Shown here: positions 1 through 60,093 of the stretch, one piece after another
Layout: each line of letters begins with the position of its first letter
Numbering within the stretch: position 1 is the first letter of the stretch
Assembly (NCBI GenBank): GCA_020428465.1
Contig: JAGQMY010000035.1
Coordinates: 1 to 60,093, forward strand
From: Candidatus Saccharimonadota bacterium
GTDB taxonomy: Bacteria; Patescibacteriota; Saccharimonadia; Saccharimonadales; SZUA-47
Direction of reading: 5' to 3'
DNA: 60,093 bases
The notes under the pieces: model-generated
The model's input: only the letters and a program-made list of their open reading frames with translations
Database searches by the model: none
Told to the model about the DNA's origin: nothing
Translations under genes and position numbers: made by a program

Positions 1-12
1 TATTTTTGACAT
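1..12 (-). CDS. Start of a leftward gene cut by the window edge
   Basis: On the minus strand an ATG lies at 12-10, followed by codons for Ser-Lys-Ile before the window ends. An AGGA about 11 bases upstream could be a ribosome binding site. It sits directly downstream of the leader and terminator at 40-151, so it is the likely target of that attenuator. Only four codons are visible, so nothing can be said about its product. Confidence 0.45.
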
Positions 13-40
13 AATATTTATTGTCCTATATTAGTTAATA

Positions 41-67
41 AAAACAAAACACCGGAGAGTTCTCCGG
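41..67 (-). terminator. Intrinsic terminator of the leader RNA
   Basis: Perfect 7-bp stem CCGGAGA/TCTCCGG (52-58 and 61-67). Read on the minus strand it is followed by GTGTTTTGTTTTT-like sequence (41-50 on the plus strand is A-rich). It lies about 40 bases before the start codon at base 12, as an attenuator would. Confidence 0.65.
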
Positions 68-94
68 CTATGATTATCAAATTAATATCAAGAA

Positions 95-151
95 TTACCG
101 AAGAACTGACTCCGGCTGTATATGTGAGTTATTAAAGCTATATATACCCAT
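95..151 (-). CDS. Putative 18-residue leader peptide
   Basis: The frame reads MGIYSFNNSHIQPESVLR and ends with TAA at 97-95. Its ATG is only 6 bases after the TATAAT box at 158-163, the same leaderless geometry used by many genes in this window, so the transcript would begin at or next to the start codon. A ribosome finishing the peptide would cover segments 1 and 2 of the leader and leave the terminator free to form. A ribosome stalled near the middle would free segment 2 to pair with segment 3. There is no run of one amino acid, so a classical amino-acid sensor is not obvious; an antibiotic- or peptide-stalling leader is possible. No function is proven. Confidence 0.45.
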   Translation of the reverse strand: MGIYSFNNSHIQPESVLR

Positions 152-157
152 CTTTTT

Positions 158-187
158 ATTATAGCACTAATGCTTATGTTTTGTCAA
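158..187 (-). promoter_or_regulatory. Consensus promoter for the leftward leader
   Basis: Minus strand: TTGACA (187-182), an 18-base spacer, then TATAAT (163-158) preceded by TGC (extended -10). This is the best sigma-70-type match seen in the window. Confidence 0.75.
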
Positions 188-224
188 TAGTGAGATTAAA
201 TCAAATATTACATCGAGAATTACT

Positions 225-232
225 GCTATAAT
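225..232 (+). promoter_or_regulatory. Extended -10 promoter of the ABC transporter operon
   Basis: TGCTATAAT ends at 232. The -35 region is weak. A GAGGGAG ribosome binding site at 244-250 precedes the ATG at 258, so this operon has a conventional leader of about 20 bases. Confidence 0.55.
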
Positions 233-257
233 AGTTTTAACAAGAGGGAGTTATTCT

Positions 258-1028
258 ATGGCAGTATCAACAAAGTCTAAAGCTAATTCAAAAAAAAGTG
301 TTAAAAAAGTTATGGCACGAATTATTAACGGAGTAAAAAAATACGGTGAAGGTGAAACGGAAGTTCGAGCACTTAACGGTATTGACGTCGAATTTCATGA
401 AGGCGAATTTGTAGCAATCATGGGTCCAAGTGGATCAGGCAAATCAACACTTCTGCATTGTGCAGCTGGTTTAGATAATTTGACTGAAGGTGAAGCCGAG
501 ATAAGTGGTGTTAAAGTTAGCAATATTAAAGACAAAAGATTAACTCTATTAAGAAGAAACAAAGTTGGATTTATTTTTCAATCATATAACCTACTACCTA
601 CGCTTAATGCAGTCGAAAACATAGAACTACCCATGGCGATTTCGGGCAAGAAAACAAATAAGCAGTGGTTTGACCAAATTATAGATGTATTAAAGATTCG
701 CGATCGATTAACGCATACACCAAACGAATTATCAGGTGGGCAACAACAGCGTGTCGCAGTAGCAAGAGCACTCATCAGTAAGCCAGATATAATATTCGCT
801 GATGAACCTAGCGGTAACCTAGATTCTAAATCAGGCAATGAGCTTCTAGGATTCTTGAGAAAAGCAGTTACAGATTACAAACAAGCAATAGTAATGGTCA
901 CACACGACCCAAGAGCAGCCTCATACGCCGATCGAGTAATATTCCTTGACGACGGCAAGATTGTAGACGAGATGCGTTCACCAACAGTCGAAAAAGTCTT
1001 AGACAGAATTAAGAAGCTCGGAGATTAA
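258..1028 (+). CDS. ABC transporter ATPase, MacB/LolD type
   Basis: This 256-residue ATPase powers a membrane permease of the MacB/FtsX class, which moves lipoproteins, peptides or antibiotics, or transmits a mechanical signal across the envelope. Visible motifs are Walker A GPSGSGKST (56-64), the Q-loop FQSYNLL (from 107), signature LSGGQQQR (158-165), Walker B with catalytic Glu (IIFADEP, 178-184) and the switch His (VTHD, His216). The ATG at 258 follows a strong GAGGGAG. A Lys-rich stretch of about 20 residues precedes the domain. The FtsX-like permease gene follows 5 bases downstream. The substrate is unknown. Confidence 0.93.
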   Translation: MAVSTKSKANSKKSVKKVMARIINGVKKYGEGETEVRALNGIDVEFHEGEFVAIMGPSGSGKSTLLHCAAGLDNLTEGEAEISGVKVSNIKDKRLTLLRRNKVGFIFQSYNLLPTLNAVENIELPMAISGKKTNKQWFDQIIDVLKIRDRLTHTPNELSGGQQQRVAVARALISKPDIIFADEPSGNLDSKSGNELLGFLRKAVTDYKQAIVMVTHDPRAASYADRVIFLDDGKIVDEMRSPTVEKVLDRIKKLGD

Positions 1029-1033
1029 TCGAC

Positions 1034-3604
1034 ATGTTTAAAGCAGCCTTAAAAAGTTTACGCACCCACAAACTAAGAATGGCCTTAACGGGCTTCGCTG
1101 TGGTGTTGGGTGTTAGTTTCGTAGCAGGAACTTATATGTTCACCGATAGTATCAGTTCAACATTTGACGGACTATTCGGAAATGTTTACGCCGGAATTGA
1201 TGTAACAGTACGACCAGCCAAAGGAGAACTGGGTCAGGTATCCACATCATTTGATGAGTCAGTCCTTCAAACGGTTAAACAAACTGAGGGAGTAGGAGTA
1301 GCAGAGCCCGGTGTTGGTGGCTTAGCTCAACCTTTAGATAAAAATGGTAAACCAGTAGGTGGTCAAGGTGCGCCGAGCTTAGGATTTTCTTGGACAAAAG
1401 ACGAATCAATGAACTCATTAAAAATCCATGACGGCGATGGTAGAGCTCCAGAAAACTCAGGAGAAATGGTAGTCGATAAAGCCACTGCTGATAAATACGA
1501 GTTTAAAATTGGCGACAAAATAACAGTTTTATTTGACTGTAGCATTCCTCAAGCAGATTTTACACTTGTCGGTATAGCGACATTCGGTTCGGCGAATAGC
1601 CTAGCTGGCGCTAATTTATCTGCATTTAATTTGGCTGATGCTCAGAAATATTTCGATATGATCGGAAAATATTCAAGTATTGATATAAAAGCGTCTGACG
1701 GCTATAACAAAGACAAGTTACTAGCAAACATAAAAGCAGCCCTACCTGAAGGGTTAGAGGCCGTAACCGGTGAGCAACAAACCAACGAACAGCTTGATGA
1801 AATTAATCAGAACCTAGGCTTTCTAAACACTGCCCTGCTTGTTTTCGCGGGAATAGCAATATTTGTAGGCTCGTTTATTATTCAAAACACTTTCAGAATT
1901 GTGGTAACCCAAAGAACGCGCGAATTAGCATTACTCCGAGCATTGGGTGCGACGAGAAATCAGGTCATGAGATTAGTCTTGTATGAGGCATTCTTTGTAG
2001 GCTTAGTTGCAGGTGCTTTGGGTATATTTGCTGGAGCAGGAATAGCCTACGGCGTAAGAGGTATGATGAACGCGCTTGGCTTTAGCTTACCTGGAGGTCC
2101 GCTAGAAATTGCTCCGAGAACTGTAATTATATCCTTGATCGTTGGTTCGGGTGTTACCGTTGTATCTTCCTTGCTACCAGCAATTAAGGCATCACGACTC
2201 GCTCCTGTAGCGGCACTTCGTGATAATCAGGCGCCTACGAAGCGAAAATCATTAGTAACCAGAGGGTTAATTGGCGCGGTACTAATATTAATCGGTGGCG
2301 GTGCTATTGTTTATGGTCTAGGTGAAAACAGGTCTAATCCACTTCCAATTGTCGGATTTGGTGTAGCAACACAGTTTATAGGAGTTTCCATGACTGCGCC
2401 ACTTCTAGCTTTGCCTATTTCAAGATTTTTTGGAATTATCCTCGCAAAACTTCGTGGAATTCCTGCAAAACTAGCTTACCGAAATGCCATTCGCACACCC
2501 CGTAGAACAGCTTCAACAGCGTCTGCATTAATGATCGGCGTTTCCTTAATCGCGATGATAGCAATAATCGCTTCAACTTTCAGAGTAGCAATAGACAAAA
2601 TAGTTAATGATAGCTTCGCAGCCGATATTATCGTGACGTCCAATAACGTTGGTGAAGGTGGGCCTAACACAGGTACATTCAGCGAGGAAGCCTATAACCG
2701 CATAAAAGGACTCAAAGAGCTTAAAGACGTATCTGCTCTACGTTATGCATTCACAGGTTATAAAGTCGACGGAGCCAGCTCATCATTTGTTCTGGCCGGT
2801 ATTAATCCAACTAATTTCGATAGCACAGTAGCGAGACTTAAACCAAGTGAAGGTACGTTTGAAAGACTCAAAATCGGTACAGTCGCTGTAAGGCAACAGG
2901 AATTAGATAAACGTGGATTACAGATCGGAGATACTGTTGATATTGAATACGCCGAAACCGGACTGAAAACATATCTTATTGTAGGAAGCTTCGAAGATGC
3001 TTTTGACTCAGACTACCTAATAAGTGCTGATGATTATATGCAGAATTTCAGCAATCATAATCTTGTAATGATAGCCGCTACCTACAATGATTCATACTCT
3101 GCCGAAACAATTAAGCAAGCTGTAGAGGGAGCCTTATCTGAATTTCCCCAGTTAAGTGTTCAAGATCAGTCTGATTTGAAACGAACAGCTAATGAACAGG
3201 TTGACCAATTAATAGCCCTACTCTGGAGTTTACTTGCTATGGCAGTCATTATCGCGGTATTCGGCATTACTAACACATTGATGCTATCAATTGCGGAGAG
3301 AACACGGGAAATTGGCATGCTACGAGCAATCGGTATGACCAGAAAACAAGTACGCCGAATGATAAGAATGGAGGCGATAATAATTGCTCTATTTGGTGCA
3401 CTCCTTGGCATTTCAGTCGGATCGTTCTTTGCCTGGGTCATTCTACGTGCATTAGAATCAGAAGGAATAAGTGGTTATGTGTTCCCTGTTGTGCAAATGA
3501 TAATTTACTTTATTTTTGCCGTTATTGCTGGTATTTTCGCAGCTTTACTTCCAGCCCGTAAAGCAGCGCGCATGGATGTCTTAAAAGCAATCTATACAGA
3601 GTAA
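1034..3604 (+). CDS. FtsX-family ABC permease with two FtsX domains
   Basis: An 856-residue membrane protein partnering the preceding ATPase. A first membrane helix (about 16-36) leads into an extracytoplasmic MacB_PCD-like domain. An FtsX core follows, holding the coupling segment TQRTRELALLRALGATR, then central membrane helices, a second extracytoplasmic domain (about 515-725), and a second FtsX core with AERTREIGMLRAIGMTR near the C-terminus. The duplicated layout fits permeases that act without a second subunit. GGAG about 10 bases before the ATG gives translation within the operon. Typical roles are export of peptides, toxins or lipoproteins; the substrate cannot be read from sequence. 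Confidence 0.9.
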   Translation: MFKAALKSLRTHKLRMALTGFAVVLGVSFVAGTYMFTDSISSTFDGLFGNVYAGIDVTVRPAKGELGQVSTSFDESVLQTVKQTEGVGVAEPGVGGLAQPLDKNGKPVGGQGAPSLGFSWTKDESMNSLKIHDGDGRAPENSGEMVVDKATADKYEFKIGDKITVLFDCSIPQADFTLVGIATFGSANSLAGANLSAFNLADAQKYFDMIGKYSSIDIKASDGYNKDKLLANIKAALPEGLEAVTGEQQTNEQLDEINQNLGFLNTALLVFAGIAIFVGSFIIQNTFRIVVTQRTRELALLRALGATRNQVMRLVLYEAFFVGLVAGALGIFAGAGIAYGVRGMMNALGFSLPGGPLEIAPRTVIISLIVGSGVTVVSSLLPAIKASRLAPVAALRDNQAPTKRKSLVTRGLIGAVLILIGGGAIVYGLGENRSNPLPIVGFGVATQFIGVSMTAPLLALPISRFFGIILAKLRGIPAKLAYRNAIRTPRRTASTASALMIGVSLIAMIAIIASTFRVAIDKIVNDSFAADIIVTSNNVGEGGPNTGTFSEEAYNRIKGLKELKDVSALRYAFTGYKVDGASSSFVLAGINPTNFDSTVARLKPSEGTFERLKIGTVAVRQQELDKRGLQIGDTVDIEYAETGLKTYLIVGSFEDAFDSDYLISADDYMQNFSNHNLVMIAATYNDSYSAETIKQAVEGALSEFPQLSVQDQSDLKRTANEQVDQLIALLWSLLAMAVIIAVFGITNTLMLSIAERTREIGMLRAIGMTRKQVRRMIRMEAIIIALFGALLGISVGSFFAWVILRALESEGISGYVFPVVQMIIYFIFAVIAGIFAALLPARKAARMDVLKAIYTE

Positions 3605-3783
3605 AATTCAAACAAGTAGGTTTCCAGTCGCTGTATTCGGATGAAACCCGTCCGCCTACTGGCGGAGGACTTGCACACGTTTCGCGGGCCCACAACTTTC
3701 ATGTGTCAAACAAGTTTGACCCTGAAAGATTCTCTTGCGAAATGCCACAGGCATTTCTCACCTTCACGCGTGAAGCTTCAAAT
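3605..3783 (-). ncRNA. Hairpin-rich structured RNA candidate
   Basis: Between the permease stop and the tRNA terminator lies a noncoding stretch dense with perfect hairpins: TCCGCC/GGCGGA (3651-3666), GTCAAAC/GTTTGAC (3705-3720), nested in CTTTCA/TGAAAG, GAAATGCC/GGCATTTC (3739-3757) and the 14-base palindrome CTTCACGCGTGAAG (3762-3775). On the minus strand GGTTTC/GAAACC and CAAGT/ACTTG could close a multi-branched 3' domain. TGGTATAGT (3798-3790) is a plausible extended -10, giving an RNA of about 180 nt. It does not match the conserved cores of RNase P, tmRNA, SRP or 6S RNA as far as I can judge. A plus-strand open frame here (3641-3844) looks like a shadow. Confidence 0.5.
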
Positions 3784-3800
3784 CTATCAACTATACCATT

Positions 3801-3825
3801 TTAAAAACCCAACGAGATGTTGGGT
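3801..3825 (-). terminator. Terminator of the tRNA-Leu transcript
   Basis: Perfect 7-bp stem ACCCAAC/GTTGGGT (3807-3813, 3819-3825) with loop GAGAT. On the minus strand it is followed by TTTTTAA. It starts 8 bases after the CCA of the outer tRNA-Leu. Confidence 0.8.
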
Positions 3826-3832
3826 CTTTAAA

Positions 3833-4109
3833 TGGTGCGGATGAAAGGACTTGAACCTTCACGTCTTGCGACACTAGCTCCTAAGTTTACCCCGTAGTAA
3901 CACTTTGTGTTTACTATCAGGGGCTAACGACAAGTTGCAAATTTTGGTGCGCGAGAGAGGACTTGAACCTCCACGAGTTTCCTCACTAGCTCCTAAGGCT
4001 AGCGTGTCTACCAATTCCACCACTCGCGCATCCAGAATTTACTACTTGTTAAATGTCTACTCATTCTTCGTGTAAAGCGTCGAATGACGGGCAATTCCAC
4101 CACATCCGC
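3833..4109 (-). tRNA. Interrupted tRNA-Leu(UAG) surrounding another tRNA
   Basis: The two ends form a tRNA-Leu: acceptor GCGGATG (4109-4103) pairs 7/7 with CATCCGC (3843-3837), followed by A-CCA (3836-3833). The 3' half has loop CTTAGGA (anticodon TAG), stem GCTAG, a long variable arm (GTC GCAA GAC) and a T-arm with TTCAAGT. The 5' half runs to the D-loop (GTGGTGGAATTG). Between them lie three inserts: 4061-4091 (31 nt), 3930-4053 (124 nt, containing an intact tRNA-Leu) and 3886-3922 (37 nt). Each has an internal or enclosing inverted repeat. The heptamers GTAGACA (4060-4054) and CGTTAGC (3929-3923) supply the missing D-arm and anticodon-stem strands. Removing the inserts gives exactly 85 nt, the length of the inner tRNA. 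It may be a pseudogene or an intron-containing gene. Confidence 0.6.
3945..4029 (-). tRNA. tRNA-Leu(UAG), intact
   Basis: An 85-nt class II tRNA with encoded CCA. Acceptor GCGCGAG (4029-4023) pairs with CTCGCGC, followed by A-CCA ending at 3945. The D-arm holds AATTGGTAGAC, the anticodon stem is CTAGC/GCTAG around loop CTTAGGA (anticodon TAG), the variable arm is GAG-GAAA-CTC, and the T-loop is TTCAAGT. It decodes CUN leucine codons. It is flanked by a 14-base near-perfect inverted repeat (3930-3943 and 4036-4049), so in the precursor RNA it would sit at the end of a helix inside the outer tRNA-Leu. Confidence 0.95.
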
Positions 4110-4126
4110 GAAAGAATTGCTTCGTT

Positions 4127-4132
4127 ATTATA
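4127..4132 (-). promoter_or_regulatory. -10 box of the tRNA-Leu transcript
   Basis: TATAAT on the minus strand, about 17 bases upstream of the outer tRNA 5' end at 4109, placing the transcript start about 11 bases before it. No good -35 is visible. The box lies just past the rsmD stop codon. Confidence 0.5.
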
Positions 4133-4134
4133 AC

Positions 4135-4662
4135 TTAAATTAACTTCTTATAAAAGACTAGTTTTCCTCCCGCATATGACCTTTCTTTTAAAGTTTCGAG
4201 ATTGTCGAATTTGAAGTCTGCAATTTCCGGCATCGAGAACACTAAAATTCCGCTTTTCTTTAACACGTCTATACATTTATAAATTTGCGTACTCACAATG
4301 GCGTCATAAGGCGGATCCAGTATTACGATGTCAAAGCTAGCATCAGCTATATTTTCTAAATATGAGGCTATGTTAGCTCGATGAATTTCCAAATTTTTAT
4401 CTATTATACTTTCGGCATTTTTCTTTAATACCGTAAAAGCATCAAAATCTACTTCAACAGCTACAACTTTCCTAGCACCGCGACTTAAGGCTTCAATACC
4501 GACAGCGCCTGTACCAGCATACGCATCCAAAACGTCTAAACCCTCTATATCACCGAGTGCATTAAATATCGCTCCACGCATTTTCTCACTCATCGGATGA
4601 GTTTTATGTCCGTGCGGTTCCGATAGAATTCGTCCTTTATATTTCCCGCTAATTACTCTCAT
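4135..4662 (-). CDS. rsmD: 16S rRNA (guanine966-N2)-methyltransferase RsmD
   Basis: A 175-residue SAM-dependent methyltransferase that modifies G966 of 16S rRNA during small-subunit assembly. It begins with the family signature MRVISGKYKGR. The SAM-binding loop is DAYAGTGAVGIEALSRGA (about 46-63), and DPPY (116-119) is the catalytic (D/N)PPY motif of N-methyltransferases acting on exocyclic amines. Length matches the family. Its ATG overlaps the stop of the upstream gene by four bases, so the two are translationally coupled. The tRNA-Leu locus lies immediately downstream. Confidence 0.93.
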   Translation of the reverse strand: MRVISGKYKGRILSEPHGHKTHPMSEKMRGAIFNALGDIEGLDVLDAYAGTGAVGIEALSRGARKVVAVEVDFDAFTVLKKNAESIIDKNLEIHRANIASYLENIADASFDIVILDPPYDAIVSTQIYKCIDVLKKSGILVFSMPEIADFKFDNLETLKERSYAGGKLVFYKKLI

Positions 4663-5486
4663 CTTTTTTTACTACGAAGTAGTCCTGCGTCTCGCATTGC
4701 ACTATACCAAGTTAGACAAACTGTCTTAGCCATTATTGGTCCTAGATGATTTCGAACGTCTCTCGATAATTTTACAGACCAACCCTTTTGATGGAACCTA
4801 TCGTACATGTCTAGTAACGCAATTTCTCTTGCTGCTCTTTTAAAAACCTCTGCATAGCCTATCTCTGTCAACTCTTCTAGCTCCCGACGCGTTGGTTTAG
4901 CATTCTTCATTTTTATAGGCGCTAGCAGTAAACCAACACCTATTTCAAAGAAACCATGCATGCTCATAAGCCCCTTAAAACCATACATTAACCAGTTGTT
5001 TTTCAATTTTTCAGAAATACTTCGGCCTGGCATAATGATTTTATCCTTAATACTATCCCGTGTCTCCATGCTCTCTCCACCACGAATTTCCATCAACTTT
5101 TCTTCATAAGGAAAATGATGTGCTGGTGTTAATCCGTCTACAAGCCCGTGGGCAAGCCAAGCTGCATCGAACGTTGCGCGCTCGGGTGAACCTTTTTTAA
5201 GCTGTTTTACTAATTCAAGATAGTGCATTTCTAGTAGCTCAAGTAACTTCGTATCGTCTGGATCAAATGGGTCATAGAAATGCCAAGGTTCATCTTTTGC
5301 CGGGCTTTTACTCTTTATTCCGTCTGGGCCATTTTTACCCTCAAAATAAAGAACATCTTTCAATCTAGGAAATTTTCTATTATGGTTTGTTATTTCGCCT
5401 AGAAATTTAAAAGCAACACGATCAACTTTTTGATGTGCACCAATTATAGAACCTGAATAGTTAGTGAGTGTCGTACCTGACCACAA
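4659..5486 (-). CDS. Putative zinc-dependent phospholipase C/P1 nuclease-like protein
   Basis: A 275-residue protein that I do not recognise as a named gene. It carries a GAHQKVDR segment near residue 16, WHFYDPFDPD near 68, and AWLAHGLVDGLTPAHHFP near 110. The last fits the HxxxDxxxPxH layout of the zinc-binding helices of zinc-dependent phospholipase C and S1/P1 nuclease folds. No signal peptide is seen. The start appears to be TTG at 5486-5484, because an in-frame stop lies just upstream. It is coupled by a four-base overlap to rsmD, and recG is upstream. The fold assignment is inference from the motif; substrate unknown. Confidence 0.6.
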   Translation of the reverse strand: MWSGTTLTNYSGSIIGAHQKVDRVAFKFLGEITNHNRKFPRLKDVLYFEGKNGPDGIKSKSPAKDEPWHFYDPFDPDDTKLLELLEMHYLELVKQLKKGSPERATFDAAWLAHGLVDGLTPAHHFPYEEKLMEIRGGESMETRDSIKDKIIMPGRSISEKLKNNWLMYGFKGLMSMHGFFEIGVGLLLAPIKMKNAKPTRRELEELTEIGYAEVFKRAAREIALLDMYDRFHQKGWSVKLSRDVRNHLGPIMAKTVCLTWYSAMRDAGLLRSKKR

Positions 5487-5560
5487 AGTGAGAAGTTAGA
5501 CATGAGATTACAGATTCTAGGGTATAACCTAAAATCTAGAATTCTTACATCTTATCCTTT

Positions 5561-7582
5561 TTAATTTAAGTTTGTAATGGTTCTGAGTCTATCGACTCTT
5601 GCTTTCAACTCGGGGTATTGTAGCAGATTTTCGTTTTTTAATATATACTGGTTTGCTGCTTTTCGAGCTAATGCAATTAGTTTTGTATCTGTTAATTTAG
5701 CTACTCGTAGGTCAAGTGCGCCGTGTTGTACGGTACCGTAAATCGCACCCGGTCCACGCATCTCTAAATCATAATCCGCTAATTTGAAACCGTCATATAT
5801 TTTCTCGATATACTTTAACCTACGACTAAAACCATCACTATCTGTGGGTATTAAATAGCATGCACCTGGTTTATCGCCCCTACCAATGCGCCCTCTGAGT
5901 TGATGTAACTGCGCCAGCCCAAATTTGTCCGCTCCTTCGATTATCATTGTCGTGGCGTTAGGTATATCAACTCCAACTTCGATAACAGTAGTTGATACCA
6001 GAATTTTAATTGCCCCATTTTTAAAGTCATGCATTATCTTATCTTTTTCCTCAGATTTCATTTTCCCGTGAATAACCGTTATTTCATGTTTAGGTAACCA
6101 TTGCTTAACTTGTTTAGATATATTTTCAACGCTTAGTGAGCGCCCTGCTGTAACATCGTCCGTAATAAGCGGGCAAACTATAAACGTCTGTTCACCATTT
6201 GCTAGTTTGCTATCAAGTGATTTGTATAAGTTTAGTCTTTGTTCAGGATTAATAACTTCAGTATTAACAGTTTGCCTTCCAGCTGGTTTCTCGGCTAAAA
6301 TTGTGATTTCAAGCTCACCGTATAGTGTAAGGGCAATGCTACGAGGTATAGGAGTCGCGCTCATATTTAAAACGTGAGGCATAACATCTGCTTTAGACTG
6401 CAATAATTTTCTTTGCTCTACACCAAAGCGATGTTGTTCGTCTATTACTACGTAACCTAAATTCTTGAATTTAATTTTATCTTGTATTAATGCATGCGTG
6501 CCGATTATGATCAGAGATTTGCCATTTTCAATTTCTGCTTGGGCTTTTTTCTTATCGTTTAACTTTAGTTGCCCACTTAACAATATAACTTTATCTTTGA
6601 GCTTGTTTGGTAGCAAATTTTTAATTGTATTAAAGTGTTGCGAGGCTAGTATTTCTGTTGGAGCCATAATTGCTGTTTGATAACCTGAATTCAATGCATT
6701 TATAGCACTAATTAACGCTACTATTGTTTTACCCGAACCAACATCTCCTTCTAGAAGTCGATTCATTGGTACTCCAGAGCTCATATCTAGCAGAATTTGC
6801 CATGTGGCTTTGCGTTGGTCATCCGTAAGTTTGTACGGAAGCTTACTTACGAATTCCACAATTTCTTTTTCTGATATCGGTATCTTTAGTCCGTTATTTT
6901 TAGAAAATTCCCGCTTATTCAATTCGCTTGCTAGAGATAATTCAAATACTTCTTCAAATCCAATTCGTTTTTTTGCTTCATCCATATCTTTAAAGGTGCT
7001 CGGAAAATGCATATGAAATAATGCTTTATCTCTACTAATCAGTGAATATTCTTCGATCAGCCAGTTAGGTAAAGTTTCATTAATTTTTGTTTTATCAAAG
7101 GCTAGTTTAGTAAATTTGCGAATATTGTTACTGCTCAGTCCTTTTGTTAACTTGTACTGCGGGACGATCCTTGCAGTATTTATTGGAAAAGAACTAACCA
7201 ATTCAACAGAAGGATTCTGAATGCTTAGATATTTATAGCTAGGCGCAAACTCACCACTAATATAATAATCTTCGTCTTTTTTTAACGATGACGCTCTATA
7301 TGGTTGATTAAACCACATAAGTTTTACGCTACCGCTGTCATCACTTGCCAGCGCTTCAGTCATATGTAGACCTTTACGACTATACCTTTTTGTTACTGAA
7401 TGAATCCGAGCTTTTATCGTAACTGATCCGGGTCTAATTTTTGATATTTTTAATACGTTAGAGTAGTCTTCATATTTTCTAGGAATATTATTTATTAAAT
7501 CTTCTACGCTCTTAATCCCTATTTTATTCAGGAGTTTGATCGAGCTTGGTCCAATTCCTTTAATTTGCTCCAAACTTAGCAT
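5561..7582 (-). CDS. recG: ATP-dependent DNA helicase RecG
   Basis: A 673-residue helicase that remodels stalled replication forks and branch-migrates Holliday junctions. It has the N-terminal helix-hairpin-helix-like start (IKGIGPSSIKLLNKIGI), an OB wedge domain (about 50-135), Walker A GDVGSGKT (279-286), the DEQH box (381-384) and the SAT motif (NMSATPIPRS). The C-terminal helicase motif QLRGRIGRG is also present. Length is close to the usual 680-690. The ATG follows CATACT by six bases, suggesting a leaderless transcript. Downstream (5487-5560) is a 74-base gap with an imperfect inverted repeat ATTCTAG/CTAGAAT. Confidence 0.96.
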   Translation of the reverse strand: MLSLEQIKGIGPSSIKLLNKIGIKSVEDLINNIPRKYEDYSNVLKISKIRPGSVTIKARIHSVTKRYSRKGLHMTEALASDDSGSVKLMWFNQPYRASSLKKDEDYYISGEFAPSYKYLSIQNPSVELVSSFPINTARIVPQYKLTKGLSSNNIRKFTKLAFDKTKINETLPNWLIEEYSLISRDKALFHMHFPSTFKDMDEAKKRIGFEEVFELSLASELNKREFSKNNGLKIPISEKEIVEFVSKLPYKLTDDQRKATWQILLDMSSGVPMNRLLEGDVGSGKTIVALISAINALNSGYQTAIMAPTEILASQHFNTIKNLLPNKLKDKVILLSGQLKLNDKKKAQAEIENGKSLIIIGTHALIQDKIKFKNLGYVVIDEQHRFGVEQRKLLQSKADVMPHVLNMSATPIPRSIALTLYGELEITILAEKPAGRQTVNTEVINPEQRLNLYKSLDSKLANGEQTFIVCPLITDDVTAGRSLSVENISKQVKQWLPKHEITVIHGKMKSEEKDKIMHDFKNGAIKILVSTTVIEVGVDIPNATTMIIEGADKFGLAQLHQLRGRIGRGDKPGACYLIPTDSDGFSRRLKYIEKIYDGFKLADYDLEMRGPGAIYGTVQHGALDLRVAKLTDTKLIALARKAANQYILKNENLLQYPELKARVDRLRTITNLN

Positions 7583-7623
7583 AGTAATAGTATGCCACGT
7601 TAATTGATGAATTGAAGTATCAA

Positions 7624-8394
7624 TTAAACTTTTCTAAGAAGAAACACTGTGCTAGGACCAAAATGCACCTTAGACAAAGGTTTCTGAGTGTATTTTTCTA
7701 GTCTCAATAATGCTTTACTGCCGAACAATTTCTTGAATGTTGATGATCTAAAATTAGATGCGCTAAGCGATGCTTCGAGTTTAAACCCAATTTGCGCTAA
7801 TTGTTTTTTAACAGTAGCAGGGTTGTGGTTTACAAAAGGTATCTCATCTTTTTTCTTGTTAGCTAGACTTCTTATGTCGACAGGTTCTGTAGGTATTTTT
7901 TTCAATTTCGATGCATATTTGAGCTTATTCTTAAAATGTGCATTATTAGCGAATTCTAGCAAGAATATACCGTCTTTTTTTAATACACGATAAATTTCCT
8001 GAAATGCCGGAACCGGATCTGGTAAATGATGCAATACCCTAACAACCATAGCTAAATCAAACTCTTCATCATTGAATGGTAACTCTTCGGCTCTAGCTTG
8101 CTTAGCTATTACTTTTGGTTTACCTTTTAAAAATTCCTCAGCGATATCTAACTGCTGTTTAGAAGGCTCAGCAAGTACTACTTCATCAGAGAAATTTCGT
8201 AAGAAAACTGAAAGGCGCCCATATCCTCCGCCGACATCTACTGCTTTTTTAAAATTTTTGCCCCTGAGTAAGCGCGCAATTGCCATTTCTTCAGCCGCAT
8301 GCTCATACTCACGTCCTTCCCAATATTTTAAATAATTATGATTTGGATCGTTGTATTGATCAGCTCGTTCTAATGTTTTCTTGTTTTTTACCAT
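7624..8394 (-). CDS. SAM-dependent methyltransferase, UbiE/class I type
   Basis: A 256-residue class I methyltransferase. The SAM-binding motif is VDVGGGYGR (52-60), motif II acidic VVLAEPS, and DLAMVVRVLHHLPDP resembles the Methyltransf_11 post-I/IV region. The C-terminal third carries a conserved-looking PFVNHNPATVKKQLAQIGF segment typical of small-molecule methyltransferases. It lies 20 bases downstream of tyrS and 41 bases upstream of recG. The substrate cannot be inferred; the context gives no pathway. Confidence 0.85.
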   Translation of the reverse strand: MVKNKKTLERADQYNDPNHNYLKYWEGREYEHAAEEMAIARLLRGKNFKKAVDVGGGYGRLSVFLRNFSDEVVLAEPSKQQLDIAEEFLKGKPKVIAKQARAEELPFNDEEFDLAMVVRVLHHLPDPVPAFQEIYRVLKKDGIFLLEFANNAHFKNKLKYASKLKKIPTEPVDIRSLANKKKDEIPFVNHNPATVKKQLAQIGFKLEASLSASNFRSSTFKKLFGSKALLRLEKYTQKPLSKVHFGPSTVFLLRKV

Positions 8395-8414
8395 ATCGCT
8401 CTAGATTAGCAGAT

Positions 8415-9662
8415 TTATTCCAGTTCTAGCAATGCAGTTAAATTTTTACCCCTACGAATAACAGCGAAGCCGTGGATAAAATCATCAGCTTCTATTCTGT
8501 CTTTCTCGAGTGGTAATTGCGAGCCGTTAATATATATTGCCGAAGCTTCGAGAAATCTTCTGGCTTCTGTTTTAGAACTAGCTAAATTTGCTTTAATTAG
8601 AACATCCGTTAAGTTTTCTCCACTGCTTACAGCTTTGCATAATAGTTCCGACTTAAGTTCGGCAAAATCTAGCTCGCTTAGAGTTGAATACTCGGCAGAA
8701 CCAAATAAAACATCACTCACTCTCCTAACTGATTCTGCTCTTTCTTCTCCATGAACTATTTTTGTTACTTCGAATGCTAGCCGCTTTTGTGCTAGTCTGG
8801 CACTTTTATCTTCGTTATGTTGCGAAATAATATCTTCTATAGTCGTTTTATCTAAGTCTGTATAAACCTTCATATAATCTTCGACACCTTCGTCATCGAC
8901 ATTTATCCAGAATTGATAAAATTTAAATACAGAGGTTTTATTAGAATCTAGCCAAATTGCACCACCTTCAGTTTTACCGAATTTTTTTCCTGTCGCTTTG
9001 TTTATTATTAAAGGTGTAGACCAGACATGAGCTTCACCGCCGGAGATACGCCTAATTAGATCAACACCTGCGATACTGTTACCCCATTGATCTGCTCCAC
9101 ATATTTGCAAAGTAACACCGTGGTTATTGTACAAATGCAAGAAATCATAACCTTGAATTAACGAATAGCTAAACTCAGCATAACTGATACCAGCACCTTC
9201 TTCTGATAGTCTTGTTTGTACAAATTCTCGTCCTAGCATCGTGCGCATTGGTACATGTTTACCGACGTCACGTAAGAAATCTAGATAATTTATACTCTTA
9301 AACCAATCATAATTATCGACTATCGTGAATTCCATCCCATCAAAAATTTGTTTGTACTGATTTGCAATTGAAGTTTTGTTCTTTTCAATTTGTTCTAAAC
9401 TCAACAAATCTCTTTCCTGTGCTTTACCGTCCGGATCACCAATCATCCCGGTTGCACCACCTACGAGAAGTACTGCTTTGTGTCCATGCTTCATGAACGC
9501 ACGAGCCATCATACCTGCTGCAAGATTACCAATCTGCATTGAATCGGCGCTAGGATCTACACCCCAATAAAATGTAATAATTGAATTATCTAGGGTTGTA
9601 AAATCTTTGATTGTGGTTTGATTTACAAAACCACGCCATTTTAACTCTTCACTTAAATTCAT
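8415..9662 (-). CDS. tyrS: Tyrosine-tRNA ligase
   Basis: A 415-residue class I synthetase that charges tRNA-Tyr. The catalytic domain starts with YWGVDPSADSMQIGNL (32-47). The HIGH-like motif here reads QIGN, so the first His is Gln43 and the second Asn46. The KMSKS loop is KFGKTEGG, the usual TyrRS form. The tRNA-binding S4 domain is at the C-terminus (VLIKANLASSKTEARRFL). Length is standard. A very good promoter drives it: TTGAGC, 17-base spacer, TATACT, then only seven bases to the ATG, so the mRNA is probably leaderless. Confidence 0.95.
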   Translation of the reverse strand: MNLSEELKWRGFVNQTTIKDFTTLDNSIITFYWGVDPSADSMQIGNLAAGMMARAFMKHGHKAVLLVGGATGMIGDPDGKAQERDLLSLEQIEKNKTSIANQYKQIFDGMEFTIVDNYDWFKSINYLDFLRDVGKHVPMRTMLGREFVQTRLSEEGAGISYAEFSYSLIQGYDFLHLYNNHGVTLQICGADQWGNSIAGVDLIRRISGGEAHVWSTPLIINKATGKKFGKTEGGAIWLDSNKTSVFKFYQFWINVDDEGVEDYMKVYTDLDKTTIEDIISQHNEDKSARLAQKRLAFEVTKIVHGEERAESVRRVSDVLFGSAEYSTLSELDFAELKSELLCKAVSSGENLTDVLIKANLASSKTEARRFLEASAIYINGSQLPLEKDRIEADDFIHGFAVIRRGKNLTALLELE

Positions 9663-9669
9663 GGGTTCT

Positions 9670-9698
9670 AGTATAGCTACATCTGTTTATTTGCTCAA
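9670..9698 (-). promoter_or_regulatory. Leaderless promoter of tyrS
   Basis: Minus strand TTGAGC (9698-9693), 17-base spacer, TATACT (9675-9670), then 7 bases to the ATG at 9662. There is no ribosome binding site. It is divergent from the PBP promoter. Confidence 0.7.
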
Positions 9699-9752
9699 GT
9701 TATATTGGGTTCAATTTTAAGCGCTTGCTTGTTGAAAAGGGTATCAAAATTG

Positions 9753-9773
9753 TATAATGACCTGATAAAGGAG
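9753..9773 (+). promoter_or_regulatory. -10 box and ribosome binding site of the PBP gene
   Basis: TATAAT (9753-9758) with TTGAAA (9732-9737) upstream at a short 15-base spacing. AAGGAG (9768-9773) lies 13 bases before the ATG at 9787. Confidence 0.55.
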
Positions 9774-9786
9774 TTAGAAATCATAA

Positions 9787-12687
9787 ATGTCAGCAACTTC
9801 TAAAGAGCCTGATCTAAGCGGCAAACGCCGTTCTCTTAAGCGACGCGTAAAAGGCAATAAATTTGTTACTAAATCTGGTAAAACTATCAAATTAAATAGG
9901 ACCTTATCGGAGAAAAGCAAAGCCCGAAAGGATGCGAAAGCACTTCGAAAAGCAGAACGACTTAAAGATATGCCGAAAGGTCGTTTAAAGAGAATACTAT
10001 TTCGACTTCACCCTAAGCGTTTAGCAAAGTATTGGTTCAGTCGTGATGGACTATATATGGCATTGAAGCTTACTGGAATTGGCTTCGCTGTCGGTTTTAT
10101 ATTCTTAGCTGGACTTTTTGCGTATTTCAGAAAGGATTTACCAAATCTACGTGATATATCTGGTAATAACATCGGGGGTAGCATTCAGTATTATGACCGA
10201 ACTGGTAGCACTTTATTATGGGAAGATTACGACAAAGTCAAACGAGTACCCGTAGAATCCGAAAAAATCGCCGACTACCTAAAACAAGCAACAGTAGCCA
10301 TAGAGGACCGTGATTTCTATAATCACAACGGCTTTAATGTTAAGGGTATAAGTCGAGCAGCCTGGAACAATGCTTTTGGGGGTTCAACACAAGGTGGATC
10401 CACTATTACTCAGCAGTTGGTTAAGCTCACGACTGAAGGGTTTTCAACCGATAAAACTATAACCCGTAAGATAAAAGAGCTTATCTTAGCAGTTGAGTTC
10501 GAGAGAAGTTATACCAAAGACGAGATTCTAACTGGTTACTTAAACGCAGCACCATACGGCCCAATTGAATACGGAGCGGAAATTGCCGCCCAAACATACT
10601 TTGCCAAGTCTGCAAAAGATTTAACTTTAGATGAAGCAGCACTGCTAGCCTCAATACCAAAATCACCTCCAGTATATTCGCCATACGGGCCATATTATGA
10701 TCATGACGAGCTTCTTGCTCGCCAACATTATGTACTAGATGTAATGGCTGAAATGGGCTATATAACAGCTGAACAGCGCGACACAGCTAAGGCAATCGAT
10801 ACTGTTGCAACTGTACATGAACGTCAACCGACTAAATTTACTGGTATTATTGCACCGTACTTTGTAATGGCTGCTAAGAGCGAACTTGAAACCCGTCTGA
10901 GTGAATCTACCTATAACAGAGGTGGCTGGAAAGTTAATACTACAGTAGATTTAAATCTTCAAAAAATAGCTGAAGAAGAAGTAGCAAACGGCATGAAACA
11001 AGTAATCCGACAAAGTGGCGACACAGCCGCTTTTGTAGCCGAAGATGTTGAGACTGGGCAAGTTGTCGCAATGGTTGGAGGAGCAGATTTCAATGATGAA
11101 TCAAGAGCCGGTCAGTTTAATTTTGCTCAGCGTCCACTCCCACCAGGTTCAAGTTTTAAGCCTTATGATTATATTTCACTAATAGACAATACTGAGAATG
11201 CAGGAGCCGGTTCAGTAATGTACGATGCTCAGGGTCCACTCGAAGGTTACCCATGTACTGTTAAAACACTAGGGATAAACAAGGGCGGTAATTGTCTTCA
11301 GGATTATGATTTCAAATACCCAGGACCCCTAACATTAAGGTATTCATTAGGTGGCTCTAGAAACGTTCCAGCCGTTAAAGCAATGTTAGCTGTTGGCGTC
11401 GATAAAACTATAGAAGTTGCTAATAAGCTTGGACTACAGAACGAACAAGGTGGAGATGGCTATAAGTGTTATGAGCCAGGAAAAGATAAAACTCCTGAAA
11501 ATGAATCTACTTGTTACGCCTCTTCAGCGATTGGAGACGGAGCTTACCTGCATTTAGACCGTCACGTCCATTCATACGCTACTATTTCACGTAATGGTAA
11601 TAAAATTCCACAAACTTTCATCATGGAAGTTTTCGATTCAAAAGGTAAATCAATAAGCAGTCTGAAGTGGCAACCATCGGCTGGAGAGCAAGTTGTTCGC
11701 CCAGAAGCTGCTTATATAGTTGCCGACATGATGGCTGACCCGAATGCAAGTTATATGAGCCGAAAATCACATCGTTATAAAGGCTGGAATTTTTCATTAA
11801 AAACTGGAACTACAAACGACGGTAAAGATGGTTGGTTGATGGGCTTTTCTACAAAATACGCTGCAGGTGTGTGGGTTGGGCACCACACTAGCAACCCTTA
11901 TTGTGCATCCTCTCGACGTGAGGGAATGTGTGGATTTATGGAAACCATGACTCAGCCTATATGGACTAATTTCATGCAAAGAGCACATGAAAGCTTAACT
12001 CCGGTAGAACGAGTTAGACCGGCTGGAATTCAAACATTACCAGCTTATGTAATTGGTACACGGCCAAACATGAACGGCGCCGCAGTATTTCCTAGCCCTA
12101 GCACAGATCTGTTCCCATCATGGTATAAGCGTCCTGCCGGCGGTAACCCTAACGAAAAGATCAAAAAAGACAAAGTTAGTGAAAAAATCGCTACAGAATG
12201 TACACCACCATTAGCAATTGAGGAAGTAAGCGACGGAAATGCAGCCCAGTACTCAAGCGATCCATTCTATAGCTCTTCTACCAATACAACCGACCAAGAC
12301 GATATACACAAATGTGACGATATTAAGCCAAGTGTATCAATCGCGTCCTACGATAATGGAAACGGAAGCTACACATTCGACGTTACTGTTGGCGCAGGAA
12401 CACATGCCATTGGATCTGATAAATTCTTGGGTAAATTAAATGTTAGCATAGATGGTAGCGTTATACCGGATGGAGCAATAGATATTTCTGCCCCTGGGAC
12501 CTATCAATTCTCATATACTTCTTCTCTATCAACAACAGCGACCGTAACAGCATACGTGTCTGATAGCGCATTATATGAGGCGCAGGATTCAATCGATGTT
12601 GATTTCGAAGTCGCACCGACAACATATATGGATAGTTTGCGCACACTCTCACTAACCAGAACCAGAACTGCTACCACAACAGTTTAA
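9787..12687 (+). CDS. Class A penicillin-binding protein (PBP1A-like)
   Basis: A 966-residue bifunctional peptidoglycan synthase. A Lys/Arg-rich cytoplasmic tail of about 90 residues precedes one membrane helix (about 93-114). The glycosyltransferase (GT51) domain has EDRDFYNH (catalytic Glu173) and QGGSTITQQLVK (202-213). The transpeptidase has SxxK (SSFK, 455-458), SxN (SRN, 524-526) and KTGT (672-675), so both activities look intact. The last ~130 residues form an Ig-like, Ser/Thr-rich extracellular tail (from about 850) with no obvious anchor. It polymerises and cross-links the cell wall, showing that this cell makes its own peptidoglycan. Confidence 0.94.
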   Translation: MSATSKEPDLSGKRRSLKRRVKGNKFVTKSGKTIKLNRTLSEKSKARKDAKALRKAERLKDMPKGRLKRILFRLHPKRLAKYWFSRDGLYMALKLTGIGFAVGFIFLAGLFAYFRKDLPNLRDISGNNIGGSIQYYDRTGSTLLWEDYDKVKRVPVESEKIADYLKQATVAIEDRDFYNHNGFNVKGISRAAWNNAFGGSTQGGSTITQQLVKLTTEGFSTDKTITRKIKELILAVEFERSYTKDEILTGYLNAAPYGPIEYGAEIAAQTYFAKSAKDLTLDEAALLASIPKSPPVYSPYGPYYDHDELLARQHYVLDVMAEMGYITAEQRDTAKAIDTVATVHERQPTKFTGIIAPYFVMAAKSELETRLSESTYNRGGWKVNTTVDLNLQKIAEEEVANGMKQVIRQSGDTAAFVAEDVETGQVVAMVGGADFNDESRAGQFNFAQRPLPPGSSFKPYDYISLIDNTENAGAGSVMYDAQGPLEGYPCTVKTLGINKGGNCLQDYDFKYPGPLTLRYSLGGSRNVPAVKAMLAVGVDKTIEVANKLGLQNEQGGDGYKCYEPGKDKTPENESTCYASSAIGDGAYLHLDRHVHSYATISRNGNKIPQTFIMEVFDSKGKSISSLKWQPSAGEQVVRPEAAYIVADMMADPNASYMSRKSHRYKGWNFSLKTGTTNDGKDGWLMGFSTKYAAGVWVGHHTSNPYCASSRREGMCGFMETMTQPIWTNFMQRAHESLTPVERVRPAGIQTLPAYVIGTRPNMNGAAVFPSPSTDLFPSWYKRPAGGNPNEKIKKDKVSEKIATECTPPLAIEEVSDGNAAQYSSDPFYSSSTNTTDQDDIHKCDDIKPSVSIASYDNGNGSYTFDVTVGAGTHAIGSDKFLGKLNVSIDGSVIPDGAIDISAPGTYQFSYTSSLSTTATVTAYVSDSALYEAQDSIDVDFEVAPTTYMDSLRTLSLTRTRTATTTV

Positions 12688-12694
12688 AATTAAT

Positions 12695-14050
12695 TTAGTC
12701 TTTTTCTAAAAAGCTATTTAAAGCATTTCTAATATCAGACGCTTGGAAATAATCTTTTTGTTGACCTTTGATGCTGGTCTTCGGGCCAATAGCAATTTCA
12801 AATCCTAGTTTTCGTGCTTCCGCTAGTCTTTTCTCAATGAAGGGTACATGCCTAACTTCACCGCTTAAACCTAGCTCACCAAAAACAACTGCATTTTTCT
12901 TTAACTGCATCCCCTTCGAAGCTGAGGCTATCGACATACATACCGCCAAGTCTGCAGCTGGTTCGTTTGCGTCAATTCCACCAACAACATTGATATAAAT
13001 ATCCTTATCGGCCAATTTTAATTTAGTCCTCCGCTCTAACATTGCGATTAATAAATTTAACCTATTAAGATCAAACCCGCTTGCTGCTCTTTTAGGATAG
13101 CCGTAGCTCGTTGTATTGACTAAAGCTTGGATTTCAACCAACAAAGGTCTTGTACCCTCCATTTTGGCCAATACAATAGAACCATCTGTTACCATTCTTT
13201 GTTCAAGCAGTGCAGCAGAAGGGTTTTCTACTTCTACCAAACCACTGTCTTTCATTTCATAAATTGCTGATTCATTAGTTGAACCATATCTGTTCTTTAC
13301 TGAACGCAGTATTTTGAATCCACCGTATCTATCACCCTCTAATTGCAAGACAACATCCACGCTATGTTCTAGTAATTTAGGTCCAGCAATTGAACCTTCT
13401 TTAGTAACGTGACCAACAATTATCATAGCTGTATTGCTTTTCTTAGCCGCTTGAGAAAGGAGGTTGGTAGAATTCGTTATTTGACTGACCGAGCCAGGAG
13501 ACGAGGCAATATCATTACACGCAATCGTTTGTATTGAATCAACAATAACTAGACTAAACTCACCTTGCAAAATTGTACTTGCGATGTCATCTGTACAAGT
13601 CGATGACGCAATCTGAAGTTTTGAAGGAGTTTTTAATAATCTTTTTACTCGCGATAGTACCTGATGCTCTGACTCTTCACCGCTGACATATAATACAGAT
13701 TTATCTTTAGCCACGTTATTCGCTATTTGCGTGAGCAAGGTACTTTTTCCTATACCCGGTTGCCCAGCAAGCAAAATTATACTTCCTGCCACTACACCGC
13801 CACCAAGAACATTGTCAAGTTGTGGGTCGTTAGTATTTATTCTTTTTTGTAAATCTGTATACAATTTTGTATCTATGCTTATTGATTTTAAGGGCATACC
13901 TTGACCAGATTTATTTCCTAAACTCTTAGAGGAATCTAGGACTTCCTCAAATGTATTCCATTCTCCACACTGTGGACATTTTCCACTCCAAGCACTCTGT
14001 GAATTTCCGCAAACATTGCAGACAAATTTGGATTTAGGCTTCTTTACCAT
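12695..14050 (-). CDS. radA: DNA repair protein RadA
   Basis: A 451-residue RecA-like ATPase that promotes branch migration during recombination. The N-terminal zinc finger has Cys11, 14, 25 and 28 (CNVC...CPQC). Walker A is GQPGIGKS (96-103), the family-specific KNRYG motif is at 252-256, and a Lon-protease-like C-terminal domain follows (ASGFDLNRL...GELGLSGEVR). Length is typical. It converges on the PBP gene with 7 bases between stops and no visible terminator. Its ATG is preceded by TAAACTATAGGTA, identical to the sequence before the upstream gene at 15017. Confidence 0.95.
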   Translation of the reverse strand: MVKKPKSKFVCNVCGNSQSAWSGKCPQCGEWNTFEEVLDSSKSLGNKSGQGMPLKSISIDTKLYTDLQKRINTNDPQLDNVLGGGVVAGSIILLAGQPGIGKSTLLTQIANNVAKDKSVLYVSGEESEHQVLSRVKRLLKTPSKLQIASSTCTDDIASTILQGEFSLVIVDSIQTIACNDIASSPGSVSQITNSTNLLSQAAKKSNTAMIIVGHVTKEGSIAGPKLLEHSVDVVLQLEGDRYGGFKILRSVKNRYGSTNESAIYEMKDSGLVEVENPSAALLEQRMVTDGSIVLAKMEGTRPLLVEIQALVNTTSYGYPKRAASGFDLNRLNLLIAMLERRTKLKLADKDIYINVVGGIDANEPAADLAVCMSIASASKGMQLKKNAVVFGELGLSGEVRHVPFIEKRLAEARKLGFEIAIGPKTSIKGQQKDYFQASDIRNALNSFLEKD

Positions 14051-14063
14051 TACCTATAGTTTA
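14048..14063 (-). repeat. 16-base start-site repeat, copy 1
   Basis: TAAACTATAGGTAATG on the minus strand at 14063-14048, ending in the radA ATG. An identical copy precedes the gene starting at 15017. TAAACT could be a weak -10 with a 7-base gap to the ATG. Confidence 0.6.
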
Positions 14064-15017
14064 CAGTTCTGTAATTCTCGTGTCGATAGCTTGCATTAAT
14101 TGCACTTCTTGGGCAGCTATGGCATTACGTTCTGCAACCATAGTGTTATACTGATTTATCAAATTTTTTACAGTTTCTATCTGGCTATTGTAAGCATTGA
14201 CTTTTTTATTAAACGCGCTTACTTCAGAATTATACTGAGATGGTTCTGCTTGCAAATTATTTATTCTATTTTTTTCAGATTCAAGGTACTTACTCTGAAT
14301 TTCAAGATCAGCTTCTAGCCTACTAATTTGTCCGTTAAGTTGACTTAGTTTGTCATCGTACTCAGAAACTTTATCTATTAGAGTTTGAAATTCGCTTGCA
14401 TAAGCCTCTGCCAAACTAACAACTGACTGCCTGTTAGTAAAATACCGTTTATAGTACTCCTCAAGCTCCTTGGGTAAAGTGCGAACTTCAGTACCTAATA
14501 TAGAATGAAGCTCATTACTAATTACTGAAGGATCTCGTGATCTATAACTTTCAACGTTTTTTATGATGCGTTCATCAGTTACTCGGCTATAGGCATCTTG
14601 CAGTAGTGAATCAACATAGTCTTTATCCTTTGGGCTAAGACGATCATAGGCAGCGTGAAGCATTTCGTGAGCCGATGTTACTTGCTCAACGCCATTAAGC
14701 TTAGGTTCTTTTACATCAAACAGATATATGTTTTTTCTGGATATATAGCACCCTAGAACTATGGTAATTTCATCAACTTGACAACTTTTACCGAATTCGG
14801 CTTTATCTAATAAAGCTGGTTTATATACATAGAAAAGCCGCCGTCCATAATCATTCATACCACTCTCTGTAGCTAAATTTGCTATTTCAGAAGTTGGTTG
14901 ATAATTCTTAAGCGCAAACCAGTCAGCAATATTCTGGATATTTAGAACTGCTAAAAATGCTAATCCAAGTAAACCTATACTTACAAAAATGCTTGTTAGC
15001 TTTAGCGCTTTTTTCAT
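14061..15017 (-). CDS. Membrane-anchored HExxH protein with coiled coil
   Basis: A 318-residue protein not recognised as a named gene. One membrane helix (about 6-28) suggests an extracytoplasmic protein. HEMLH (117-121, within TSAHEMLHAAYDRL) matches the zincin HExxH motif, so it may be a zinc metallopeptidase. The C-terminal half (about 205-300) is a long coiled coil with heptad-like repeats (LSQLNGQISRLEADLEIQSK). Two cysteines (79 and 90) flank a short strand region and could form a disulfide. It lies between clpC and radA on the same strand. A wall- or envelope-remodelling protease is possible but unproven. Confidence 0.6.
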   Translation of the reverse strand: MKKALKLTSIFVSIGLLGLAFLAVLNIQNIADWFALKNYQPTSEIANLATESGMNDYGRRLFYVYKPALLDKAEFGKSCQVDEITIVLGCYISRKNIYLFDVKEPKLNGVEQVTSAHEMLHAAYDRLSPKDKDYVDSLLQDAYSRVTDERIIKNVESYRSRDPSVISNELHSILGTEVRTLPKELEEYYKRYFTNRQSVVSLAEAYASEFQTLIDKVSEYDDKLSQLNGQISRLEADLEIQSKYLESEKNRINNLQAEPSQYNSEVSAFNKKVNAYNSQIETVKNLINQYNTMVAERNAIAAQEVQLMQAIDTRITEL

Positions 15018-15030
15018 TACCTATAGTTTA
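15015..15030 (-). repeat. 16-base start-site repeat, copy 2
   Basis: TAAACTATAGGTAATG on the minus strand at 15030-15015, ending in the start codon of the HExxH protein. TGC before TAAACT makes an extended -10-like element here. Confidence 0.6.
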
Positions 15031-15061
15031 GCAAATAAACCTAGGTTACCGTTTTAAATGT

Positions 15062-17566
15062 TTATTTTTTGTTTAGCTGGACTTTTTCTTTTTTGTTCTT
15101 GAATACTAGCTTGGAGGCTTTAGTATCGATGTTTAATATATCGCCTTTAGTAAGTTCACTTGATATCAATTTGTCAGCTATAACATCTTCAATCTCGTCC
15201 TGAATTAGTCTGCGTAATGGTCGAGCTCCGTTCTTATCATCATAACCTTTTTCGACTAATAGCTCTTTGGCATTTTTAGTAAGCTCTACGGCTACACCCT
15301 TTCTGACAAGTCTTGAATTAAGCTCATTGATTAATAGATCGACAATTTTAACTGTGTCGGTCTTGCTCAATGGCTTAAATACTACGACTTTATCAATTCG
15401 GTTAAGTAGCTCAGGCCTCATAATCTTACGGAGCTCAGATTTAACTTCTTCTTTGTTAGCTTCATGCGTGCTTTCACTGCTACTGTCTGCCGAGTTTCTA
15501 TCCTCTGCACTAAATCCTAGTGATACACCTTTCTGCAATTTGTCTGCACCGATGTTACTAGTCATGATTACTACTGTATTGCTAAAGTTAATTTTTCGTC
15601 CCTTGGCATCTGTTAAAGTACCGTCTTCTAAAATCTGAAGTAGCATATTGAACACTTCTGGATGTGCTTTTTCTATCTCATCGAATAGTACGACACTATA
15701 TGGTTGACGACGTATTTTATCAGTTAATTGACCACCTTCTTCGTAGCCCACGTAGCCGGCTGGAGCTCCAACGAGTCTTGCTGTGGTGTGCCTTTCTGAG
15801 AACTCACTCATGTCAATTTTTACAAGAGCATCCTCATTACCGAAAAATTCACTTGCAATCTTACGTGCTAGCTCTGTTTTACCGACTCCTGTAGGACCCA
15901 TGAAAATAAACGATCCAATTGGCCTTTTACCGCTAGATACGCCACTACGACTTCGTCTGAGTGCTTTAGATACTGCTTCAACAGCTTCAGGCTGACCGAT
16001 AATATGCTTTTCTAGGTTTTTCTCTAGATTTAACAGGTATGATACCTCTGAACGTATAACTTTGCTAACGGGCACACCGGTCATCCTAGAAACAACATCA
16101 GCAATGTCATCGCTGGTTAATTTAATTCGTTTTGCATTAGAATTAGACTTCTCTAATTCTTTTATTTCTGACTCTATTTGGCTTGCTCGTTGCTTTTCTT
16201 TGGCAGCTTGTTCGTAATCCTCGGCATCAACAGCATCGTCAATTCTAACTTGAACTAGTTTGAGCTCTTTTGATAGCTCTCTAAGTTTAGGAGGAGTTTT
16301 ACCTTTATCGACCCTTAGATGTGCCGCCGCTTCATCTAGCAAATCAATTGCTTTATCAGGCATATACCTATCCTGGATATAGCGCGCTGCTAGATTTACT
16401 GTATCTACAAGTACTTCGTCATCAATAGTTACTGAATGGAAGTCTTCGTAGTGCTTTTTCAAACCACGTAATATTGCTAACGTTTCCTGTTCGGTTGATT
16501 CTGGTACCATTATTGGCTGGAGACGTCGTTCTAATGCAGCATCTTTCTCGATATATTTCGTATACTCCGAAGTTGTAGTTGCGCCGATAAGCTGAATCCG
16601 CCCTCGAGCTAAAGCTGGCTTTAATATGTTGCCCGCATCCATCGAACCTTCGGCCGACCCTGCTCCTACTAATTGGTGTATTTCATCGATAAAAACAATT
16701 AAATTCTTATCTGCTTCGAGCTCTTGCATAACTTTTTTCAAACGGTCTTCGAATTCTCCACGGTATTTAGTTCCGGCGATCATAGCAGCCAAATCAAGTA
16801 TAAGTATTCTTTTATCTATTAACGCGTCTGGTACGTCATCAGCAATAATTCTTTGTGCGACACCCTCGACTATTGCTGTTTTACCAACTCCCGGCTCTCC
16901 AATCAAAACTGGGTTATTTTTTGTTCGTCGATTTAGAATTGTAACTAATCGTCTAATCTGAACTTCACGCCCAATTACTGGATCAAGTTTGCCAGCCTTT
17001 GCTTCTGCAGTTAAATCCGTTGAGTATTGTTCAAGAAGTGTTTTTTTACCTTTTTTACGTCTTTTAGTCCCTATGCCGCCATTTTCGTTGCTTTCATAAC
17101 TTTGGCGGGTCATTATCTGTTCTAGCTCAGCCAGCAGATCATCAACTCTAACGTTCATATTCCTTAACAAAACGGTAGCACTGGCATTTTTCTGGCTCAA
17201 TATACTAAAGACAATATGCTCTGTTCCGCATGTTTCTTGTGCATATTCTTGTGCAATTTCCCAGCTCATTTTTAGAGTTAATTTAGCAGCTTCACTAAGT
17301 CCTTTAGCACCCATACCAGACATTAGATTTTCTTTTTTTACAGAAAGATTCATCGCTAAACGAGCTTTATCCAAAGTCACACCATTCTGGGACAGAATCT
17401 TTGCTCCCATTGAACTTTCCTGAGCTAAAATACCTAACAATAAATGCTCCGTGCCTACATAAGCACTTCCTGTAGCCCTTGCTATGCCGTCTGCGTGACG
17501 TAAACTTTGCAATGCATTATCGCTTAGATGATGTAGAAATTCTTGAAAATCGTCATTTGGATTCAT
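15062..17566 (-). CDS. clpC: ATP-dependent Clp protease ATP-binding subunit ClpC
   Basis: An 834-residue Hsp100 unfoldase that feeds proteins to ClpP. It has two N-terminal Clp_N repeats (about 5-145), a first AAA+ domain with Walker A GEPGVGKT (223-230) and Walker [10 protein letters not shown], and a middle UVR-like helical segment ([18 protein letters not shown]). A second AAA+ domain has GPTGVGKTE and the arginine-finger region ELLNRIDK. The C-terminal Clp_D2-small domain is present. A perfect CIRCE operator overlaps its promoter, so it is probably repressed by HrcA and induced by heat. TATAAT lies 7 bases before the ATG, suggesting a leaderless mRNA. Confidence 0.95.
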
Positions 17567-17573
17567 GTGTACA

Positions 17574-17603
17574 ATTATATATTAGCAAATTAGCACTCGT
17601 CAA
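17574..17603 (-). promoter_or_regulatory. clpC promoter, leaderless
   Basis: Minus strand TTGACG (17603-17598), 18-base spacer, TATAAT (17579-17574), then 7 bases (TGTACAC) to the ATG at 17566. The -35 box lies inside the CIRCE loop. Confidence 0.75.
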
Positions 17604-17616
17604 TACCGAGTGCTAA
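17590..17616. promoter_or_regulatory. CIRCE operator (HrcA binding site)
   Basis: TTAGCACTC, nine bases, GAGTGCTAA: a perfect match to the CIRCE consensus and spacing. It covers the clpC -35 box. The last codon and stop of the small protein upstream fall inside it. Confidence 0.93.
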
Positions 17617-17870
17617 ATCCTAGGTAATTCGCGAGCTCCACACCTTTCGATTGGATTTTTGCAAACGTAAGCTAATCCATCAACAGAAATACCACAACTG
17701 GAAGAATATGGATCATCACCCAATCGACTCTGCTCAACAAAATCTAACTCTGCAACTAGGTCTTCGTGTGCAGACTTGTCATTTATTCGTAAATAAACAG
17801 ATGCTAGAACAATCTGGCAATAATTTTGCCTACCTTCACGCAATATTCTTTCTATTTCGTGCTCTTCCAT
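17613..17870 (-). CDS. Small unknown protein upstream of clpC
   Basis: An 85-residue protein that I do not recognise. The first half is helical and charged (MEEHEIERILREGRQNYCQI); the second half contains three cysteines (SSSCG, YVCKN, ERCGA) spaced 16 and 7 apart. Its TAG stop lies within the CIRCE element of clpC, so transcription from the nusA side would read across the operator. No clear promoter or ribosome binding site is visible. It could be a real small gene or a chance frame; the ATG start and conventional composition favour a gene. Confidence 0.5.
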   Translation of the reverse strand: MEEHEIERILREGRQNYCQIVLASVYLRINDKSAHEDLVAELDFVEQSRLGDDPYSSSCGISVDGLAYVCKNPIERCGARELPRI

Positions 17871-17922
17871 AGTCTCATTAACTTTAATTTTTAGTTAATG
17901 CTTATTTTTAAATTATTTTTTA

Positions 17923-19092
17923 TTATTCGCCGTGTTCATCGATAGCTGAAAGTAATGAGTTTTCTAGATCTGATTTTCGCTTCAACTTAGGTTTCTGTAC
18001 TTTATCTACTGTAAGAGGCGCTGGTGCTTCCGATTTAACTTCGTCATTTGCACCCTTAACTGCATTTATATCAATTTCATAGCCCGTTAATTTACTCGCT
18101 AAGCGCACGTTTTGTCCACCTTTTCCGATTGCAACACTTAATTGGTCTTCATTTACAACCACTTTAGCGCGTTTACTTGCTTCATCAATAACTACGCTTT
18201 TTACTTTCGTAGGACTCAACGCGCTTGCAATAAATACTTCTGGGTTGTCATCCCATACGACAATATCTATCTTCTCTTGATCGCCGATTTCACTAACTAC
18301 AGCATTGACTCGAGTTCCATGACCACCTACAAACGTTCCTACTGGATCTACACCTTGTACTGTTGAATGTACTGCTAGTTTCGTTCTCACACCGGCTTCT
18401 CTGGCAATAGCTTTCATCTCTACGGCACCGCTTTCCATTTCAGGCACTTCAGCAAAGAATAGTTGCTTCACTAGTTCAGATGAACCTCGACTAACTATTA
18501 ATTGTGGTCCTCTGAAACCCTTCTCAATTTCTTTTAGGTAGAGTTTAAGTCTTTGGCCAGGGAAATATCGCTCAGCTGAACTTTGCTCGCTTGCTGGCAT
18601 AATTGCCTGAGCTTTACCTACCTCAACTCTTACTAGACGATTCTCTACACGACTCACAATTCCATTAACAAGCTGACCTACTTTGTCTTCATATTCTGCG
18701 ATCACAACTTCTCTTTCTGAGTCACGTAACCTCTGCATGATAACTTGTTTTGCAGTTTGAGCAGCTACTCGACCAAAGGTCTTAACTTCTACGAATTGCT
18801 CAACGATATCACCAATTTTGGCATCTTTCTTATTCTTTTTTGCTTCAGCTAGAGAAATTTGGGTGTTTTCGTCTTCAACAGACTCAACAACTTCTCTCTG
18901 AATATATACATCGACTGCGCCTGTGTTTAAATTTACAGCCACTCGTACTTCTTGATCTCTGTTACCGTAATCTCTCTTATAGGCTGATGCTAGTGCTGTT
19001 TCAACGATTTCTTGAACCAAGTCTTCAGGCAAGTTTTTTTCCTCAGCAATAATTTTCATTGCCTGGGCTAATTGTTTTATATCAAAATCCAT
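17923..19092 (-). CDS. nusA: Transcription termination/antitermination factor NusA
   Basis: A 389-residue RNA polymerase-binding protein that controls pausing, termination and antitermination. It shows the N-terminal NusA domain (MDFDIKQLAQAMKII...), an S1 domain (about 130-200, GQLVNGIVSRVENRLVRVEVG), and two KH domains (GVDPVGTFVGGHGTRVNAV and VAIGKGGQNVRLASKLTGYEI). The C-terminal acidic repeats of E. coli NusA are absent, as is normal outside Proteobacteria. No rimP is found upstream. A long leader with hairpins precedes it. Confidence 0.95.
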   Translation of the reverse strand: MDFDIKQLAQAMKIIAEEKNLPEDLVQEIVETALASAYKRDYGNRDQEVRVAVNLNTGAVDVYIQREVVESVEDENTQISLAEAKKNKKDAKIGDIVEQFVEVKTFGRVAAQTAKQVIMQRLRDSEREVVIAEYEDKVGQLVNGIVSRVENRLVRVEVGKAQAIMPASEQSSAERYFPGQRLKLYLKEIEKGFRGPQLIVSRGSSELVKQLFFAEVPEMESGAVEMKAIAREAGVRTKLAVHSTVQGVDPVGTFVGGHGTRVNAVVSEIGDQEKIDIVVWDDNPEVFIASALSPTKVKSVVIDEASKRAKVVVNEDQLSVAIGKGGQNVRLASKLTGYEIDINAVKGANDEVKSEAPAPLTVDKVQKPKLKRKSDLENSLLSAIDEHGE

Positions 19093-19279
19093 ATAACTGT
19101 CGCAGATTTCATGAGTTTAAACTAAAATTTATCTCATAGCGCCGGGCAAAATGTTTTTTACACGGACTGCTCTTTTTAATAAAGAGCACTTCTGCTTTCC
19201 TTTCTAATTTTATTAATATCCCTCTTAAATGAATAAATCCGACCACACTAGGCCGGATCTGACTCTTAAATAATAGCAT
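19093..19279 (-). promoter_or_regulatory. nusA 5' leader with hairpins and promoter
   Basis: TGCTATTAT (19278-19270, minus) is a candidate extended -10. The leader of about 170 nt contains hairpins ATCCGGCC/GGTCGGAT (19237-19258) and GCTCTTT/AAAGAGC (about 19169-19187). It also holds an out-of-frame mini-frame (MKSATVIWILI) that overlaps the nusA start. Autoregulation through this leader is possible but not shown. The stretch 19093-19345 holds no other gene. Confidence 0.45.
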
Positions 19280-19329
19280 AACTGTAAAAATATTGCTAGT
19301 TATTACGACAAAATAGCATACCGATAAGA

Positions 19330-19335
19330 TATAAT
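19330..19335 (+). promoter_or_regulatory. -10 box of the aminopeptidase gene
   Basis: TATAAT, 10 bases before the ATG at 19346, with no ribosome binding site between; the leader would be only a few bases. Confidence 0.6.
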
Positions 19336-19345
19336 AATTGTAATT

Positions 19346-21931
19346 ATGAGCAAAAATGTAAATAGATTATACAAACAATTTCAACCTTCTGAATATGATT
19401 TGTTTATAAGCTTGTCTCAAGATAAGAAATCTTTTAAAGGTAAAGTCACAATAACCGGTAAGAAAACTGGACGACCTAGCAAGCGCATTACTCTTCATCA
19501 AAACCGTTTAAGAATTGCATCAGTAAAACTAACACATATAGATAAAAAAAATAAGCAATCTGAGATAAAAATATCAAGATTATTAAATCATAAGTCGTTG
19601 AATGAGCTTAGGATACATACCGATTCAACAATTTATGCAGGTAATTATACTATTGAAATCGAATATAGTGGCACTATAACAGATAACATGGACGGGATTT
19701 ATCCATGTAATTTTTCAGACCATAAAGGCGATCCAAAGCAACTTATAGCGACTCAATTCGAAAGCCATCATGCCCGCGATGCTTTCCCCTGCATTGACGA
19801 GCCTGAGGCAAAAGCGATTTTCAAATTATCTTTAGAGCACAGTTCAGACGAAACAGCTATAAGTAATGACGAGGTAGAATCCGTTAAGAATAATGGACCA
19901 ACTTCAATTACGTCTTTTAGAAAAACACCGATTATGAGTACTTATTTGTTAGCCTTCGTAGTTGGAGAGCTCAAATGGAAAGAAGCAGTGACAAAGACTA
20001 ATACAAAAATTAGAGTTTATTCAGTACCAGATTTAATTAGCGGTGCAGATTTTGCGCTGAAGACTGCAGTTGATGCGATGGAATTTTATGAGGATTACTA
20101 TGATATTCCTTTTCCATTGCCGAAATGTGATCTTGTGGCTTTGCCTGATTTTGCAAGTGGCGCGATGGAAAACTGGGGACTCATAACGTTTCGTGAGCAA
20201 TTGCTATTGTGCGACAAAAACACGTCCTTGAGTACGAAACAGTACATAGCTATAGTTGTTGCTCACGAGCTAACACATCAATGGTTTGGCAACCTTGTAA
20301 CTATGCGCTGGTGGACAGATTTGTGGCTCAATGAAGGCTTTGCCAGCTGGATGGAGTATCTTGCAGTTGATCACCTATTCCCTGAATGGCATGTATGGAG
20401 ACAATTCACTGTCGACGAACAACAATCAGCACTCAAAGCAGACTCCCTAGAGTATACTCACCCCATTGAAGTTGAGGTTCATCACCCTGACGAAATTCGT
20501 ACTATTTTCGATATTATAAGCTACCAAAAAGGTGGTAGCGTCATTCATATGCTTTATAACTACCTAGGGCCTGATGCTTTTAAACAAGGTTTACGACACT
20601 ACCTTAAAAAGTATGCTTATTCAAATGCTAGTACTACCGACCTTTGGCAAGCCTTAGAGGACGTCACCGGAAAACCAGTTAAAAACTTCATGGGTGCCTG
20701 GACTTCACAATCAGGCTACCCAATTGTTGATATTGAGTTTATAAATGATCATTTAGTAGTTAAGCAAAATAGATTTGTCACAAATCCTAAAAGCACTGAA
20801 AGAAATGATAGTAACCTTTGGCCAATCCCACTTCTTTGTAGCGGTATTGAAAAAGCCCTAATAACAAAAAAGATAACAAATATTCCGCTCACATCAAAAG
20901 AAATACCGATAAAGATAAATAACGAGCAGACTGGTTTTTATCGTGTAAATTACTCACATCAACTTCAGCAAAAACAACTTCAAGCTATTAAAAAAGGTGA
21001 TCTAGACGACATAGAACGCATGGGATTACTATCTGATAGTTTCGAGATTACACGAGCTGGCTACCAAAACGTCGCTGAGTATTTAGACTTACTCCAAAAT
21101 TATCGTAATGAAACAAGCTTAGCAGTCTGGGAAATAATAGCTTCGTCACTAGGAAGCATTAAAAATTATCTATCTAAGAGTGATCACGATGAAGAACTGC
21201 GGGATTTGATGAAGCCTTTTGTGCGTGATTTAACAAAATCACAATTAATAAAATTAGGTTGGAGTAAATTAAAAAATGAATCACATCTAGATTCATTACT
21301 TCGACCGTTGATAATCGGACTATCGACATCGGCGGATGAAATTACCGTATTAGACAAATGCAGAGAATTATATGACAAAAAAATTAATGATAACGTGCAC
21401 TTAGATCCTGATTTACGAACGATAGTTTATGACACCATAGCAAGAACTGGTGGCAAGAATGAATATGAACAATTACTAGAACTTTACAAGAAATCTACAT
21501 CCAACGATGAAAAGCTCTCTTTAACTTCAGCATTGACCTCATTTAAGCAACCTGAAATTATAAAAGAAGTTCTTAAGTTAATGAAAACTGACCTGATAAG
21601 ATTACAAGATATTGGTTACTGGATAGCATATAGTTTTATGAATAGATACTCACGTGAAGCAACCTGGAAGTGGCTTCAGGCTAACTGGGACTGGTTAAAA
21701 ATGCGAAACGGAACAGATCTAAGTTTCTATCGAACACCAGTTTACGCGGCTCGGAATTTTGCCAGTACTTCTCATTTAGAGGAATATAAAGAGTTTTTTA
21801 GTAAGCATATGGAACCAGGACTCAAGCGCTCTTATAATCAGGGTCTCGAAATTATTGAAACTAATAATGCTTGGCGCGAACGCGATAGTGAGTCTGCTCT
21901 AAAATGGTTTAAAAGCCTAGATATCAATTAA
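19346..21931 (+). CDS. M1-family zinc aminopeptidase
   Basis: An 861-residue aminopeptidase that removes N-terminal residues from peptides. Hallmarks are GAMEN (272-276, substrate N-terminus binding), the zinc motif HELTHQW (His307, Glu308, His311) and the third zinc ligand in NEGFA (Glu330). The ERAP1-like C-terminal helical domain fills about 520-860. No signal peptide is present, so it is probably cytoplasmic. Peptide breakdown would supply amino acids in an organism whose window shows no biosynthesis. The 3' end overlaps the convergent yraN-like gene by 15 bases. Confidence 0.94.
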   Translation: MSKNVNRLYKQFQPSEYDLFISLSQDKKSFKGKVTITGKKTGRPSKRITLHQNRLRIASVKLTHIDKKNKQSEIKISRLLNHKSLNELRIHTDSTIYAGNYTIEIEYSGTITDNMDGIYPCNFSDHKGDPKQLIATQFESHHARDAFPCIDEPEAKAIFKLSLEHSSDETAISNDEVESVKNNGPTSITSFRKTPIMSTYLLAFVVGELKWKEAVTKTNTKIRVYSVPDLISGADFALKTAVDAMEFYEDYYDIPFPLPKCDLVALPDFASGAMENWGLITFREQLLLCDKNTSLSTKQYIAIVVAHELTHQWFGNLVTMRWWTDLWLNEGFASWMEYLAVDHLFPEWHVWRQFTVDEQQSALKADSLEYTHPIEVEVHHPDEIRTIFDIISYQKGGSVIHMLYNYLGPDAFKQGLRHYLKKYAYSNASTTDLWQALEDVTGKPVKNFMGAWTSQSGYPIVDIEFINDHLVVKQNRFVTNPKSTERNDSNLWPIPLLCSGIEKALITKKITNIPLTSKEIPIKINNEQTGFYRVNYSHQLQQKQLQAIKKGDLDDIERMGLLSDSFEITRAGYQNVAEYLDLLQNYRNETSLAVWEIIASSLGSIKNYLSKSDHDEELRDLMKPFVRDLTKSQLIKLGWSKLKNESHLDSLLRPLIIGLSTSADEITVLDKCRELYDKKINDNVHLDPDLRTIVYDTIARTGGKNEYEQLLELYKKSTSNDEKLSLTSALTSFKQPEIIKEVLKLMKTDLIRLQDIGYWIAYSFMNRYSREATWKWLQANWDWLKMRNGTDLSFYRTPVYAARNFASTSHLEEYKEFFSKHMEPGLKRSYNQGLEIIETNNAWRERDSESALKWFKSLDIN

Positions 21932-22249
21932 TTTTATATTAAATGAATTATCAACTTCCGCTGCCTGCAATGCAACTTCACGAGTCCAGGCATTCTCAAC
22001 TAGCCAATATTCTGCAGCAAATTTCATCTGCTTAAGTTTTTTAGGAGTTATATAGTCTAGACCGCTCCCCCAATCGCTACTTGAACGATATTTAACTTCA
22101 GTAAAATATACACATTTTTTAGTTTTACTAACAATATCAATTTCGCAATATCTGTTCTTCCAATTTCTTGCGACAATTTTATGGCCACTCTTTACTAAAT
22201 AATTAGCCACTGATTGTTCGGCACGCTGACCAATTTCGGTTGTATTCAT
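21917..22249 (-). CDS. YraN family (UPF0102) nuclease-like protein
   Basis: A 110-residue protein with the YraN/UPF0102 layout: GQRAEQSVANYLVKSGH, RNWKNRYCEIDIVS and FTEVKYRSS. The acidic/EVK residues match the PD-(D/E)XK restriction-like nuclease core. Its cellular role is unknown in general, with links to DNA processing. Its start overlaps the end of rnhB by four bases, a pairing seen in many bacteria. Confidence 0.88.
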   Translation of the reverse strand: MNTTEIGQRAEQSVANYLVKSGHKIVARNWKNRYCEIDIVSKTKKCVYFTEVKYRSSSDWGSGLDYITPKKLKQMKFAAEYWLVENAWTREVALQAAEVDNSFNIKLIDI

Positions 22250-22815
22250 AAAGCTATTAAATCACGTATTGGTTTAACACTGAAACGATGTATCTTAGTC
22301 GTTCCGTACTTCTTTAAATTTTCCCTATGTAGTTTTGTGCCGTACCCAACATGTTTATCGAAGCCGAACTTTGGATAAATTTCCGATAAATCGATCATGT
22401 ACTTATCTCGTGCTACTTTAGCGACTATTGACGCAGCCGAGACAATCGGCTCGGTGTCGTCTGCTCGAATCTTAACTGATACTTTTTTGTAATGAGTGTC
22501 TTTAAAATAATTTACATTTCCGTCTAGAATAATAGATTCATCATTTCGAGCGTCAAGTTTTAATACAGCAAGTAGGCAAGCACTCTTGAGCGCAACAGAC
22601 AATCCTAAACTATCTATTACATCTGACGAAACCCATCCATCACCTACATCACAAACCTCAATTATTTTACTAGCTAATGAATCCCGTTTTTTCTTAGAAA
22701 GTTTCTTGGAGTCTCGCAAACCTTTAGGCAATGACTTACCGCTTTTTAGCCGAACTGCTACTACCAAAAGAGGGCCTGCCCAAGCTCCCCTCCCAACTTC
22801 ATCTACACCAATCAT
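22246..22815 (-). CDS. rnhB: Ribonuclease HII
   Basis: A 189-residue endonuclease that removes ribonucleotides and RNA primers from RNA-DNA hybrids. The N-terminus shows GVDEVGRGAWAGPL with catalytic Asp5 and Glu6; ILDGNVNYF and ADDTEPIVSAASIVAKVARD supply the remaining acidic site and family signature. TATAAT (22823-22828, minus) is seven bases before the ATG, so the mRNA is likely leaderless. It is coupled to the yraN-like gene. Confidence 0.95.
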   Translation of the reverse strand: MIGVDEVGRGAWAGPLLVVAVRLKSGKSLPKGLRDSKKLSKKKRDSLASKIIEVCDVGDGWVSSDVIDSLGLSVALKSACLLAVLKLDARNDESIILDGNVNYFKDTHYKKVSVKIRADDTEPIVSAASIVAKVARDKYMIDLSEIYPKFGFDKHVGYGTKLHRENLKKYGTTKIHRFSVKPIRDLIAL

Positions 22816-22914
22816 AAGTATGATTATAGATTAAGGAATCAAGATTTTAGAATTAAAAATCATAAAAAATTACAGTACTACCTCTTATATAATCTATAAT
22901 TCAACTTCTAAATT

Positions 22915-23436
22915 CTATTCAGCTGCTTTGTGAGCTGCTTCAACTTCAGCTTGTTTCTTTTCTAACTCAGCTTGCTCTTTGGCTTTTTCAGCTTCAAGTT
23001 TTGCATGTTCTGCTTCTGCTATTGCTTTTGCCTCGGCTTCAGCTTTTTCTGCTTCCTCATCATGAATGTCGTTAACTGCTGAACGATCGAAATCTTTTCC
23101 AGTTAATCTTGTAGCTTTACCTCGAAGTTCACGCATATAGGTCAAGTAATTTCTACGTACTTTACCTCTTTTTGTAACTTCAACCTTAGTAACTAATGGA
23201 CTATGTACTAGGTAGCTTTTTTCCACACCAACTCCACCTGAAATCCTTCTGACAGTAATACTAGATGTGTGGCTACCTTTTCGGCTAGTCTTTATTACGA
23301 CACCCTCAAATACCTGAATACGCTCCTTGTTGCCTTCCTTGATTTTCTGGTGCACTCTAACCGTATCACCACTGCGAACATCAACAACAGCCTTTTTCTT
23401 AAACGTGTTTTCATAGTCTTTAATTACAGAATTCAT
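22915..23436 (-). CDS. rplS: 50S ribosomal protein L19 with C-terminal extension
   Basis: The first ~115 residues are a normal L19 ([43 protein letters not shown]), which sits at the 30S-50S interface. The remaining ~58 residues are an Ala/Glu/Lys-rich helix ([20 protein letters not shown] and onward), probably a single alpha-helix or coiled coil not found in standard L19. It has a conventional start: TATAAT in the leader and GAGGAAAG before the ATG. No trmD or rimM neighbour is present, unlike the common rpsP-rimM-trmD-rplS operon. Confidence 0.94.
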
Positions 23437-23540
23437 TTGTTCTTTCCTCTAATTGAATTTCGATTTACAGTATTATAACAGTTCTCGCACAAGATTAAAA
23501 GACTTAAATATAATAATGCTAATTCTGTATTAGGCTGGTA

Positions 23541-23546
23541 TATACT
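23541..23546 (+). promoter_or_regulatory. -10 box of the malic enzyme gene
   Basis: TGGTATACT extended -10, six bases before the ATG at 23553: a leaderless arrangement. Confidence 0.65.
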
Positions 23547-23552
23547 AAAACA

Positions 23553-24680
23553 ATGGATATATACGAACAAGCAATAGAATTACACAAAAATTTAAAAGGC
23601 AAAATCTCGACTTCATTAAGAGGTGAAGTTACTAAAGATACTCTAAAATTATTCTATTCACCCGGCGTAGGCGCCGCTTCGTTATATGCTAAAGATAATA
23701 AGTCGAAATTAAAAGAAGTCTCATGGACCAATAATTTAATAGCTGTAATATCTGACGGATCTGCAGTTTTGGGTCTTGGCGATATCGGACCTGAGGGTGC
23801 TATGCCGGTAATGGAAGGCAAATCGATGCTTTTTAAGCACTTTGCTGATATTGACTCTGTACCAATTGTTTTGAATGTCCACACTGCTGATGAAATTGTA
23901 GCAACTGTTAAAGCCATAGCTCCCAGTTTCGGTGGCATAAACCTCGAGGATATATCTGCACCAAAATGTTTCGAGATAGAACAAAGACTCAAGGAAGCAT
24001 TAGATATTCCTGTTATGCATGATGATCAACACGGCACAGCGATAGTCGTCTTAGCGGGCTTGATTAACGCCTGCAAAGTAACTGATAAGGAACTTTCTAA
24101 TTGCAAAATAGTTTTAGTAGGCGCAGGAGCAGCCGGTGTAGCAGTTGCTAAACTAATCTATCAATATGCTAAACCTAATATTGTCGTTGTAGATAGCAAA
24201 GGTATTGTTGAACCAAGCCGTAAGGATCTCAACGAAGAAAAAGTATTGTTAATGAGCTATTCACACGAACAGCCTGCCGGCAAAATCGAAGATGCCTTAA
24301 AGGATGCAGATATTTTTATTGGCTTAAGCAAGGGTGGTTTACTAAATCAAGATATGGTCAAGCTTATGAACAATTCACCAGTAATTTTCGCATTAGCAAA
24401 CCCAGAGCCAGAAATATTACCCGATGAGGCAAAAAAAGCTGGCGCTTCCGTAGTTGCAACCGGAAGAAGTGATTATCCGAATCAAGTTAATAATGCTTTG
24501 GGTTTTCCGGGTATATTTAGGGGTGCGCTTGATAATGGAGTTTCTAAAATAACAGATGAACACAAAATAGCAGCAGCTGAAGCTTTGGCAAGTTTAGTAT
24601 CTGAACCTTCAGCCGATAAGATTATTCCATCACCTTTTGATCCAGGTGTTGTTAGCGCTGTAGCTAACGTTATCCGATAA
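23553..24680 (+). CDS. Malic enzyme (malate dehydrogenase, decarboxylating)
   Basis: A 375-residue enzyme converting malate to pyruvate and CO2 with NAD(P)H formation. It shows YSPGVGAAS, the metal/substrate region EGKSMLFK (Lys90), NLEDISAPKCF, PVMHDDQHGTA and the Rossmann motif GAGAAG (190-195). The short bacterial form lacks the phosphotransacetylase tail of MaeB. The transcript is probably leaderless. The last 11 bases overlap the convergent PilB-like gene. In a reduced organism it can supply pyruvate and reducing power. Confidence 0.94.
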   Translation: MDIYEQAIELHKNLKGKISTSLRGEVTKDTLKLFYSPGVGAASLYAKDNKSKLKEVSWTNNLIAVISDGSAVLGLGDIGPEGAMPVMEGKSMLFKHFADIDSVPIVLNVHTADEIVATVKAIAPSFGGINLEDISAPKCFEIEQRLKEALDIPVMHDDQHGTAIVVLAGLINACKVTDKELSNCKIVLVGAGAAGVAVAKLIYQYAKPNIVVVDSKGIVEPSRKDLNEEKVLLMSYSHEQPAGKIEDALKDADIFIGLSKGGLLNQDMVKLMNNSPVIFALANPEPEILPDEAKKAGASVVATGRSDYPNQVNNALGFPGIFRGALDNGVSKITDEHKIAAAEALASLVSEPSADKIIPSPFDPGVVSAVANVIR

Positions 24681-26268
24681 CACGGGTTATTTCTTCGATT
24701 GTTGTGTCACCTTTCAAAGCTCGCAAAATACCGTCCTGTTCCATAGTAAGCATACCGTTTTTAACTGCCACTTTTTCAATTTCTTCGGTTGACACTCCAT
24801 TATAAGACGTCGTTAATAATTTTTGCATATCTGGTGACATAGTCAAAAGTTCTCTTATAGCAAACTGTCCATCATACCCAAACGGATTTTGTTCAGAGCT
24901 ACCAGGTTCGTACAGATGCACGTCAGACAAAAATGAAAGATCGACATCCGCTTCAATACCGTCAACAATTTTTCCGATATGTTTTCTAAGCTCCGGACTT
25001 ATTGAAATTTCTCTCTTTGTTTTATTATCTAAACTGCGCACCAATCGCTGAGCTTGTATCAAACGTATAGCACTTGCATATAATGGATTCTCACCTATTG
25101 CGTCCATAAGCCTGGTTATTGCTACCGCTGCTGAACTAGCATGATATGTGCTTAGCACTAAATGACCAGTTAAAGCTGCTTGCAAGGCTGTTTTAGCAGT
25201 ATCTGAGTCTCTTATTTCGCCTACCATAATCACATCAGGATCGAGTCGCATAACAGCCCTGAATTTATCTGCAAAACTTTTGCCGTGTCTTGAGGCAACT
25301 GGAATCTGTGTAATACCTTCGATGTGATATTCTACAGGGTCCTCGAGGGTTATAATTTTTCGTTCATCGGTATTTAATTCATTTAAAATACTATAAAGAG
25401 TAGTTGTTTTTCCCGAGCCAGTAGGACCGACTATCAGAACCAAACCACTTGGATGAGAGATAATATCTCTAATTATTTTGCTTTGCTTATCATCTAATCC
25501 TAATTTTTCAATTTTAAGCATTTCGGGACGGAAGTTAAATAACCGCAAAACAGCATCGATTCCGTTAACTGCTGGTACAGTTTCAACTCTTAAATTTACC
25601 GTTACTTCTTCACCAGTAGCCATTTTAAAACTTCGATTTATCTGTCCGGTCTGATCTTCAGGTGATCCAGTGCTTATATTTGCAGCACTTGCTAATACTG
25701 AAAGTAATTGCCTATATTTATCCTCATTTAACATTGCAACCGAATGCAGAACTCCATGTACTCGTAGTCTTATTCGAGCACCTTCGACCCTACTCTCCAG
25801 ATGAATATCGCTAGCACCAAGTCTAAAAGCCTGTTGCACAAGAAAAGCAAGCATATCATCTGGCTTAACTTGCAACAGTATATCTGACATCTTGCCGACC
25901 GCTAGTTCATCAATTGATCGTGTTATATTGATGTCTTCGTACTCAATTTTTTTAGGCGGATCATAGAGGTTTATATATTCACGATATCCTGCTTCGCTTA
26001 TTATCGAGAACGTCACTTGTTGGTCTATGAATCGATTTACTAACATCTGCATCGTTTTTTGCGATGTTGCGGTAGTAATACCGAACTTTAGATTATGGTC
26101 ATCGGCATAGAGAGGTATTGCACGATATTGCTTTAATTCAGGCACTGTTAAGTATTTGTTGTATAGTTGTTTGTCTGCAATTTGAGAAGTGTCGGTATAA
26201 TCCATACCCAAGACACTCGCACGCCTGGCGGTAGACTGCTCTTCATCGTATCGTGCGTCTTTCTGCAT
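24670..26268 (-). CDS. Type IV pilus/type II secretion ATPase, PilB/GspE-like
   Basis: A 532-residue secretion ATPase. An N-terminal MshEN-like region (about 25-110) precedes the catalytic part, with Walker A GPTGSGKT (281-288), Asp box ITLEDPVEYHIEGI, Walker B VGEIRDSDTA and His box LVLSTYHASSA. The tetracysteine zinc site usual in PilB/GspE is absent: the C-terminal region has no CxxC pair. It probably powers type IV pilus extension, but no other pilus gene is present in the window. TTTAAT lies 6 bases before the ATG. Confidence 0.88.
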   Translation of the reverse strand: MQKDARYDEEQSTARRASVLGMDYTDTSQIADKQLYNKYLTVPELKQYRAIPLYADDHNLKFGITTATSQKTMQMLVNRFIDQQVTFSIISEAGYREYINLYDPPKKIEYEDINITRSIDELAVGKMSDILLQVKPDDMLAFLVQQAFRLGASDIHLESRVEGARIRLRVHGVLHSVAMLNEDKYRQLLSVLASAANISTGSPEDQTGQINRSFKMATGEEVTVNLRVETVPAVNGIDAVLRLFNFRPEMLKIEKLGLDDKQSKIIRDIISHPSGLVLIVGPTGSGKTTTLYSILNELNTDERKIITLEDPVEYHIEGITQIPVASRHGKSFADKFRAVMRLDPDVIMVGEIRDSDTAKTALQAALTGHLVLSTYHASSAAVAITRLMDAIGENPLYASAIRLIQAQRLVRSLDNKTKREISISPELRKHIGKIVDGIEADVDLSFLSDVHLYEPGSSEQNPFGYDGQFAIRELLTMSPDMQKLLTTSYNGVSTEEIEKVAVKNGMLTMEQDGILRALKGDTTIEEITRVIG

Positions 26269-26307
26269 AACAATATTAAAGCATAACCATCATCAATAAC
26301 TAAAGTG

Positions 26308-27351
26308 TTATTTAACTACACCAGATGACTGCGACAAATATACTGCTAACGCAACAATCACGACTACACCAAGATCGATGAGTGGATGATGCGCTACAAA
26401 CTGTTCTCCTCTGAGTAAGAATTTCTTTACAAGCACTACATGTTTGAAGATCCATAAAGTAACGACTGAGAAACCTAGAATACTTATTGCGAGTGCGCTC
26501 CATGGTGCATTACCACCTGTAATTGACTGGATTCTAGTTATATTTGTTGAGTTTGTTTCATCTGGTACAGGCGACTCGGTGGTTATTGGTTGTTCATCTG
26601 GTTTTTCCTCTGGAGTCTCTTCGGCTTGAGCCTCAGGTGCAGTTTCTGTTTCATTTACAGGTTGGCTTTGCTGATTATTTGCATTAAGAGTCTTGGGTTC
26701 TGGTGCTGGTGCTGGAGTAGACTGTGTTGGTGCTGTTGGTGCAGGTGTTGTTGAGCCTAGTGGTAATCCATAATGAGCAACGACAATTGTTTCCTCGCCA
26801 GACCCAACAAAATTAGTGCTATTTGCAAAACCAAATCCTACTTCTGTATATGAAGTATCAAGAATGTTTGCTCGGTGCGAAGGACTATTCATCCAACCAA
26901 CAACTGTTGCATCACTGGTCGAAAATCCATAAGCTAAGTTTTCACCAGCCTTCTGGTAACTATAGCCGGCTGAATCAAAGAAAATCCACGGTTCTTGACC
27001 GTCAGGTGTGTTATGAGACCAGTAATCTCTTGACACCATGTCGTTGGCTTTCGCTTGAGCCGACGAATCAAGCTTACTATTCAATGTTAATGGCCCAAGT
27101 CCATTGCTCGCTCTCTGAGCATTTGTAGCACTAAGCAGTGCAGATATACTCATCTCGGTTGAATATGCTAGTGTAGCTGGCTGATTAACCCTGGACGATG
27201 GTCTTACTCCTCCGAAAAGCATACCTGCAATAACAACCATGATTACCGGCAAATACGGCCAATAAACTTTCAAGAAATGTTTAGGATGTTGACGCTTTTG
27301 CGTTTTGTGGCTTTTTGCTATTTTCTTAACTGTTTTCTTTTTGTTTGCCAT
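26308..27351 (-). CDS. Membrane-anchored CAP-domain (SCP/PR1) protein
   Basis: About 347 residues. A basic N-terminus and a membrane helix (about 30-50) lead to a CAP domain (LLSATNAQRASNGLGPL ... DYWSHNTPDG ... AGENLAYGF ... SPSHRANIL) with the conserved His, Glu and His. A Pro/Thr/Glu-rich linker follows, then two C-terminal membrane helices. CAP proteins act outside the cell, often in adhesion or lipid binding, and are common in episymbiotic Saccharibacteria. The start at 27351 (MANKKK) is chosen because TATAAT lies nine bases upstream; a longer frame from 27369 would begin inside the promoter. Confidence 0.85.
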   Translation of the reverse strand: MANKKKTVKKIAKSHKTQKRQHPKHFLKVYWPYLPVIMVVIAGMLFGGVRPSSRVNQPATLAYSTEMSISALLSATNAQRASNGLGPLTLNSKLDSSAQAKANDMVSRDYWSHNTPDGQEPWIFFDSAGYSYQKAGENLAYGFSTSDATVVGWMNSPSHRANILDTSYTEVGFGFANSTNFVGSGEETIVVAHYGLPLGSTTPAPTAPTQSTPAPAPEPKTLNANNQQSQPVNETETAPEAQAEETPEEKPDEQPITTESPVPDETNSTNITRIQSITGGNAPWSALAISILGFSVVTLWIFKHVVLVKKFLLRGEQFVAHHPLIDLGVVVIVALAVYLSQSSGVVK

Positions 27352-27397
27352 GTTAGCTTTATTATACAATAAACAAAAGCATTATAAAAAATATTTT

Positions 27398-27895
27398 TTA
27401 ATCATTCTTTGAAATCTGATATAACGCGATTCCTGCTACGACCGAAACATTAAATGACTCTTTTTTACCGTGCATTGGGATCTCGTAAATTTCATCGCAC
27501 AAATTTAACTCTAGTTCTGAAAGCCCCTCTACTTCGCGACCAAGAATTATTGCCACAGGTCTGTCATCTGAATCGAATTCATAAAGATTTTTACTCTTAG
27601 TATTTTGTTCTATGGCTACAATTCTGTAGCCATGTTCACGTAGCTTTTTGATGCACTCATTGAGATTATGAGCAGAGTGCCACCTGACAGTTTTTTCCGC
27701 CCCTAAAGCTGTTTTTGAGATATCCTTTTCTATTTTTCTGACAATATGAGGCAATCTGTCATCTCCTTGGAAATTAGGTTTAGGACAAATACCAACTAGC
27801 CACAAATCGCTGTTAAACCCATCACAGGTTCGGAACAAGGATCCGATATTATGAGTACTGCGGATATCTACTGCAACCAAACAATTTTTTCTCAT
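27398..27895 (-). CDS. SpoU/TrmH-family RNA 2'-O-methyltransferase
   Basis: A 165-residue SPOUT methyltransferase that methylates a ribose in tRNA or rRNA. It begins with VAVDIRSTHNIGSLFRTCDG, and the knotted SAM-binding region is AIILGREVEGLSELEL followed by IPMHGKKESFNVSVVAGIALY, which are the three SpoU motifs. There is no N-terminal RNA-binding extension, so the target position is not predictable. The start overlaps the dnaE stop by four bases. Confidence 0.9.
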   Translation of the reverse strand: MRKNCLVAVDIRSTHNIGSLFRTCDGFNSDLWLVGICPKPNFQGDDRLPHIVRKIEKDISKTALGAEKTVRWHSAHNLNECIKKLREHGYRIVAIEQNTKSKNLYEFDSDDRPVAIILGREVEGLSELELNLCDEIYEIPMHGKKESFNVSVVAGIALYQISKND

Positions 27896-30800
27896 GCCAA
27901 TTTCACATTTTCATCACCAAATAGTGATATTAAGTTACTGATACTTTCTTCGGAATCCATACTTTTTTCAGGAATTTTTATTGCCTGCTTGGACTCTTGG
28001 CTTCCCACGACCAATACAACTTCGATTTTACCCTTATAGATATTCAGGTGTTCTTTTAATGCTTGTAGTCTGTCCGTATCCTCAGTATTTAATAGTCGAA
28101 TATAAATTCTTTTAGCTTTTAGTGATTCAACTTTGTCCTTCTTCTTTTTAGGCTTAATTTCATCAAGCGCTTTTATTGATTTTTTATTTTCTTGCTTATA
28201 ATTTACAGCTTCTTCATGAGTAATCTCGCGAGCCGTATTTACATTTAGTTTGATTTCGTCAGTCACATTACCATTTTTGTCATTTGCATTCACTTCACCT
28301 TCAACCAATAGTACTTTATCTACAGACCATAACCATGACGTCTCCGAATATGTTTTAGGAAATACTAATAGTTCTATATCGTCATTGAGATCGGAAATTC
28401 TTACAAAGGCCATGCTCTGACCTTTCTTAGTTTGGATTATTTTTACCTCGTTGACAATTCCACCGATTGTCGCCTTTTTACCATTGTGCTTTTCAGTAAT
28501 ATCACTAATTGGATGCGCCGAATTATCTAAAAGAGCTTTGTAATCAACCAATGGATGCGCGGATAGAAACAATCCCATTAATTCACGCTCCCAGGTCAGG
28601 AAATCTTTATTTGTATAGATAATATCTTCTGGACCTAGTTGCAAAACTGAATTCGCTGTAACTTCGCCCTCAGAACCATCGGTACTTTCGCTAAATAAAT
28701 CGGTCTGACCGCTATCCTTCTCTTTTTGTTTCTTTTGCGAATAATTAATCAGAAGATCAATGTTATTTAATAAAAGAGAGCGTTGCTCAAATCTGTCAAA
28801 TGCACCTGTCTTTATTAAACTTTCCACTGTTTTGCGATTGACTGTATGTGAACTTACGCGGTCAAAAAAATCTGCTAGCGACTTGAATTGTCCCCCTTCG
28901 CGAGCTCTCAATATTTCTTCTACCGCACCAATACCCACATTTTTTATTGCACTCATCCCAAATCTTATTTGATTTTTTTCTGGTACTACCGCAAATTCAA
29001 CAAATGATTCATTGACATCCGGTGGCAATACCTCAATACCCATATCAGCACATTCATTCATCTCGATAGTTAATCTGTCTGTATCATCATAATCACTGGT
29101 CATTAAAGCAGCCATAAAAGCAGCTGGATAATGAGCTTTTAAGTAAGCGGTCTGGTATGCAATTAGACCATAGCAAGCTGCGTGAGATTTATTAAATGCA
29201 TAATCAGCAAAACCTTCGAGGTCTTTCCAAAATTTTTCAACAATCTCTTTTGAAACACCTCTTTCCATTGCCCCACTTACAACTTGGTCTTTCATTTTAG
29301 CCATTAATTCACGCTTTTTCTTGCCGACAGCTTTACGTAAGGTATCGGACTCACCACCACTAAACCCACACATATCTCTAACGATTTGCATAAACTGTTC
29401 CTGATAAACCATGACACCATAAGTATCTTTAAGCGCTGGTTCCATTAATGGGTGATCGTAAGAAATATCTTCCAGTCCATTCTTCCGAGCTATGAATTTA
29501 TCAGTCAAACCAGCTGTCAGAGGACCAGGTCTATAAAGTGCGCCCATAGCTATAATGTCCTCAAAAACTGTTGGCTTAAGATCTTTTAGATAACGCTTCA
29601 TGCCGGAAGATTCCAGCTGGAATACACCAGTTGTATCTCCCTTTTGAAGTAACTCGAAAGTTTTTTTATCCTTTAAATCAATCTTACTAATGTCGATATT
29701 TTTGCCATATACTCGCTTAATTATTCTTAGCGTATTTTTGATAATTGTTAGGTTCGACAACCCAAGAAAGTCCATTTTTAACAATCCTAATTCTTCAACG
29801 GGCCCCATTGAATATTGCGTGGCAATCACACCTTTTTGGGCTTTTTCCAATGGCACAAATTTAACGATGTCATCTGGCGCAATAACCACGCCAGCCGCAT
29901 GAACCCCATGACTTCTGATCGTACCTTCAAGTTTTATCGCTAAATCAAATACTTTTTTAGCAACTGGGTTATTGTTATATTCATTCTTTAATTCATTATT
30001 ATCTTTTAGTGAAACCTCGAGTGGAATATGTCTACCCTGAACTGGAGGAGGTATCATTTTCGCTAACCTATCTGCATCTGCATAGGGTACTCGAAGTACA
30101 CGAGCAACATCTCTGACCGCATTACGAGCCGCCATTTTACCAAAAGTAACGATGTTGGCAACTCTATCTTCACCATATTTGTCGACACAATACTGTATTA
30201 CTTCATCACGACGCGTGTCCTGTATGTCAATATCGATATCCGGCATGCTTATCCTATCAGGATTTAGAAATCTCTCAAAAAGCAAGTCGTATTCAAGTGG
30301 GTCAAGCTCAGTTATGTTTAATGCATACGATATTATTGAACCAGCAGCTGATCCACGTCCTGGGCCGAACACTATTCCTTGACTTTTACCCCAGTTAATA
30401 AAATCGGCGATTATTAAGAAATAGCCATTAAACCCCATCTGATCAATAATTTGTAACTCATAATCTGCTCTTTTTAACACATTTTCTGGTAAGTGTTTTT
30501 TAATCTCATCAATAGTAAGAGCAGTAGAATCATTTTCGTCTAAACTTGTATATTTCTGTGCGAGTCCCTTATACACTAATTGGTCAAGATATTGTTTTTC
30601 AGAATAATTTTCATCTAGTGGAAATTTAGGTATAAGTATACCGCCAAGATCGAGAGTAACATCGCACTTTTCGGCTATTTTTTTAGTATTTAATATTGCT
30701 TCTGGCTTTAGTTTTTCCCATCTAGCGATTATTTCTTTGGGGTCGGATATGTGTAAATCGAAACCTTTCAAGCTCATTCGCGATTCTTCATCGAGAAACG

Positions 30801-31527
30801 AACCTGTTTGTACGCAAAGTAAAATTTCGTGTGCTTCCTGGTCCTGGTGATTTAGATAGTGCGAATCAAGTGTAACAACACACTCTATGGATAACTCATC
30901 AGCGAGTTTCATAAGTTTTTTATTAACTTCTATTTGTTCTGACCATGATTTCGGGTGGTCTGGATGACCATGATCTTGTAGCTCTATAAAATATCTGTCT
31001 CCAAAAACTTTCTTGTACCATTCCGCTATATTTCTTGCTTGATCGTACTGCTGTTGACGCAAAGCATCACCTAATTCACCACCAATACATCCGCTAAGGA
31101 CAATGATGCCTTCGTTATATCTTTCTAGTAGCTCCCTATCTATGCGGGGTTTATAGTAAAAACCCTCTAGATTTGCTATTGTACTTAGCCTCATTAAATT
31201 TTGATAACCAATATTATTCTGAGCAAGTAGTATTAAGTGATAATTGTTTTTGTCCTTAGATGGATCACGATCAGAATATTTTCTCGGTGCAACATAAGTT
31301 TCCATGCCAATAATCGGCCTAATTCCTTGTGCTTTAGCCTCTTTGTACAGCTCGACTGCGCCTGACATTGTTCCGTGGTCTGTAATTGCGACCGCTTCCA
31401 TACCGAGTTCTTTAACACGCGTCACCATCGGTGCTACTTTCTGTAAACCATCTAACAAACTGTAATGGGTATGATTATGTAGAGTTACAAAATCAGAAGA
31501 ACTAATACTTTTACTAACGTCCGCCAT
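27892..31527 (-). CDS. dnaE: DNA polymerase III alpha subunit
   Basis: The 1211-residue replicative polymerase. The PHP domain starts with HNHTHYSLLDGL. The palm catalytic aspartates are in MPDIDIDIQDTRRDEV (about residue 425-440). Fingers motifs include YGVMVYQEQFMQI and AYNFNKSHAACYGLIAYQTA-like sequence (read as DYAFNKSHAACYG), and an OB-fold lies near residue 1020-1090. Length is typical of DnaE1. TATAAT (31537-31542, minus) lies nine bases before the ATG with no ribosome binding site. Confidence 0.97.
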   Translation of the reverse strand: MADVSKSISSSDFVTLHNHTHYSLLDGLQKVAPMVTRVKELGMEAVAITDHGTMSGAVELYKEAKAQGIRPIIGMETYVAPRKYSDRDPSKDKNNYHLILLAQNNIGYQNLMRLSTIANLEGFYYKPRIDRELLERYNEGIIVLSGCIGGELGDALRQQQYDQARNIAEWYKKVFGDRYFIELQDHGHPDHPKSWSEQIEVNKKLMKLADELSIECVVTLDSHYLNHQDQEAHEILLCVQTGSFLDEESRMSLKGFDLHISDPKEIIARWEKLKPEAILNTKKIAEKCDVTLDLGGILIPKFPLDENYSEKQYLDQLVYKGLAQKYTSLDENDSTALTIDEIKKHLPENVLKRADYELQIIDQMGFNGYFLIIADFINWGKSQGIVFGPGRGSAAGSIISYALNITELDPLEYDLLFERFLNPDRISMPDIDIDIQDTRRDEVIQYCVDKYGEDRVANIVTFGKMAARNAVRDVARVLRVPYADADRLAKMIPPPVQGRHIPLEVSLKDNNELKNEYNNNPVAKKVFDLAIKLEGTIRSHGVHAAGVVIAPDDIVKFVPLEKAQKGVIATQYSMGPVEELGLLKMDFLGLSNLTIIKNTLRIIKRVYGKNIDISKIDLKDKKTFELLQKGDTTGVFQLESSGMKRYLKDLKPTVFEDIIAMGALYRPGPLTAGLTDKFIARKNGLEDISYDHPLMEPALKDTYGVMVYQEQFMQIVRDMCGFSGGESDTLRKAVGKKKRELMAKMKDQVVSGAMERGVSKEIVEKFWKDLEGFADYAFNKSHAACYGLIAYQTAYLKAHYPAAFMAALMTSDYDDTDRLTIEMNECADMGIEVLPPDVNESFVEFAVVPEKNQIRFGMSAIKNVGIGAVEEILRAREGGQFKSLADFFDRVSSHTVNRKTVESLIKTGAFDRFEQRSLLLNNIDLLINYSQKKQKEKDSGQTDLFSESTDGSEGEVTANSVLQLGPEDIIYTNKDFLTWERELMGLFLSAHPLVDYKALLDNSAHPISDITEKHNGKKATIGGIVNEVKIIQTKKGQSMAFVRISDLNDDIELLVFPKTYSETSWLWSVDKVLLVEGEVNANDKNGNVTDEIKLNVNTAREITHEEAVNYKQENKKSIKALDEIKPKKKKDKVESLKAKRIYIRLLNTEDTDRLQALKEHLNIYKGKIEVVLVVGSQESKQAIKIPEKSMDSEESISNLISLFGDENVKLA

Positions 31528-31559
31528 ATATATTTAATTATACAGCGTTAACACCTATA

Positions 31560-31964
31560 TTACTTCTTTAAGAAATCTTTGAGAGCTTTGTATGCTTGTT
31601 TTGATTCCTTAATTGCTTTATCCAAATCCTCATCATTTGCAGAGCCTTCTTTTACTGCGTTAATTACGGTTTTAAGGTTCTTAATTGTTTTTTGAAATTC
31701 GTCCAAATATTTCTGTGCTTTCTCACGAGCTATATTTTTCTTTTTTGCAATCTTAGCCTCAGTTTCTTTAATGAAATCTTTTGCTTCATTTACTAGTTTT
31801 ACTGCTTCTTCCTTGAGTTTGGCCGAAGTTTTTGATGCTACATCCTTAATATCTTTTCTTGTTTCCTTACCGCTTTTTGGAGCGAACAGAATACCTGCCA
31901 CAACGCCAGCAACAGCACCGATTACTGCTCCGATTGCTATTCCTTTTTTACCATGTTTATTCAT
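31560..31964 (-). CDS. YtxH-domain membrane protein
   Basis: A 134-residue protein with the YtxH signature: a Gly-rich N-terminal membrane helix (IAIGAVIGAVAGVVAGILFA) then PKSGKETRKDI. The rest is a long Lys/Glu amphipathic helix. YtxH proteins are small envelope or stress proteins of unclear role. AAGGAAG precedes the ATG. It is two bases downstream of the DUF948-like gene and likely transcribed with galU. Confidence 0.85.
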   Translation of the reverse strand: MNKHGKKGIAIGAVIGAVAGVVAGILFAPKSGKETRKDIKDVASKTSAKLKEEAVKLVNEAKDFIKETEAKIAKKKNIAREKAQKYLDEFQKTIKNLKTVINAVKEGSANDEDLDKAIKESKQAYKALKDFLKK

Positions 31965-31966
31965 TG

Positions 31967-32212
31967 TTACTTCCTTGATTTAAATAACTTAGATATTTGC
32001 GCTACAACAGAACCAACAGCTGTAGCTTTACTGGCATTCTTTAGTTGAGATGTTAATTCTTCCACGTTTTCCACTGCATGAAGTGCTGTATCGCTTGCTT
32101 GCTTTACTTTATTTAGTATTTTTATACAAATAATACCAACCCACACCCATATTAAAATTGAGATCGCTAGAGATATAGCTAAAATTATTACTAATATGTC
32201 AAAGCTGTCCAT
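31967..32212 (-). CDS. Small DUF948-like membrane protein
   Basis: An 81-residue protein with one long N-terminal membrane helix (about 5-32) and a helical tail (KQASDTALHAVENVEELTSQ) resembling DUF948 proteins. These commonly sit next to YtxH genes, as here. AAGGAG lies six bases before the ATG. Function unknown; a membrane-associated complex with the YtxH protein is a reasonable guess. Confidence 0.75.
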   Translation of the reverse strand: MDSFDILVIILAISLAISILIWVWVGIICIKILNKVKQASDTALHAVENVEELTSQLKNASKATAVGSVVAQISKLFKSRK

Positions 32213-32222
32213 ATCAAACTCC

Positions 32223-33095
32223 TTAAAGTTTAGATCTTAGAAACTCTTTAAATCCTTCACCATATTTATCGTCTTCCAACGCTATTTCAACCAAGGTCTG
32301 CATATAGAGCTCAGGTGAGCCTGTGTCGTGATAGGTACCTTTTATCACAAGTCCGAATACTTCGTCACTTAATGATAAATCATTAATAGCTTGCGCCATC
32401 TCAACTTCACCTCGGGGACTTATTTTATCCATGCTCAGATGCTTCATCACTTCAGGACTTAATACATATCCACAAACACAAGCTAAACGTGAAGGTGCAT
32501 TTTCTGGACCTGGTTTCTCATAATATCCATCAATTTGGTATAGTCCATCACCAAGTTCTTTTTTAATACCAACAACTCCGTATCGCTTGGTATCTTCATC
32601 GCTTATTTCGCGCAAGGCAATAACTGATTTACCCGTTTTTTCATAGGCATCAAGCAACTGCTTTGCGTATGAAACTTCGCCAGTGTAAAAATCATCAGCG
32701 AAAAAATACATAAACGGTTCATCACCAATTAGATGTTCGGCATTTATAACTGGTACTGCGTTTCCTTTAACGTCACCTTTTTGTCTGATGTAAATAAAGT
32801 TAGCAAGTTCGGCAATAGATTTGATGGTATCAGCTGCTGAATCTTTGCCTTTTGATCTAAGCTCTGCTTCAAATTCTATAGATCGATCGAAATGGTCTTC
32901 TATTGCTCTTTTGGTCGCTCCAGTGACTATTATTATATCCTCAATTCCAGCCTCTACAGCACTTTCAACTACCAGTTGAATCACTGGCCTATCAATAATT
33001 GGCAGCATTTCTTTAGGCATAGCTTTAGTTTGAGGCAAAAACCTAGTCCCCATACCAGCCGCAGCTATTACTGCTTTTCGTACTTTTTTACTCAT
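32223..33095 (-). CDS. galU: UTP-glucose-1-phosphate uridylyltransferase
   Basis: A 290-residue nucleotidyltransferase making UDP-glucose for glycolipids and polysaccharides. It shows the family signature AAGMGTRFLPQTKAMPKEML (about 12-31), YFFADDFYTG and the late signature GEVEMAQAINDL. Length is standard. The ATG overlaps the gatB TGA (ATGA), so translation is coupled to the gatCAB operon. Confidence 0.95.
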   Translation of the reverse strand: MSKKVRKAVIAAAGMGTRFLPQTKAMPKEMLPIIDRPVIQLVVESAVEAGIEDIIIVTGATKRAIEDHFDRSIEFEAELRSKGKDSAADTIKSIAELANFIYIRQKGDVKGNAVPVINAEHLIGDEPFMYFFADDFYTGEVSYAKQLLDAYEKTGKSVIALREISDEDTKRYGVVGIKKELGDGLYQIDGYYEKPGPENAPSRLACVCGYVLSPEVMKHLSMDKISPRGEVEMAQAINDLSLSDEVFGLVIKGTYHDTGSPELYMQTLVEIALEDDKYGEGFKEFLRSKL

Positions 33096-34618
33096 ACCTT
33101 TAGTTTATCACGAATAATTTGTTGCACCATAGCAGGGTTCGCTTTGCCTGCGCTCGCCTTCATGACTTGACCTACCAAAAACCCAATCGCTTTCATTTCT
33201 CCATTTTGTACATCAGCAACCGGTTTCGGGTTTTCGGTAATGACTTTTTCGATAATCTGTTCTAGCTCGGCGCTGTCGTTTACCTGTATGTAACCAGCAT
33301 TTTCGGCATATTTCTCGACACTATCGGGTAGTTTATTCTGTGATAGTAGCTCAACTAACAAAGCTTTTACATTGTTAGAACTTAGCTTGCCGTCTTTTTG
33401 AAGTAAATATAGCTGTTCAAATAATTTTTCGCGGATATTATCATCTATTTTTAAGTCACTGCTTTTTTCTAGTAATTCTCTTCTTAGTGGCACTTCAAAA
33501 TTGATTATCCAATTAGCATAAGTTTTAGCACATTCCATAGTCTGTGCAGTTACAAGTTCTAGATAGCTACTCCCAAGTTCAGCTTGCGCTTCGAGTAATG
33601 CCTCTGTTTGTAATTTACTCAAGCTGATTTTTTCAAGCGCACTTCGCCAATACTCTGGAGTTTTATTTAAACTCGACTCGATTCCCATGAGGTATTCTTC
33701 ATCAAGCACCACCGGAGGAATGTCAGGATCTGGGAAATATCTATAGTCATGAGCGTCTTCTTTGCTTCTTTGCGAAACTGTTTTTTGTTTATCATCTAAC
33801 CAGCCTCGTGTTTCTTGGATAACTTTTTCGCCTTTTTCTAGCAAATCTATTTGTCGATTGATTTCATAATCAACCGCTTTTTCTACCGATTTAAAACTAT
33901 TTAGATTCTTTGTTTCTGAACGCGTACCGAACTTTGTCGGATCCTTACTAACACTTACATTTACATCAAATCGCATATTCCCATGATATAAATCGACATC
34001 GCTAACACCTGAATACTTCATAGCTAACCAAAGCTCTTTGGCGTATGCCTTGGCTTCTTCAGAGTTGTGAAGTTCAGGTTCTGAAACTATTTCAAGCAGT
34101 GGAGTCCCAGCACGGTTTAAGTCTACAAGTGAGTAATCTTCTCCTGTTGGATGCGTGCTTTTACCGGCGTCTTCCTCTAAATGTGCACGAGTTATATTGA
34201 TTACTCTTTTTATACCGTTCTCGAGATGTATTGTGATTTTACCATCTAATATTATCGGCTGGTCGTACTGGCTTATCTGATAGCCTTTTGGTAAATCAGG
34301 ATAGAAATAATGCTTTCTATCAAACTTAGAAAACTTTTGCGGTCTAGTGCCTAGTGCGTATGCAGCCTTAGAGGCAAGCCTAACTGCTTCTTTGTTTAAA
34401 ACTGGCAATGCTCCTGGAAGCCCAAAGCACACATGATTAACTAGTGTATTTGGTTCAGCCCCTCTAGCATCATTGCTTGCAGTACTGAAAAGTTTTGATT
34501 TAGTCTTTAGCTGGACGTGACATTCAATCCCAATAGTTGGGTAATACCCATTAACTAGATACTTACTGTCTACGCCGGACTTTTGACTCTGGACTTTTGA
34601 TTCTGGAATTTTGACCAT
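33092..34618 (-). CDS. gatB: Asp/Glu-tRNA amidotransferase subunit B
   Basis: A 508-residue subunit that phosphorylates and amidates misacylated Glu-tRNA-Gln or Asp-tRNA-Asn. It has GIECHVQLKTKSKLFS at the start of the catalytic cradle, HFYPDLPKGYQISQYDQPI and GTPLLEIVSEPE. The C-terminal tail-body (YqeY-like) helical domain ends in GQVMKASAGKANP. An N-terminal extension of about 22 residues precedes the usual start. It ends with TGA, evidence for the standard genetic code. The start overlaps the stop of the unknown gene at 34618 by one base. Confidence 0.96.
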   Translation of the reverse strand: MVKIPESKVQSQKSGVDSKYLVNGYYPTIGIECHVQLKTKSKLFSTASNDARGAEPNTLVNHVCFGLPGALPVLNKEAVRLASKAAYALGTRPQKFSKFDRKHYFYPDLPKGYQISQYDQPIILDGKITIHLENGIKRVINITRAHLEEDAGKSTHPTGEDYSLVDLNRAGTPLLEIVSEPELHNSEEAKAYAKELWLAMKYSGVSDVDLYHGNMRFDVNVSVSKDPTKFGTRSETKNLNSFKSVEKAVDYEINRQIDLLEKGEKVIQETRGWLDDKQKTVSQRSKEDAHDYRYFPDPDIPPVVLDEEYLMGIESSLNKTPEYWRSALEKISLSKLQTEALLEAQAELGSSYLELVTAQTMECAKTYANWIINFEVPLRRELLEKSSDLKIDDNIREKLFEQLYLLQKDGKLSSNNVKALLVELLSQNKLPDSVEKYAENAGYIQVNDSAELEQIIEKVITENPKPVADVQNGEMKAIGFLVGQVMKASAGKANPAMVQQIIRDKLKV

Positions 34619-35025
34619 TACAATGCTCCCAAATCTCTTAGCGATTGACCAAAAGCAATTAAAGCTTCTTTAACTTCTGAATCTTTAAGTGATTTATCAC
34701 CATTTTGTTTTATACTGTTCGCTAATTTATGCGCATTCCACAGCGCTTCATTATTAGTAAATCTATCTTCAGAATTAACTAACTTTTCACCCATAGTTTT
34801 ACCAGTTATTTTTTTCTTTTTTAGCACTTCTTCGAGTAGCATATCGGCATGAACGATAGCATGAGACCAATCCTCAGAATTAGCACAAAGTTTTTGAATA
34901 TCTCGCCACTTCTTGACGTATATTTGCGTCTTTATACGTTTTGGCAGTTTACGCATAACAAAAGTAAGTATTGTAATTATTACTACGGCTAATCCTATGA
35001 TAAAAATCGTACTTTCTGGACTCAT
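34618..35025 (-). CDS. Unknown membrane protein inside the gatCAB operon
   Basis: A 135-residue protein not recognised by name. An N-terminal membrane helix (about 5-23) is followed by a cytoplasmic helical domain: HADMLLEEVLKKK, MGEKLVNSEDRF, LWNAHKLANSIKQNG and ALIAFGQSLRDLG. This resembles the HEPN-like helical bundle found in many Patescibacteria proteins, but the Rx4-6H ribonuclease motif is missing. It overlaps both gatA (4 bases) and gatB (1 base), so it is tightly coupled to tRNA amidation or simply co-transcribed. Confidence 0.7.
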   Translation of the reverse strand: MSPESTIFIIGLAVVIITILTFVMRKLPKRIKTQIYVKKWRDIQKLCANSEDWSHAIVHADMLLEEVLKKKKITGKTMGEKLVNSEDRFTNNEALWNAHKLANSIKQNGDKSLKDSEVKEALIAFGQSLRDLGAL

Positions 35026-36476
35026 TTCATTTCTCCATACTGAGCTGCTAATGCAAATAAGCTTGCGTCTGATTTTTGTGGAGCCATTAGTTGCATACCG
35101 ACAGGTAAACCCGATACATTATGACAAGGTATGCTTATCGCAGGTACACCGACTAAATTAGCAGCTACAGAATAAATATCTTGTAAGTACATTTCGATTG
35201 GGTCGTCGTCATTCTCGCCAACTTTAAATGCTTTAGTAGGTGCTACAGGACCTGCCAAAAAATCTACTTTTGAGAATGCGTCATTAAATTCGTTTATTAA
35301 TTTCGTACGCACAGTTTGTGCTTTTTTATAATATGCATCGTAGTAACCCGAGCTTAATACGTGCGTTCCTATCATTATTCGTCGCTTGGCTTCTGCTCCG
35401 AATCCTTGACTTCTGCTTTTTTCGTACGATTCATTTAAATCGTTTGCTTCACTTGCAGAATACTGATATCTTTGACCATCGTGACGAGCTAAATTACTAC
35501 TTACTTCTGCGGGAACGACAATATAATAAACGGCAAGCGCTACCGGCAAACTCGGCAAACTAATATCAACAATCTCGGCGCCTAATTTTTCAAATTCATT
35601 GATTGAATTTTTAACGATTTCAGCTACGTCTTTATCTAATCCATCGCCAAAATATTCTTTAACTACGCCGATTTTTTTACCCTTAAGATTAAGATCGAGC
35701 TGACTAATTGGTTTTATAGGTTTTTCGATAGTCGTAGAATCCAAATCATCTTTTCCGCTCATAACATCCATTACTAGCGATCCATCGTACGCGTTCTGCG
35801 CAAATACACCGATAGTATCGGTACTACTCGCCATTGCAACCACGCCGCTCCTAGATACCAGTCCATATGTTGGCTTAAAACCGATAACACCACAGAAGCT
35901 TGCTGGTTGTCTGATTGATCCACCGGTGTCGGTTCCTAGTGCAAACGGCACAATTCCTAAGGCAACACTAGCCGCTGAACCGCCACTACTACCGCCAGGA
36001 ACTCTTGTTTTGTCATGTGGGTTCAGAGTTGTGAAGAAATCACTGTTTTCTGTAGAAGTCCCATGAGCAAGCGCATCAAGGTTTGCTTTAGCGATACATA
36101 TTGCACCTTCAGATTCGAGTCTTTCGATTGCCGTTGCCTGATAAGGAGCTATAAAACCTTTTAGCATATTACTTGCAGCTGTAGTCTCAGCCCCGAAAAC
36201 TAAGAAATTGTCCTTAGCTATAAACGGTACGCCCGCAAGTCGACCTGGGTTTTCACCTGCTTTTACTTTTTCATCAATTTTTTTGGCTCTGCTGATAGCC
36301 TTATCTTCTAGTAAAGAGATGACCACGTTATATTCCGGGTTAAATTTCTTTGCAAGTTCAAGTGATTTATTAACTAAACTCTCAGCGGTCTTAGAGCCGG
36401 ATTTGACAGCCTTAACTAACTCGTCAATTTTGTACCATGTGTAAAAAAGGTCATTTTTCAATTCGGTTGCCATCAA
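35022..36476 (-). CDS. gatA: Asp/Glu-tRNA amidotransferase subunit A
   Basis: A 484-residue amidase that releases ammonia from glutamine for GatB. The Ser-cisSer-Lys triad is visible: Lys in GVPFIAKDNF (about 87) and the Gly/Ser-rich signature RVPGGSSGGSAASVALG, followed by DTGGSIRQPASFCG. Length is typical. It lies between gatC (four-base overlap) and the unknown membrane protein. Confidence 0.97.
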   Translation of the reverse strand: MMATELKNDLFYTWYKIDELVKAVKSGSKTAESLVNKSLELAKKFNPEYNVVISLLEDKAISRAKKIDEKVKAGENPGRLAGVPFIAKDNFLVFGAETTAASNMLKGFIAPYQATAIERLESEGAICIAKANLDALAHGTSTENSDFFTTLNPHDKTRVPGGSSGGSAASVALGIVPFALGTDTGGSIRQPASFCGVIGFKPTYGLVSRSGVVAMASSTDTIGVFAQNAYDGSLVMDVMSGKDDLDSTTIEKPIKPISQLDLNLKGKKIGVVKEYFGDGLDKDVAEIVKNSINEFEKLGAEIVDISLPSLPVALAVYYIVVPAEVSSNLARHDGQRYQYSASEANDLNESYEKSRSQGFGAEAKRRIMIGTHVLSSGYYDAYYKKAQTVRTKLINEFNDAFSKVDFLAGPVAPTKAFKVGENDDDPIEMYLQDIYSVAANLVGVPAISIPCHNVSGLPVGMQLMAPQKSDASLFALAAQYGEMK

Positions 36477-36763
36477 ATCATCCTTTTTACTTTGATAAAT
36501 CTATCTTTTTTATCTGGTAGCAATTTTAGTAGCTCATCTGGCGATGCTTGTTGAATTACAACTTCGTCATCGCGCATCACATTTTCCAGACCAGTCACTT
36601 GATAAGTTGGCTCTAGGCCTGAGACATCAACATTATCAAGCATGTCGACATAGTCTAAAATACGACTTAACTCGGCTTGGAATTTTTTGATTTCAGATTC
36701 GGTTAAATGCAACTTGCTCAAAGCTGCCAATCTAATGACTTGATCTCGCGTTAGTTTTGACAT
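36473..36763 (-). CDS. gatC: Asp/Glu-tRNA amidotransferase subunit C
   Basis: A 96-residue linker subunit that wraps around GatA and GatB. It shows LAALSKLHLTESEI, FQAELSRILDYVDMLDNVD and a C-terminal KVKRMI. First gene of the operon: gatC, gatA, unknown, gatB, galU, then two small membrane proteins. TATAAT (36772-36777, minus) is eight bases before the ATG, indicating a leaderless transcript. Confidence 0.95.
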   Translation of the reverse strand: MSKLTRDQVIRLAALSKLHLTESEIKKFQAELSRILDYVDMLDNVDVSGLEPTYQVTGLENVMRDDEVVIQQASPDELLKLLPDKKDRFIKVKRMI

Positions 36764-36814
36764 TTACAGCAATTATATCTGATGGGTACAACTTAACGCA
36801 ATTATAAGCTTTAT

Positions 36815-37318
36815 TTACTTCAGGTATTTAGACCAGAGTGATAGCTGATATTCAGTGAGATTTGAGCTGTCAGATACCGCTGTCTGGATTTTCTCAGACG
36901 CCACTTTTATTACCGCGCCTGGGTAAATTAAATCGTTTCTCGGTAATGAGTCTACTAACACCGTTTCTGTATATAATCTTTGTTCCGGACTTAAACTCAG
37001 AGAGTTGTCACTTAAATAATCATTTACAATTTGGCGTACAATTACTGTTTGGTTGTCACCTTTTCTTACAGTTGCACTATACGAATCAGATTGTTTTTCC
37101 ACTTCAACTGTTCCGGCCTGAGGTGTTGATCCGATTTGAACCTGAGGAGCTTTGTCGTTGTTTTTTACATCCGAATTCTCAGTATTAGTCTCTGAAACTT
37201 GTGGTGTCTCACTCTGTTCTGCTAGTTGCTGATTGTTACCCCTTGATGAAATCCAGACTAATGTAAGCGATATAACTATCGCTCCGACCACTCTACCGTT
37301 TAGCCATTTTATATTCAT
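36815..37318 (-). CDS. Membrane-anchored LysM-like protein
   Basis: A 167-residue protein with an N-terminal membrane helix (about 8-24), a Ser/Thr/Gln-rich linker, and a C-terminal region from SYSATVRKGDNQTVIVRQI to YPGAVIKV. That region resembles a LysM domain (KGD start, Y/PG-xxIKV end), so it may bind peptidoglycan. The central helix is longer than usual, making the match imperfect. TATAAT and a GAGGG ribosome binding site lie in the 119-base upstream gap. Confidence 0.65.
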   Translation of the reverse strand: MNIKWLNGRVVGAIVISLTLVWISSRGNNQQLAEQSETPQVSETNTENSDVKNNDKAPQVQIGSTPQAGTVEVEKQSDSYSATVRKGDNQTVIVRQIVNDYLSDNSLSLSPEQRLYTETVLVDSLPRNDLIYPGAVIKVASEKIQTAVSDSSNLTEYQLSLWSKYLK

Positions 37319-37390
37319 TTAAGCGTACCCTCACTTATTCTGCCCACCATTAGCGTTTTATAAATTTCATTATACCTTAACACGTCAAGA

Positions 37391-37423
37391 AAATAAAAAG
37401 AGACTAATATTGTAATTAGCCCC
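37391..37423 (-). terminator. Terminator after the VWA/SpaA adhesin gene
   Basis: On the minus strand GGGGCTAAT (37423-37415) pairs with ATTAGTCTC (37408-37400), including G-U pairs, followed by TTTTTATTTT. Confidence 0.8.
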
Positions 37424-37437
37424 TTTTCCGCTTTTAT

Positions 37438-40400
37438 TTATTTTTCAGATTTAACTCGAGCGAGAAACAAAACACTCATTAATACAGTAATTCCAAATAC
37501 AATATTCGAAACTATTTCACGTCCGGTATTAACTAATGTTGAAGTTCCCAATACAGCCTGTGTACTAGTCTTAGTAGTACTTTCACCGAGAACTTTAGGT
37601 ATGCTTAATGTATGACTATCTTCTGCGCAAACAGGAGTTCGCTCATCAAATACAGTGTTGCTTACCAATCTATCAAGCTGAAAAACTAATGAGAGATTCT
37701 GCGCGTATGATTCATATCCGCATACTTCAACCGTATTCACTACATTAGCAACTTGATTTGCCGGAATTGTGTATTCAGCAGTGTAAATCCATGTTTCATC
37801 AGCATCAAGGTTGTTATCATCATCGATATCTCCAGAAACGTAGGTAGCGTCTCCTGTAATCGAGTCAACTACAGTGATTCCGCTTAGAGCAACATCGCCT
37901 GAGTTTGTTACAGTGAAATTGTATGTGACTTTTGATCCAGCTGATGCAGAGCTTGGACCAGACTTAACAACTTTAATTGATGGGTGGGCGATGTCATCAT
38001 TTGTTAGAATACAGGTTTTTGAAACTCCCAGAGATACAGTTACGTAACCCTCTGAATCACAGTCACCGCTAAAACCGGTGAATGTATATCCGTCAAATAA
38101 AGTTTCAGCAGCCTGGTATGTGCCAGGATTCACAGCCACTTGCTCACCAGATTTTAACGAATTTCCATCAAGTGTAAGTAAAAAGTCATCAGGTTCAGCT
38201 GTACCGCTATTATCATTTGTGACTTCTTTTACAACTGTAATGTAAGCTTGTTTTGCGGTATTAGTTATAGTACATGTCTTGGTTTCACCAAGAGCTACTG
38301 TAACATCTCCGTTTTCGTCACAGTCACCGCCCCAAGTTCCTGCTGTATAGCCAGGTAGATTGGTTTCACCAGCCGTGTGCGTTCCTGGGTTAACAGCGTA
38401 AGCTACTTCATCTTCAACAGCATTTCCGTCAACTGTGAGATTAAAATCATCTGGTTTAGCTGTACCACCGTTATCGTTTTTGACAGTTTTGTCAATAATT
38501 ATATATGCCTGTTGAGCTGTATTGGTTATAGTACAGTTATATACTCCACCTAGCTCTAATGAAACTGTACCGTCTGAATTACAGTCGCCTGTAACTTCAC
38601 CGATATAGCCGGAAACACCGTCTTCTGAAACAGTTACAGTTCCGACATTGAATTGGTTTTCTTCACCGCTCACTACTACTGTCGTATCAACATATAGAGT
38701 GAAATCTTTTACTTCAAGCGTTCCGCCAGTATTACCATTATCTACAACTTTAGTTACCGTTACCTTTGGCGCAATATCGTCATTTGTTATCGTACAGGTT
38801 ACTTTATCACCACGAGTTACTTGAATGTTTGTGCAGTTATCATACGAAGTTTTGTAACCATTTTGATTAGCTTCATTCTCCACTACTGTATATGTACCGT
38901 CCGGTACACTAACAGTCACGCTTCCATCAGCATCAAAATCGTAAGATTGATTATTAAGTGTAAAGCTAAAATCTGTATATGTTTTTGTTCCACCGCTACT
39001 ATTGTCTATTACTTTATTAACTGTTATTTCTCCTGGTTTTAGAGAGTTTATAAATACACAAGACACAATATCTGTTGCACTAACGTCTATATTTGTGACC
39101 GAGTTGTCATCCCAGCTACCCACGCTTTGACCATTAATCTTGCAACTTGCGCTAACAACTTCATACCCACTCTTAACAGTTTCATCTACGCTATAGTTTC
39201 CTGGGTCTACATCAACTGCTTCTGTTTGTCCTTGTGCATCGGTTACATAATCATTGCCGTCAACAGTAAATGTCCATCCACTTGCTAGTGTTTGATCATT
39301 TGTCGTATCGGGATTGCCATCACCATCAATAATTTTTGTTGTTGTAATCGTTCCACCACAAAGTTGTGATGCAAATCCAGCAAGTGTTGTTGCTAAAGTA
39401 TCAAATCCACTGGTTATTACAGCGTCGGCACTTGATACTTTTTCGAGATTTGTCGTGTTAACATCGGTGCCGATTCCTAAAGCGATTATTCGAGCTCCAG
39501 TGTTTGTTTTTATATCGTTAGCAACCGCAATAGCTGCATTAACAGATGTTGTTTCATCAGCAGTTGTACCATTTCCGATTCTGTTTGGATTACCATCAGA
39601 TGCGAAAACAACTAAATTAGGATTAATCCTAGGATCAAATGTACTTTGGGCTTTTAATAGTCCGTCTTCCCAGTTTGTTGACCCTCCGCTAACCGGTATA
39701 CCATTTATTGCATTATTAACATTCGTGAAGTTAGACGTAAAAGACTGAACAACCGATCCTGTTGTTGCGAATTTAGTTACAGAGAATTGAGTAGGGGTTC
39801 CGGAGAAAGCAGATGTAAATGAAGTCATTGCTGATTTCATGCTAGCTAGCTCTGTACTGTCGATGCTTGTAGAGTTATCTAGTACTAGAGCGATATCAAG
39901 ACCACACGAATTTCCCAACGCTGGGTTAGCGGCAGGCATTATTGGTTCAGTATAGTAAACTTTAACACCGATATAGTCATAATAAGCTGTTGCATTATTT
40001 GCACAATCATTGCCACTAACATCGTCAGTTTTGACTTTTAAAACAAAGTTAGCATTTGTAAAATCAGAAGCGGTCCATGTATGCCCAGACCAAGTGTCAC
40101 TTGACCCACCTAAAGTTTATGTAGTGTCGCTACCATTTATATTTGCATTCTTGTCCGTAGTGCTGCTTGAACCATTATTCCATGATAGGTTAACTTCAAG
40201 TCTACAACCGCTTGAGTCAGATGATTTTGCTTCTATGTTAACTTCAATTCCGTCGATAATAGAACCGTTAGGAATAGTCGGAATATTAAAATTCGACCAA
40301 TCCTGTTGGTCTTCGTCATCATCTGTTGCGTATTGATTATCACTAGCCTGAACTAATGATGGTGTATTTACATCCCAAGCTGAGTTACTGCTATTGTCAC

Positions 40401-40542
40401 CGTGTGTGCTTGTCGGCGTTAAAAATCCAGTGTCTGCAGCTGAAGCATTCTGAATTCCCACCGATACAAGTGATACTAATTGCGTACTAGCTAAAAGCAA
40501 CGCCAGCAACGCTCGCTTAGCGCGTTTAATAAAATTCCCCAT
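37438..40542 (-). pseudogene. VWA/SpaA-repeat surface adhesin interrupted by one TAA
   Basis: One continuous frame of 1034 codons broken only by TAA at 40119-40117 (codon 142). The first part starts at ATG 40542 after AAAGGAG and has a signal peptide (FIKRAKRALLALLLASTQLV). A beta-rich domain spans the stop: NINGSDTT, stop, TLGGSSDTWSGHTWTASDF. Beyond it lie a VWA domain with MIDAS DNSTS (about codons 222-226), several SpaA/Cna_B-like repeats each ending in TCTITN-like sequence, a DUF11-like domain (HPSIKVVKSG) and a C-terminal membrane helix with a charged tail. No LPXTG is visible. An ATG at 39939 could restart translation but would lack a signal peptide. It may be a pseudogene, a readthrough gene or a sequencing error. 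Confidence 0.85.
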
Positions 40543-40619
40543 CTCGCAGAACTCCTTTGTCTCTCCAGACAATTATTTTCAACTGAATTATCTCATGTTT
40601 GTCAACAATTTACAATAAT
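40542..40619 (-). promoter_or_regulatory. Promoter and RBS of the adhesin gene
   Basis: Minus strand TTGTAA, 17-base spacer, GATAAT preceded by TGA, in the gap between uvrB and the adhesin; AAAGGAG lies nine bases before the ATG at 40542. Confidence 0.55.
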
Positions 40620-42592
40620 TATTTTTTATTATCTAATTTTGATTTTATCTCTGATATTAAATCTCTTAGTTCTGCAGCTTTTTCAAATTCTAAATTAGCA
40701 CTGGCTAGATGCATTTGGCTTTCAAGGTCTTTGATTAAAGTACCATATTCATCCTTCGGTATTTTTCTCAAATCAATGTGTTTTTTCTTATCCCTAATCG
40801 ATTCCTCATGATTCATGCGTTCTGCAATGGCTTTTTTAACTCCTTGAGGTGTTATTCCATGATCAGTATTATATTTTTCCTGGATAGCACGACGTCGATT
40901 TGTTTCATCAATAGCTGCTGTTAGACTCTTGGTCATCACATCAGCGTACATTATTACTTTACCCTCTTCGTGACGAGCCGCTCTACCTATAGTTTGTATT
41001 AATGCTGGAGCACTTCTTAGGAATCCTTCTTTGTCAGCATCTAATATCGCAACAAGACTTACTTCGGGTAAATCTAGACCTTCGCGCAATAAGTTAATAC
41101 CAACTAACACGTCATAGACTCCCATGCGTAAATCACGTAGAATATCTGTCCTGTCCAGCGTGTCTACTTCGCTATGTAGGTATGCGACTTTTAATCCGAG
41201 TTCTTGAAGGTATTCTGTAAGATCTTCGCTCATACGCTTCGTAAGAGTTGTGACCAGTACGCGTTGATGCTTCTCCACAGTATCACGTATTTCGGCAATC
41301 AAATCATCGACTTGATGCTCGATAGGTCTTATTTCTATTTTAGGATCGAGCAATCCTGTAGGTCGAATAACCTGCTCTACTGGCTTAGAGCTTCGAGACA
41401 GTTCATACTCAGCCGGCGTAGCGCTGACATAGATTGCCTGATTTACATGCCTTTCAAATTCGGTAAAGGTAAGTGGACGATTATCTAACGCACTTGGTAG
41501 TCTAAATCCATAATCTACAAGAACTTCTTTTCTAGCTCTGTCACCGTTATACATTCCGCGAATTTGTGGCATTGTCATATGAGACTCGTCGATTAGCAAT
41601 AGATAATCGTCGGGGTAGTAATCAAGTAAAGTTGCAGGTTGCTCACCTTCTTCTCGATCTGTTAAATATCGACTGTAATTCTCAATACCCTTAACAAAGC
41701 CTGTTTGTTCTAACATTTCTATGTCGAACTGAGTACGCTGTTTCAATCTTTGTGCTTCAAGTAATTTTCCTTCGCTCTCAAACTGCTTTACTCTATTTTC
41801 TAATTCGCGCTCAATCTTACCGAGTGCAACTTTGAGTTTTTCATTCGGTGTTACATAGTGCGAACTCGGGAAAATCGTAACTGAAGTCGGTTTGCTAAGA
41901 ATCTCACCCGTTAATGCGTCCATCTTTGTTAAAGATTCAAGCTCTTCACCAAAAAATTCAGCTCGGTAAGCGACCTCTTCACTCGCTGGAAAAATATCAA
42001 TTACGTCACCGCGCACACGAAAAGTTCCTCGATGAAAATCGATATCGTTGCGTTGATATTGAATATCGGTAAGCTGTCTTATAAATTTGTCTCTTAGCCG
42101 TCTTTCACCAACCTTGAGTTTGATTGACAAATCTGAATAGTCACTCGGACTACCAATGCCATATATACAAGATACACTGGCTACTATGACTACGTCCCGC
42201 CTGGTTAACAAAGCATCTGTAGCGGCATGACGCATACGGTCTATTTCTTCGTTTATATCACTATCTTTCTCGATGTAAGTATCTGAGCGAGGTACATAAG
42301 CTTCTGGTTGATAATAATCAAAATAACTAACAAAATAATGAACTGCGTTTTCGGGAAAAAAACTCTTGAATTCCTCGTATAGTTGAGCTGCTAAAGTTTT
42401 GTTATGACAGATAACTAGCGTGGGTTTCTGCGTTTTTTCAATAATATTCGCCATGGTGAACGTTTTCCCTGAACCAGTAACACCAAGTAGCACCTGCTCC
42501 TTTTCGCCTTTGCTAATACCATTAACCAATGCTTCAATTGCAGCCGGCTGATCACCTGTGGGCTTATATTCCGATTTTATCTTAAATCTCAT
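40619..42592 (-). CDS. uvrB: UvrABC system protein B
   Basis: A 657-residue damage-verifying helicase of nucleotide excision repair. Walker A is GVTGSGKT (37-44), the beta-hairpin region is [20 protein letters not shown], helicase motifs include [10 protein letters not shown] and QTIGRAARH, and the C-terminal UVR motif ([20 protein letters not shown]) contacts UvrC. TACAAT (42600-42605, minus) is seven bases before the ATG, a leaderless layout. Confidence 0.97.
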
Positions 42593-42630
42593 CAGATTAA
42601 TTGTATCTGAATAGCTTAGTCAAAAGAAAA

Positions 42631-43296
42631 CTAACCTTGTCGAAGATTGTTATTAGTTCCTTTAATAAACCCGAATTTTCCAGCTAGTGGCTCGCAAATA
42701 CTTGCTTTTATCGCCCACTCTTCTGCGATATTTTTTGTTTTTAGATCTTTGTTCTTTTCGTCTAATACTTTTATTAAGGTTTTGACTAATCTTTCTGGAT
42801 CTGTATCAAAATATACAAGTCCCTTAGCCTGCTGACCAATTTCCTCAAGTTCGTCCAAAAGTTTAGGAAGGTAATCTGCTAACCCACCACTGCCTATCAA
42901 AACACCGCAAGGTTTGTCGGCTTCAATAGCAGTAGAAAACTCATGCATACTTCCCATGCGTCCACCTATGGTTATTACCGCATCGCTACTTTGTACGAGG
43001 TGAATATCACGACCAATATACTGCATACCAGTGAAATTTATGTAGCTGAAAAACCCGATCGGTAAACGATACTTCTTGGTATGTTCTCGCATACTCGAAG
43101 CTGGACTAAAACCGACGCTCATTCCACCTGCATCAAATGAGCCTTTAGCTGCATACATTGGAACTCCGACGGTTGCACCTGTTGTAGTTATATGTCCACC
43201 TCTGGCGATAGCAACTCCGACTTCATAAGCCAAGCCACAAGCCGAATCAACTGATTCACCTGCTGCAGCTCCCGAAACACATATTGAATAATTCAT
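42631..43296 (-). CDS. LOG/SLOG-family nucleotide-binding protein
   Basis: A 221-residue Rossmann-like protein. ITTTGATVGVPMYAAKGSFD and especially GGRMGSMHEFSTAIE match the LOG (lysine-decarboxylase-like) PGGxGTxxE region, although the exact motif is modified to GGRMGSMHE. Such proteins hydrolyse nucleotide monophosphates (cytokinin-activating LOG) or sense nucleotides. It lies between uvrB and an unknown gene. The substrate is not predictable. Confidence 0.75.
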   Translation of the reverse strand: MNYSICVSGAAAGESVDSACGLAYEVGVAIARGGHITTTGATVGVPMYAAKGSFDAGGMSVGFSPASSMREHTKKYRLPIGFFSYINFTGMQYIGRDIHLVQSSDAVITIGGRMGSMHEFSTAIEADKPCGVLIGSGGLADYLPKLLDELEEIGQQAKGLVYFDTDPERLVKTLIKVLDEKNKDLKTKNIAEEWAIKASICEPLAGKFGFIKGTNNNLRQG

Positions 43297-43321
43297 ATTT
43301 ATTTGGCGATAATCCTTATGT

Positions 43322-44536
43322 TTATAATACCATATTAAATTCGTTAATATTAAGTTGCTTCATTAGTGCTCGATTCAAGGTGTCATGCTTGAGATACCTA
43401 ATCTGCAATTCATTCCAAAGCGAACCCTCGAGGTGATTAGTTGGATGATCACCAAAATTCTTATTTAGGGCAACAGCCATCGCTACGTCAAGCAAATGGT
43501 ATGAAACGACCTGAATACCGTCTGTTGTACCTATATAATGACTTCCAACCCAATAGCTCATTGATGGAACTAACGAAGCTAACTTAGTCTCTGTCGGTTT
43601 CCACTTGACTTCATTGAGTTCGATTTCTAATTCTGCGGTTTCAATGTTTACATATCCAGTTGCCGAAAGTTCATGAACAGCTCGCCAAGAAGGGGTAAGT
43701 CCATGAATAGGTTCAAGCTCTATATTTTCCATAGCCAACATTTCTATAAAAACATTCTGAAATCCTTTATATAATGCCTTGTACCTGAATTGGGCGCTTT
43801 CAGCGGACATAACTTCAGCTGAATGTAGCAGTGAGCCAAGCACAAGTGTCGGGATACCAACAGAGTATTTCTTAATAACTGGTAACAAAATAACACTGCC
43901 TACTTTAATACTAGAGAATTGAAATCCTTTGGTTGGAAATTTCTTTAGTAATTTTTCTGTCCATTGACTGTTCAACAAATAGACTTGAGCTGACTGCCAT
44001 TGGATATCTTTAACTGGTAGGCGCTTAATTTTCGCGAGTACTTGTGAGTGCCATGAGTCATCTTCGATTTGGTCGGCTATGGCAAAAACAGCCTTTGCGT
44101 CCTCCCTTTTTAGGACAGAATCAATGGATCTCAAACTTAAAGCTTTTAAAGTTTTACGAGGAGGTACTGCTGTCAGAACGCGCTTTGCACCTGATGAAGT
44201 AAGGCAGAGTACACGCTCATCTTTCACTAGTTTACTGGCGGTTTTAATCAATACTTTAGATGTGGCGTCTGGTGATTTTTCGGATATTTTAAGTTTTTCT
44301 TGAAGTTTCTGGTCATCGTGCTTAAGCTTTGACACGAGCATATAAAATGTTTCTTTTATGGTTGTGTCTTCGGGTTTAAAACCTAAAACTAGTATTTTCG
44401 CTGCAGATTTCTGCTTTATTTCCGTACTGAGTCGAATGTCTATTCCAGGATTTAAGCATATATTTTCTAAGCGTTTTATATATGCTTCAAAATTTCGCTC
44501 ATCAATACTTAGTAGTTTTGAGAGAAATTTTGTCAT
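43322..44536 (-). CDS. Conserved-looking protein of unknown function
   Basis: A 404-residue soluble protein that I do not recognise. It is mainly alpha-helical in its first half (IKRLENICLN, ETFYMLVSKLKHDD). The second half contains mixed strands and hydrophobic helices (TLVLGSLLHSAEVMSAE, YWVGSHYIGTTDGIQVVSYHLLDVAMAVALNK). There is no signal peptide or clear catalytic motif. It follows the pfkB-type kinase by 18 bases at the end of the sugar-phosphate operon, so a role near that pathway is possible, but nothing in the sequence shows it. Confidence 0.6.
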   Translation of the reverse strand: MTKFLSKLLSIDERNFEAYIKRLENICLNPGIDIRLSTEIKQKSAAKILVLGFKPEDTTIKETFYMLVSKLKHDDQKLQEKLKISEKSPDATSKVLIKTASKLVKDERVLCLTSSGAKRVLTAVPPRKTLKALSLRSIDSVLKREDAKAVFAIADQIEDDSWHSQVLAKIKRLPVKDIQWQSAQVYLLNSQWTEKLLKKFPTKGFQFSSIKVGSVILLPVIKKYSVGIPTLVLGSLLHSAEVMSAESAQFRYKALYKGFQNVFIEMLAMENIELEPIHGLTPSWRAVHELSATGYVNIETAELEIELNEVKWKPTETKLASLVPSMSYWVGSHYIGTTDGIQVVSYHLLDVAMAVALNKNFGDHPTNHLEGSLWNELQIRYLKHDTLNRALMKQLNINEFNMVL

Positions 44537-44554
44537 AATTGTCGTTTTTAACTC

Positions 44555-45565
44555 CTACATTTCCTTAGGGAAGTAGTTTTTTGGTGCATTTCTAAGGTAA
44601 TAATCAATTTGGTCTTCGGTTAAAAGACCTTCTTGTGCACCTACATGCTGAACAACATTCATAGAATTTATCGGTGCCCACAATAATGCGCTAGGCACAT
44701 CAGCTCCTTTTATCAAGGCTGCAACAAAAGTAGAAGCGAATGCATCACCGGCACCAGTTCTATCAAGTGGAGGCGCTGGATCTGGATATAACGGCATACT
44801 CCATCTTTTGTTACCATCAGATGCATATGCACCATTAGGACCGTCTGTGATTAATGCAATCTTGATGCCAACCTCATGCATTTTATTCAATTGATCATGG
44901 ATATCTTCGTGGTTAGCATTAAATACATCCGTGGCTTCTTCACGGTTAAGTGCTACAACTTCGGCTCGTCGATAAAGCTTCTTTAACCTCTCAACGCCGG
45001 CCTGCATTTGAAATGTTCCAGGCTGGAATGCTAATTTAACATCCGGGTTTTCCTCAAGCCAATCAGCTATTTCATCATGATACTCGATCGCATTTTCGGA
45101 TATTGAGCTAAAATATACCCATTTAGGAATATCTGCTGGTCGGAATTTTGGCCACTGATAATCATATGCTTCGTGCTTAATCAAAATTGTACGCTCTTCT
45201 TTGTACCACAAAACGTAGTGATAATTTGATACTTTACCTGGGTTAACATGAACAAATCGCGTATCAACACCGTTAGATTTTAGTGCACGAACTATATCAC
45301 GACCCCAATCGTCATCACCTACATTACTAATAAATCCGGTATTGAGACCAAGCCGTGCGAACGATACAGCACCATTAGCTGCATTTCCTACGCCTTCGAC
45401 AATCTGAGCATGATCATAAGGAATCTTTGTGCCTAAAGGTATATTTAATATTGGCCCTTTTTCTGATTGTTCTACATACTCATATTTATCAACCAGATCT
45501 ATGAAGCAATCGGTAACAACATCTCCGATACTTAACACGTCAAGTTTACTTCGATTATCACTCAT
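44555..45565 (-). CDS. PfkB-family sugar kinase
   Basis: A 336-residue ribokinase-fold kinase. The N-terminal VEGVGNAANGAVSFARLG and the C-terminal anion-hole motif DRTGAGDAF (268-276, catalytic Asp274) are diagnostic. In this operon it sits directly downstream of fba with no gap, so it may phosphorylate fructose-6-phosphate, standing in for a missing PfkA; ribose, fructose or adenosine are alternative substrates. Its position in the fba-transketolase-rpe-rpiB cluster supports a sugar phosphate role. Confidence 0.88.
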   Translation of the reverse strand: MSDNRSKLDVLSIGDVVTDCFIDLVDKYEYVEQSEKGPILNIPLGTKIPYDHAQIVEGVGNAANGAVSFARLGLNTGFISNVGDDDWGRDIVRALKSNGVDTRFVHVNPGKVSNYHYVLWYKEERTILIKHEAYDYQWPKFRPADIPKWVYFSSISENAIEYHDEIADWLEENPDVKLAFQPGTFQMQAGVERLKKLYRRAEVVALNREEATDVFNANHEDIHDQLNKMHEVGIKIALITDGPNGAYASDGNKRWSMPLYPDPAPPLDRTGAGDAFASTFVAALIKGADVPSALLWAPINSMNVVQHVGAQEGLLTEDQIDYYLRNAPKNYFPKEM

Positions 45566-46480
45566 TTAATTTATTTCTGCCTTTCCCTCACTGTTAAAGA
45601 GCTTTATTTTTGATTCAACGACTTCTTGTACTGCGTCTATAACCTGACCCATTAATTTAACTACAGCATATTCTGTCTTATTGTCTGCCAATACTTTTTC
45701 TAATGTATCCCTGTATGCTTTCCTCATGTCACTGTTAATGTTTATCTTCTGAACGCCAATCTTTACAGCTTCTTCAAAATAGTGCCCTGGGGTTCCGCTA
45801 CCACCGTGAAGACTTATGTTGCAGGTTATTGCGCTCCGAATATTGCTCAGAAGCTCTAAATCTAGAACTTTTGGTATAGGATAACTACCATGTAGATTAC
45901 CAATAGCCGCAGCAAAGGTATCAATTCCTGTCGATTCTACGAAGAACATAGCTAGCTCTGGTGTGCTGAACGTTTTCTTAATTTCTTCTAGATCATATTT
46001 CTCAGTGTGAACATTACTGCTTCCACCGAAATAATGTGGCTCACTTTCGACTAACGCCCCGGTGAATCTAGCATGTTGTACGACTGCTTTAGTGGCGTTG
46101 ATAATATCTTCATCACTGGCGTCATGGTTAGCTTGACTTACATCGATATGTATAAATTCGTATCCGGCATCGATCCCAGCAATGGCTGCTTCAACACTTG
46201 GGCTATGGTCGAGATTGATATACATTTCAACACCGAACTCATTTTTGTAGTTATCAACAAGATCTCTAACATTATCTAATCCTAGTGCTTCAACCTCACC
46301 GTGACTTACCTCCACAAGAACTGGCGAATTCAACTTTTGAGCCGCTCTGACCACTGCGATAAGAGTTTCTTGATTGTCTAAATTAAAAGCGCCAACAGCG
46401 AATTTTTCACGCCGTGCTCTATCCATAAGCCGTCTAGCTTTTTGGCAATTATCTCTAATTTCGTCTAAAGTAAGTCCCAC
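45566..46480 (-). CDS. fba: Class II fructose-bisphosphate aldolase
   Basis: A 304-residue zinc-dependent aldolase that splits fructose-1,6-bisphosphate or joins triose phosphates. Motifs are the LDHSPS zinc-site region (Asp91, His92), SEPHYFGGSS and the phosphate-binding SLHGGSGTPGHYFEEAV. The start is GTG at 46480, seven bases after AAAGAGAG. A promoter lies between it and transketolase (CATAAT), with the 14-base motif shared with the glutaredoxin promoter in its spacer. Confidence 0.92.
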   Translation of the reverse strand: MGLTLDEIRDNCQKARRLMDRARREKFAVGAFNLDNQETLIAVVRAAQKLNSPVLVEVSHGEVEALGLDNVRDLVDNYKNEFGVEMYINLDHSPSVEAAIAGIDAGYEFIHIDVSQANHDASDEDIINATKAVVQHARFTGALVESEPHYFGGSSNVHTEKYDLEEIKKTFSTPELAMFFVESTGIDTFAAAIGNLHGSYPIPKVLDLELLSNIRSAITCNISLHGGSGTPGHYFEEAVKIGVQKININSDMRKAYRDTLEKVLADNKTEYAVVKLMGQVIDAVQEVVESKIKLFNSEGKAEIN

Positions 46481-46499
46481 CTAAATACTCTCTTTATTA

Positions 46500-46513
46500 T
46501 GCTTAAGCTAAAT
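46500..46513 (-). promoter_or_regulatory. Shared 14-base promoter motif, copy 1 (fba)
   Basis: ATTTAGCTTAAGCA on the minus strand with palindromic core GCTTAAGC, lying immediately upstream of the CATAAT -10 box of fba. An identical copy lies in the glutaredoxin promoter at 55135-55148. Confidence 0.5.
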
Positions 46514-46545
46514 AATAACAAATTTATATCATTAAACAAAGTTTT

Positions 46546-47508
46546 CTAATCAAGCATATCGTGAACATTCAACATGACATGTTTAGCTGTCAAACCGTAA
46601 TGCTCTAGAAGTTCTTCAGGAGTACCTGATTGTCCAAATTTGTCTTGGACTCCCATGCGAATCATTTTTGTCGGTAAGTTTTCTGAAAGTAGTTCTGCAA
46701 TTGCACCACCAAGTCCACCGTTTATTTGTGCTTCTTCGATTGTAATAACCTTGCCAGTTTTGCGAACACTCGTCAGAATTGTCGCCGCATCTAAGGGTTT
46801 GATCGTTGGGCAGTGAATAACCTCGACATCAATACCGTCATGAAAAAGTTTATTAGCGGCTTGCAGTGCTACACTTGTCATAACACCTGTAGAAATGATT
46901 GTTAAATCACGTCCAACTGAGTAAACGTAGGCTTTTCCGATTTCGAAAGGTGTCTTATCGGTTGTAATAACCGGACTGTTATCTCTTGCCAGCCTAATGT
47001 ATGTCGGTCGTTTGTCTTTGGCTATTGCTACCGTTGCTTTCTCAGCTTCGAGTGAATCGCCTGGCGCAATTACAACCATATTAGGTAATACCCGCATTAA
47101 AGCTATATCTTCGAGTGCTTGGTGTGTAGCACCGTCAGGTCCTGTATATAATCCTGCATGCGAACCGACAATTACCACTTTCTGATCGTTCAAACAAATC
47201 GTTGTCCTGATTTGTTCCCAGTTTCTGCCTGGGCTGAATGCCGCATAACTCGAAGTAAACGGAATCTTACCCATTTTTGCGAGACCACTTGCTACAGTTA
47301 CGAGATTCTGCTCAGCAATTCCGACTTCTATGAATCTCTCCGGAAACTTTAACGCAAAAGGCTCCATCTGTGTTGACCCGGTTAAATCAGCACATAATGC
47401 AACAACTTGATCATTTTCTTCGCCAGCTCTCACTAAGCCCTTTCCGAAGCCTTTACGTGTTGGTTCACTTCCCCATTGATTTTCGTCTAATAAGTGTAGG
47501 TCCACCAT
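46546..47508 (-). CDS. Transketolase, C-terminal half
   Basis: A 320-residue protein holding the pyrimidine-binding and C-terminal domains of transketolase (KALCADLTGSTQ-like VVALCADLTGS, FIEVGIAEQNLVTVASGLA, catalytic-region YIRLARDNSPVI). Together with the N-terminal half upstream it transfers two-carbon units between sugar phosphates. Split transketolases are common in Archaea and CPR bacteria. It lies two bases downstream of the N-terminal half. The similar DXS/PDH-type splits are less likely given the rpe/rpiB context. Confidence 0.92.
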   Translation of the reverse strand: MVDLHLLDENQWGSEPTRKGFGKGLVRAGEENDQVVALCADLTGSTQMEPFALKFPERFIEVGIAEQNLVTVASGLAKMGKIPFTSSYAAFSPGRNWEQIRTTICLNDQKVVIVGSHAGLYTGPDGATHQALEDIALMRVLPNMVVIAPGDSLEAEKATVAIAKDKRPTYIRLARDNSPVITTDKTPFEIGKAYVYSVGRDLTIISTGVMTSVALQAANKLFHDGIDVEVIHCPTIKPLDAATILTSVRKTGKVITIEEAQINGGLGGAIAELLSENLPTKMIRMGVQDKFGQSGTPEELLEHYGLTAKHVMLNVHDMLD

Positions 47509-47510
47509 GA

Positions 47511-48419
47511 TTAGTTGCTACCTTCATTCTTGATTTTACCCCGTAAAGTCCTAAGATCTTTTAATGCCTCTTTTGCCTGTTCATTTTTCGGTGGTGCTCC
47601 AGCAACATCTGCTATTCCTACTGGGATGCCATGCCAATGAAAATCATACTCCATATAATCAACACCTTTACCAGGAACAGTGTGTGCGATTATTACTACA
47701 GGTTTTTCGACAATAGCCCGCGCCATCGCACAGGCATCTATGACAGCTTCTATGTCGTTACCATCGATCTCAATCACGTGCCAGCCGAAGCTTTCCCACT
47801 TTGCACGCAAGTCCTCTAACGGCATCACGTGTTCAGTCGTACCATCTATTTGTATGTTGTTACGATCAATAAATGCGATTACTTGTGAAAGCTTGTATTT
47901 CGCAGTGAACATAACTGCTTCCCACACATTGCCTTCATTGAGCTCCCCATCACCCATCATCACATAAACCCAGCGATGACTATCTTTGTTCATTCGCATT
48001 GCTAGAGCAATGCCGGCCGCTTGGCTTAATCCACACCCTAACGGGCCACTTGTGTTCTCAAGTCCGGGAAGATAGTCTCTTTCTGGATGCCCCTGCAAAC
48101 GACTCTTAAATTTTCTAAGTGTTAAGAGTTCTTTAGAATCAAAATACCCAGCTTTAGCCATTGTCGCGTACTGCACAGGTACGCAGTGACCGTTACTTAG
48201 CAGAAACATATCCCGCTCTTCCCATTCAGTATTTTTCGGATCGTGTTTCATGATGTCGAAATATAGTGCGGTTAAAATATCAGCCAGCCCAAGAGGGCCA
48301 GCACTATGACCACTGCCAGCTTCTTCGAGCATTTTGATTATGTCTTGCCTAATTTCATTAGCAATCAAATCCAATTTCTCAATTGATAGCTTTTTATCTG
48401 TGAAATTCTTTCCGCTCAT
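47511..48419 (-). CDS. Transketolase, N-terminal (ThDP-binding) half
   Basis: A 302-residue protein with the thiamine diphosphate-binding domain. The motif GDGELNEGNVWEAVMFTAKYKLSQ covers the metal and diphosphate site (GDG...N), and SAGPLGLADILTALYF and LSNGHCVPVQYA match transketolase. It pairs with the C-terminal half to form one active site. It lies 12 bases downstream of rpe in the sugar phosphate operon. Confidence 0.93.
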   Translation of the reverse strand: MSGKNFTDKKLSIEKLDLIANEIRQDIIKMLEEAGSGHSAGPLGLADILTALYFDIMKHDPKNTEWEERDMFLLSNGHCVPVQYATMAKAGYFDSKELLTLRKFKSRLQGHPERDYLPGLENTSGPLGCGLSQAAGIALAMRMNKDSHRWVYVMMGDGELNEGNVWEAVMFTAKYKLSQVIAFIDRNNIQIDGTTEHVMPLEDLRAKWESFGWHVIEIDGNDIEAVIDACAMARAIVEKPVVIIAHTVPGKGVDYMEYDFHWHGIPVGIADVAGAPPKNEQAKEALKDLRTLRGKIKNEGSN

Positions 48420-48431
48420 GTTTATTAGATA

Positions 48432-49067
48432 TTATGATACCAGAGATTGCATTGTTGCGTAAGCTTTTTTAGGGTCTTCGGCTTTCTTGAAATAACCACC
48501 AACGTTTAATACCGATACTCCCGCGGCCACAATTTGAGCAGCATTTTCGGCATTTACTCCGCCATCCCATCCTATTTCGACATCCGGGTAGACTTCTCGC
48601 AGTTTCTCGACTTTTTTCAGTAGTGTTAAGTCAGCTGTGCCACCTTGATAGCCCAGTTTACCACCGAAAATCATTACGTGGTCAAATAAATCATCAATAT
48701 CTAAATCTTGTAGATCTGCCACGCTCGTTTCAGGCAACAAACCAACACCAGTTCTAACTCCAACATTGTTTAGCATTTCTAGACATTCTTTTAGGTCTTC
48801 ACTCTCGGCATGCAAAATTACTAGGTCTGCTTCAAGATGTATTATGTCATCAATATGCTCTAGTGGATTCTGATACATGATATGCGCATGCGTTATTAAA
48901 TCGTCGGTTCTCCAGGTTTCGGCAATTGGTAATGTTTTCGTTGGCGCAAACTCACCGTCTGCATAGTCTAGATGTACTCCATCTGCAAAAGAAGCAATAC
49001 GCTTCATTTGAGCTTCGAACTCTTTTGAATCATCTGTAGTTATGGTTGGTGTAATCGCCGCTTTCAT
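48432..49067 (-). CDS. rpe: Ribulose-phosphate 3-epimerase
   Basis: A 211-residue TIM-barrel protein. The pattern is diverged: DGVHLDYADGEFAPT stands for the usual HxDxMDG region, HAESEDL for the second His, VMIFGGKLGYQGG for the MxVxPGFGGQ phosphate loop, and EIGWDGGVNAENA for the last Asp/Gly motif. Interconverts ribulose- and xylulose-5-phosphate. The changed loop MIFGGKLGYQGG may mean a slightly different substrate. It overlaps rpiB by one base. Confidence 0.82.
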   Translation of the reverse strand: MKAAITPTITTDDSKEFEAQMKRIASFADGVHLDYADGEFAPTKTLPIAETWRTDDLITHAHIMYQNPLEHIDDIIHLEADLVILHAESEDLKECLEMLNNVGVRTGVGLLPETSVADLQDLDIDDLFDHVMIFGGKLGYQGGTADLTLLKKVEKLREVYPDVEIGWDGGVNAENAAQIVAAGVSVLNVGGYFKKAEDPKKAYATMQSLVS

Positions 49068-49525
49068 TAATTATCTTCCTCTTTAGCAGGATCTATCATG
49101 TCAATTCTTCGCTTGTGTCGCTCTTCGTTGCTAAAAGGTTCTTCAAGCCATGCTTTAGCTATTGCTAGGTTTTGCTCAGCATCTACGTAGTCACCGGACA
49201 AACATAAAACATTGCTATCGTTATGTTGTCTTGCGTGTTTAGCAACTGTCTCGTTCCATACAACTGCAGCGCGTATATGTGGATGTCTGTTCGCGACAAT
49301 ACTCACACCTGTTGCGCTTCGGCAGATAATAATTCCCTTGTTTTCTTGAGGATCAGTTGCAATTAACTTTTCTGCGAGAATATTAGCAAAAAATGGATAA
49401 TCATCATCGGCGTCAAATTCATACGGACCTAAATCTTCTACATCGAACGCGTGTTCTGTAAGATACTTGAAAAGTTGCGCTTTAAGCTCAAAACCACCGT
49501 GGTCTGATGTTATGAATACTTTCAC
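49067..49525 (-). CDS. rpiB: Ribose-5-phosphate isomerase B
   Basis: A 152-residue RpiB/LacAB-family isomerase converting ribose- and ribulose-5-phosphate. It begins VFITSDHGGFELKAQL, with YPFFANILAEKL and the phosphate-binding GIIICRSATGVSIVANR (the usual catalytic Cys appears as CRSATG). The start is GTG at 49525 with AGAGGG upstream. It opens the operon rpiB-rpe-transketolase(2)-fba-pfkB. Confidence 0.92.
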   Translation of the reverse strand: MKVFITSDHGGFELKAQLFKYLTEHAFDVEDLGPYEFDADDDYPFFANILAEKLIATDPQENKGIIICRSATGVSIVANRHPHIRAAVVWNETVAKHARQHNDSNVLCLSGDYVDAEQNLAIAKAWLEEPFSNEERHKRRIDMIDPAKEEDN

Positions 49526-49619
49526 TAATTATGCCCTCTTTTAATTATTGCTATCGTAGCATAGGCGGATAATAACATTCAAAATCTACGCGGTCTTGCT
49601 TATCCTTATCCGTTCAAGT

Positions 49620-49663
49620 GTAAATTTATGAGTAAATATGTAAATACGTTAATTAGTTAATTT
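49620..49663 (+). repeat. Period-8 octamer array A
   Basis: GTAAATAT (49632), GTAAATAC (49640), GTTAATTA (49648) and GTTAATTT (49656) follow one another exactly every eight bases, after an imperfect unit at 49620. The array runs into the last codon and stop of gap. Confidence 0.75.
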
Positions 49664-50667
49664 AGTAGCTTCCCAACATCTGCTACCATTTCAACTAATC
49701 GGTTTGAGTATCCCCACTCGTTGTCGTACCACACTACAACTTTAGCTAAATTGCCTCCAACAACGTTTGTTAGCAATAAATCAATTGTTCCCGAATTGCT
49801 ATTCCCGATATAGTCGCTACTAACTAACGGCTCATCGCTCACTGCCAATATTCCCTGGTAATAAGGTTCCTTGGCTTTTTTCTTAAACATTTCATTAATT
49901 TCTTCTTTTGTAACATCTTTTTTCAATAACATTGTTACATCGGAGAGGCTCACAACGCTTGTTGGGACACGCACACTTAGACCATCAAATTTACCTTTTA
50001 GGCTTGGTACTGTTAAGCCTACGGCTTTTGCTGCTCCAGTGGTTGTAGGAACAATATTCTCAGCAGCAGCGCGGGCTTCACGCAAATCTTTTCCTGGACC
50101 ATCTTGAAGATCCTGAGAAGCTGTGTAGCTATGTACAGTAGTCAACATGGCTTTTTCGATACCATATTCCATTTCCATTATGTCCATGACAGCCGCAATG
50201 CTGTTTGTGGTACAACTTGCATTGCTTAATACGTCACCAGCTTGGTCAAGTTCATCCTCGTTAGCACCTATTACCAAAGTTTTAGTTTCATCATCTTTAG
50301 CTGGCGCACTTATAACAACTTTTTTAGCTCCAGCTTTTAGATGCGCGCTGGCCGCTTCAGTCGTCACAAACCGACCAGTCGATTCAATCACCACATCAAC
50401 ATTTAGATCTTTCCACGGTAACATCGCCGGATCCTTTTCAGCGCTAACAGGAATCTCTGTTCCATCTACAACGATACCTTTATCAGATGATTTGATTTCG
50501 TGCGTAAATTTACCGTAATTTGTATCGAATTTTAGGAGATGAGCCAAGGTATGGGTATCTGTTAAATCATTAATTCCGACTACTTCGATATCTTTGCGAT
50601 CGGCCATTATGCGGAAAGCCATTCGCCCAATACGACCAAAACCATTAATTGCCACCCTTGTTTTCAT
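49657..50667 (-). CDS. gap: Glyceraldehyde-3-phosphate dehydrogenase
   Basis: A 336-residue glycolytic dehydrogenase. NAD-binding INGFGRIGRMAFR, the active site SNASCTTNSIA with Cys152, and the C-terminal WYDNEWGYSNRLVEM are complete. ND at 33-34 (GINDLTD) is the usual adenine ribose site. A conventional leader is present: GATACAAT, then GGAG before the ATG. It stands just upstream of the sugar-phosphate operon, separated by 131 bases that contain octamer array A and the rpiB promoter. Confidence 0.97.
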   Translation of the reverse strand: MKTRVAINGFGRIGRMAFRIMADRKDIEVVGINDLTDTHTLAHLLKFDTNYGKFTHEIKSSDKGIVVDGTEIPVSAEKDPAMLPWKDLNVDVVIESTGRFVTTEAASAHLKAGAKKVVISAPAKDDETKTLVIGANEDELDQAGDVLSNASCTTNSIAAVMDIMEMEYGIEKAMLTTVHSYTASQDLQDGPGKDLREARAAAENIVPTTTGAAKAVGLTVPSLKGKFDGLSVRVPTSVVSLSDVTMLLKKDVTKEEINEMFKKKAKEPYYQGILAVSDEPLVSSDYIGNSNSGTIDLLLTNVVGGNLAKVVVWYDNEWGYSNRLVEMVADVGKLLN

Positions 50668-50714
50668 ACCGTAATTTCTCCGTTAGATTAGTAACATTGT
50701 ATCGCGCTTATGGC

Positions 50715-51146
50715 TTATAGTACAAGCTTGTTTGTCTTTACATATTCTAATACTTCTAAGTGTCTTGGATATATGATTAGTTCTTGAGCTTCATCAACAC
50801 TTACCCAGCAAAATTTGTCATGCTCGAAACTTAAGGTTACATTTTCGTCGATTGTTTTAGCAATAAAATATATTCTTATAACATTTCGCTCGTGACTTCC
50901 CTTATCATCAATCCACTTACCCAATTCTGTTTTCGTGAAAACTAACTCCAAATCACTTACATTAATCCCTGTTTCTTCCTTTACTTCACGAATTGCACCT
51001 GTCTCCAGCGTTTCTCCTTGGTCTTGTAAACCACCCGGGAAATCCCATTGCAAAGGTCGTCTTACATCCGTTTCACTCCGACGTAAAAGCAAAATCTTTC
51101 CGTCACTGTTGAATAACAAAGTTTTTAATACAATATCAGTCTTCAT
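50715..51146 (-). CDS. NUDIX hydrolase
   Basis: A 143-residue NUDIX protein. The box GX5EX7REUXEEXGU is complete: Gly39, Glu45, REVKEETGI (53-61). The N-terminal strands (DIVLKTLLFNSDGKILLLRR) and the PLQWDFPGG turn are typical of MutT-like nucleotide pyrophosphatases. The ATG overlaps the stop of a second NUDIX gene. The substrate (oxidised nucleotides, ADP-sugars or others) cannot be told. Confidence 0.9.
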   Translation of the reverse strand: MKTDIVLKTLLFNSDGKILLLRRSETDVRRPLQWDFPGGLQDQGETLETGAIREVKEETGINVSDLELVFTKTELGKWIDDKGSHERNVIRIYFIAKTIDENVTLSFEHDKFCWVSVDEAQELIIYPRHLEVLEYVKTNKLVL

Positions 51147-51709
51147 TTAGCTTCACTTTCATTTATAAATCTTAGTAGAGCAATAGCAGAACGGCTTTCT
51201 GAAAATGTATCCTCATCTAATACTATCTTTCTTACTTCGTCAAAATCTGCCCAAAAATTTCCTTCAATTTCAAGATCCTCCGATTCATGATATTTTGCAC
51301 CGATTTGACTGATTTCAACGTTATCAGCAATCCAATAATGTAAATCCCAGCTAACAGTAGCACCTAAAAAATCCACACCCAAATAATTAAGATTTTCGGA
51401 GTTAACCACTATGCCTGCTTCCTCTAAAAGTTCTTGCGATATCGACTGCCTACTAGCCTCGACTATATCACCTTGAAAAGCCTCAAAATCTTCAAGTGTG
51501 TCAAAAACCTTGCCACCTGGTAGCCTTATATCCGTTTTTCCAGCTAATTCGTGTCTTTTTTCGCGTTGAAGTAATATTTTACCGTTTCTAACTACAATTA
51601 TTCGACTTCCCGGTGCTCGAATTGCACGCTCAAAAATCCTGCTATCAGGCAAATGCTTTTGCTGAATTTGCCATATTTTACCAGAAAATACCTTTTGCCA
51701 GTTTGGCAT
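51143..51709 (-). CDS. NUDIX-like hydrolase with an atypical box
   Basis: A 188-residue NUDIX fold protein. GKILLQREKRHELAGKTDIRLPGGKVF corresponds to the strands before the NUDIX helix, but about 20 extra residues separate the GG from the helix, which reads QELLEEAGI (92-100), with Gln in place of the conserved Arg. Metal-binding glutamates in LLEEAG remain. It may be an ADP-ribose pyrophosphatase-like enzyme with altered specificity, or an inactive relative. Four-base overlap with the other NUDIX gene; two bases after ppa. Confidence 0.75.
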   Translation of the reverse strand: MPNWQKVFSGKIWQIQQKHLPDSRIFERAIRAPGSRIIVVRNGKILLQREKRHELAGKTDIRLPGGKVFDTLEDFEAFQGDIVEASRQSISQELLEEAGIVVNSENLNYLGVDFLGATVSWDLHYWIADNVEISQIGAKYHESEDLEIEGNFWADFDEVRKIVLDEDTFSESRSAIALLRFINESEAK

Positions 51710-51711
51710 AA

Positions 51712-52239
51712 TTACTGATTATTCCAGCGATCAATGCATTCTTTGATGACTTTGCGTGCTTCTTCCACACCACCAAATCCTAATACTTTTGTTGAACCAG
51801 GTTTCTTCAGATCCTTATAGTGTGTGAAGTGATGCTCAATTTGTTTCTTCCATTGATCACCTAGGTCTTCGAGTGACTTAATTCTGTTGCCAGTGTTTCG
51901 GTCATCAGCTGGCACGCAAATAATTTTATGATCCATCTCGCCGTCATCTTCAAAATTTAGAATACCTATTATTACCGCTTCAGAATAAACACCAGTTGGA
52001 ATGGGCTCTTCGGTCACAAAAAGTGTATCGAGAGCATCACCATCCTCGTCCAATGTACCAGGTATAAATCCATAGTTGACTGGTTTTGCGAATATACCTG
52101 GTTCAACCCGGTCAAGAACCATTAACTTTCGTTTTCTATCAAACTCCACTTTAAGCATTGAGCCCATAGGGATTTCGTTTACTGTATAGATATTATTACC
52201 GTCATCGGCATATGGTGTTAACAAAGAATCGTAATCCAT
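51712..52239 (-). CDS. ppa: Inorganic pyrophosphatase, family I
   Basis: About 175 residues. The soluble family I enzyme hydrolyses pyrophosphate, driving biosynthesis and, here, disposing of NUDIX products. NEIPMGSMLKVEFDRKR, VNYGFIPGTLDEDGDALDTLF (active-site Asp cluster DEDGDALD) and EHHFTHYKDLK are diagnostic. The start at 52239 (MDYDSLL) is chosen because AAGGGAG lies five bases upstream; a longer frame from 52284 lacks such a site. Confidence 0.95.
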   Translation of the reverse strand: MDYDSLLTPYADDGNNIYTVNEIPMGSMLKVEFDRKRKLMVLDRVEPGIFAKPVNYGFIPGTLDEDGDALDTLFVTEEPIPTGVYSEAVIIGILNFEDDGEMDHKIICVPADDRNTGNRIKSLEDLGDQWKKQIEHHFTHYKDLKKPGSTKVLGFGGVEEARKVIKECIDRWNNQ

Positions 52240-52378
52240 CTTTACTCCCTTATTTTCTTTACTATTATTGTACACCAAGAACATATTAACGTATGGACAT
52301 TTTACTAATTAACATATTAAATAACTCAAATTTTTCTATAAATTTTTAGATAGAAGTTATCATCTGCTTTATTCATAT

Positions 52379-52410
52379 GTCGATGGGTGAATAAGTGAAT
52401 GGGTGATTGA
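52379..52410 (+). repeat. Period-8 octamer array B
   Basis: GTCGATGG (52379), GTGAATAA (52387), GTGAATGG (52395) and GTGATTGA (52403), exactly every eight bases. It ends six bases before the -10 box of the GDPD gene and so occupies its -35 region. The stretch 52240-52378 otherwise holds only the ppa promoter region. Confidence 0.7.
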
Positions 52411-52416
52411 TTGTTA

Positions 52417-52422
52417 TATACT
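52417..52422 (+). promoter_or_regulatory. -10 box of the GDPD gene
   Basis: TATACT, six bases before the ATG at 52429; a leaderless layout with no ribosome binding site. Confidence 0.6.
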
Positions 52423-52428
52423 GTAACC

Positions 52429-53016
52429 ATGGAAATCATTGGACATCGGGGAGCTCGTGGGCTAGCACCAGAAAACAGTCTACTAGGTGTGAGGCGCGCG
52501 ATGGCGCTAGATGTAGATATGATTGAAGTAGACATTCGTGTTAAAAATGGTGAGCTTGTTCTTTCTCATGACCAAGTTATCCGTTCTGAAAATTATGCAA
52601 CACTAGAAGATTTACTCATCACGGTAGAAGGCAATTTTCCGCTCAATCTAGAGATTAAAGAGTTAGCAGTTGTAAAATATCTTAAAAAAGAGCTTCAAGG
52701 ATATAAGGGTAGGATTATTTTCTCTAGTTTTGAATTTAAAATATTACAAGCTGTTAAAAAAGTTTTTCCGAAAGCCGAACTTGCAGTGCTTGAGAAATGG
52801 TCAGGAGTTCGCGCTATCGCCGAAGCAACTTTATTAGACACAGACAGAGTACACATAAATCAGCAGTGGTTATGGTCGGGATTTGTCAAATCCATGAAAC
52901 ACCGTGGTTTTAAGCTTTACGCCTATACTGTAAATAGTCGGGATCGTGCCGATGAACTAAAAGAATGGGGTATTGACGGTATATTCACCGACTACCCGAG
53001 TTTATTTACAGATTAG
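52429..53016 (+). CDS. Glycerophosphodiester phosphodiesterase
   Basis: A 195-residue TIM-barrel GDPD that releases glycerol-3-phosphate from glycerophosphodiesters or acts on related lipids. The catalytic IIGHRGARGLAPENS (His, Arg and Glu) and MIEVDIRVKNGELVLSHDQ (Glu, Asp, His) are complete, and the C-terminal YTVNSRDRADELKEWGIDGIFTDYP matches the family. No signal peptide. The start at 52429 rather than 52411 is chosen because the -10 box lies between the two ATGs. Short compared with the usual 240 residues, missing some central elements. Confidence 0.92.
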   Translation: MEIIGHRGARGLAPENSLLGVRRAMALDVDMIEVDIRVKNGELVLSHDQVIRSENYATLEDLLITVEGNFPLNLEIKELAVVKYLKKELQGYKGRIIFSSFEFKILQAVKKVFPKAELAVLEKWSGVRAIAEATLLDTDRVHINQQWLWSGFVKSMKHRGFKLYAYTVNSRDRADELKEWGIDGIFTDYPSLFTD

Positions 53017-53019
53017 ATT

Positions 53020-53436
53020 TTACTCGACGACTACGACTTCTGCTTTCATCGAAGAGTGGAAGCTACAAAAATAATCAAATGTTCCAACACTGTTGAATGT
53101 TTTACTGAATGTCTGACCCTTTTCCAAAGTTCCACTATCAAAACTATCTGAGCTCGACGTTGACGTAACAGTGTGAGCCATTGAATCTTCATTAGCCCAC
53201 GTAATAGTTGAGCCTTTTTTAATTGTTATTTTTTCGCGTGAATAAGCAAAATTACGGATAGATATACTTACCGATCCGACTAGAATTTCTGAACTCGCGT
53301 TGATATCAGACTTACTGCTGTTATCGTTTGTTCTGTTCATGGTATTCGTGTCATTTCTACTCATCTTTATAAAAACAATAATTCCACCAACGACGATGAA
53401 CAAAGTAGCTAAAATTATTAATAATGTCTTTTTCAT
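53020..53436 (-). CDS. Membrane-anchored cupredoxin
   Basis: A 138-residue blue-copper protein with an N-terminal membrane helix (about 4-24), a Ser/Asn-rich linker and a plastocyanin-like domain. The type 1 copper ligands are visible: His88 (SMAHTV), Cys124, His127 and Met130 (CSFHSSM). The short CxxHxxM spacing resembles amicyanin. It would carry electrons outside the membrane or buffer copper. It overlaps trxB by four bases, so the two are translated together. Confidence 0.92.
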   Translation of the reverse strand: MKKTLLIILATLFIVVGGIIVFIKMSRNDTNTMNRTNDNSSKSDINASSEILVGSVSISIRNFAYSREKITIKKGSTITWANEDSMAHTVTSTSSSDSFDSGTLEKGQTFSKTFNSVGTFDYFCSFHSSMKAEVVVVE

Positions 53437-54377
53437 TTATTACTTTCCAGGTACTCTCTGATTGATAATGCAGCGCTCGCTCCTTCACCTACAGCGCTGG
53501 CAATTTGTGCAGTTGCGCCTGAGCGAACATCGCCAGCACAAAATATTCCAGGTACATTAGTCAGTAGCTTAAGGTCTGTTTTAACAAAACCGGCTTCATC
53601 ACATTCAACACCACTACCTTCGAGGTAACCAGTTATCGGCACCAAACCAATAAATACAAATATACCGTCTGTATCGAATTCAAACGGCTCCCCGTCCTTG
53701 GTTGCCTTAATTTTAGTCACTTTTTGGATACCGTCTACTTCACCGCCAATAATTTCGTCTGTTTTAGTATTAAAATGAACTGTTATCTTCGGATTACTTT
53801 CAATTTCTTTAATCAAAACGTCGCTAGCTTTCCAATGATCACCTCTTATGAGTACATCGATATGACTTGCGAATTTTGTTAAGAATAAAGTTTCTTGAGC
53901 ACACGAATTCCCACTGCCAACAGTTACGAGTTTTTTATCTCGGTAAAATGCACCGTCGCAAGTTGCGCAATTATGCACTCCCCTACCATAAAACTCCTCT
54001 TCGCCTGGAACACCTAGCTTTTTCCACTGGGAACCCGTTCCAATCAAAATAGTTTTGGACTTATAGGATCCCATTGCTCCTTGTAACTCGAAATATTTAT
54101 CAACTTTCTTAATCGTCGTAATCTCGTCAAGCTCTATCGTTGTGCCGAATCTCTCAGCTTGTTTTTGCAAATTTTCGGCTAAGTGCAGACCTTCTATACC
54201 ATCAGGAAATCCCGGATAATTATCGACTTTATCCGTAACAGCAGCTAGTCCACCGATTATGCCCTTTTCTACTATCAGAGTTGATATATCTTCTCGAGAT
54301 GTATATATTGCAGCAGCTAAACTCGTTGGTCCGCCACCTATCATCACTACATCCCAAACTTTTTCGTTTGCACTCAT
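53433..54377 (-). CDS. trxB: Thioredoxin reductase-like flavoprotein
   Basis: A 314-residue FAD protein with redox CATC (137-140), FAD-binding VMIGGGPTSLAAAIY and the C-terminal GIFCAGDVRS. In the pyridine nucleotide domain the usual GGGDSA and HRRxxxRA motifs read GSGNSC (154-159) and RGDHWKA (178-184), so the residues that bind the NADPH 2'-phosphate are mostly absent. It may use NADH or another donor. The gene sits between a cupredoxin and a four-helix-bundle gene, with glutaredoxin beyond. Octamer array C fills the gap before its start. Confidence 0.9.
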   Translation of the reverse strand: MSANEKVWDVVMIGGGPTSLAAAIYTSREDISTLIVEKGIIGGLAAVTDKVDNYPGFPDGIEGLHLAENLQKQAERFGTTIELDEITTIKKVDKYFELQGAMGSYKSKTILIGTGSQWKKLGVPGEEEFYGRGVHNCATCDGAFYRDKKLVTVGSGNSCAQETLFLTKFASHIDVLIRGDHWKASDVLIKEIESNPKITVHFNTKTDEIIGGEVDGIQKVTKIKATKDGEPFEFDTDGIFVFIGLVPITGYLEGSGVECDEAGFVKTDLKLLTNVPGIFCAGDVRSGATAQIASAVGEGASAALSIREYLESNK

Positions 54378-54424
54378 GAACTTATTTACTAATTAACTTA
54401 TAAATTACCGATTTACAAATTAAC
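54378..54424 (-). repeat. Period-8 octamer array C
   Basis: On the minus strand GTTAATTT (54424), GTAAATCG (54416), GTAATTTATAA (54408), GTTAATTA (54397), GTAAATAA (54389), GTTC (54381): spacing 8, 8, 11, 8, 8. It fills the whole gap from the stop of the four-helix-bundle gene to the trxB start, in the opposite orientation to arrays A, B and D. Confidence 0.75.
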
Positions 54425-54765
54425 TAATGTTTCTCCTTTGACGTTGTTATTATTTTCTGAAGTGTCATAATAAATCTGCTTACCTCACCTTTAATTTTAT
54501 CATCAATACTGGTGATTCTTTCGATTACCTTTAGCCAATATCGCGTTTCTTGAGCTTCTTTTTTTGCTATATAGATTTTGTTAATAAAATCTTTCTTTGA
54601 TGATGCTTCTTGTGCTTCACTGAAATTGGCACCAATTGAACTAATAGACTTAATTATTTGTTCAGCTATGGGTCTTGGGATTTCTTTATTCTTGGTCAAG
54701 TTGATTATTTCAATAGTTACCTCAACCATAGATTCTAATAACTGTTCAGATTTACCATTGGCCAT
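54424..54765 (-). CDS. Four-helix-bundle protein (S23/IVS family)
   Basis: A 113-residue helical protein of the 23S rRNA intervening-sequence (S23) and Avd-like family: INLTKNKEIPRPIAEQIIKS, ANFSEAQEASSKKDFINKI and KKEAQETRYWLKVIERI are typical. In other bacteria relatives are encoded inside 23S rRNA insertions or beside diversity-generating retroelements, and as stand-alone genes in CPR genomes. Here it is not in rRNA but is flanked on both sides by octamer arrays in opposite orientation. Role unknown; nucleic acid binding is plausible. Confidence 0.88.
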   Translation of the reverse strand: MANGKSEQLLESMVEVTIEIINLTKNKEIPRPIAEQIIKSISSIGANFSEAQEASSKKDFINKIYIAKKEAQETRYWLKVIERITSIDDKIKGEVSRFIMTLQKIITTSKEKH

Positions 54766-54767
54766 AT

Positions 54768-54822
54768 GCTAATTCGTCAATTTATGTGTAAATTTGTTAA
54801 TTAAGTCAATTTGTGAATAATT
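54768..54822 (+). repeat. Period-8 octamer array D
   Basis: Units GCTAATTC (54768), GTCAATTT (54776), GTAAATTT (54788), GTTAATTA (54796), GTCAATTT (54805) and GTGAATAA (54813), with spacings 8, 12, 8, 9 and 8. It starts three bases outside the four-helix-bundle start codon and ends before the glutaredoxin stop. Confidence 0.7.
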
Positions 54823-54829
54823 GTTGCGT

Positions 54830-55075
54830 TTATGCAACAACGCTTGCAAGTCTTGGCAAATTGAATCCAACGACAACTTCTTCGGTACTATCTTCTTTTT
54901 CAACAAGAGTAATTGGAACTGTTAGCGCTCCGCTTTTAGCATAGACTTCAGCTTGTTTTTCTGGCTGCTCATCAAGATTCACCACGTTATATTTCACACC
55001 CTTACCGTCTAGGTATTTTTTGACCATTGCGCAATAAGCGCAAGTGTTAGTGGTGTAGATAGTAACTTTCTTCAT
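54830..55075 (-). CDS. Glutaredoxin-like protein
   Basis: An 81-residue thioredoxin-fold protein with active site CAYC (Cys12, Cys15), the cis-Pro segment ALTVPITLVEK and the C-terminal GFNLPRLASVV. This resembles NrdH/mycoredoxin-type glutaredoxins that are reduced by thioredoxin reductase, fitting the nearby trxB. AAAGGATC precedes the ATG. A good promoter (TTGCAT, 17, TACAAT) contains the 14-base motif shared with fba. Confidence 0.92.
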   Translation of the reverse strand: MKKVTIYTTNTCAYCAMVKKYLDGKGVKYNVVNLDEQPEKQAEVYAKSGALTVPITLVEKEDSTEEVVVGFNLPRLASVVA

Positions 55076-55134
55076 GATGCGAGATCCTTTTCTGATTTTG
55101 GTTTAATTTAATTTCTAATAACTATTGTATATAG

Positions 55135-55148
55135 TGCTTAAGCTAAAT
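55135..55148 (-). promoter_or_regulatory. Shared 14-base promoter motif, copy 2 (glutaredoxin)
   Basis: ATTTAGCTTAAGCA on the minus strand, inside the 17-base spacer between TTGCAT and TACAAT of the glutaredoxin promoter; identical to 46500-46513. Confidence 0.5.
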
Positions 55149-55213
55149 GCAATACCGCTATATGTTGTGCTTTTCACATATTTTATCTATTTTTATTCCC
55201 TCCCATTTTTGTT

Positions 55214-55792
55214 TTATTGCGCTTGACGCACTCCCACAATCTTCACTTCGAATACCAAATCTGAGTTAGGCGGGATTGAATCACCAGCGCCAGCTTCTCC
55301 GTAGCCTTGTGCTGAAGGAATTAACAATCTTCGAACTCCCCCTACTTTCATACCTGGGATACCTTCTTTCCAACCGTCTATAACACCATTGAGTGAAAAC
55401 TCGATAGGTTTTCCGGTTGTATAGTTCTCGTCGAATTTCGTTCCATCAGTTGCAAGAGTTCCATAATATAGGGCCGCTACACAATCACCGGGTTGGACTT
55501 CAGTACCGTCACCTTCGCTAATGTCAATTGTTTGCAGCTCTGTAATTGGTGTTGATGCAGTTGTAGTCGTAGGAATTGACATTGGCTCTACCGCATCATA
55601 AGATTTTTGTCCGCACCTTGCTTCCTGATCAGCTTGCTCTGATTTACTAGAGTCTGCGACTGTATCTTTCACGATACCACTATCGCTCTGTCTAATTTGC
55701 CAAATAACATACACGGTCGCTCCAATTGTTGTTAACAAAAACAAAAGTGCCAGAAAAAAAGCGCCCACTCGCTGGCCGTTTGATGCTGCCAT
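55214..55792 (-). CDS. FKBP-type peptidyl-prolyl isomerase, membrane-anchored
   Basis: A 192-residue protein with an N-terminal membrane helix (about 10-30), a linker, and an FKBP domain (about 90-190): DCVAALYYGTLATDGTKFDENY, GVIDGWKEGIPGMKVGGVRRLLIPS and IPPNSDLVFEVKIVGV. It helps fold exported proteins on the outer face of the membrane. GGAGGG precedes the ATG. A gap of 138 bases separates it from glutaredoxin. Confidence 0.92.
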   Translation of the reverse strand: MAASNGQRVGAFFLALLFLLTTIGATVYVIWQIRQSDSGIVKDTVADSSKSEQADQEARCGQKSYDAVEPMSIPTTTTASTPITELQTIDISEGDGTEVQPGDCVAALYYGTLATDGTKFDENYTTGKPIEFSLNGVIDGWKEGIPGMKVGGVRRLLIPSAQGYGEAGAGDSIPPNSDLVFEVKIVGVRQAQ

Positions 55793-55896
55793 TGATAAAT
55801 CCCTCCACGCGTTTTTATTTGAATAAGTCTTTTCGCGTCTAATTGATAGTATAAGCCCTCAAGTTATTACAAGCCAAGACTGTTAACGTTGTTTTA

Positions 55897-57666
55897 TTAA
55901 CTTTCTAAATCAAACTTTTTAAGTTGTTTCAAATCACTTTCTGATTTTGATTGTAAGCTAAGTAGCTGAGCATAAATTCCACCAGTTCTCGATAATTGTT
56001 TCGGTGATCCAATCTCATCTATTTGACCGTTTTTAATCGTAACAATTGTATTTACTTTTTGAATAGTGCTTAACCTATGAGCAATAATTATTGTGGTTCT
56101 ATTTGCCATCAAGCGCTCCAACGCTTCGTGCACTAATCTCTCGCTCTTGCTGTCTAGTGAACTAGTAGCTTCATCGAGAATTAAAATCGGTGCATCTTTT
56201 AGTAGGGCTCGTGCAATGGCAATCCGCTGTTTTTGTCCACCTGACAGTTTCAATCCTCTCTCGCCAATTTCCGTGTCATATCCTTCTTTAAACTTTTCTA
56301 TGAATTCATGCGCATTTGCAGCTCTAGCAGCTTTCTTTATTTCATTGTCTGTTGCCTTCGGATTGGCGTACGCGATGTTTTCACGAATAGTACCGCTAAA
56401 CAGACTCGGGTCTTGGAAAACAACTCCAATGTTCTCGCGCAATGAAGATTGTGTGACTTTAGAAATATCTTGCTTGTCAATAGATATACTACCTCCGCTA
56501 ACATCATATAATCGCAGAAGTAGATTGGTGATTGTGGTCTTACCTTCACCGCTCTCGCCAACTAATGCTACTTTGGTATTGGGTTTTATATCAAGACTAA
56601 TGCCTTTTAGAACCCTATTTGTACCGTCGTAACTGAACTCTACCTGGCGAAACTCCACCATTCCTTTGTTGACCTTTAAGTCCATGGCTTTCGGTTCGTC
56701 TTTAATGCTAGGCTTTATGCTCATAACATCAAAATAATCTTTGCTGTCAGCTACTGCCCGCTGTGTATTTTCGACGAGCCAACTTATTGTAAAGATCGGA
56801 ATCCTAATATTCATCGCCTGCAATATCAGCGTCACCGCAGCACCCGGTGTTATGTATCCCTTAGCACCTTTGTAAAATATGAATGCAAACACACCGAAAA
56901 ATATTACGTTTAATATAAGTCGACGCCTGATATCCTGCACATGCCAGTGTTTGGACTGGGGCTTATTGATGTTGAGTATTTCAGTAAAATGCTGTGCAAA
57001 GAAACTTTTTTCGTGATTTTCTTGTACGTAGCTTTTTACAACCTTAATCTGTCCAACTGCTTCATTAAATCTTCCTAGAGCGATATCATTATGTTCGTTT
57101 TTCTTTTTTTGATAAGCTTGCCATTTACCAGAACTTTTTACAGTCATTAACACAAAAATAGGATATAGGGCGAAAAGTAGTATTGCGATTTCTAGCGAAT
57201 AATGAGCGATGACGAGTAACCCGATTGCAGTGCTGAATATAAATTGCAGGAAATTATTACTCATCATCTGAATGAAATTTGTAATCTGAACTATTGATCG
57301 GCTTAAACGGTTAATAATTTTGCCCGTTAATTCGCTATCAAAATAGCTCTGTGGCAAACTAAGTAACTTAGCATAGTATTTTTCGCTTAGAATTTTATTC
57401 AGTCGCGCAGACACCTGATCGCCAATATAGCCGTTAATGTTACTTATGAATGTAGGGAACAAATCTAGCAAAAATATACCGAAAGCTAAAATTAGCATAT
57501 AGCGTATATCCGCTTGGCTGCCTTTTCGCATTTCGTCTACTGCCCACCCCGATAAAATTGGCATGGCAACACTCATTAGAGATAGCGAAACATTGAGAAA
57601 GCCAATTAATACATATTGGCGCCAAAGCTCATTTCCTTCTCTTAAAATCTTAAAAACGTGCTTCAT
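55897..57666 (-). CDS. ABC exporter, fused permease-ATPase (MsbA/MDR-like)
   Basis: A 589-residue half-transporter: six membrane helices in about 1-310, then the ATPase domain with Walker A VGESGEGKTT, Q-loop VVFQDPSLFSGTIRENI, signature LSGGQKQRIAIARAL, Walker B ILILDEATSSLD and switch His IIAHRLSTI. It probably acts as a homodimer exporting a lipid, drug or peptide. TAGAAT lies six bases before the ATG. The substrate is unknown. Confidence 0.94.
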   Translation of the reverse strand: MKHVFKILREGNELWRQYVLIGFLNVSLSLMSVAMPILSGWAVDEMRKGSQADIRYMLILAFGIFLLDLFPTFISNINGYIGDQVSARLNKILSEKYYAKLLSLPQSYFDSELTGKIINRLSRSIVQITNFIQMMSNNFLQFIFSTAIGLLVIAHYSLEIAILLFALYPIFVLMTVKSSGKWQAYQKKKNEHNDIALGRFNEAVGQIKVVKSYVQENHEKSFFAQHFTEILNINKPQSKHWHVQDIRRRLILNVIFFGVFAFIFYKGAKGYITPGAAVTLILQAMNIRIPIFTISWLVENTQRAVADSKDYFDVMSIKPSIKDEPKAMDLKVNKGMVEFRQVEFSYDGTNRVLKGISLDIKPNTKVALVGESGEGKTTITNLLLRLYDVSGGSISIDKQDISKVTQSSLRENIGVVFQDPSLFSGTIRENIAYANPKATDNEIKKAARAANAHEFIEKFKEGYDTEIGERGLKLSGGQKQRIAIARALLKDAPILILDEATSSLDSKSERLVHEALERLMANRTTIIIAHRLSTIQKVNTIVTIKNGQIDEIGSPKQLSRTGGIYAQLLSLQSKSESDLKQLKKFDLES

Positions 57667-57740
57667 TAGTTAATTCTAAGTTTAGCAATTATTGAATATT
57701 TAGTCACTGAATTAGTGTTTACTTATGAAATTTTATGTTA

Positions 57741-57746
57741 TATAAT
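57741..57746 (+). promoter_or_regulatory. -10 box of the small unknown gene
   Basis: TATAAT with TTTACT 17 bases upstream (57718-57723). The ATG at 57756 follows nine bases later; leaderless layout. Confidence 0.6.
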
Positions 57747-57755
57747 ATTTCGTCG

Positions 57756-58106
57756 ATGAAAAAGAAATCAATATATTACATACCCCTACCTCACAATTTT
57801 GATAGCTCAGACTTTGAAGTAGCTCATGATTATGCAGAAAAACGCTTGGGTTTAGCGGGCGCGATGTTAGTCGATGGTAAACAAGAGTTAGAAGAAGTTA
57901 TGAGATCTATAGATGGGATTAATGTAGTTGTCAAACCCGAATCTAAACACTTTCTAGTTGTTGATCGTGGAGATAAATTTGCTACAATCTATCCTCCACT
58001 AGAGGAAGAAAAGGTAACAGTCGGTGACTTAACCGGTAACCCAAATGCTTTGGCGCTTGCTGCACTATTCAATGCAATTCAATCATCTAGGAAGATAGCA
58101 GCTTAA
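57756..58106 (+). CDS. Small soluble protein of unknown function
   Basis: A 116-residue protein not recognised. It starts MKKKSIYYIPLPHNFD, has helix/strand alternation (DYAEKRLGLAGAMLVDGKQE, INVVVKPESKHFLVV) and ends in a helix (NALALAALFNAIQSS). There is no signal peptide, metal site or catalytic motif. The start at 57756 is chosen over 57735 because the promoter -10 lies between them. It is a single-gene transcript ending in the hairpin at 58108-58133. Confidence 0.65.
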   Translation: MKKKSIYYIPLPHNFDSSDFEVAHDYAEKRLGLAGAMLVDGKQELEEVMRSIDGINVVVKPESKHFLVVDRGDKFATIYPPLEEEKVTVGDLTGNPNALALAALFNAIQSSRKIAA

Positions 58107-58107
58107 A

Positions 58108-58133
58108 AAAACCGGGCTGTTTTGGCCCGGTTT
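58108..58133. terminator. Bidirectional terminator between the small gene and metK
   Basis: AAACCGGGC/GCCCGGTTT stem (9 bp) with a 7-base loop. Read leftward it is followed by a run of T and serves metK; read rightward it ends the small gene with a weaker tail. The nearby GACACGTGTC (about 58145-58154) is a perfect 10-base palindrome of unknown meaning. Confidence 0.8.
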
Positions 58134-58216
58134 ATGGAACATGCGACACGTGTCTCCACCATCACATTTCCACTAATATTTTAACTTAATTTACATGCTT
58201 ATGCTTAGTGATTTTA

Positions 58217-59323
58217 TCACACTTTTATCTGTTCCCATGGCAAATCAGTTTTTCCAAAGTGGCCGTAAGCTGTTGATTTGCTATAGATAGGTTGTTTCAG
58301 ATTTAACCCCTCTACAATACCCCTAACGGTTGTGTCTAGTAAATTATCTATATATTGTTTGATTTCATCGTAGGTTTTAGTTTCTGTACCGAAAGTATCG
58401 AATGCTTTCATCATTGGCTCAGCTCTACCAATTACATAAGCCAGCGCAACTTCACACTTCGATGCTAACCCTTCTGCTACGACATTCTTAGCTATATATC
58501 TTGCAGCATATGCTGCCGAACGGTCAACTTTACTCGGATCTTTACCAGAAAAAGCTCCACCGCCTACTCGAGCATAGCCACCGTATCCATCTACAACTAT
58601 TTTTCTACCAGTTAACCCTGCGTCAGTGTCCGGTCCAGGAATATGCCAAGTACCAGTCCCATTGATTACTATACTTTGTATAGCGACAGTATAGCCATAG
58701 TCTTTTAATGTAGGAGTAATGATTTTTTCAATAATTTGTTTGCGAACTTCATCGTCTGAAATATCTTCTGAGTGGGCGACAGCCATAACTACTTTTTCAA
58801 TTCCGGTCGGTTTGCCATCTTCGTATCTGACAGTCACTTGGCTTTTTCCGTCTGGTCGTAACCATGTCAATTTACCGCTTTCACGCGCCTCATCTAAATT
58901 TTTAGTTAAGGCATGAGCGAGCGTAATTGGTAGTGGCATCAGCTCAGGTGTTTCGTCACATGCAAATCCGAACATCATTCCTTGGTCGCCAGCCCCTTCG
59001 TTATCAACACCCTGGGCGATTTCTGGTGACTGCTGATGTATGTTGTTAATTATGGTCGACCTATCTGAGAAATTCCAGTCCGGGTTTGTATAGCCCAATC
59101 TTCTGACAGTTTCACGGGCAATCTTTTCGAAATCAACTTGCGCATCCGTTTTAATTTCACCAAACAGACCAATTGTGTCCGCACCAACAATCGTTTCTAG
59201 ACCTGCTCTACCATTTGGGTCTTGGCGAAGAATTTCATCCAAAATAGCGTCACTTATAGCGTCGGCAATCTTATCCGGATGCCCGGCTGCAACTGATTCG
59301 CTAGTAAAAAATTTATATGACAT
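58217..59323 (-). CDS. metK: S-adenosylmethionine synthase
   Basis: A 368-residue enzyme making SAM from methionine and ATP. Diagnostic stretches are FTSESVAAGHPDKIADAISD, GAGDQGMMFGFACDE and GGGAFSGKDPSKVDRSAAYA (ATP/phosphate loop). The length is a little short of the usual 380-400. A SAM-class riboswitch and a terminator in its leader indicate feedback control by its own product. The ATG at 59323 follows immediately after the terminator T-run, with AGAAAGG of the hairpin as ribosome binding site. Confidence 0.97.
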   Translation of the reverse strand: MSYKFFTSESVAAGHPDKIADAISDAILDEILRQDPNGRAGLETIVGADTIGLFGEIKTDAQVDFEKIARETVRRLGYTNPDWNFSDRSTIINNIHQQSPEIAQGVDNEGAGDQGMMFGFACDETPELMPLPITLAHALTKNLDEARESGKLTWLRPDGKSQVTVRYEDGKPTGIEKVVMAVAHSEDISDDEVRKQIIEKIITPTLKDYGYTVAIQSIVINGTGTWHIPGPDTDAGLTGRKIVVDGYGGYARVGGGAFSGKDPSKVDRSAAYAARYIAKNVVAEGLASKCEVALAYVIGRAEPMMKAFDTFGTETKTYDEIKQYIDNLLDTTVRGIVEGLNLKQPIYSKSTAYGHFGKTDLPWEQIKV

Positions 59324-59360
59324 TAAAAAAACCTTTCTTGACTATTTATGTCGAGAAAGG
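59324..59360 (-). terminator. Riboswitch terminator sequestering the metK RBS
   Basis: CCTTTCTCGAC pairs with GTCAAGAAAGG (59360-59350 and 59342-59332, one mismatch), followed by a run of seven T directly before the ATG. The 3' arm contains AGAAAGG, the only plausible ribosome binding site of metK, so folding would block both transcription and translation. Confidence 0.85.
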
Positions 59361-59374
59361 CATGAATTCTATAA

Positions 59375-59490
59375 TCCTAATCATATCTTCCCCGATTAAT
59401 AAGTCGGGCTAGACTTGACACCGTTGCGCTTGTTAGTGGCTGGTTGTCGGCAAGTTTATAACGGGCTAGTTCCCTTGCTTGCTCTCTTTA
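59375..59490 (-). promoter_or_regulatory. SAM-class riboswitch (SAM-I/SAM-IV clan) upstream of metK
   Basis: On the minus strand the conserved blocks of SAM-I-clan aptamers appear in order: AAGCAAGGGAACTAGCCCG (ending at 59462), GCCGACAACC, CGGTGTCAAGTC, a GC hairpin (CCCGACTTATTAATCGGGG) and AAGATATGA (59389-59381). They correspond to the GGAACTGGCCC, CCGGCAACC, GGTGCTAAATCC and AAGATGAG blocks. Order, spacing and the metK context make the assignment firm; the exact subclass is not certain. A TATAAT lies upstream (59517-59522, minus). Confidence 0.9.
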
Positions 59491-59560
59491 TATTCTTAAA
59501 TTGTTAACAAAGTTAATTATAACATTCTAAGACAGCATGGCATAATCTTTTTTTTCATGA

Positions 59561-59566
59561 TATAAT
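59561..59566 (+). promoter_or_regulatory. -10 box of the HD-domain gene
   Basis: TATAAT, seven bases before the ATG at 59574, no ribosome binding site; leaderless layout, divergent from metK. Confidence 0.6.
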
Positions 59567-59573
59567 ATACTTA

Positions 59574-60093
59574 ATGAAGTTAACAAATACTCAAGTTGAA
59601 TGCATGCAAGAAGCTTCTCTGGAATTACAAGCTGAAGCAATTTCTAGCATACAAGAAAGGTATGATAGAAGACATAAATTTCATGTTTCTGAGCATACTA
59701 GTTGCGTAATTAATTCTGCCTATAAGATAGCAAGATTAACTTGTGAGCGAGATAAAATCAAACCTTACCAAGTTCCTCTTATTGGAATTGCCGCAGCTTT
59801 TCATGACTATTGGTTTAATATAGAAGACAAACGAGATAATGAAAAACTTAGTGCTGAAGCTGCGGTCAAAGCAATGCAACGATTTAGGTGTTTTGAGTTG
59901 AGCCATTATGATGAAGTTAGTGGCTTAATAGTAGCCACATCTGTAAGAGAGTTTTTCCCAAGAATAATTCAAAGCGCGGATCCGAATAACAACCCACAAA
60001 AAGTACTTTGTGATGCCGATTTGTCGCAATTCGGTATGCAACCAGATGATTTTGTTAAATGGGCAGACATGTATAAAGAAGAATTACGATTAT
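59574..60093 (+). CDS. HD-domain phosphohydrolase (3' end outside the window)
   Basis: At least 173 residues before the window ends without a stop. HD-superfamily metal ligands appear in order: His37/His41 (HVSEHTSCV), His77-Asp78 (AAAFHDYWF) and an Asp in LCDADLSQFG (147-149). The spacing fits small HD hydrolases that act on nucleotides or (p)ppGpp-like signals. There is no signal peptide. The substrate is unknown. The transcript appears leaderless. Confidence 0.88.
   Translation, partial: MKLTNTQVECMQEASLELQAEAISSIQERYDRRHKFHVSEHTSCVINSAYKIARLTCERDKIKPYQVPLIGIAAAFHDYWFNIEDKRDNEKLSAEAAVKAMQRFRCFELSHYDEVSGLIVATSVREFFPRIIQSADPNNNPQKVLCDADLSQFGMQPDDFVKWADMYKEELRL

Follow-up and report, generated by a model that had tools for sequence, protein, structure and literature searches.

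A putative histidine-sensing leader attenuator upstream of hisS in Saccharimonadia, with a candidate +1 frameshift site in hisG

Leader anatomy and the regulated gene

The left edge of the window, by which we mean the whole 60,093-nucleotide stretch of Candidatus Saccharimonadota DNA analysed here, very probably carries a transcription attenuator of the ribosome-mediated kind that responds to charged histidyl-tRNA, with hisS as its target in this genome and his operons that include hisS as its targets in relatives. The leader contains a His codon, an intrinsic terminator and an antiterminator that shares segment 3 with the terminator, and the genes downstream of it and its relatives serve the same amino acid (hisS, hisG, hisD, hisI and a hisE domain). 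The signal is taken to be histidine because a His codon stands at the regulatory spacing, relatives carry two to three such codons and the targets are hisS and histidine biosynthesis genes. This reading places amino-acid-sensing transcription attenuation in a candidate phylum whose tiny members are mostly uncultured. The whole element, from promoter to hisS ATG, occupies window positions 187-10 on the minus strand and comprises the following features.

187-182, minus strand: -35 box TTGACA, a putative promoter element by its consensus
163-158, minus strand: -10 box TATAAT, 6 nt ahead of the leader ATG
151-95, minus strand: leader open reading frame of 18 codons, MGIYSFNNSHIQPESVLR followed by a stop, with start ATG at 151-149
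124-122, minus strand: putative sensor His codon CAT, 6 nt ahead of segment 1, a spacing kept in relatives
115-110, minus strand: segment 1, CCGGAG, able to pair with segment 2 (1:2) or segment 4 (1:4)
106-98, minus strand: segment 2, GTTCTTCGG, which forms the 2:3 antiterminator pairing and is directly followed by the stop codon
68-59, minus strand: segment 3, GCCGGAGAAC, common to antiterminator 2:3 and terminator 3:4
57-51, minus strand: segment 4, CTCCGGT, of terminator 3:4, with compensatory changes in relatives
49-40, minus strand: T-rich tail of the intrinsic terminator
12-1, minus strand: start of hisS (ATGTCAAAAATA...), ATG at 12-10, the frame running on into contig C6

The -35 and -10 boxes are separated by 18 nt, as in a sigma-70-type promoter, and with the -10 box only 6 nt from ATG 151 the leader transcript is probably leaderless, starting at or next to that ATG. 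A preliminary description had proposed a leader-peptide attenuator here, and its promoter, leaderless 18-codon frame, pairing segments and T-rich tail were all found; the start codon it had put about 40 bases past the tail lies 27 nt from it. On the far side of the leader promoter, plus-strand positions 258-3604 encode an ABC transporter ATPase and a permease of the FtsX/MacB type (856 aa), oriented divergently from the leader.

From this arrangement we infer that RNA polymerase would start at the leader ATG with a ribosome trailing it through the 18-codon frame. When histidyl-tRNA is ample, the ribosome would reach the stop codon after segment 2 and cover segments 1 and 2, so that 3:4 forms and transcription terminates near base 40. 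When it is scarce, the ribosome would wait at CAT, 6 nt ahead of segment 1, leaving 2:3 to pair in place of the terminator and hisS to be transcribed. The suggestion that the signal would be something other than a simple amino acid shortage finds no support, given the single conserved His codon 6 nt from segment 1. The window's peptide has only this one His codon, a weak sensor by enterobacterial standards, and this counts against the attenuator reading.

The genome (G000) comprises 997 kb on 111 contigs, and the window makes up the left end of one of them, C1. Its positions 1-150 correspond to C6:1-150 on the opposite strand (149 of 150 bases identical), and the coding gene expected to continue from base 12 is hisS (C6:139-1443, 434 aa), opened by the window's ATG and identified by TIGR00442 (345 bits; cut-off 287). 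Contig C6 alone carries hisS together with all of the leader but its first base; the promoter and that first base come from the window only. The promoter and hisS body thus stand on two contigs joined through an overlap with one mismatch, which we counted against the reading; the mismatch, at window base 51, turns a terminator G-U pair into G-C. In one relative (G003), promoter, leader and hisS all lie on one contig. Contigs of two genomes in the genus end at the leader (window 1-150 with C6:1-150 in G000; G001:C10:1). The attenuator suggests that histidyl-tRNA supply is regulated even in a genome such as the window's own, in which a HisG search detected none.

Conservation within the family and spread across Saccharimonadia

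The same frame, spacing and segments are present in seven of the 11 genomes of the window's family (f1), so the small frame and alternative stems are both kept in relatives. The search block CAYATACAGCCGGAGTCNGT located the leader in five further family genomes, and G001, the seventh, has a copy at a contig edge. Peptide N-termini vary within the family (MVLVTFCST..., MKLFTSSSKT..., MFKPESIMT...), and the MGIYSF of the window's own peptide recurs in no relative; the C-termini are alike, with H[IM]QPxxVL plus one or two residues (HxQPxxVL). Downstream of these leaders we found hisS, hisI-hisS, an operon containing a hisG-like gene and hisD (hisD lies inside the leader-led operon of G004), hisG-hisE-hisS, or unknown genes up to hisS. 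Direct inspection upstream of hisS in about 45 relatives revealed the leader in only a few, since other genes often come before hisS, a problem that the model search got round.

A covariance model (R1) was built from six family members, with G003 kept out of training. Of 392 genomes sampled from the order, 40 matched it at E <= 0.01 (seven of the family and 33 others), the held-out G003 being recovered at E 7.5e-11; E-values come from a shortened calibration, and the searches covered metagenome assemblies sampled from the order, the class and the phylum. At least 22 of the 33 non-family matches precede a hisS of the same strand, as judged from coordinates or from the first gene, and hisS linkage was not an input of the model. 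The R1 match in G049 and pattern matches in G015, G027, G100 and G299 lay outside his operons and looked like chance. A second model (R2) found 49 genomes at <=1e-8 in the class sample, most of its training sequences among them, and its phylum search gave nothing above background outside the class (best E 4e-6, a level that background terminators also reach).

Peptides outside the family are of the type TNQHHLHILPERLG, ending in ...NQHHLHILPERLG (pattern HHxHxxPExxG, then stop), and mostly carry two to three His codons. Among 52 tabulated leaders, 45 have two to five His codons and seven have one, five of the latter being in the window's family. The last His codon falls 6 nt ahead of segment 1 in leaders with a complete 5' part, and a -10 match (<=1 mismatch) lies 4-10 nt from the leader start in 42 of 52 relatives, most commonly at 6-7 nt. 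First genes after the leaders include hisS, hisG, hisI and hisE fusions. A conserved gene with a motif around AF..PW.E.SKC also recurs in first position (L174, L145, L229, L238, L241 and others), two scanned members of which gave no Pfam match, as do M15 peptidase-like genes.

Terminator, antiterminator and protector folds

Predicted energies in the window are -7.4 kcal/mol for 1:2, -11.9 for 3:4 and -15.6 for 2:3, with -14.2 kcal/mol for 3:4 in the C6 copy. With a ribosome modelled on the His codon (segment 1 masked) and the T tail left out of the fold, 2:3 was the minimum free energy (MFE) structure in six of seven species, the exception being G006, where the terminator outcompetes 2:3 even in the His-stalled model; with the ribosome modelled on the stop codon, 3:4 formed in all seven. 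Adding the T tail moves the stalled-state MFE from 2:3 to the terminator in most species, so co-transcriptional folding order would have to decide. In nearly all species the free full-length RNA was predicted to fold as the long antiterminator, and the untranslated state may therefore be ON, unlike in trp.

Covariation was assessed on a MAFFT alignment of 22 distant leaders (A5), the close-family alignment (A3) being too conserved for any to show. The terminator had 98.1% of cells paired and the long antiterminator (1:4 + 2:3) 86%, each with 12 doubly changed cells and a covariation score that none of 500 shuffles attained. Since shuffles leave relatedness in place, we added an alignment-free arm-swap test: a leader's own arms averaged -21.5 kcal/mol against -16.9 for arms swapped between genomes (0 of 5000 permutations), and z was -4.4 with one representative per family. 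Compensatory changes thus bear out terminator 3:4 and antiterminator 2:3 of the four-segment scheme first proposed; for its 1:2 protector, the wider set of leaders outside the family gave no support by covariation. Within f1 that fold is predicted at -5.9 to -7.4 kcal/mol, making a protector plausible in the window's family.

Fusion to a TrpR-like gene

Five genomes (G039, G061, G079, G150 and G422) have a TrpR-like protein whose C-terminal tail is the His-rich leader; the three tested (G061, G079, G150) match PF01371, and G061 also matches TIGR02531. Two others (G138, G124) look similar. The leader here forms the tail of the repressor frame, so the attenuator would lie inside a regulator gene, at its 3' end.

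TrpR-like fusion loci: L201, L237, L238, L241, L243
Loci of similar appearance: L250, L236

TrpR-family HisR repressors of his genes have been described in Firmicutes (PMC9413887).

Alternative explanations and known systems

An erm-type drug-inducible leader, in which an antibiotic in the nascent-peptide tunnel stalls the ribosome and so frees the gene, would also have a peptide overlapping the hairpins, and the few residues of the MGIYSF N-terminus presumably resemble the ErmC leader. The gene that follows is hisS rather than a resistance gene, however, and it is the His codon and segments, not MGIYSF, that relatives conserve, making this explanation extremely improbable. We consider just as improbable a T-box, binding tRNA, or a metabolite riboswitch: T-boxes are known to regulate hisS in Firmicutes (PMC2965389), but no relevant Rfam family was found in window 1-400 at gathering or permissive thresholds (neither the His_leader RF00514 nor a T-box), the leader is too short and a conserved reading frame accounts for its sequence. 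An ordinary promoter with a constitutive terminator, acting as a leaky gate with no sensing and an incidental small frame, is very unlikely; a terminator alone would allow partial read-through, and R2 gives many background matches to plain terminators, yet across many families the frame, the His codons, their spacing and the antiterminator show conservation or covariation.

The attenuator reading has counterparts elsewhere. Like the enterobacterial his leader (RF00514), the element combines a short peptide containing His codons with an antiterminator, a terminator and downstream his genes, whereas it has no Rfam match, one to five His codons rather than a long run, a leaderless start, hisS often as the direct target and a 1:2 protector that lacks covariation support. 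In Bacillus, Naville and Gautheret (2010, PMC2965389) described His leader peptides for hisZ and for a hisS paralogue, likewise attenuating a hisS-family gene, although these belong to another phylum and contain a stretch of His codons, and the likeness is one of layout. His attenuators are also reported from the B. cereus group, Eubacteriales and Erysipelotrichales (PMC9413887), similarly with three to five His codons, a terminator with an antiterminator, and his operons; those are confined to Firmicutes, in contrast to the Saccharimonadia leaders with their leaderless frames and, in some families, fusion to a TrpR-like repressor gene. The open-access literature searched yielded no description of either this attenuator or the hisG site in Saccharibacteria.

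A candidate +1 frameshift in hisG

The first gene was scored open in 48 of 58 leader-led operons and split in the other 10, all of which need a +1 shift. The overlap windows of these ten span 10-43 codons, each with exactly one [C/G]TT-CA[T/C] dicodon and one His codon. A HisG search added two split hisG genes (G014 and G051), bringing the total to 12 (10 hisG and two of another gene); a generic scan for +1-joined frames across the fetched loci gave too much noise to be of use.

Split hisG loci: L146, L176, L177, L180, L186, L151, L198, L225, L245, L248
Split loci of another gene: L188, L236

A purine-rich Shine-Dalgarno (SD)-like run lies 3 nt ahead of CTT/GTT in 11 of the 12 (the hexamers ending there being GCGAGG, AAGAGG, GGGAGG, GGAAGA, AAGGAG or AGGAGG), G343 lacking one. 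Joined HisG products aligned with seven intact HisG proteins with no gap at the junction, nine of ten junctions falling in the same column, and all three joined products tested matched HisG, two with a HisE domain. The dicodon is absent from the 12,880 codons of 38 intact first genes. His makes up 0.5% of codons in those genes (68 of 12,880).

The +1 programmed frameshift of prfB (RF2) uses a purine-rich SD-like run, a 3-nt spacer, CUU and a slow UGA in the A site. The site found here shares the SD-like run, the 3-nt spacer, CUU, the +1 direction and a slow A site, but it has His CAU/CAC in place of UGA, the gene is hisG and its regulation by histidine is a proposal of ours. With moderate confidence, we suggest that part of the Saccharimonadia senses histidine twice per operon, once through the leader attenuator and again through a prfB-like +1 frameshift in hisG or another first gene. 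While the A site holds a hungry His codon, the tRNA on P-site CUU/GUU would be able to slip, giving full-length HisG when His-tRNA is scarce. Split hisG could possibly instead reflect constitutive corrective frameshifting, or pseudogenes, the latter being hard to square with one site in several families. Re-initiation was considered and rejected, as the +1 frame has no conserved start codon and two of the 12 have none near the site. No examples were known of hungry-codon frameshifting yielding trans-frame products for starvation (Atkins et al. 2016, PMC5009743), and the hisG frameshift, if true, would be a case in nature of regulation by hungry-codon frameshifting. One of the 48 first genes scored open (L224, in G192) seems to go out of frame further in.

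What the first reader, a model, noticed from the sequence alone, without database searches (positions are those of the whole stretch)
3605..3783. Compact structured RNA candidate made of consecutive hairpins
Seen: at least six inverted repeats with 5-8 bp stems in about 180 nt, a nested two-part hairpin (CTTTCA around GTCAAAC), and long-range pairs CAAGT/ACTTG and GGTTTC/GAAACC. A possible promoter (TGGTATAGT) lies just after the tRNA terminator. No known RNA core was recognised. Inference: a lineage-specific noncoding RNA downstream of tRNA-Leu.
Basis: partly seen in the sequence, partly recalled or inferred. Interest (0 to 1): 0.7.

Follow-up and report, generated by a model that had tools for sequence, protein, structure and literature searches.

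The report
Structured insert in duplicated tRNA ends
The hairpin cluster is one of about 20 copies in this genome of an undescribed structured element of about 90 nt; it is repeated beside tRNA genes across Saccharibacteria, sits inside extra partial copies of the tRNA next door, and its mode of spread and its function are unknown.

Summary
The hairpins are real and belong to a homologous family, but not to a single 180-nt gene. Window 3674-3760 (minus strand) is one copy of an element of about 90 nt: three hairpins, 27 of 32 base pairs with compensatory changes, 95.8% of cells paired. It has no Rfam match. The own genome holds about 20 copies, and 38 of 60 related Saccharibacteria genomes carry it. 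None was found in phage, plasmid or viral collections.

In the sampled loci, 71 of 79 distinct copies lie within 600 nt of an intact tRNA gene, all 71 on its strand. Most sit in the T-loop (between T54 and T55) of an extra partial copy of that neighbouring tRNA. Downstream units run: tRNA, terminator, imperfect antisense of the tRNA 3' half, T-stem, element, exact tRNA 3' end with CCA. Upstream units mirror this with the 5' part. Congeneric genomes show occupied and empty versions of the same tRNA cluster, and elements nest inside elements.

Best reading: a non-autonomous mobile structured (probably RNA) element that colonises duplicated tRNA ends. No reverse transcriptase, extra tyrosine recombinase, IS110 or IS200-type transposase is common to high-copy genomes. 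The window copy looks aged. Function and mobilising mechanism are unproven.

The parts
3674..3760 (-). Type-A core element (about 87 nt): T, then GA-P1-GCAAG-H2-GG-H3. Model R1 matches 3667-3763
   Evidence: CM match E 1.3e-21 in its genome, 93.2 bits; covariation 27 of 32 pairs
3739..3757 (-). Helix P1: GAAATGCC / GGCATTTC, extended by U-A and G-C pairs around an A.G mismatch (UGA / GCA)
   Evidence: 8 of 10 pairs with compensatory changes
3693..3732 (-). Bipartite hairpin H2 with CUUG-type apical loop
   Evidence: 15 of 15 pairs of helices 2 and 3 with compensatory changes
3673..3689 (-). Hairpin H3 with a conserved G.U pair; one mismatch in the window copy (C3687 opposite T3675)
   Evidence: G.U in 44 of 45 sequences; in 80 of 87 in the larger set
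3761..3768 (-). Sense arm CGTGAAGG: copy of the T-stem 5' strand of the neighbouring tRNA-Leu
   Evidence: Sequence; repeat D3; same anatomy in other units
3769..3798 (-). Imperfect antisense copy of the tRNA-Leu 3' half (TGGTATAGTTGATAGATTTGAAGCTTCACG)
   Evidence: Inverted repeat I3 with 3848-3863; own-tRNA antisense match in 26 of 43 downstream units
3638..3673 (-). Second sense copy of the tRNA-Leu 3' end: CAAGTCC, a 20-nt GC hairpin insert (3647-3666), then TTTCATCCG; the CACCA end is lost
   Evidence: Direct repeats D2 and D7 with 3838-3856; sequence
3800..3832 (-). Palindromic terminator between the tRNA end and the unit
   Evidence: Inverted repeat I4, 93% complementary; same position in other units
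3833..3885 (-). 3' half of a second tRNA-Leu (CTTAGGAG...CATCCGCACCA), source of the arms
   Evidence: 81% identical to the intact tRNA-Leu over 53 nt
3945..4029 (-). Intact tRNA-Leu (anticodon UAG)
   Evidence: ARAGORN; Rfam tRNA 58.3 bits
4092..4109 (-). 5' fragment of the second tRNA-Leu (GCGGATGTGGTGGAATTG), complementary to CATCCGC of the 3' half
   Evidence: Sequence; repeat D4

Best explanation
The finding is one aged copy of a family of non-autonomous, mobile structured elements that colonise tRNA genes in Saccharibacteria. The core of about 90 nt folds on the tRNA-sense strand into three hairpins. It sits after an RGT sequence, mostly T54 of a T-loop, inside an extra partial copy of the neighbouring tRNA. 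Because the insertion goes with a duplication of part of the tRNA (the 3' end for downstream units, the 5' part for upstream units), an intact tRNA remains and the insertion is tolerated. Shown: the conserved structure, tRNA linkage, strand bias, the tRNA-derived flanks matching the local tRNA, occupied versus empty sites, and nesting. Inferred: that the fold acts as RNA co-transcribed with the tRNA, that gain rather than loss explains the occupied sites, and that the element moves with the help of host replication/repair or an unidentified trans-acting enzyme that recognises the fold.
For: Covariation: 95.8% of cells paired, 310 both-side changes against 84 in shuffles. Up to 20 copies per genome, in 38 of 60 genomes. 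71 of 79 copies within 600 nt of an intact tRNA and none on the opposite strand; 36 of 43 downstream units carry the neighbour's 3' end and 23 of 28 upstream units its 5' part. T-loop position in at least 61 of 85 copies. G.U versus A.C asymmetry favours the tRNA-sense strand: 33 to 13 outside H3's two G.U-rich positions, plus 107 G.U at those two. Congeners G005/G010: Gly-Arg gap of 210 nt with the core versus 9 nt without. Exact tRNA-end copies at 26-42% of tRNAs in high-copy genomes versus 1 of 35 and 4 of 41 in two genomes without the element. Nesting inside another element's H3.
Against: No mobilising enzyme was found. Copies within one genome are as different from each other as copies from different genomes (68.6% versus 67.6% identity), which does not look like a recent burst. 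Polarity of the occupied/empty comparison is unresolved. Pairing of the antisense arm with the distal sense copy is only weakly better than with swapped arms. No expression data.
Confidence: 0.55

Rival explanations
1. A host-serving structured RNA: the unit is a cis-acting leader or trailer of tRNA transcripts, or a tRNA-like decoy, that controls processing, stability or quality of the neighbouring tRNA. The antisense arm competes for the tRNA 3' half.
For: Structure is kept in copies that differ at a third of positions; strict tRNA strand bias; arms match the local tRNA and its terminator; slightly higher similarity of cores at the same tRNA in different genomes (p 0.026).
Against: Patchy: 2 versus 16 copies in two congeners and absent from many near-complete genomes; empty orthologous sites; nested insertions; many tRNAs in the same genome lack it.
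Confidence: 0.2
2. A DNA recombination site: the single strand folds into a hairpin that rebuilds a double-stranded tRNA T-arm, and units act like integron attC sites for gene cassettes anchored at tRNA 3' ends.
For: Direct repeats of the tRNA end flank the units; at tRNA-Glu a gene lies between the tRNA and a unit with an exact tRNA 3' end, followed by a second gene and unit; units about 190 nt apart in tandem.
Against: High-copy genomes have a single tyrosine recombinase, presumably the housekeeping Xer; genes between units show no strand bias, 10 to 9; many units hold no gene; attC sites do not carry a conserved 90-nt core (general knowledge).
Confidence: 0.12
3. A tiny self-splicing intron of a new class that inserts into loops of tRNA and of its own kind by reverse splicing.
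For: Insertion after U with G before the 3' exon, restoring TTCGAA if removed in some copies; insertions in D-, anticodon- and T-loops and nested twintron-like copies.
Against: In most copies removal would leave the T-loop one base short (alignment); in complete genome G044 all 35 tRNAs detected are intact and uninterrupted; no Rfam group I or II match; no RT in high-copy genomes.
Confidence: 0.08
4. Chance hairpins in a short AT/GC-mixed spacer.
For: Minus-strand folding energy is not unusual (z -1.5).
Against: Homologous copies with 27 covarying pairs.
Confidence: 0.01

Closest known systems
Integrative elements with attachment sites in tRNA genes
   Same: Direct repeat of the tRNA 3' end, intact tRNA kept, tandem accretion, same strand
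   Different: Units are about 110-190 nt without genes; structured core in the T-loop; antisense arm; no dedicated integrase found
Bacterial group I and group II introns in tRNA genes
   Same: Structured insert in tRNA loops, nested copies, insertion after U
   Different: About 90 nt; no Rfam match; hosts are extra partial tRNA copies, not the functional gene
REP/MITE-type palindromic repeats (RAYT-associated)
   Same: Short, multi-copy, non-coding, hairpin-forming
   Different: Bound to tRNA genes and to one strand; Y1 transposase absent from several high-copy genomes
Integron attC sites
   Same: Imperfect inverted repeats, sometimes with genes between units
   Different: Conserved structured core, arms copied from the local tRNA, no integron integrase, no gene orientation bias
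YrlA / Y RNAs with tRNA-like modules
   Same: tRNA-like 3' part joined to a structured domain (resemblance from memory only)
   Different: Here the tRNA part changes with the neighbouring tRNA; family not matched by Rfam

Membership tests
Any Rfam 15 family | Score at or above gathering cut-off | tested here: not met
   Only the intact tRNA-Leu hit in the window; permissive scan gave only sub-threshold chance hits; 140 kb of relative loci gave only tRNAs and one SAM riboswitch
Group I / group II intron | Conserved catalytic core recognised by Rfam models | tested here: not met
Group I / group II intron | Interrupts the functional gene and is spliced out | tested here: not met
   An intact tRNA lies beside most copies; excising the element rebuilt an ARAGORN tRNA in 1 of 35 copies. 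Splicing itself not testable
Retroelement | Reverse transcriptase in the genome | tested here: not met
   PF00078 absent from high-copy genomes G000, G001, G005, G007, G016
Integron / tRNA-targeted integrative element | Dedicated tyrosine recombinase | tested here: not met
   One PF00589 protein per high-copy genome
Integron / tRNA-targeted integrative element | Direct repeat of the attachment site on both sides | tested here: met
   tRNA 3' end repeated exactly in many downstream units
IS110 (bridge RNA) | DEDD transposase | tested here: not met
   PF01548: 0 of 15 genomes
IS200/IS605, REP-RAYT | Y1 transposase | tested here: not met
   PF01797 in G000 and G001 but absent from G005, G007, G016, G044
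Structured RNA family | Covariation of base pairs in homologous copies | tested here: met
Structured RNA family | Transcription | not testable with these tools
   No RNA-seq available

The most novel reading that the evidence does not exclude
A new class of minimal RNA insertion element, under 100 nt, that catalyses or directs its own insertion into loops of structured RNA or their genes (RGT sites in tRNA arms and in its own third hairpin) and spreads without a reverse transcriptase or recombinase of its own.
Probability: 0.1. Interest if true: 0.95.

Novelty: categorically new. Interest (0 to 1): 0.74.

Why it matters
Saccharibacteria have small genomes, about 35 to 42 tRNA genes in those examined here, yet in some of them about a third of these genes carry structured, tRNA-derived repeat units. 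A covarying element that sits in tRNA T-loops, with arms rewritten to match each local tRNA and no obvious mobilising enzyme, fits no described class that I tested or found in the paper searches. It would open the question of how it moves and what it does to tRNA expression. It also confounds tRNA annotation and may help break assemblies, as several copies lie near contig ends.

Tried and rejected
Rfam: nothing. Excising the core and re-calling tRNAs: only 1 of 35 gave a tRNA, so an ordinary tRNA intron was rejected. RT-driven spread, extra Y-integrase, Y1 transposase, IS110: not shared by high-copy genomes. Gene-cassette (integron) idea: attractive at tRNA-Glu and tRNA-Lys loci, but gene orientation is random, 10 to 9. 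Specific closing helix between the antisense arm and the distal tRNA copy: weak, mean swap rank 0.40 and 0.41 against 0.50 for the control. Recent intragenomic burst: not supported. Orthologous locus of the window via the ABC permease: four full-length homologues found in relatives, but tRNA-Leu was not syntenic. Phages, plasmids, IMG/VR: no match. Paper searches found no description; the library holds open-licence papers only, so this is not proof of novelty. Interrupted tRNA-Ile/Ala in G044: no split copies found.

Full report
What is there. The window lies in a Saccharibacteria genome of 996,900 bases in 111 contigs. The region sits between an ABC-type permease gene (1034-3604, plus strand) and tRNA-Leu genes on the minus strand. 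Rfam finds only the intact tRNA-Leu at 3948-4029, and a permissive scan of the region adds only sub-threshold chance hits. Homology does. A 196-nt query found 8 matches in the own genome and matches in 35 of 99 relatives, always the same stretch of about 97 nt (window 3665-3763).

The element. Forty-five copies aligned share TGA, a hairpin P1, GCAAG, a bipartite hairpin H2, GG and a hairpin H3 with a conserved G.U pair. RNAalifold gives 32 pairs, 27 with compensatory changes. A named-structure count gives 95.8% of cells paired and a covariation score of 0.595, against 0.192 in shuffles and at most 0.121 for slid partners. With a covariance model, 38 of 60 genomes of the order have it, with up to 20 copies per genome (20 in the own genome, 2 to 16 in congeners G010 and G005), while many near-complete genomes have none. 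Exact-pattern hits in named genomes come from records labelled Saccharibacteria or Patescibacteria, one labelled Parcubacteria, or unnamed bacterial MAGs. Phage, plasmid and viral collections gave none. Wobble cells on the tRNA-sense strand outnumber A.C cells (33 to 13 outside two G.U-rich H3 positions, which add 107 more G.U), so the folding strand is the tRNA-sense strand.

The setting. In G044, a relative in one contig, 35 intact tRNAs were called and most copies lie close to one on the same strand. Over the loci fetched, 71 of 79 distinct copies lie within 600 nt of an intact tRNA and all 71 are on its strand. Many of these loci were fetched because they hold the element, but tRNA proximity was not a selection criterion for most of them. 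Downstream units read: intact tRNA, palindromic terminator, an imperfect antisense copy of that tRNA's 3' half, a short loop, the sense T-stem, the element, then the tRNA 3' end to CCA. Of 43 downstream units, 36 carry the neighbour's 3' end better than 95% of other tRNAs would, and 26 carry its antisense. Upstream units carry the tRNA 5' part, often up to T54, then the element, then a short antisense stretch and the promoter of the intact tRNA. Of 28 such units, 23 carry the neighbour's 5' part. At least 61 of 85 scored copies sit in a T-loop; others sit in D-arms, an anticodon loop, or nested in the H3 of another element.

Mobility. In congeners G005 and G010 the tRNA cluster Gly-Arg-His is conserved. 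G005 has a 210-nt spacer with an element and a second tRNA-Arg 5' end, G010 has 9 nt. A Thr-Thr pair shows a 124-nt spacer with a different structured core, flanked by the repeat TCCGACAGGTGGCTCCA, versus 9 nt. Which state is ancestral is not resolved. Exact copies of tRNA ends of 13 nt or more occur beside 9 of 35 (G044), 9 of 24 (G000 loci) and 8 of 19 (G005 loci) tRNAs, against 1 of 35 and 4 of 41 in two genomes without the element; the G000 and G005 sets are partial. Within-genome and between-genome identities of the cores are nearly equal, so the family is old or mixes between lineages.

Mechanism. The usual engines were tested and are not shared: RT, a tyrosine recombinase beyond the one every such genome has, Y1 transposase, IS110 transposase. 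Genes lie between units in several loci, as in a cassette array, but without orientation bias. Removing the element rebuilt a tRNA that ARAGORN accepts in only one of 35 copies, and in most copies the T-loop would be one base short. I therefore prefer a non-autonomous mobile structured element whose insertion is tolerated because part of the tRNA is duplicated. Action as RNA is inferred from the strand and wobble evidence. The mobilising step is unknown. The antisense arm is clearly derived from the local tRNA, but a specific closing helix with the distal copy is only weakly supported.

The window copy. On the minus strand: the 3' half of a second tRNA-Leu (3885-3833), terminator (3832-3800), antisense arm (3798-3769), sense arm (3768-3761), core (3760-3674), tRNA 3' end copy CAAGTCC (3673-3667), a 20-nt GC hairpin insert, TTTCATCCG (3646-3638), then unrelated sequence. 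It has a mismatch in H3 and a truncated tRNA end, and looks aged.

Noticed in passing
window 3833-4109 (minus strand): A second tRNA-Leu is split: its 5' 18 nt (4092-4109) and 3' 53 nt (3833-3885), with matching acceptor strands, enclose the complete tRNA-Leu (3945-4029), plus a 31-nt D-loop insert. It may be decayed.
   Followed up: partly
L069, L054, L085, L068, L067, L058 (G044); L171, L181, L185: Other structured cores occupy the same tRNA-end design: type B shares TGA-P1-GCAAG with type A but differs after it; type C contains CAGAAGCTACCTC; type F contains CCCC-hairpin-CGGGCGAATT; at some tRNAs there are only short hairpins.
   Followed up: partly
L067:2365-2461, L058:18792-18888, L083:3302-3470, L122, L124, L125: Elements nested inside another element's H3 at GGGGT^C, twintron-like.
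   Followed up: partly
G044, upstream of tRNA-Phe, Met, Gln, Ser: A recurrent leader directly before the tRNA: a hairpin with an AAC..GTT apex, then GTTGGTAACAATTTCGACG-like sequence.
   Followed up: no
window 3647-3666; G044 units at tRNA-Met, Gly, Glu, Pro: GC-rich palindromes (TGCCTGCCGGCAGGCA type) are inserted in or next to the tRNA-end copies.
   Followed up: no
G044 (L048-L093): No tRNA-Ile(GAU) or tRNA-Ala(UGC) was found in this 100%-complete single-contig genome, by ARAGORN or short BLAST; one 100-base run of N is present.
   Followed up: partly
L177:1417-3451: tRNA-Glu, a gene of 243 aa, a unit with an exact tRNA-Glu 3' end, a gene of 216 aa resembling a GNAT acetyltransferase, and another unit: cassette-like island.
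   Followed up: partly

Follow-up and report, generated by a model that had tools for sequence, protein, structure and literature searches.

Transfer RNA genes are essential, mostly single-copy in reduced genomes such as these and considered to be stable, and tyrosine integrases use sites in the anticodon loop. The natural parallel to the locus reported here is the genomic island that a tyrosine integrase places in a tRNA or tmRNA gene (Islander, PMC4383910), in which a tRNA gene is likewise split, its function is restored by the inserted DNA and a displaced fragment of the old gene is left behind. Group I introns of bacterial tRNA genes also resemble the locus, as they interrupt the anticodon loop, and the archaeal bulge-helix-bulge introns and split or permuted tRNAs (PMC3978253; summarised by Kanai, PMC10714607) share with it several short helix-forming inserts per tRNA and exact rejoining of exons. 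Finally, the REP palindromes moved by RAYT (Y1) transposases are, like the inserts described below, short imperfect palindromes that insert with little change to the target.

The window, by which we mean the whole stretch of DNA analysed (60,093 nucleotides), is the entire first contig of a Candidatus Saccharimonadota bacterium genome (G000; 996,900 bases, 98.6% complete). On its minus strand a complete tRNA-Leu(UAG) lies inside a second, interrupted tRNA-Leu(UAG) that spans positions 3833 to 4109 (Table 1), and this nested arrangement, first proposed in an earlier note made from the sequence alone, was confirmed. ARAGORN and the Rfam covariance model RF00005 (58.3 bits) both called a single complete tRNA-Leu(TAG) of 85 nt, with ARAGORN reporting only the inner tRNA at the nest and the pieces of the outer gene lying around it. 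In this draft assembly tRNA genes were also seen at or near the ends of contigs C18, C23, C58 and C82, so tRNA-linked repeats may break the assembly and hide some isoacceptors.

Table 1. Positions of the nested tRNA-Leu(UAG) genes, their inserts and flanking signals in the window.
Feature	Position	Strand	Basis
Promoter-like site TTTATA-16-TATAAT upstream of the outer gene, which would serve both tRNAs	4127..4154	-	One found against 1.3 expected by chance
Outer exon A, GCGGATGTGGTGGAATTG: acceptor 5' strand GCGGATG and D-arm to G18	4092..4109	-	Sequence, spliced alignment
Insert 1, 31-nt hairpin between outer G18 and G19	4061..4091	-	Fold -6.3 kcal/mol; site matches the insert site of the nested Val of this genome
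Outer exon B, GTAGACA, end of D-arm	4054..4060	-	Shuffle test, spliced alignment
Insert 2, 124 nt, holding the inner tRNA framed by ACAAGTAGTAAATT / AATTTGCAACTTGT	3930..4053	-	p = 0.003 against shuffles, fold
Inner complete tRNA-Leu(UAG), acceptor GCGCGAG, CCA encoded; no other complete tRNA-Leu(UAG) was detected in this genome	3945..4029	-	ARAGORN, RF00005
Outer exon C, CGTTAGC, anticodon-stem 5' strand	3923..3929	-	Shuffle test, spliced alignment
Insert 3, 37 nt, imperfect palindrome CCC..GGGG and TAAA tail, 5' side of anticodon loop	3886..3922	-	Fold -14.2 kcal/mol
Outer exon D (53 nt), CTTAGGAGCTAG...CATCCGCACCA: anticodon loop, 3' anticodon strand, variable arm, T-arm, CATCCGC-A-CCA	3833..3885	-	Sequence, spliced alignment
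Hairpin immediately 3' of the outer CCA, terminator-like by eye; 14-nt arms, 93% complementary; unscored as a terminator in the scan	3800..3832	-	

Spliced alignment bore out the reading that removal of three inserts from the outer gene (31, 124 and 37 nt, separating four pieces) leaves a tRNA of 85 nt with all tRNA stems, in which the acceptor stem paired at 7 of 7 positions and the anticodon (with one U.G), variable and T stems were also paired. The broken stems of a decayed pseudogene were not seen in this outer copy, which keeps every stem despite its three inserts, although they were found elsewhere in the class; where it differs from its relatives it does so by paired changes, as would be expected of a functional tRNA. 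The earlier note had allowed that the two 7-nt middle exons could be chance matches; they supplied the 14 missing nucleotides with one mismatch, a fit equalled in no more than 15 of 5000 shuffles of the flanks that preserved dinucleotides (about 0.003). Each insert folded as a hairpin, with the middle one at -50.4 kcal/mol. The helix around the inner tRNA was also found, but as an imperfect leader-trailer helix rather than as the 14-base helix originally described. Inner and outer copies have different acceptors (GCGCGAG and GCGGATG) but have in common an anticodon-stem C-G pair that is absent from plain relatives in the family.

Compared with islands, the locus likewise combines a complete tRNA with displaced pieces of an old gene, here on both sides of it. 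Islands, however, have an integrase gene, whereas the window insert is 124 nt with a tRNA only; more generally the inserts of the nests are about 0.1-0.2 kb, carry a whole tRNA and not a 3' fragment, keep both old halves around them and have no block of identity by which an attachment site would be clearly marked. The sequence common to the inner and outer Leu, sought as an att core, consisted of CTTAGGAGCTAGTG and GGTGGAATTG, both of which are conserved tRNA sequence. The DNA flanking the inner tRNA was not a copy of the flank of the outer gene, and no mobile gene, integrase or clear attachment site tied to the inserts was found.

The inserts also differ from group I introns, being 31-124 nt long, lying in the D-loop and at position 25/26 as well as in the anticodon loop, having no Rfam intron score and, in one case, containing a tRNA. 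Neither group I nor group II introns were matched in window positions 3500-4300 at E up to 10, nor did the inserts from 12 nested loci match any Rfam intron at E up to 1, whereas the true intron of locus L063 was detected; group I or II introns and other known RNAs were accordingly rejected as candidates for the inserts. A true example of a group I intron is present in the same genome, where a tRNA with a CAU anticodon (L351; G000:C81:24300-26800, minus strand) has its anticodon split by an intron of about 600 nt (RF00028, 59 bits), the opposite strand of which carries an HNH-endonuclease-like ORF.

The archaeal systems differ in that the nests are bacterial, the outer tRNA is redundant, the insert is an intact tRNA of the same isoacceptor, and G000 has neither EndA nor RtcB. 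A search for RNA-processing enzymes, as the earlier note had proposed, detected no EndA (PF01974) in 12 of 12 genomes including G000, with archaeal controls positive, and no RtcB (PF01139) in G000 and six others, while five of the 12 genomes had RtcB. Archaeal-type splicing of the outer gene was rejected on these grounds and, with no Rfam intron match either, a spliced outer tRNA would need unknown machinery. Genes for Y1 transposases were present in 10 of the 12 genomes checked, and most of the 14 RAYT-like Y1 genes inspected (L326-L340) had palindromes of the CAAGGACCGTCCTTG kind near both ends. By eye these flanking palindromes belong to a different sequence family from the inserts, and a REP/RAYT origin of the inserts was rejected.

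Plain, uninterrupted tRNA-Leu(UAG) genes were found directly downstream of rsmD in a genome of the same genus (G001) and in G005-G008, so the outer gene of the window was interrupted later. The earlier note had imagined relatives with an uninterrupted tRNA alongside decayed stems in the window; the former were found, and the latter were not. Both acceptor types stand alone within the family, six genomes having GCGGATG and two (G003 and G006) having GCGCGAG. This indicates that an intact gene was split later and that relatives have tRNAs of the inner type too.

The same genome holds a second nest, located by a search for tRNA 3' ends (41 matches, against 0 for the control pattern). Here the D-loop of one tRNA-Val(GAC), whose acceptor is GGGCGAT, contains a second tRNA-Val(GAC) whose acceptor is GGATCCG (G000:C58:22317-22501), and removal of the insert (the inner tRNA with about 15 nt on each side) restores an outer tRNA with all stems, the D-loop boundaries being ambiguous by a few bases. 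A plain tRNA-Val(GAC) of the outer type occurs in G004-G008, and G010 has only the inner acceptor type, seemingly at the same locus.

Nesting was found to recur well beyond this genome, with some 30 additional nests of tRNA genes (Ile, Thr, Met, Phe, Val, Arg, Ala and Leu) in Saccharimonadales-type and many other Patescibacteria genomes, a count of scan matches together with loci read by eye which, like all our nest counts, is a lower bound because the fixed scan patterns favour TAGCTCA-type D-arms and short flanks. Within the order these include Ile and Arg nests in G088, Ile in G098, Thr in G113 and G101, Met in G075 and G085, and tRNA-Leu(CAA) in G093, G193 and G280. In the Leu(CAA) nests the framing helix is long, starts right after CCA and stops 3-4 nt before the 5' end of the tRNA (p 0.000-0.006). 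The G093 nest has the layout seen in the window, its inner tRNA having entered behind the D-arm and its anticodon loop containing a second insert. In G280 (L349 / L354, G280:C2 about 155100) the nest has three levels, with an intact inner tRNA, an interrupted middle one and an outermost 5' half; an inverted repeat also frames the outermost pair, where the helix is weaker (p = 0.03).

When 85k genomes were scanned by pattern, at least 115 loci were obtained, and in at least 26 of them the inner tRNA was followed by an orphan 3' tRNA end. Among the matches listed, the acceptor of this orphan end formed 6 or 7 of the 7 possible pairs with the orphan 5' piece in 20 of the 26 loci, compared with 7 of 7 in 2.2% and 6 of 7 in 7.2% (together 9.4%) when pieces were mixed between loci. 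The good cases among the matches listed were by name mostly Patescibacteria (Moran-, Levy-, Nomura-, Berkel-, Wolfe-, Woese-, Woyke-, Azam-, Falkow-, Nealson- and Kazan-type, and Saccharimonadia). Outside Patescibacteria, a Psychromonas match resembles tandem tRNAs, a Lentisphaerae locus (L242) is ambiguous, yet is counted among the 20 scored loci, and an Endomicrobiia locus (L302) looks like a real nest. The exon and insert layout recurs at similar tRNA positions in unrelated loci, which speaks against the middle exons of the window being chance matches and makes that very unlikely.

In all nests that could be read, inner and outer tRNAs were of the same amino-acid type, and where the outer anticodon could be made out it equalled the inner one, an Ala locus (L238) being the one probable exception. 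The inner tRNA was usually framed by inverted repeats, the helix being without significance in some nests. The acceptor and T stems differed strongly between most inner and outer copies (for example GCGCGAG vs GCGGATG, and GGATCCG vs GGGCGAT).

Outer copies ranged from exact to decayed. By spliced alignment and by eye, exact outers with one to three inserts were found at L255, L267, L270 and L314, in the Ile nest of G088 and in the Leu and Val nests of G000, with L215 exact except for one doubtful pair; several unrelated ones (L255, L270, G088 Ile) are exact with two or three inserts, and at L255 the outer and inner tRNAs agree at every one of 74 nt (74/74) despite three. At the broken end of the series lie G113 Thr, G098 Ile, G088 Arg, L220, L269, L302, L347 and L349: about 9-11 nt of the D-arm and anticodon arm are missing from the outers of G113, L256, L302, L347 and L349, and stems are broken in those of G088 Arg and G098 Ile. 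Such a series, with an inner tRNA that always covers the function, is the pattern that would be expected of displaced relics.

The three window inserts had no match as dispersed repeats in G000 or G001 at E <= 0.001. In family f37, one D-loop insert is a dispersed 73-nt repeat, an imperfect palindrome (CCCCAGCACCAAAATCTTGA..ATCTGATTGCAGACTACT..GGTTTTGGTGCGGGGCAGG) that occurs in up to 14 copies per genome, mostly outside tRNA genes, in intergenic DNA, tRNA D-loops and the 3' ends of genes (L175-L204, in G046, G050, G075, G082, G088, G098, G107, G110, G113 and others). The idea that the ATCTGATTGCAGACT insert represents a tRNA-specific intron family was rejected, as it lies mostly outside tRNA genes, including at the 3' ends of alaS. 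At L191 (G113) and L175 (G050) an alaS-like end, named from C-terminal residues read by eye, is followed by the 73-nt repeat and then by a second set of the final codons (RIKAVLE-stop) that is coded differently, as though DNA had arrived with a substitute for the gene end it displaced. A general process is thereby suggested, in which DNA may enter an essential gene, supply a diverged working part and leave the old part as a relic. Many tRNAs (L057, L059, L067, L070, L087) also have a second copy of their own 3' end downstream, a feature widespread in the order and seen in the window at 3641-3790 (minus strand); in several of these displaced ends the T-loop is interrupted by a dispersed repeat of about 95 nt (GGT|GAGAAATGCC...GTGTGC|AAGTCC).

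On balance we consider it probable that a palindrome-framed replacement tRNA entered the old gene and took over its function, with the outer copy left as a redundant relic. A short DNA carrying an intact tRNA of the same isoacceptor within an inverted-repeat frame would have entered an older tRNA-Leu(UAG) next to rsmD, and further small palindromic pieces would have entered the same outer gene. Both tRNAs would presumably lie on a shared precursor made from the promoter of the outer gene, in which the leader-trailer helix would let the inner tRNA fold independently, to be freed by ordinary RNase P and 3' processing as the working tRNA-Leu(UAG). We infer this processing route, the greater age of the outer copy relative to the inner and the loss of outer function, and the outer copy, being redundant, is most likely non-functional. 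We propose that an insertion into an essential single-copy tRNA gene can be survived only if it brings the same isoacceptor, which would account for the rule seen across the nests, and that outer exons are still exact because few or no bases are lost or duplicated when the pieces insert and because the nest is young. Counting against this reading, the outer Leu is strikingly intact, with paired differences from its relatives, unrelated outers are exact too, the search tied no mobile gene to the inserts, and the framing helix does not reach significance in all nests. The suggestion in the earlier note that hairpin insertions had killed one copy comes closest to it, and the f37 insert that is a 73-nt repeat agrees with that suggestion, which nevertheless misses the same-isoacceptor replacement and its recurrence.

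Exact outers would be hard to explain if old, and it is this that keeps splicing in consideration. The outer gene might then be a functional multi-intron tRNA, with palindromic inserts that are short bacterial introns of a new kind, excised by some unknown nuclease and ligase, and with the inner tRNA resident in one of them, which we regard as rather unlikely. The geometry that the earlier note had read in this way holds: exons rejoin exactly in the window Leu, G088 Ile, L255, L267, L270 and L314, insert hairpins bring them together at insertion sites that recur, and the outer and inner stems differ by paired changes. The splicing part of the claim fared less well, as none of the 12 genomes had EndA, G000 and six others had no RtcB, the inserts had no known ribozyme, parts of the tRNA are lost from many outers and the f37 D-loop insert is a dispersed repeat mostly outside tRNA genes; moreover, the outer is always made redundant by the inner, which a working spliced tRNA would not need. 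The broader version, in which Patescibacteria have new, very short palindromic tRNA introns and an unknown bacterial splicing system, some introns hold complete tRNAs, and both the outer Leu and the outer Val of G000 are live spliced tRNAs, appears unlikely. Local origin, by tandem duplication of the tRNA followed by template switching at palindromes that nests the copies with no mobile cassette, would explain the shared isoacceptor directly and would suit both the 74-nt identity at L255 and the anticodon-stem change that inner and outer have in common in the window and that plain family relatives do not show, such that local duplication or gene conversion may have contributed. As the whole explanation it seems to us improbable, given the strongly different acceptor and T stems of most pairs, the inner types that stand alone within the family (Val in G010, Leu in G003 and G006) and the neighbouring DNA of the inner tRNA, which is unlike the flank of the outer gene. 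That the nest is an assembly artefact or chimeric contig, as the earlier note had allowed, is very unlikely: tRNA genes are often at contig ends in the draft of G000, but the same architecture recurs at comparable places in the tRNA in assemblies made independently by different projects, some of which have very large contigs.

No description of tRNA-in-tRNA nests in Patescibacteria was found in the open-access literature, subscription papers and preprints being outside the scope of the search. Annotation tools can miss such nests and, if the outer tRNAs are in fact spliced, bacteria would have a system for splicing tRNAs that has yet to be discovered. The recurrent arrangement of a gene within its own predecessor looks like an undescribed route of replacement of essential tRNA genes, and nested replacement by the same isoacceptor, with old copies that range from exact to decayed and in up to three levels, would be a new route of essential-gene turnover.
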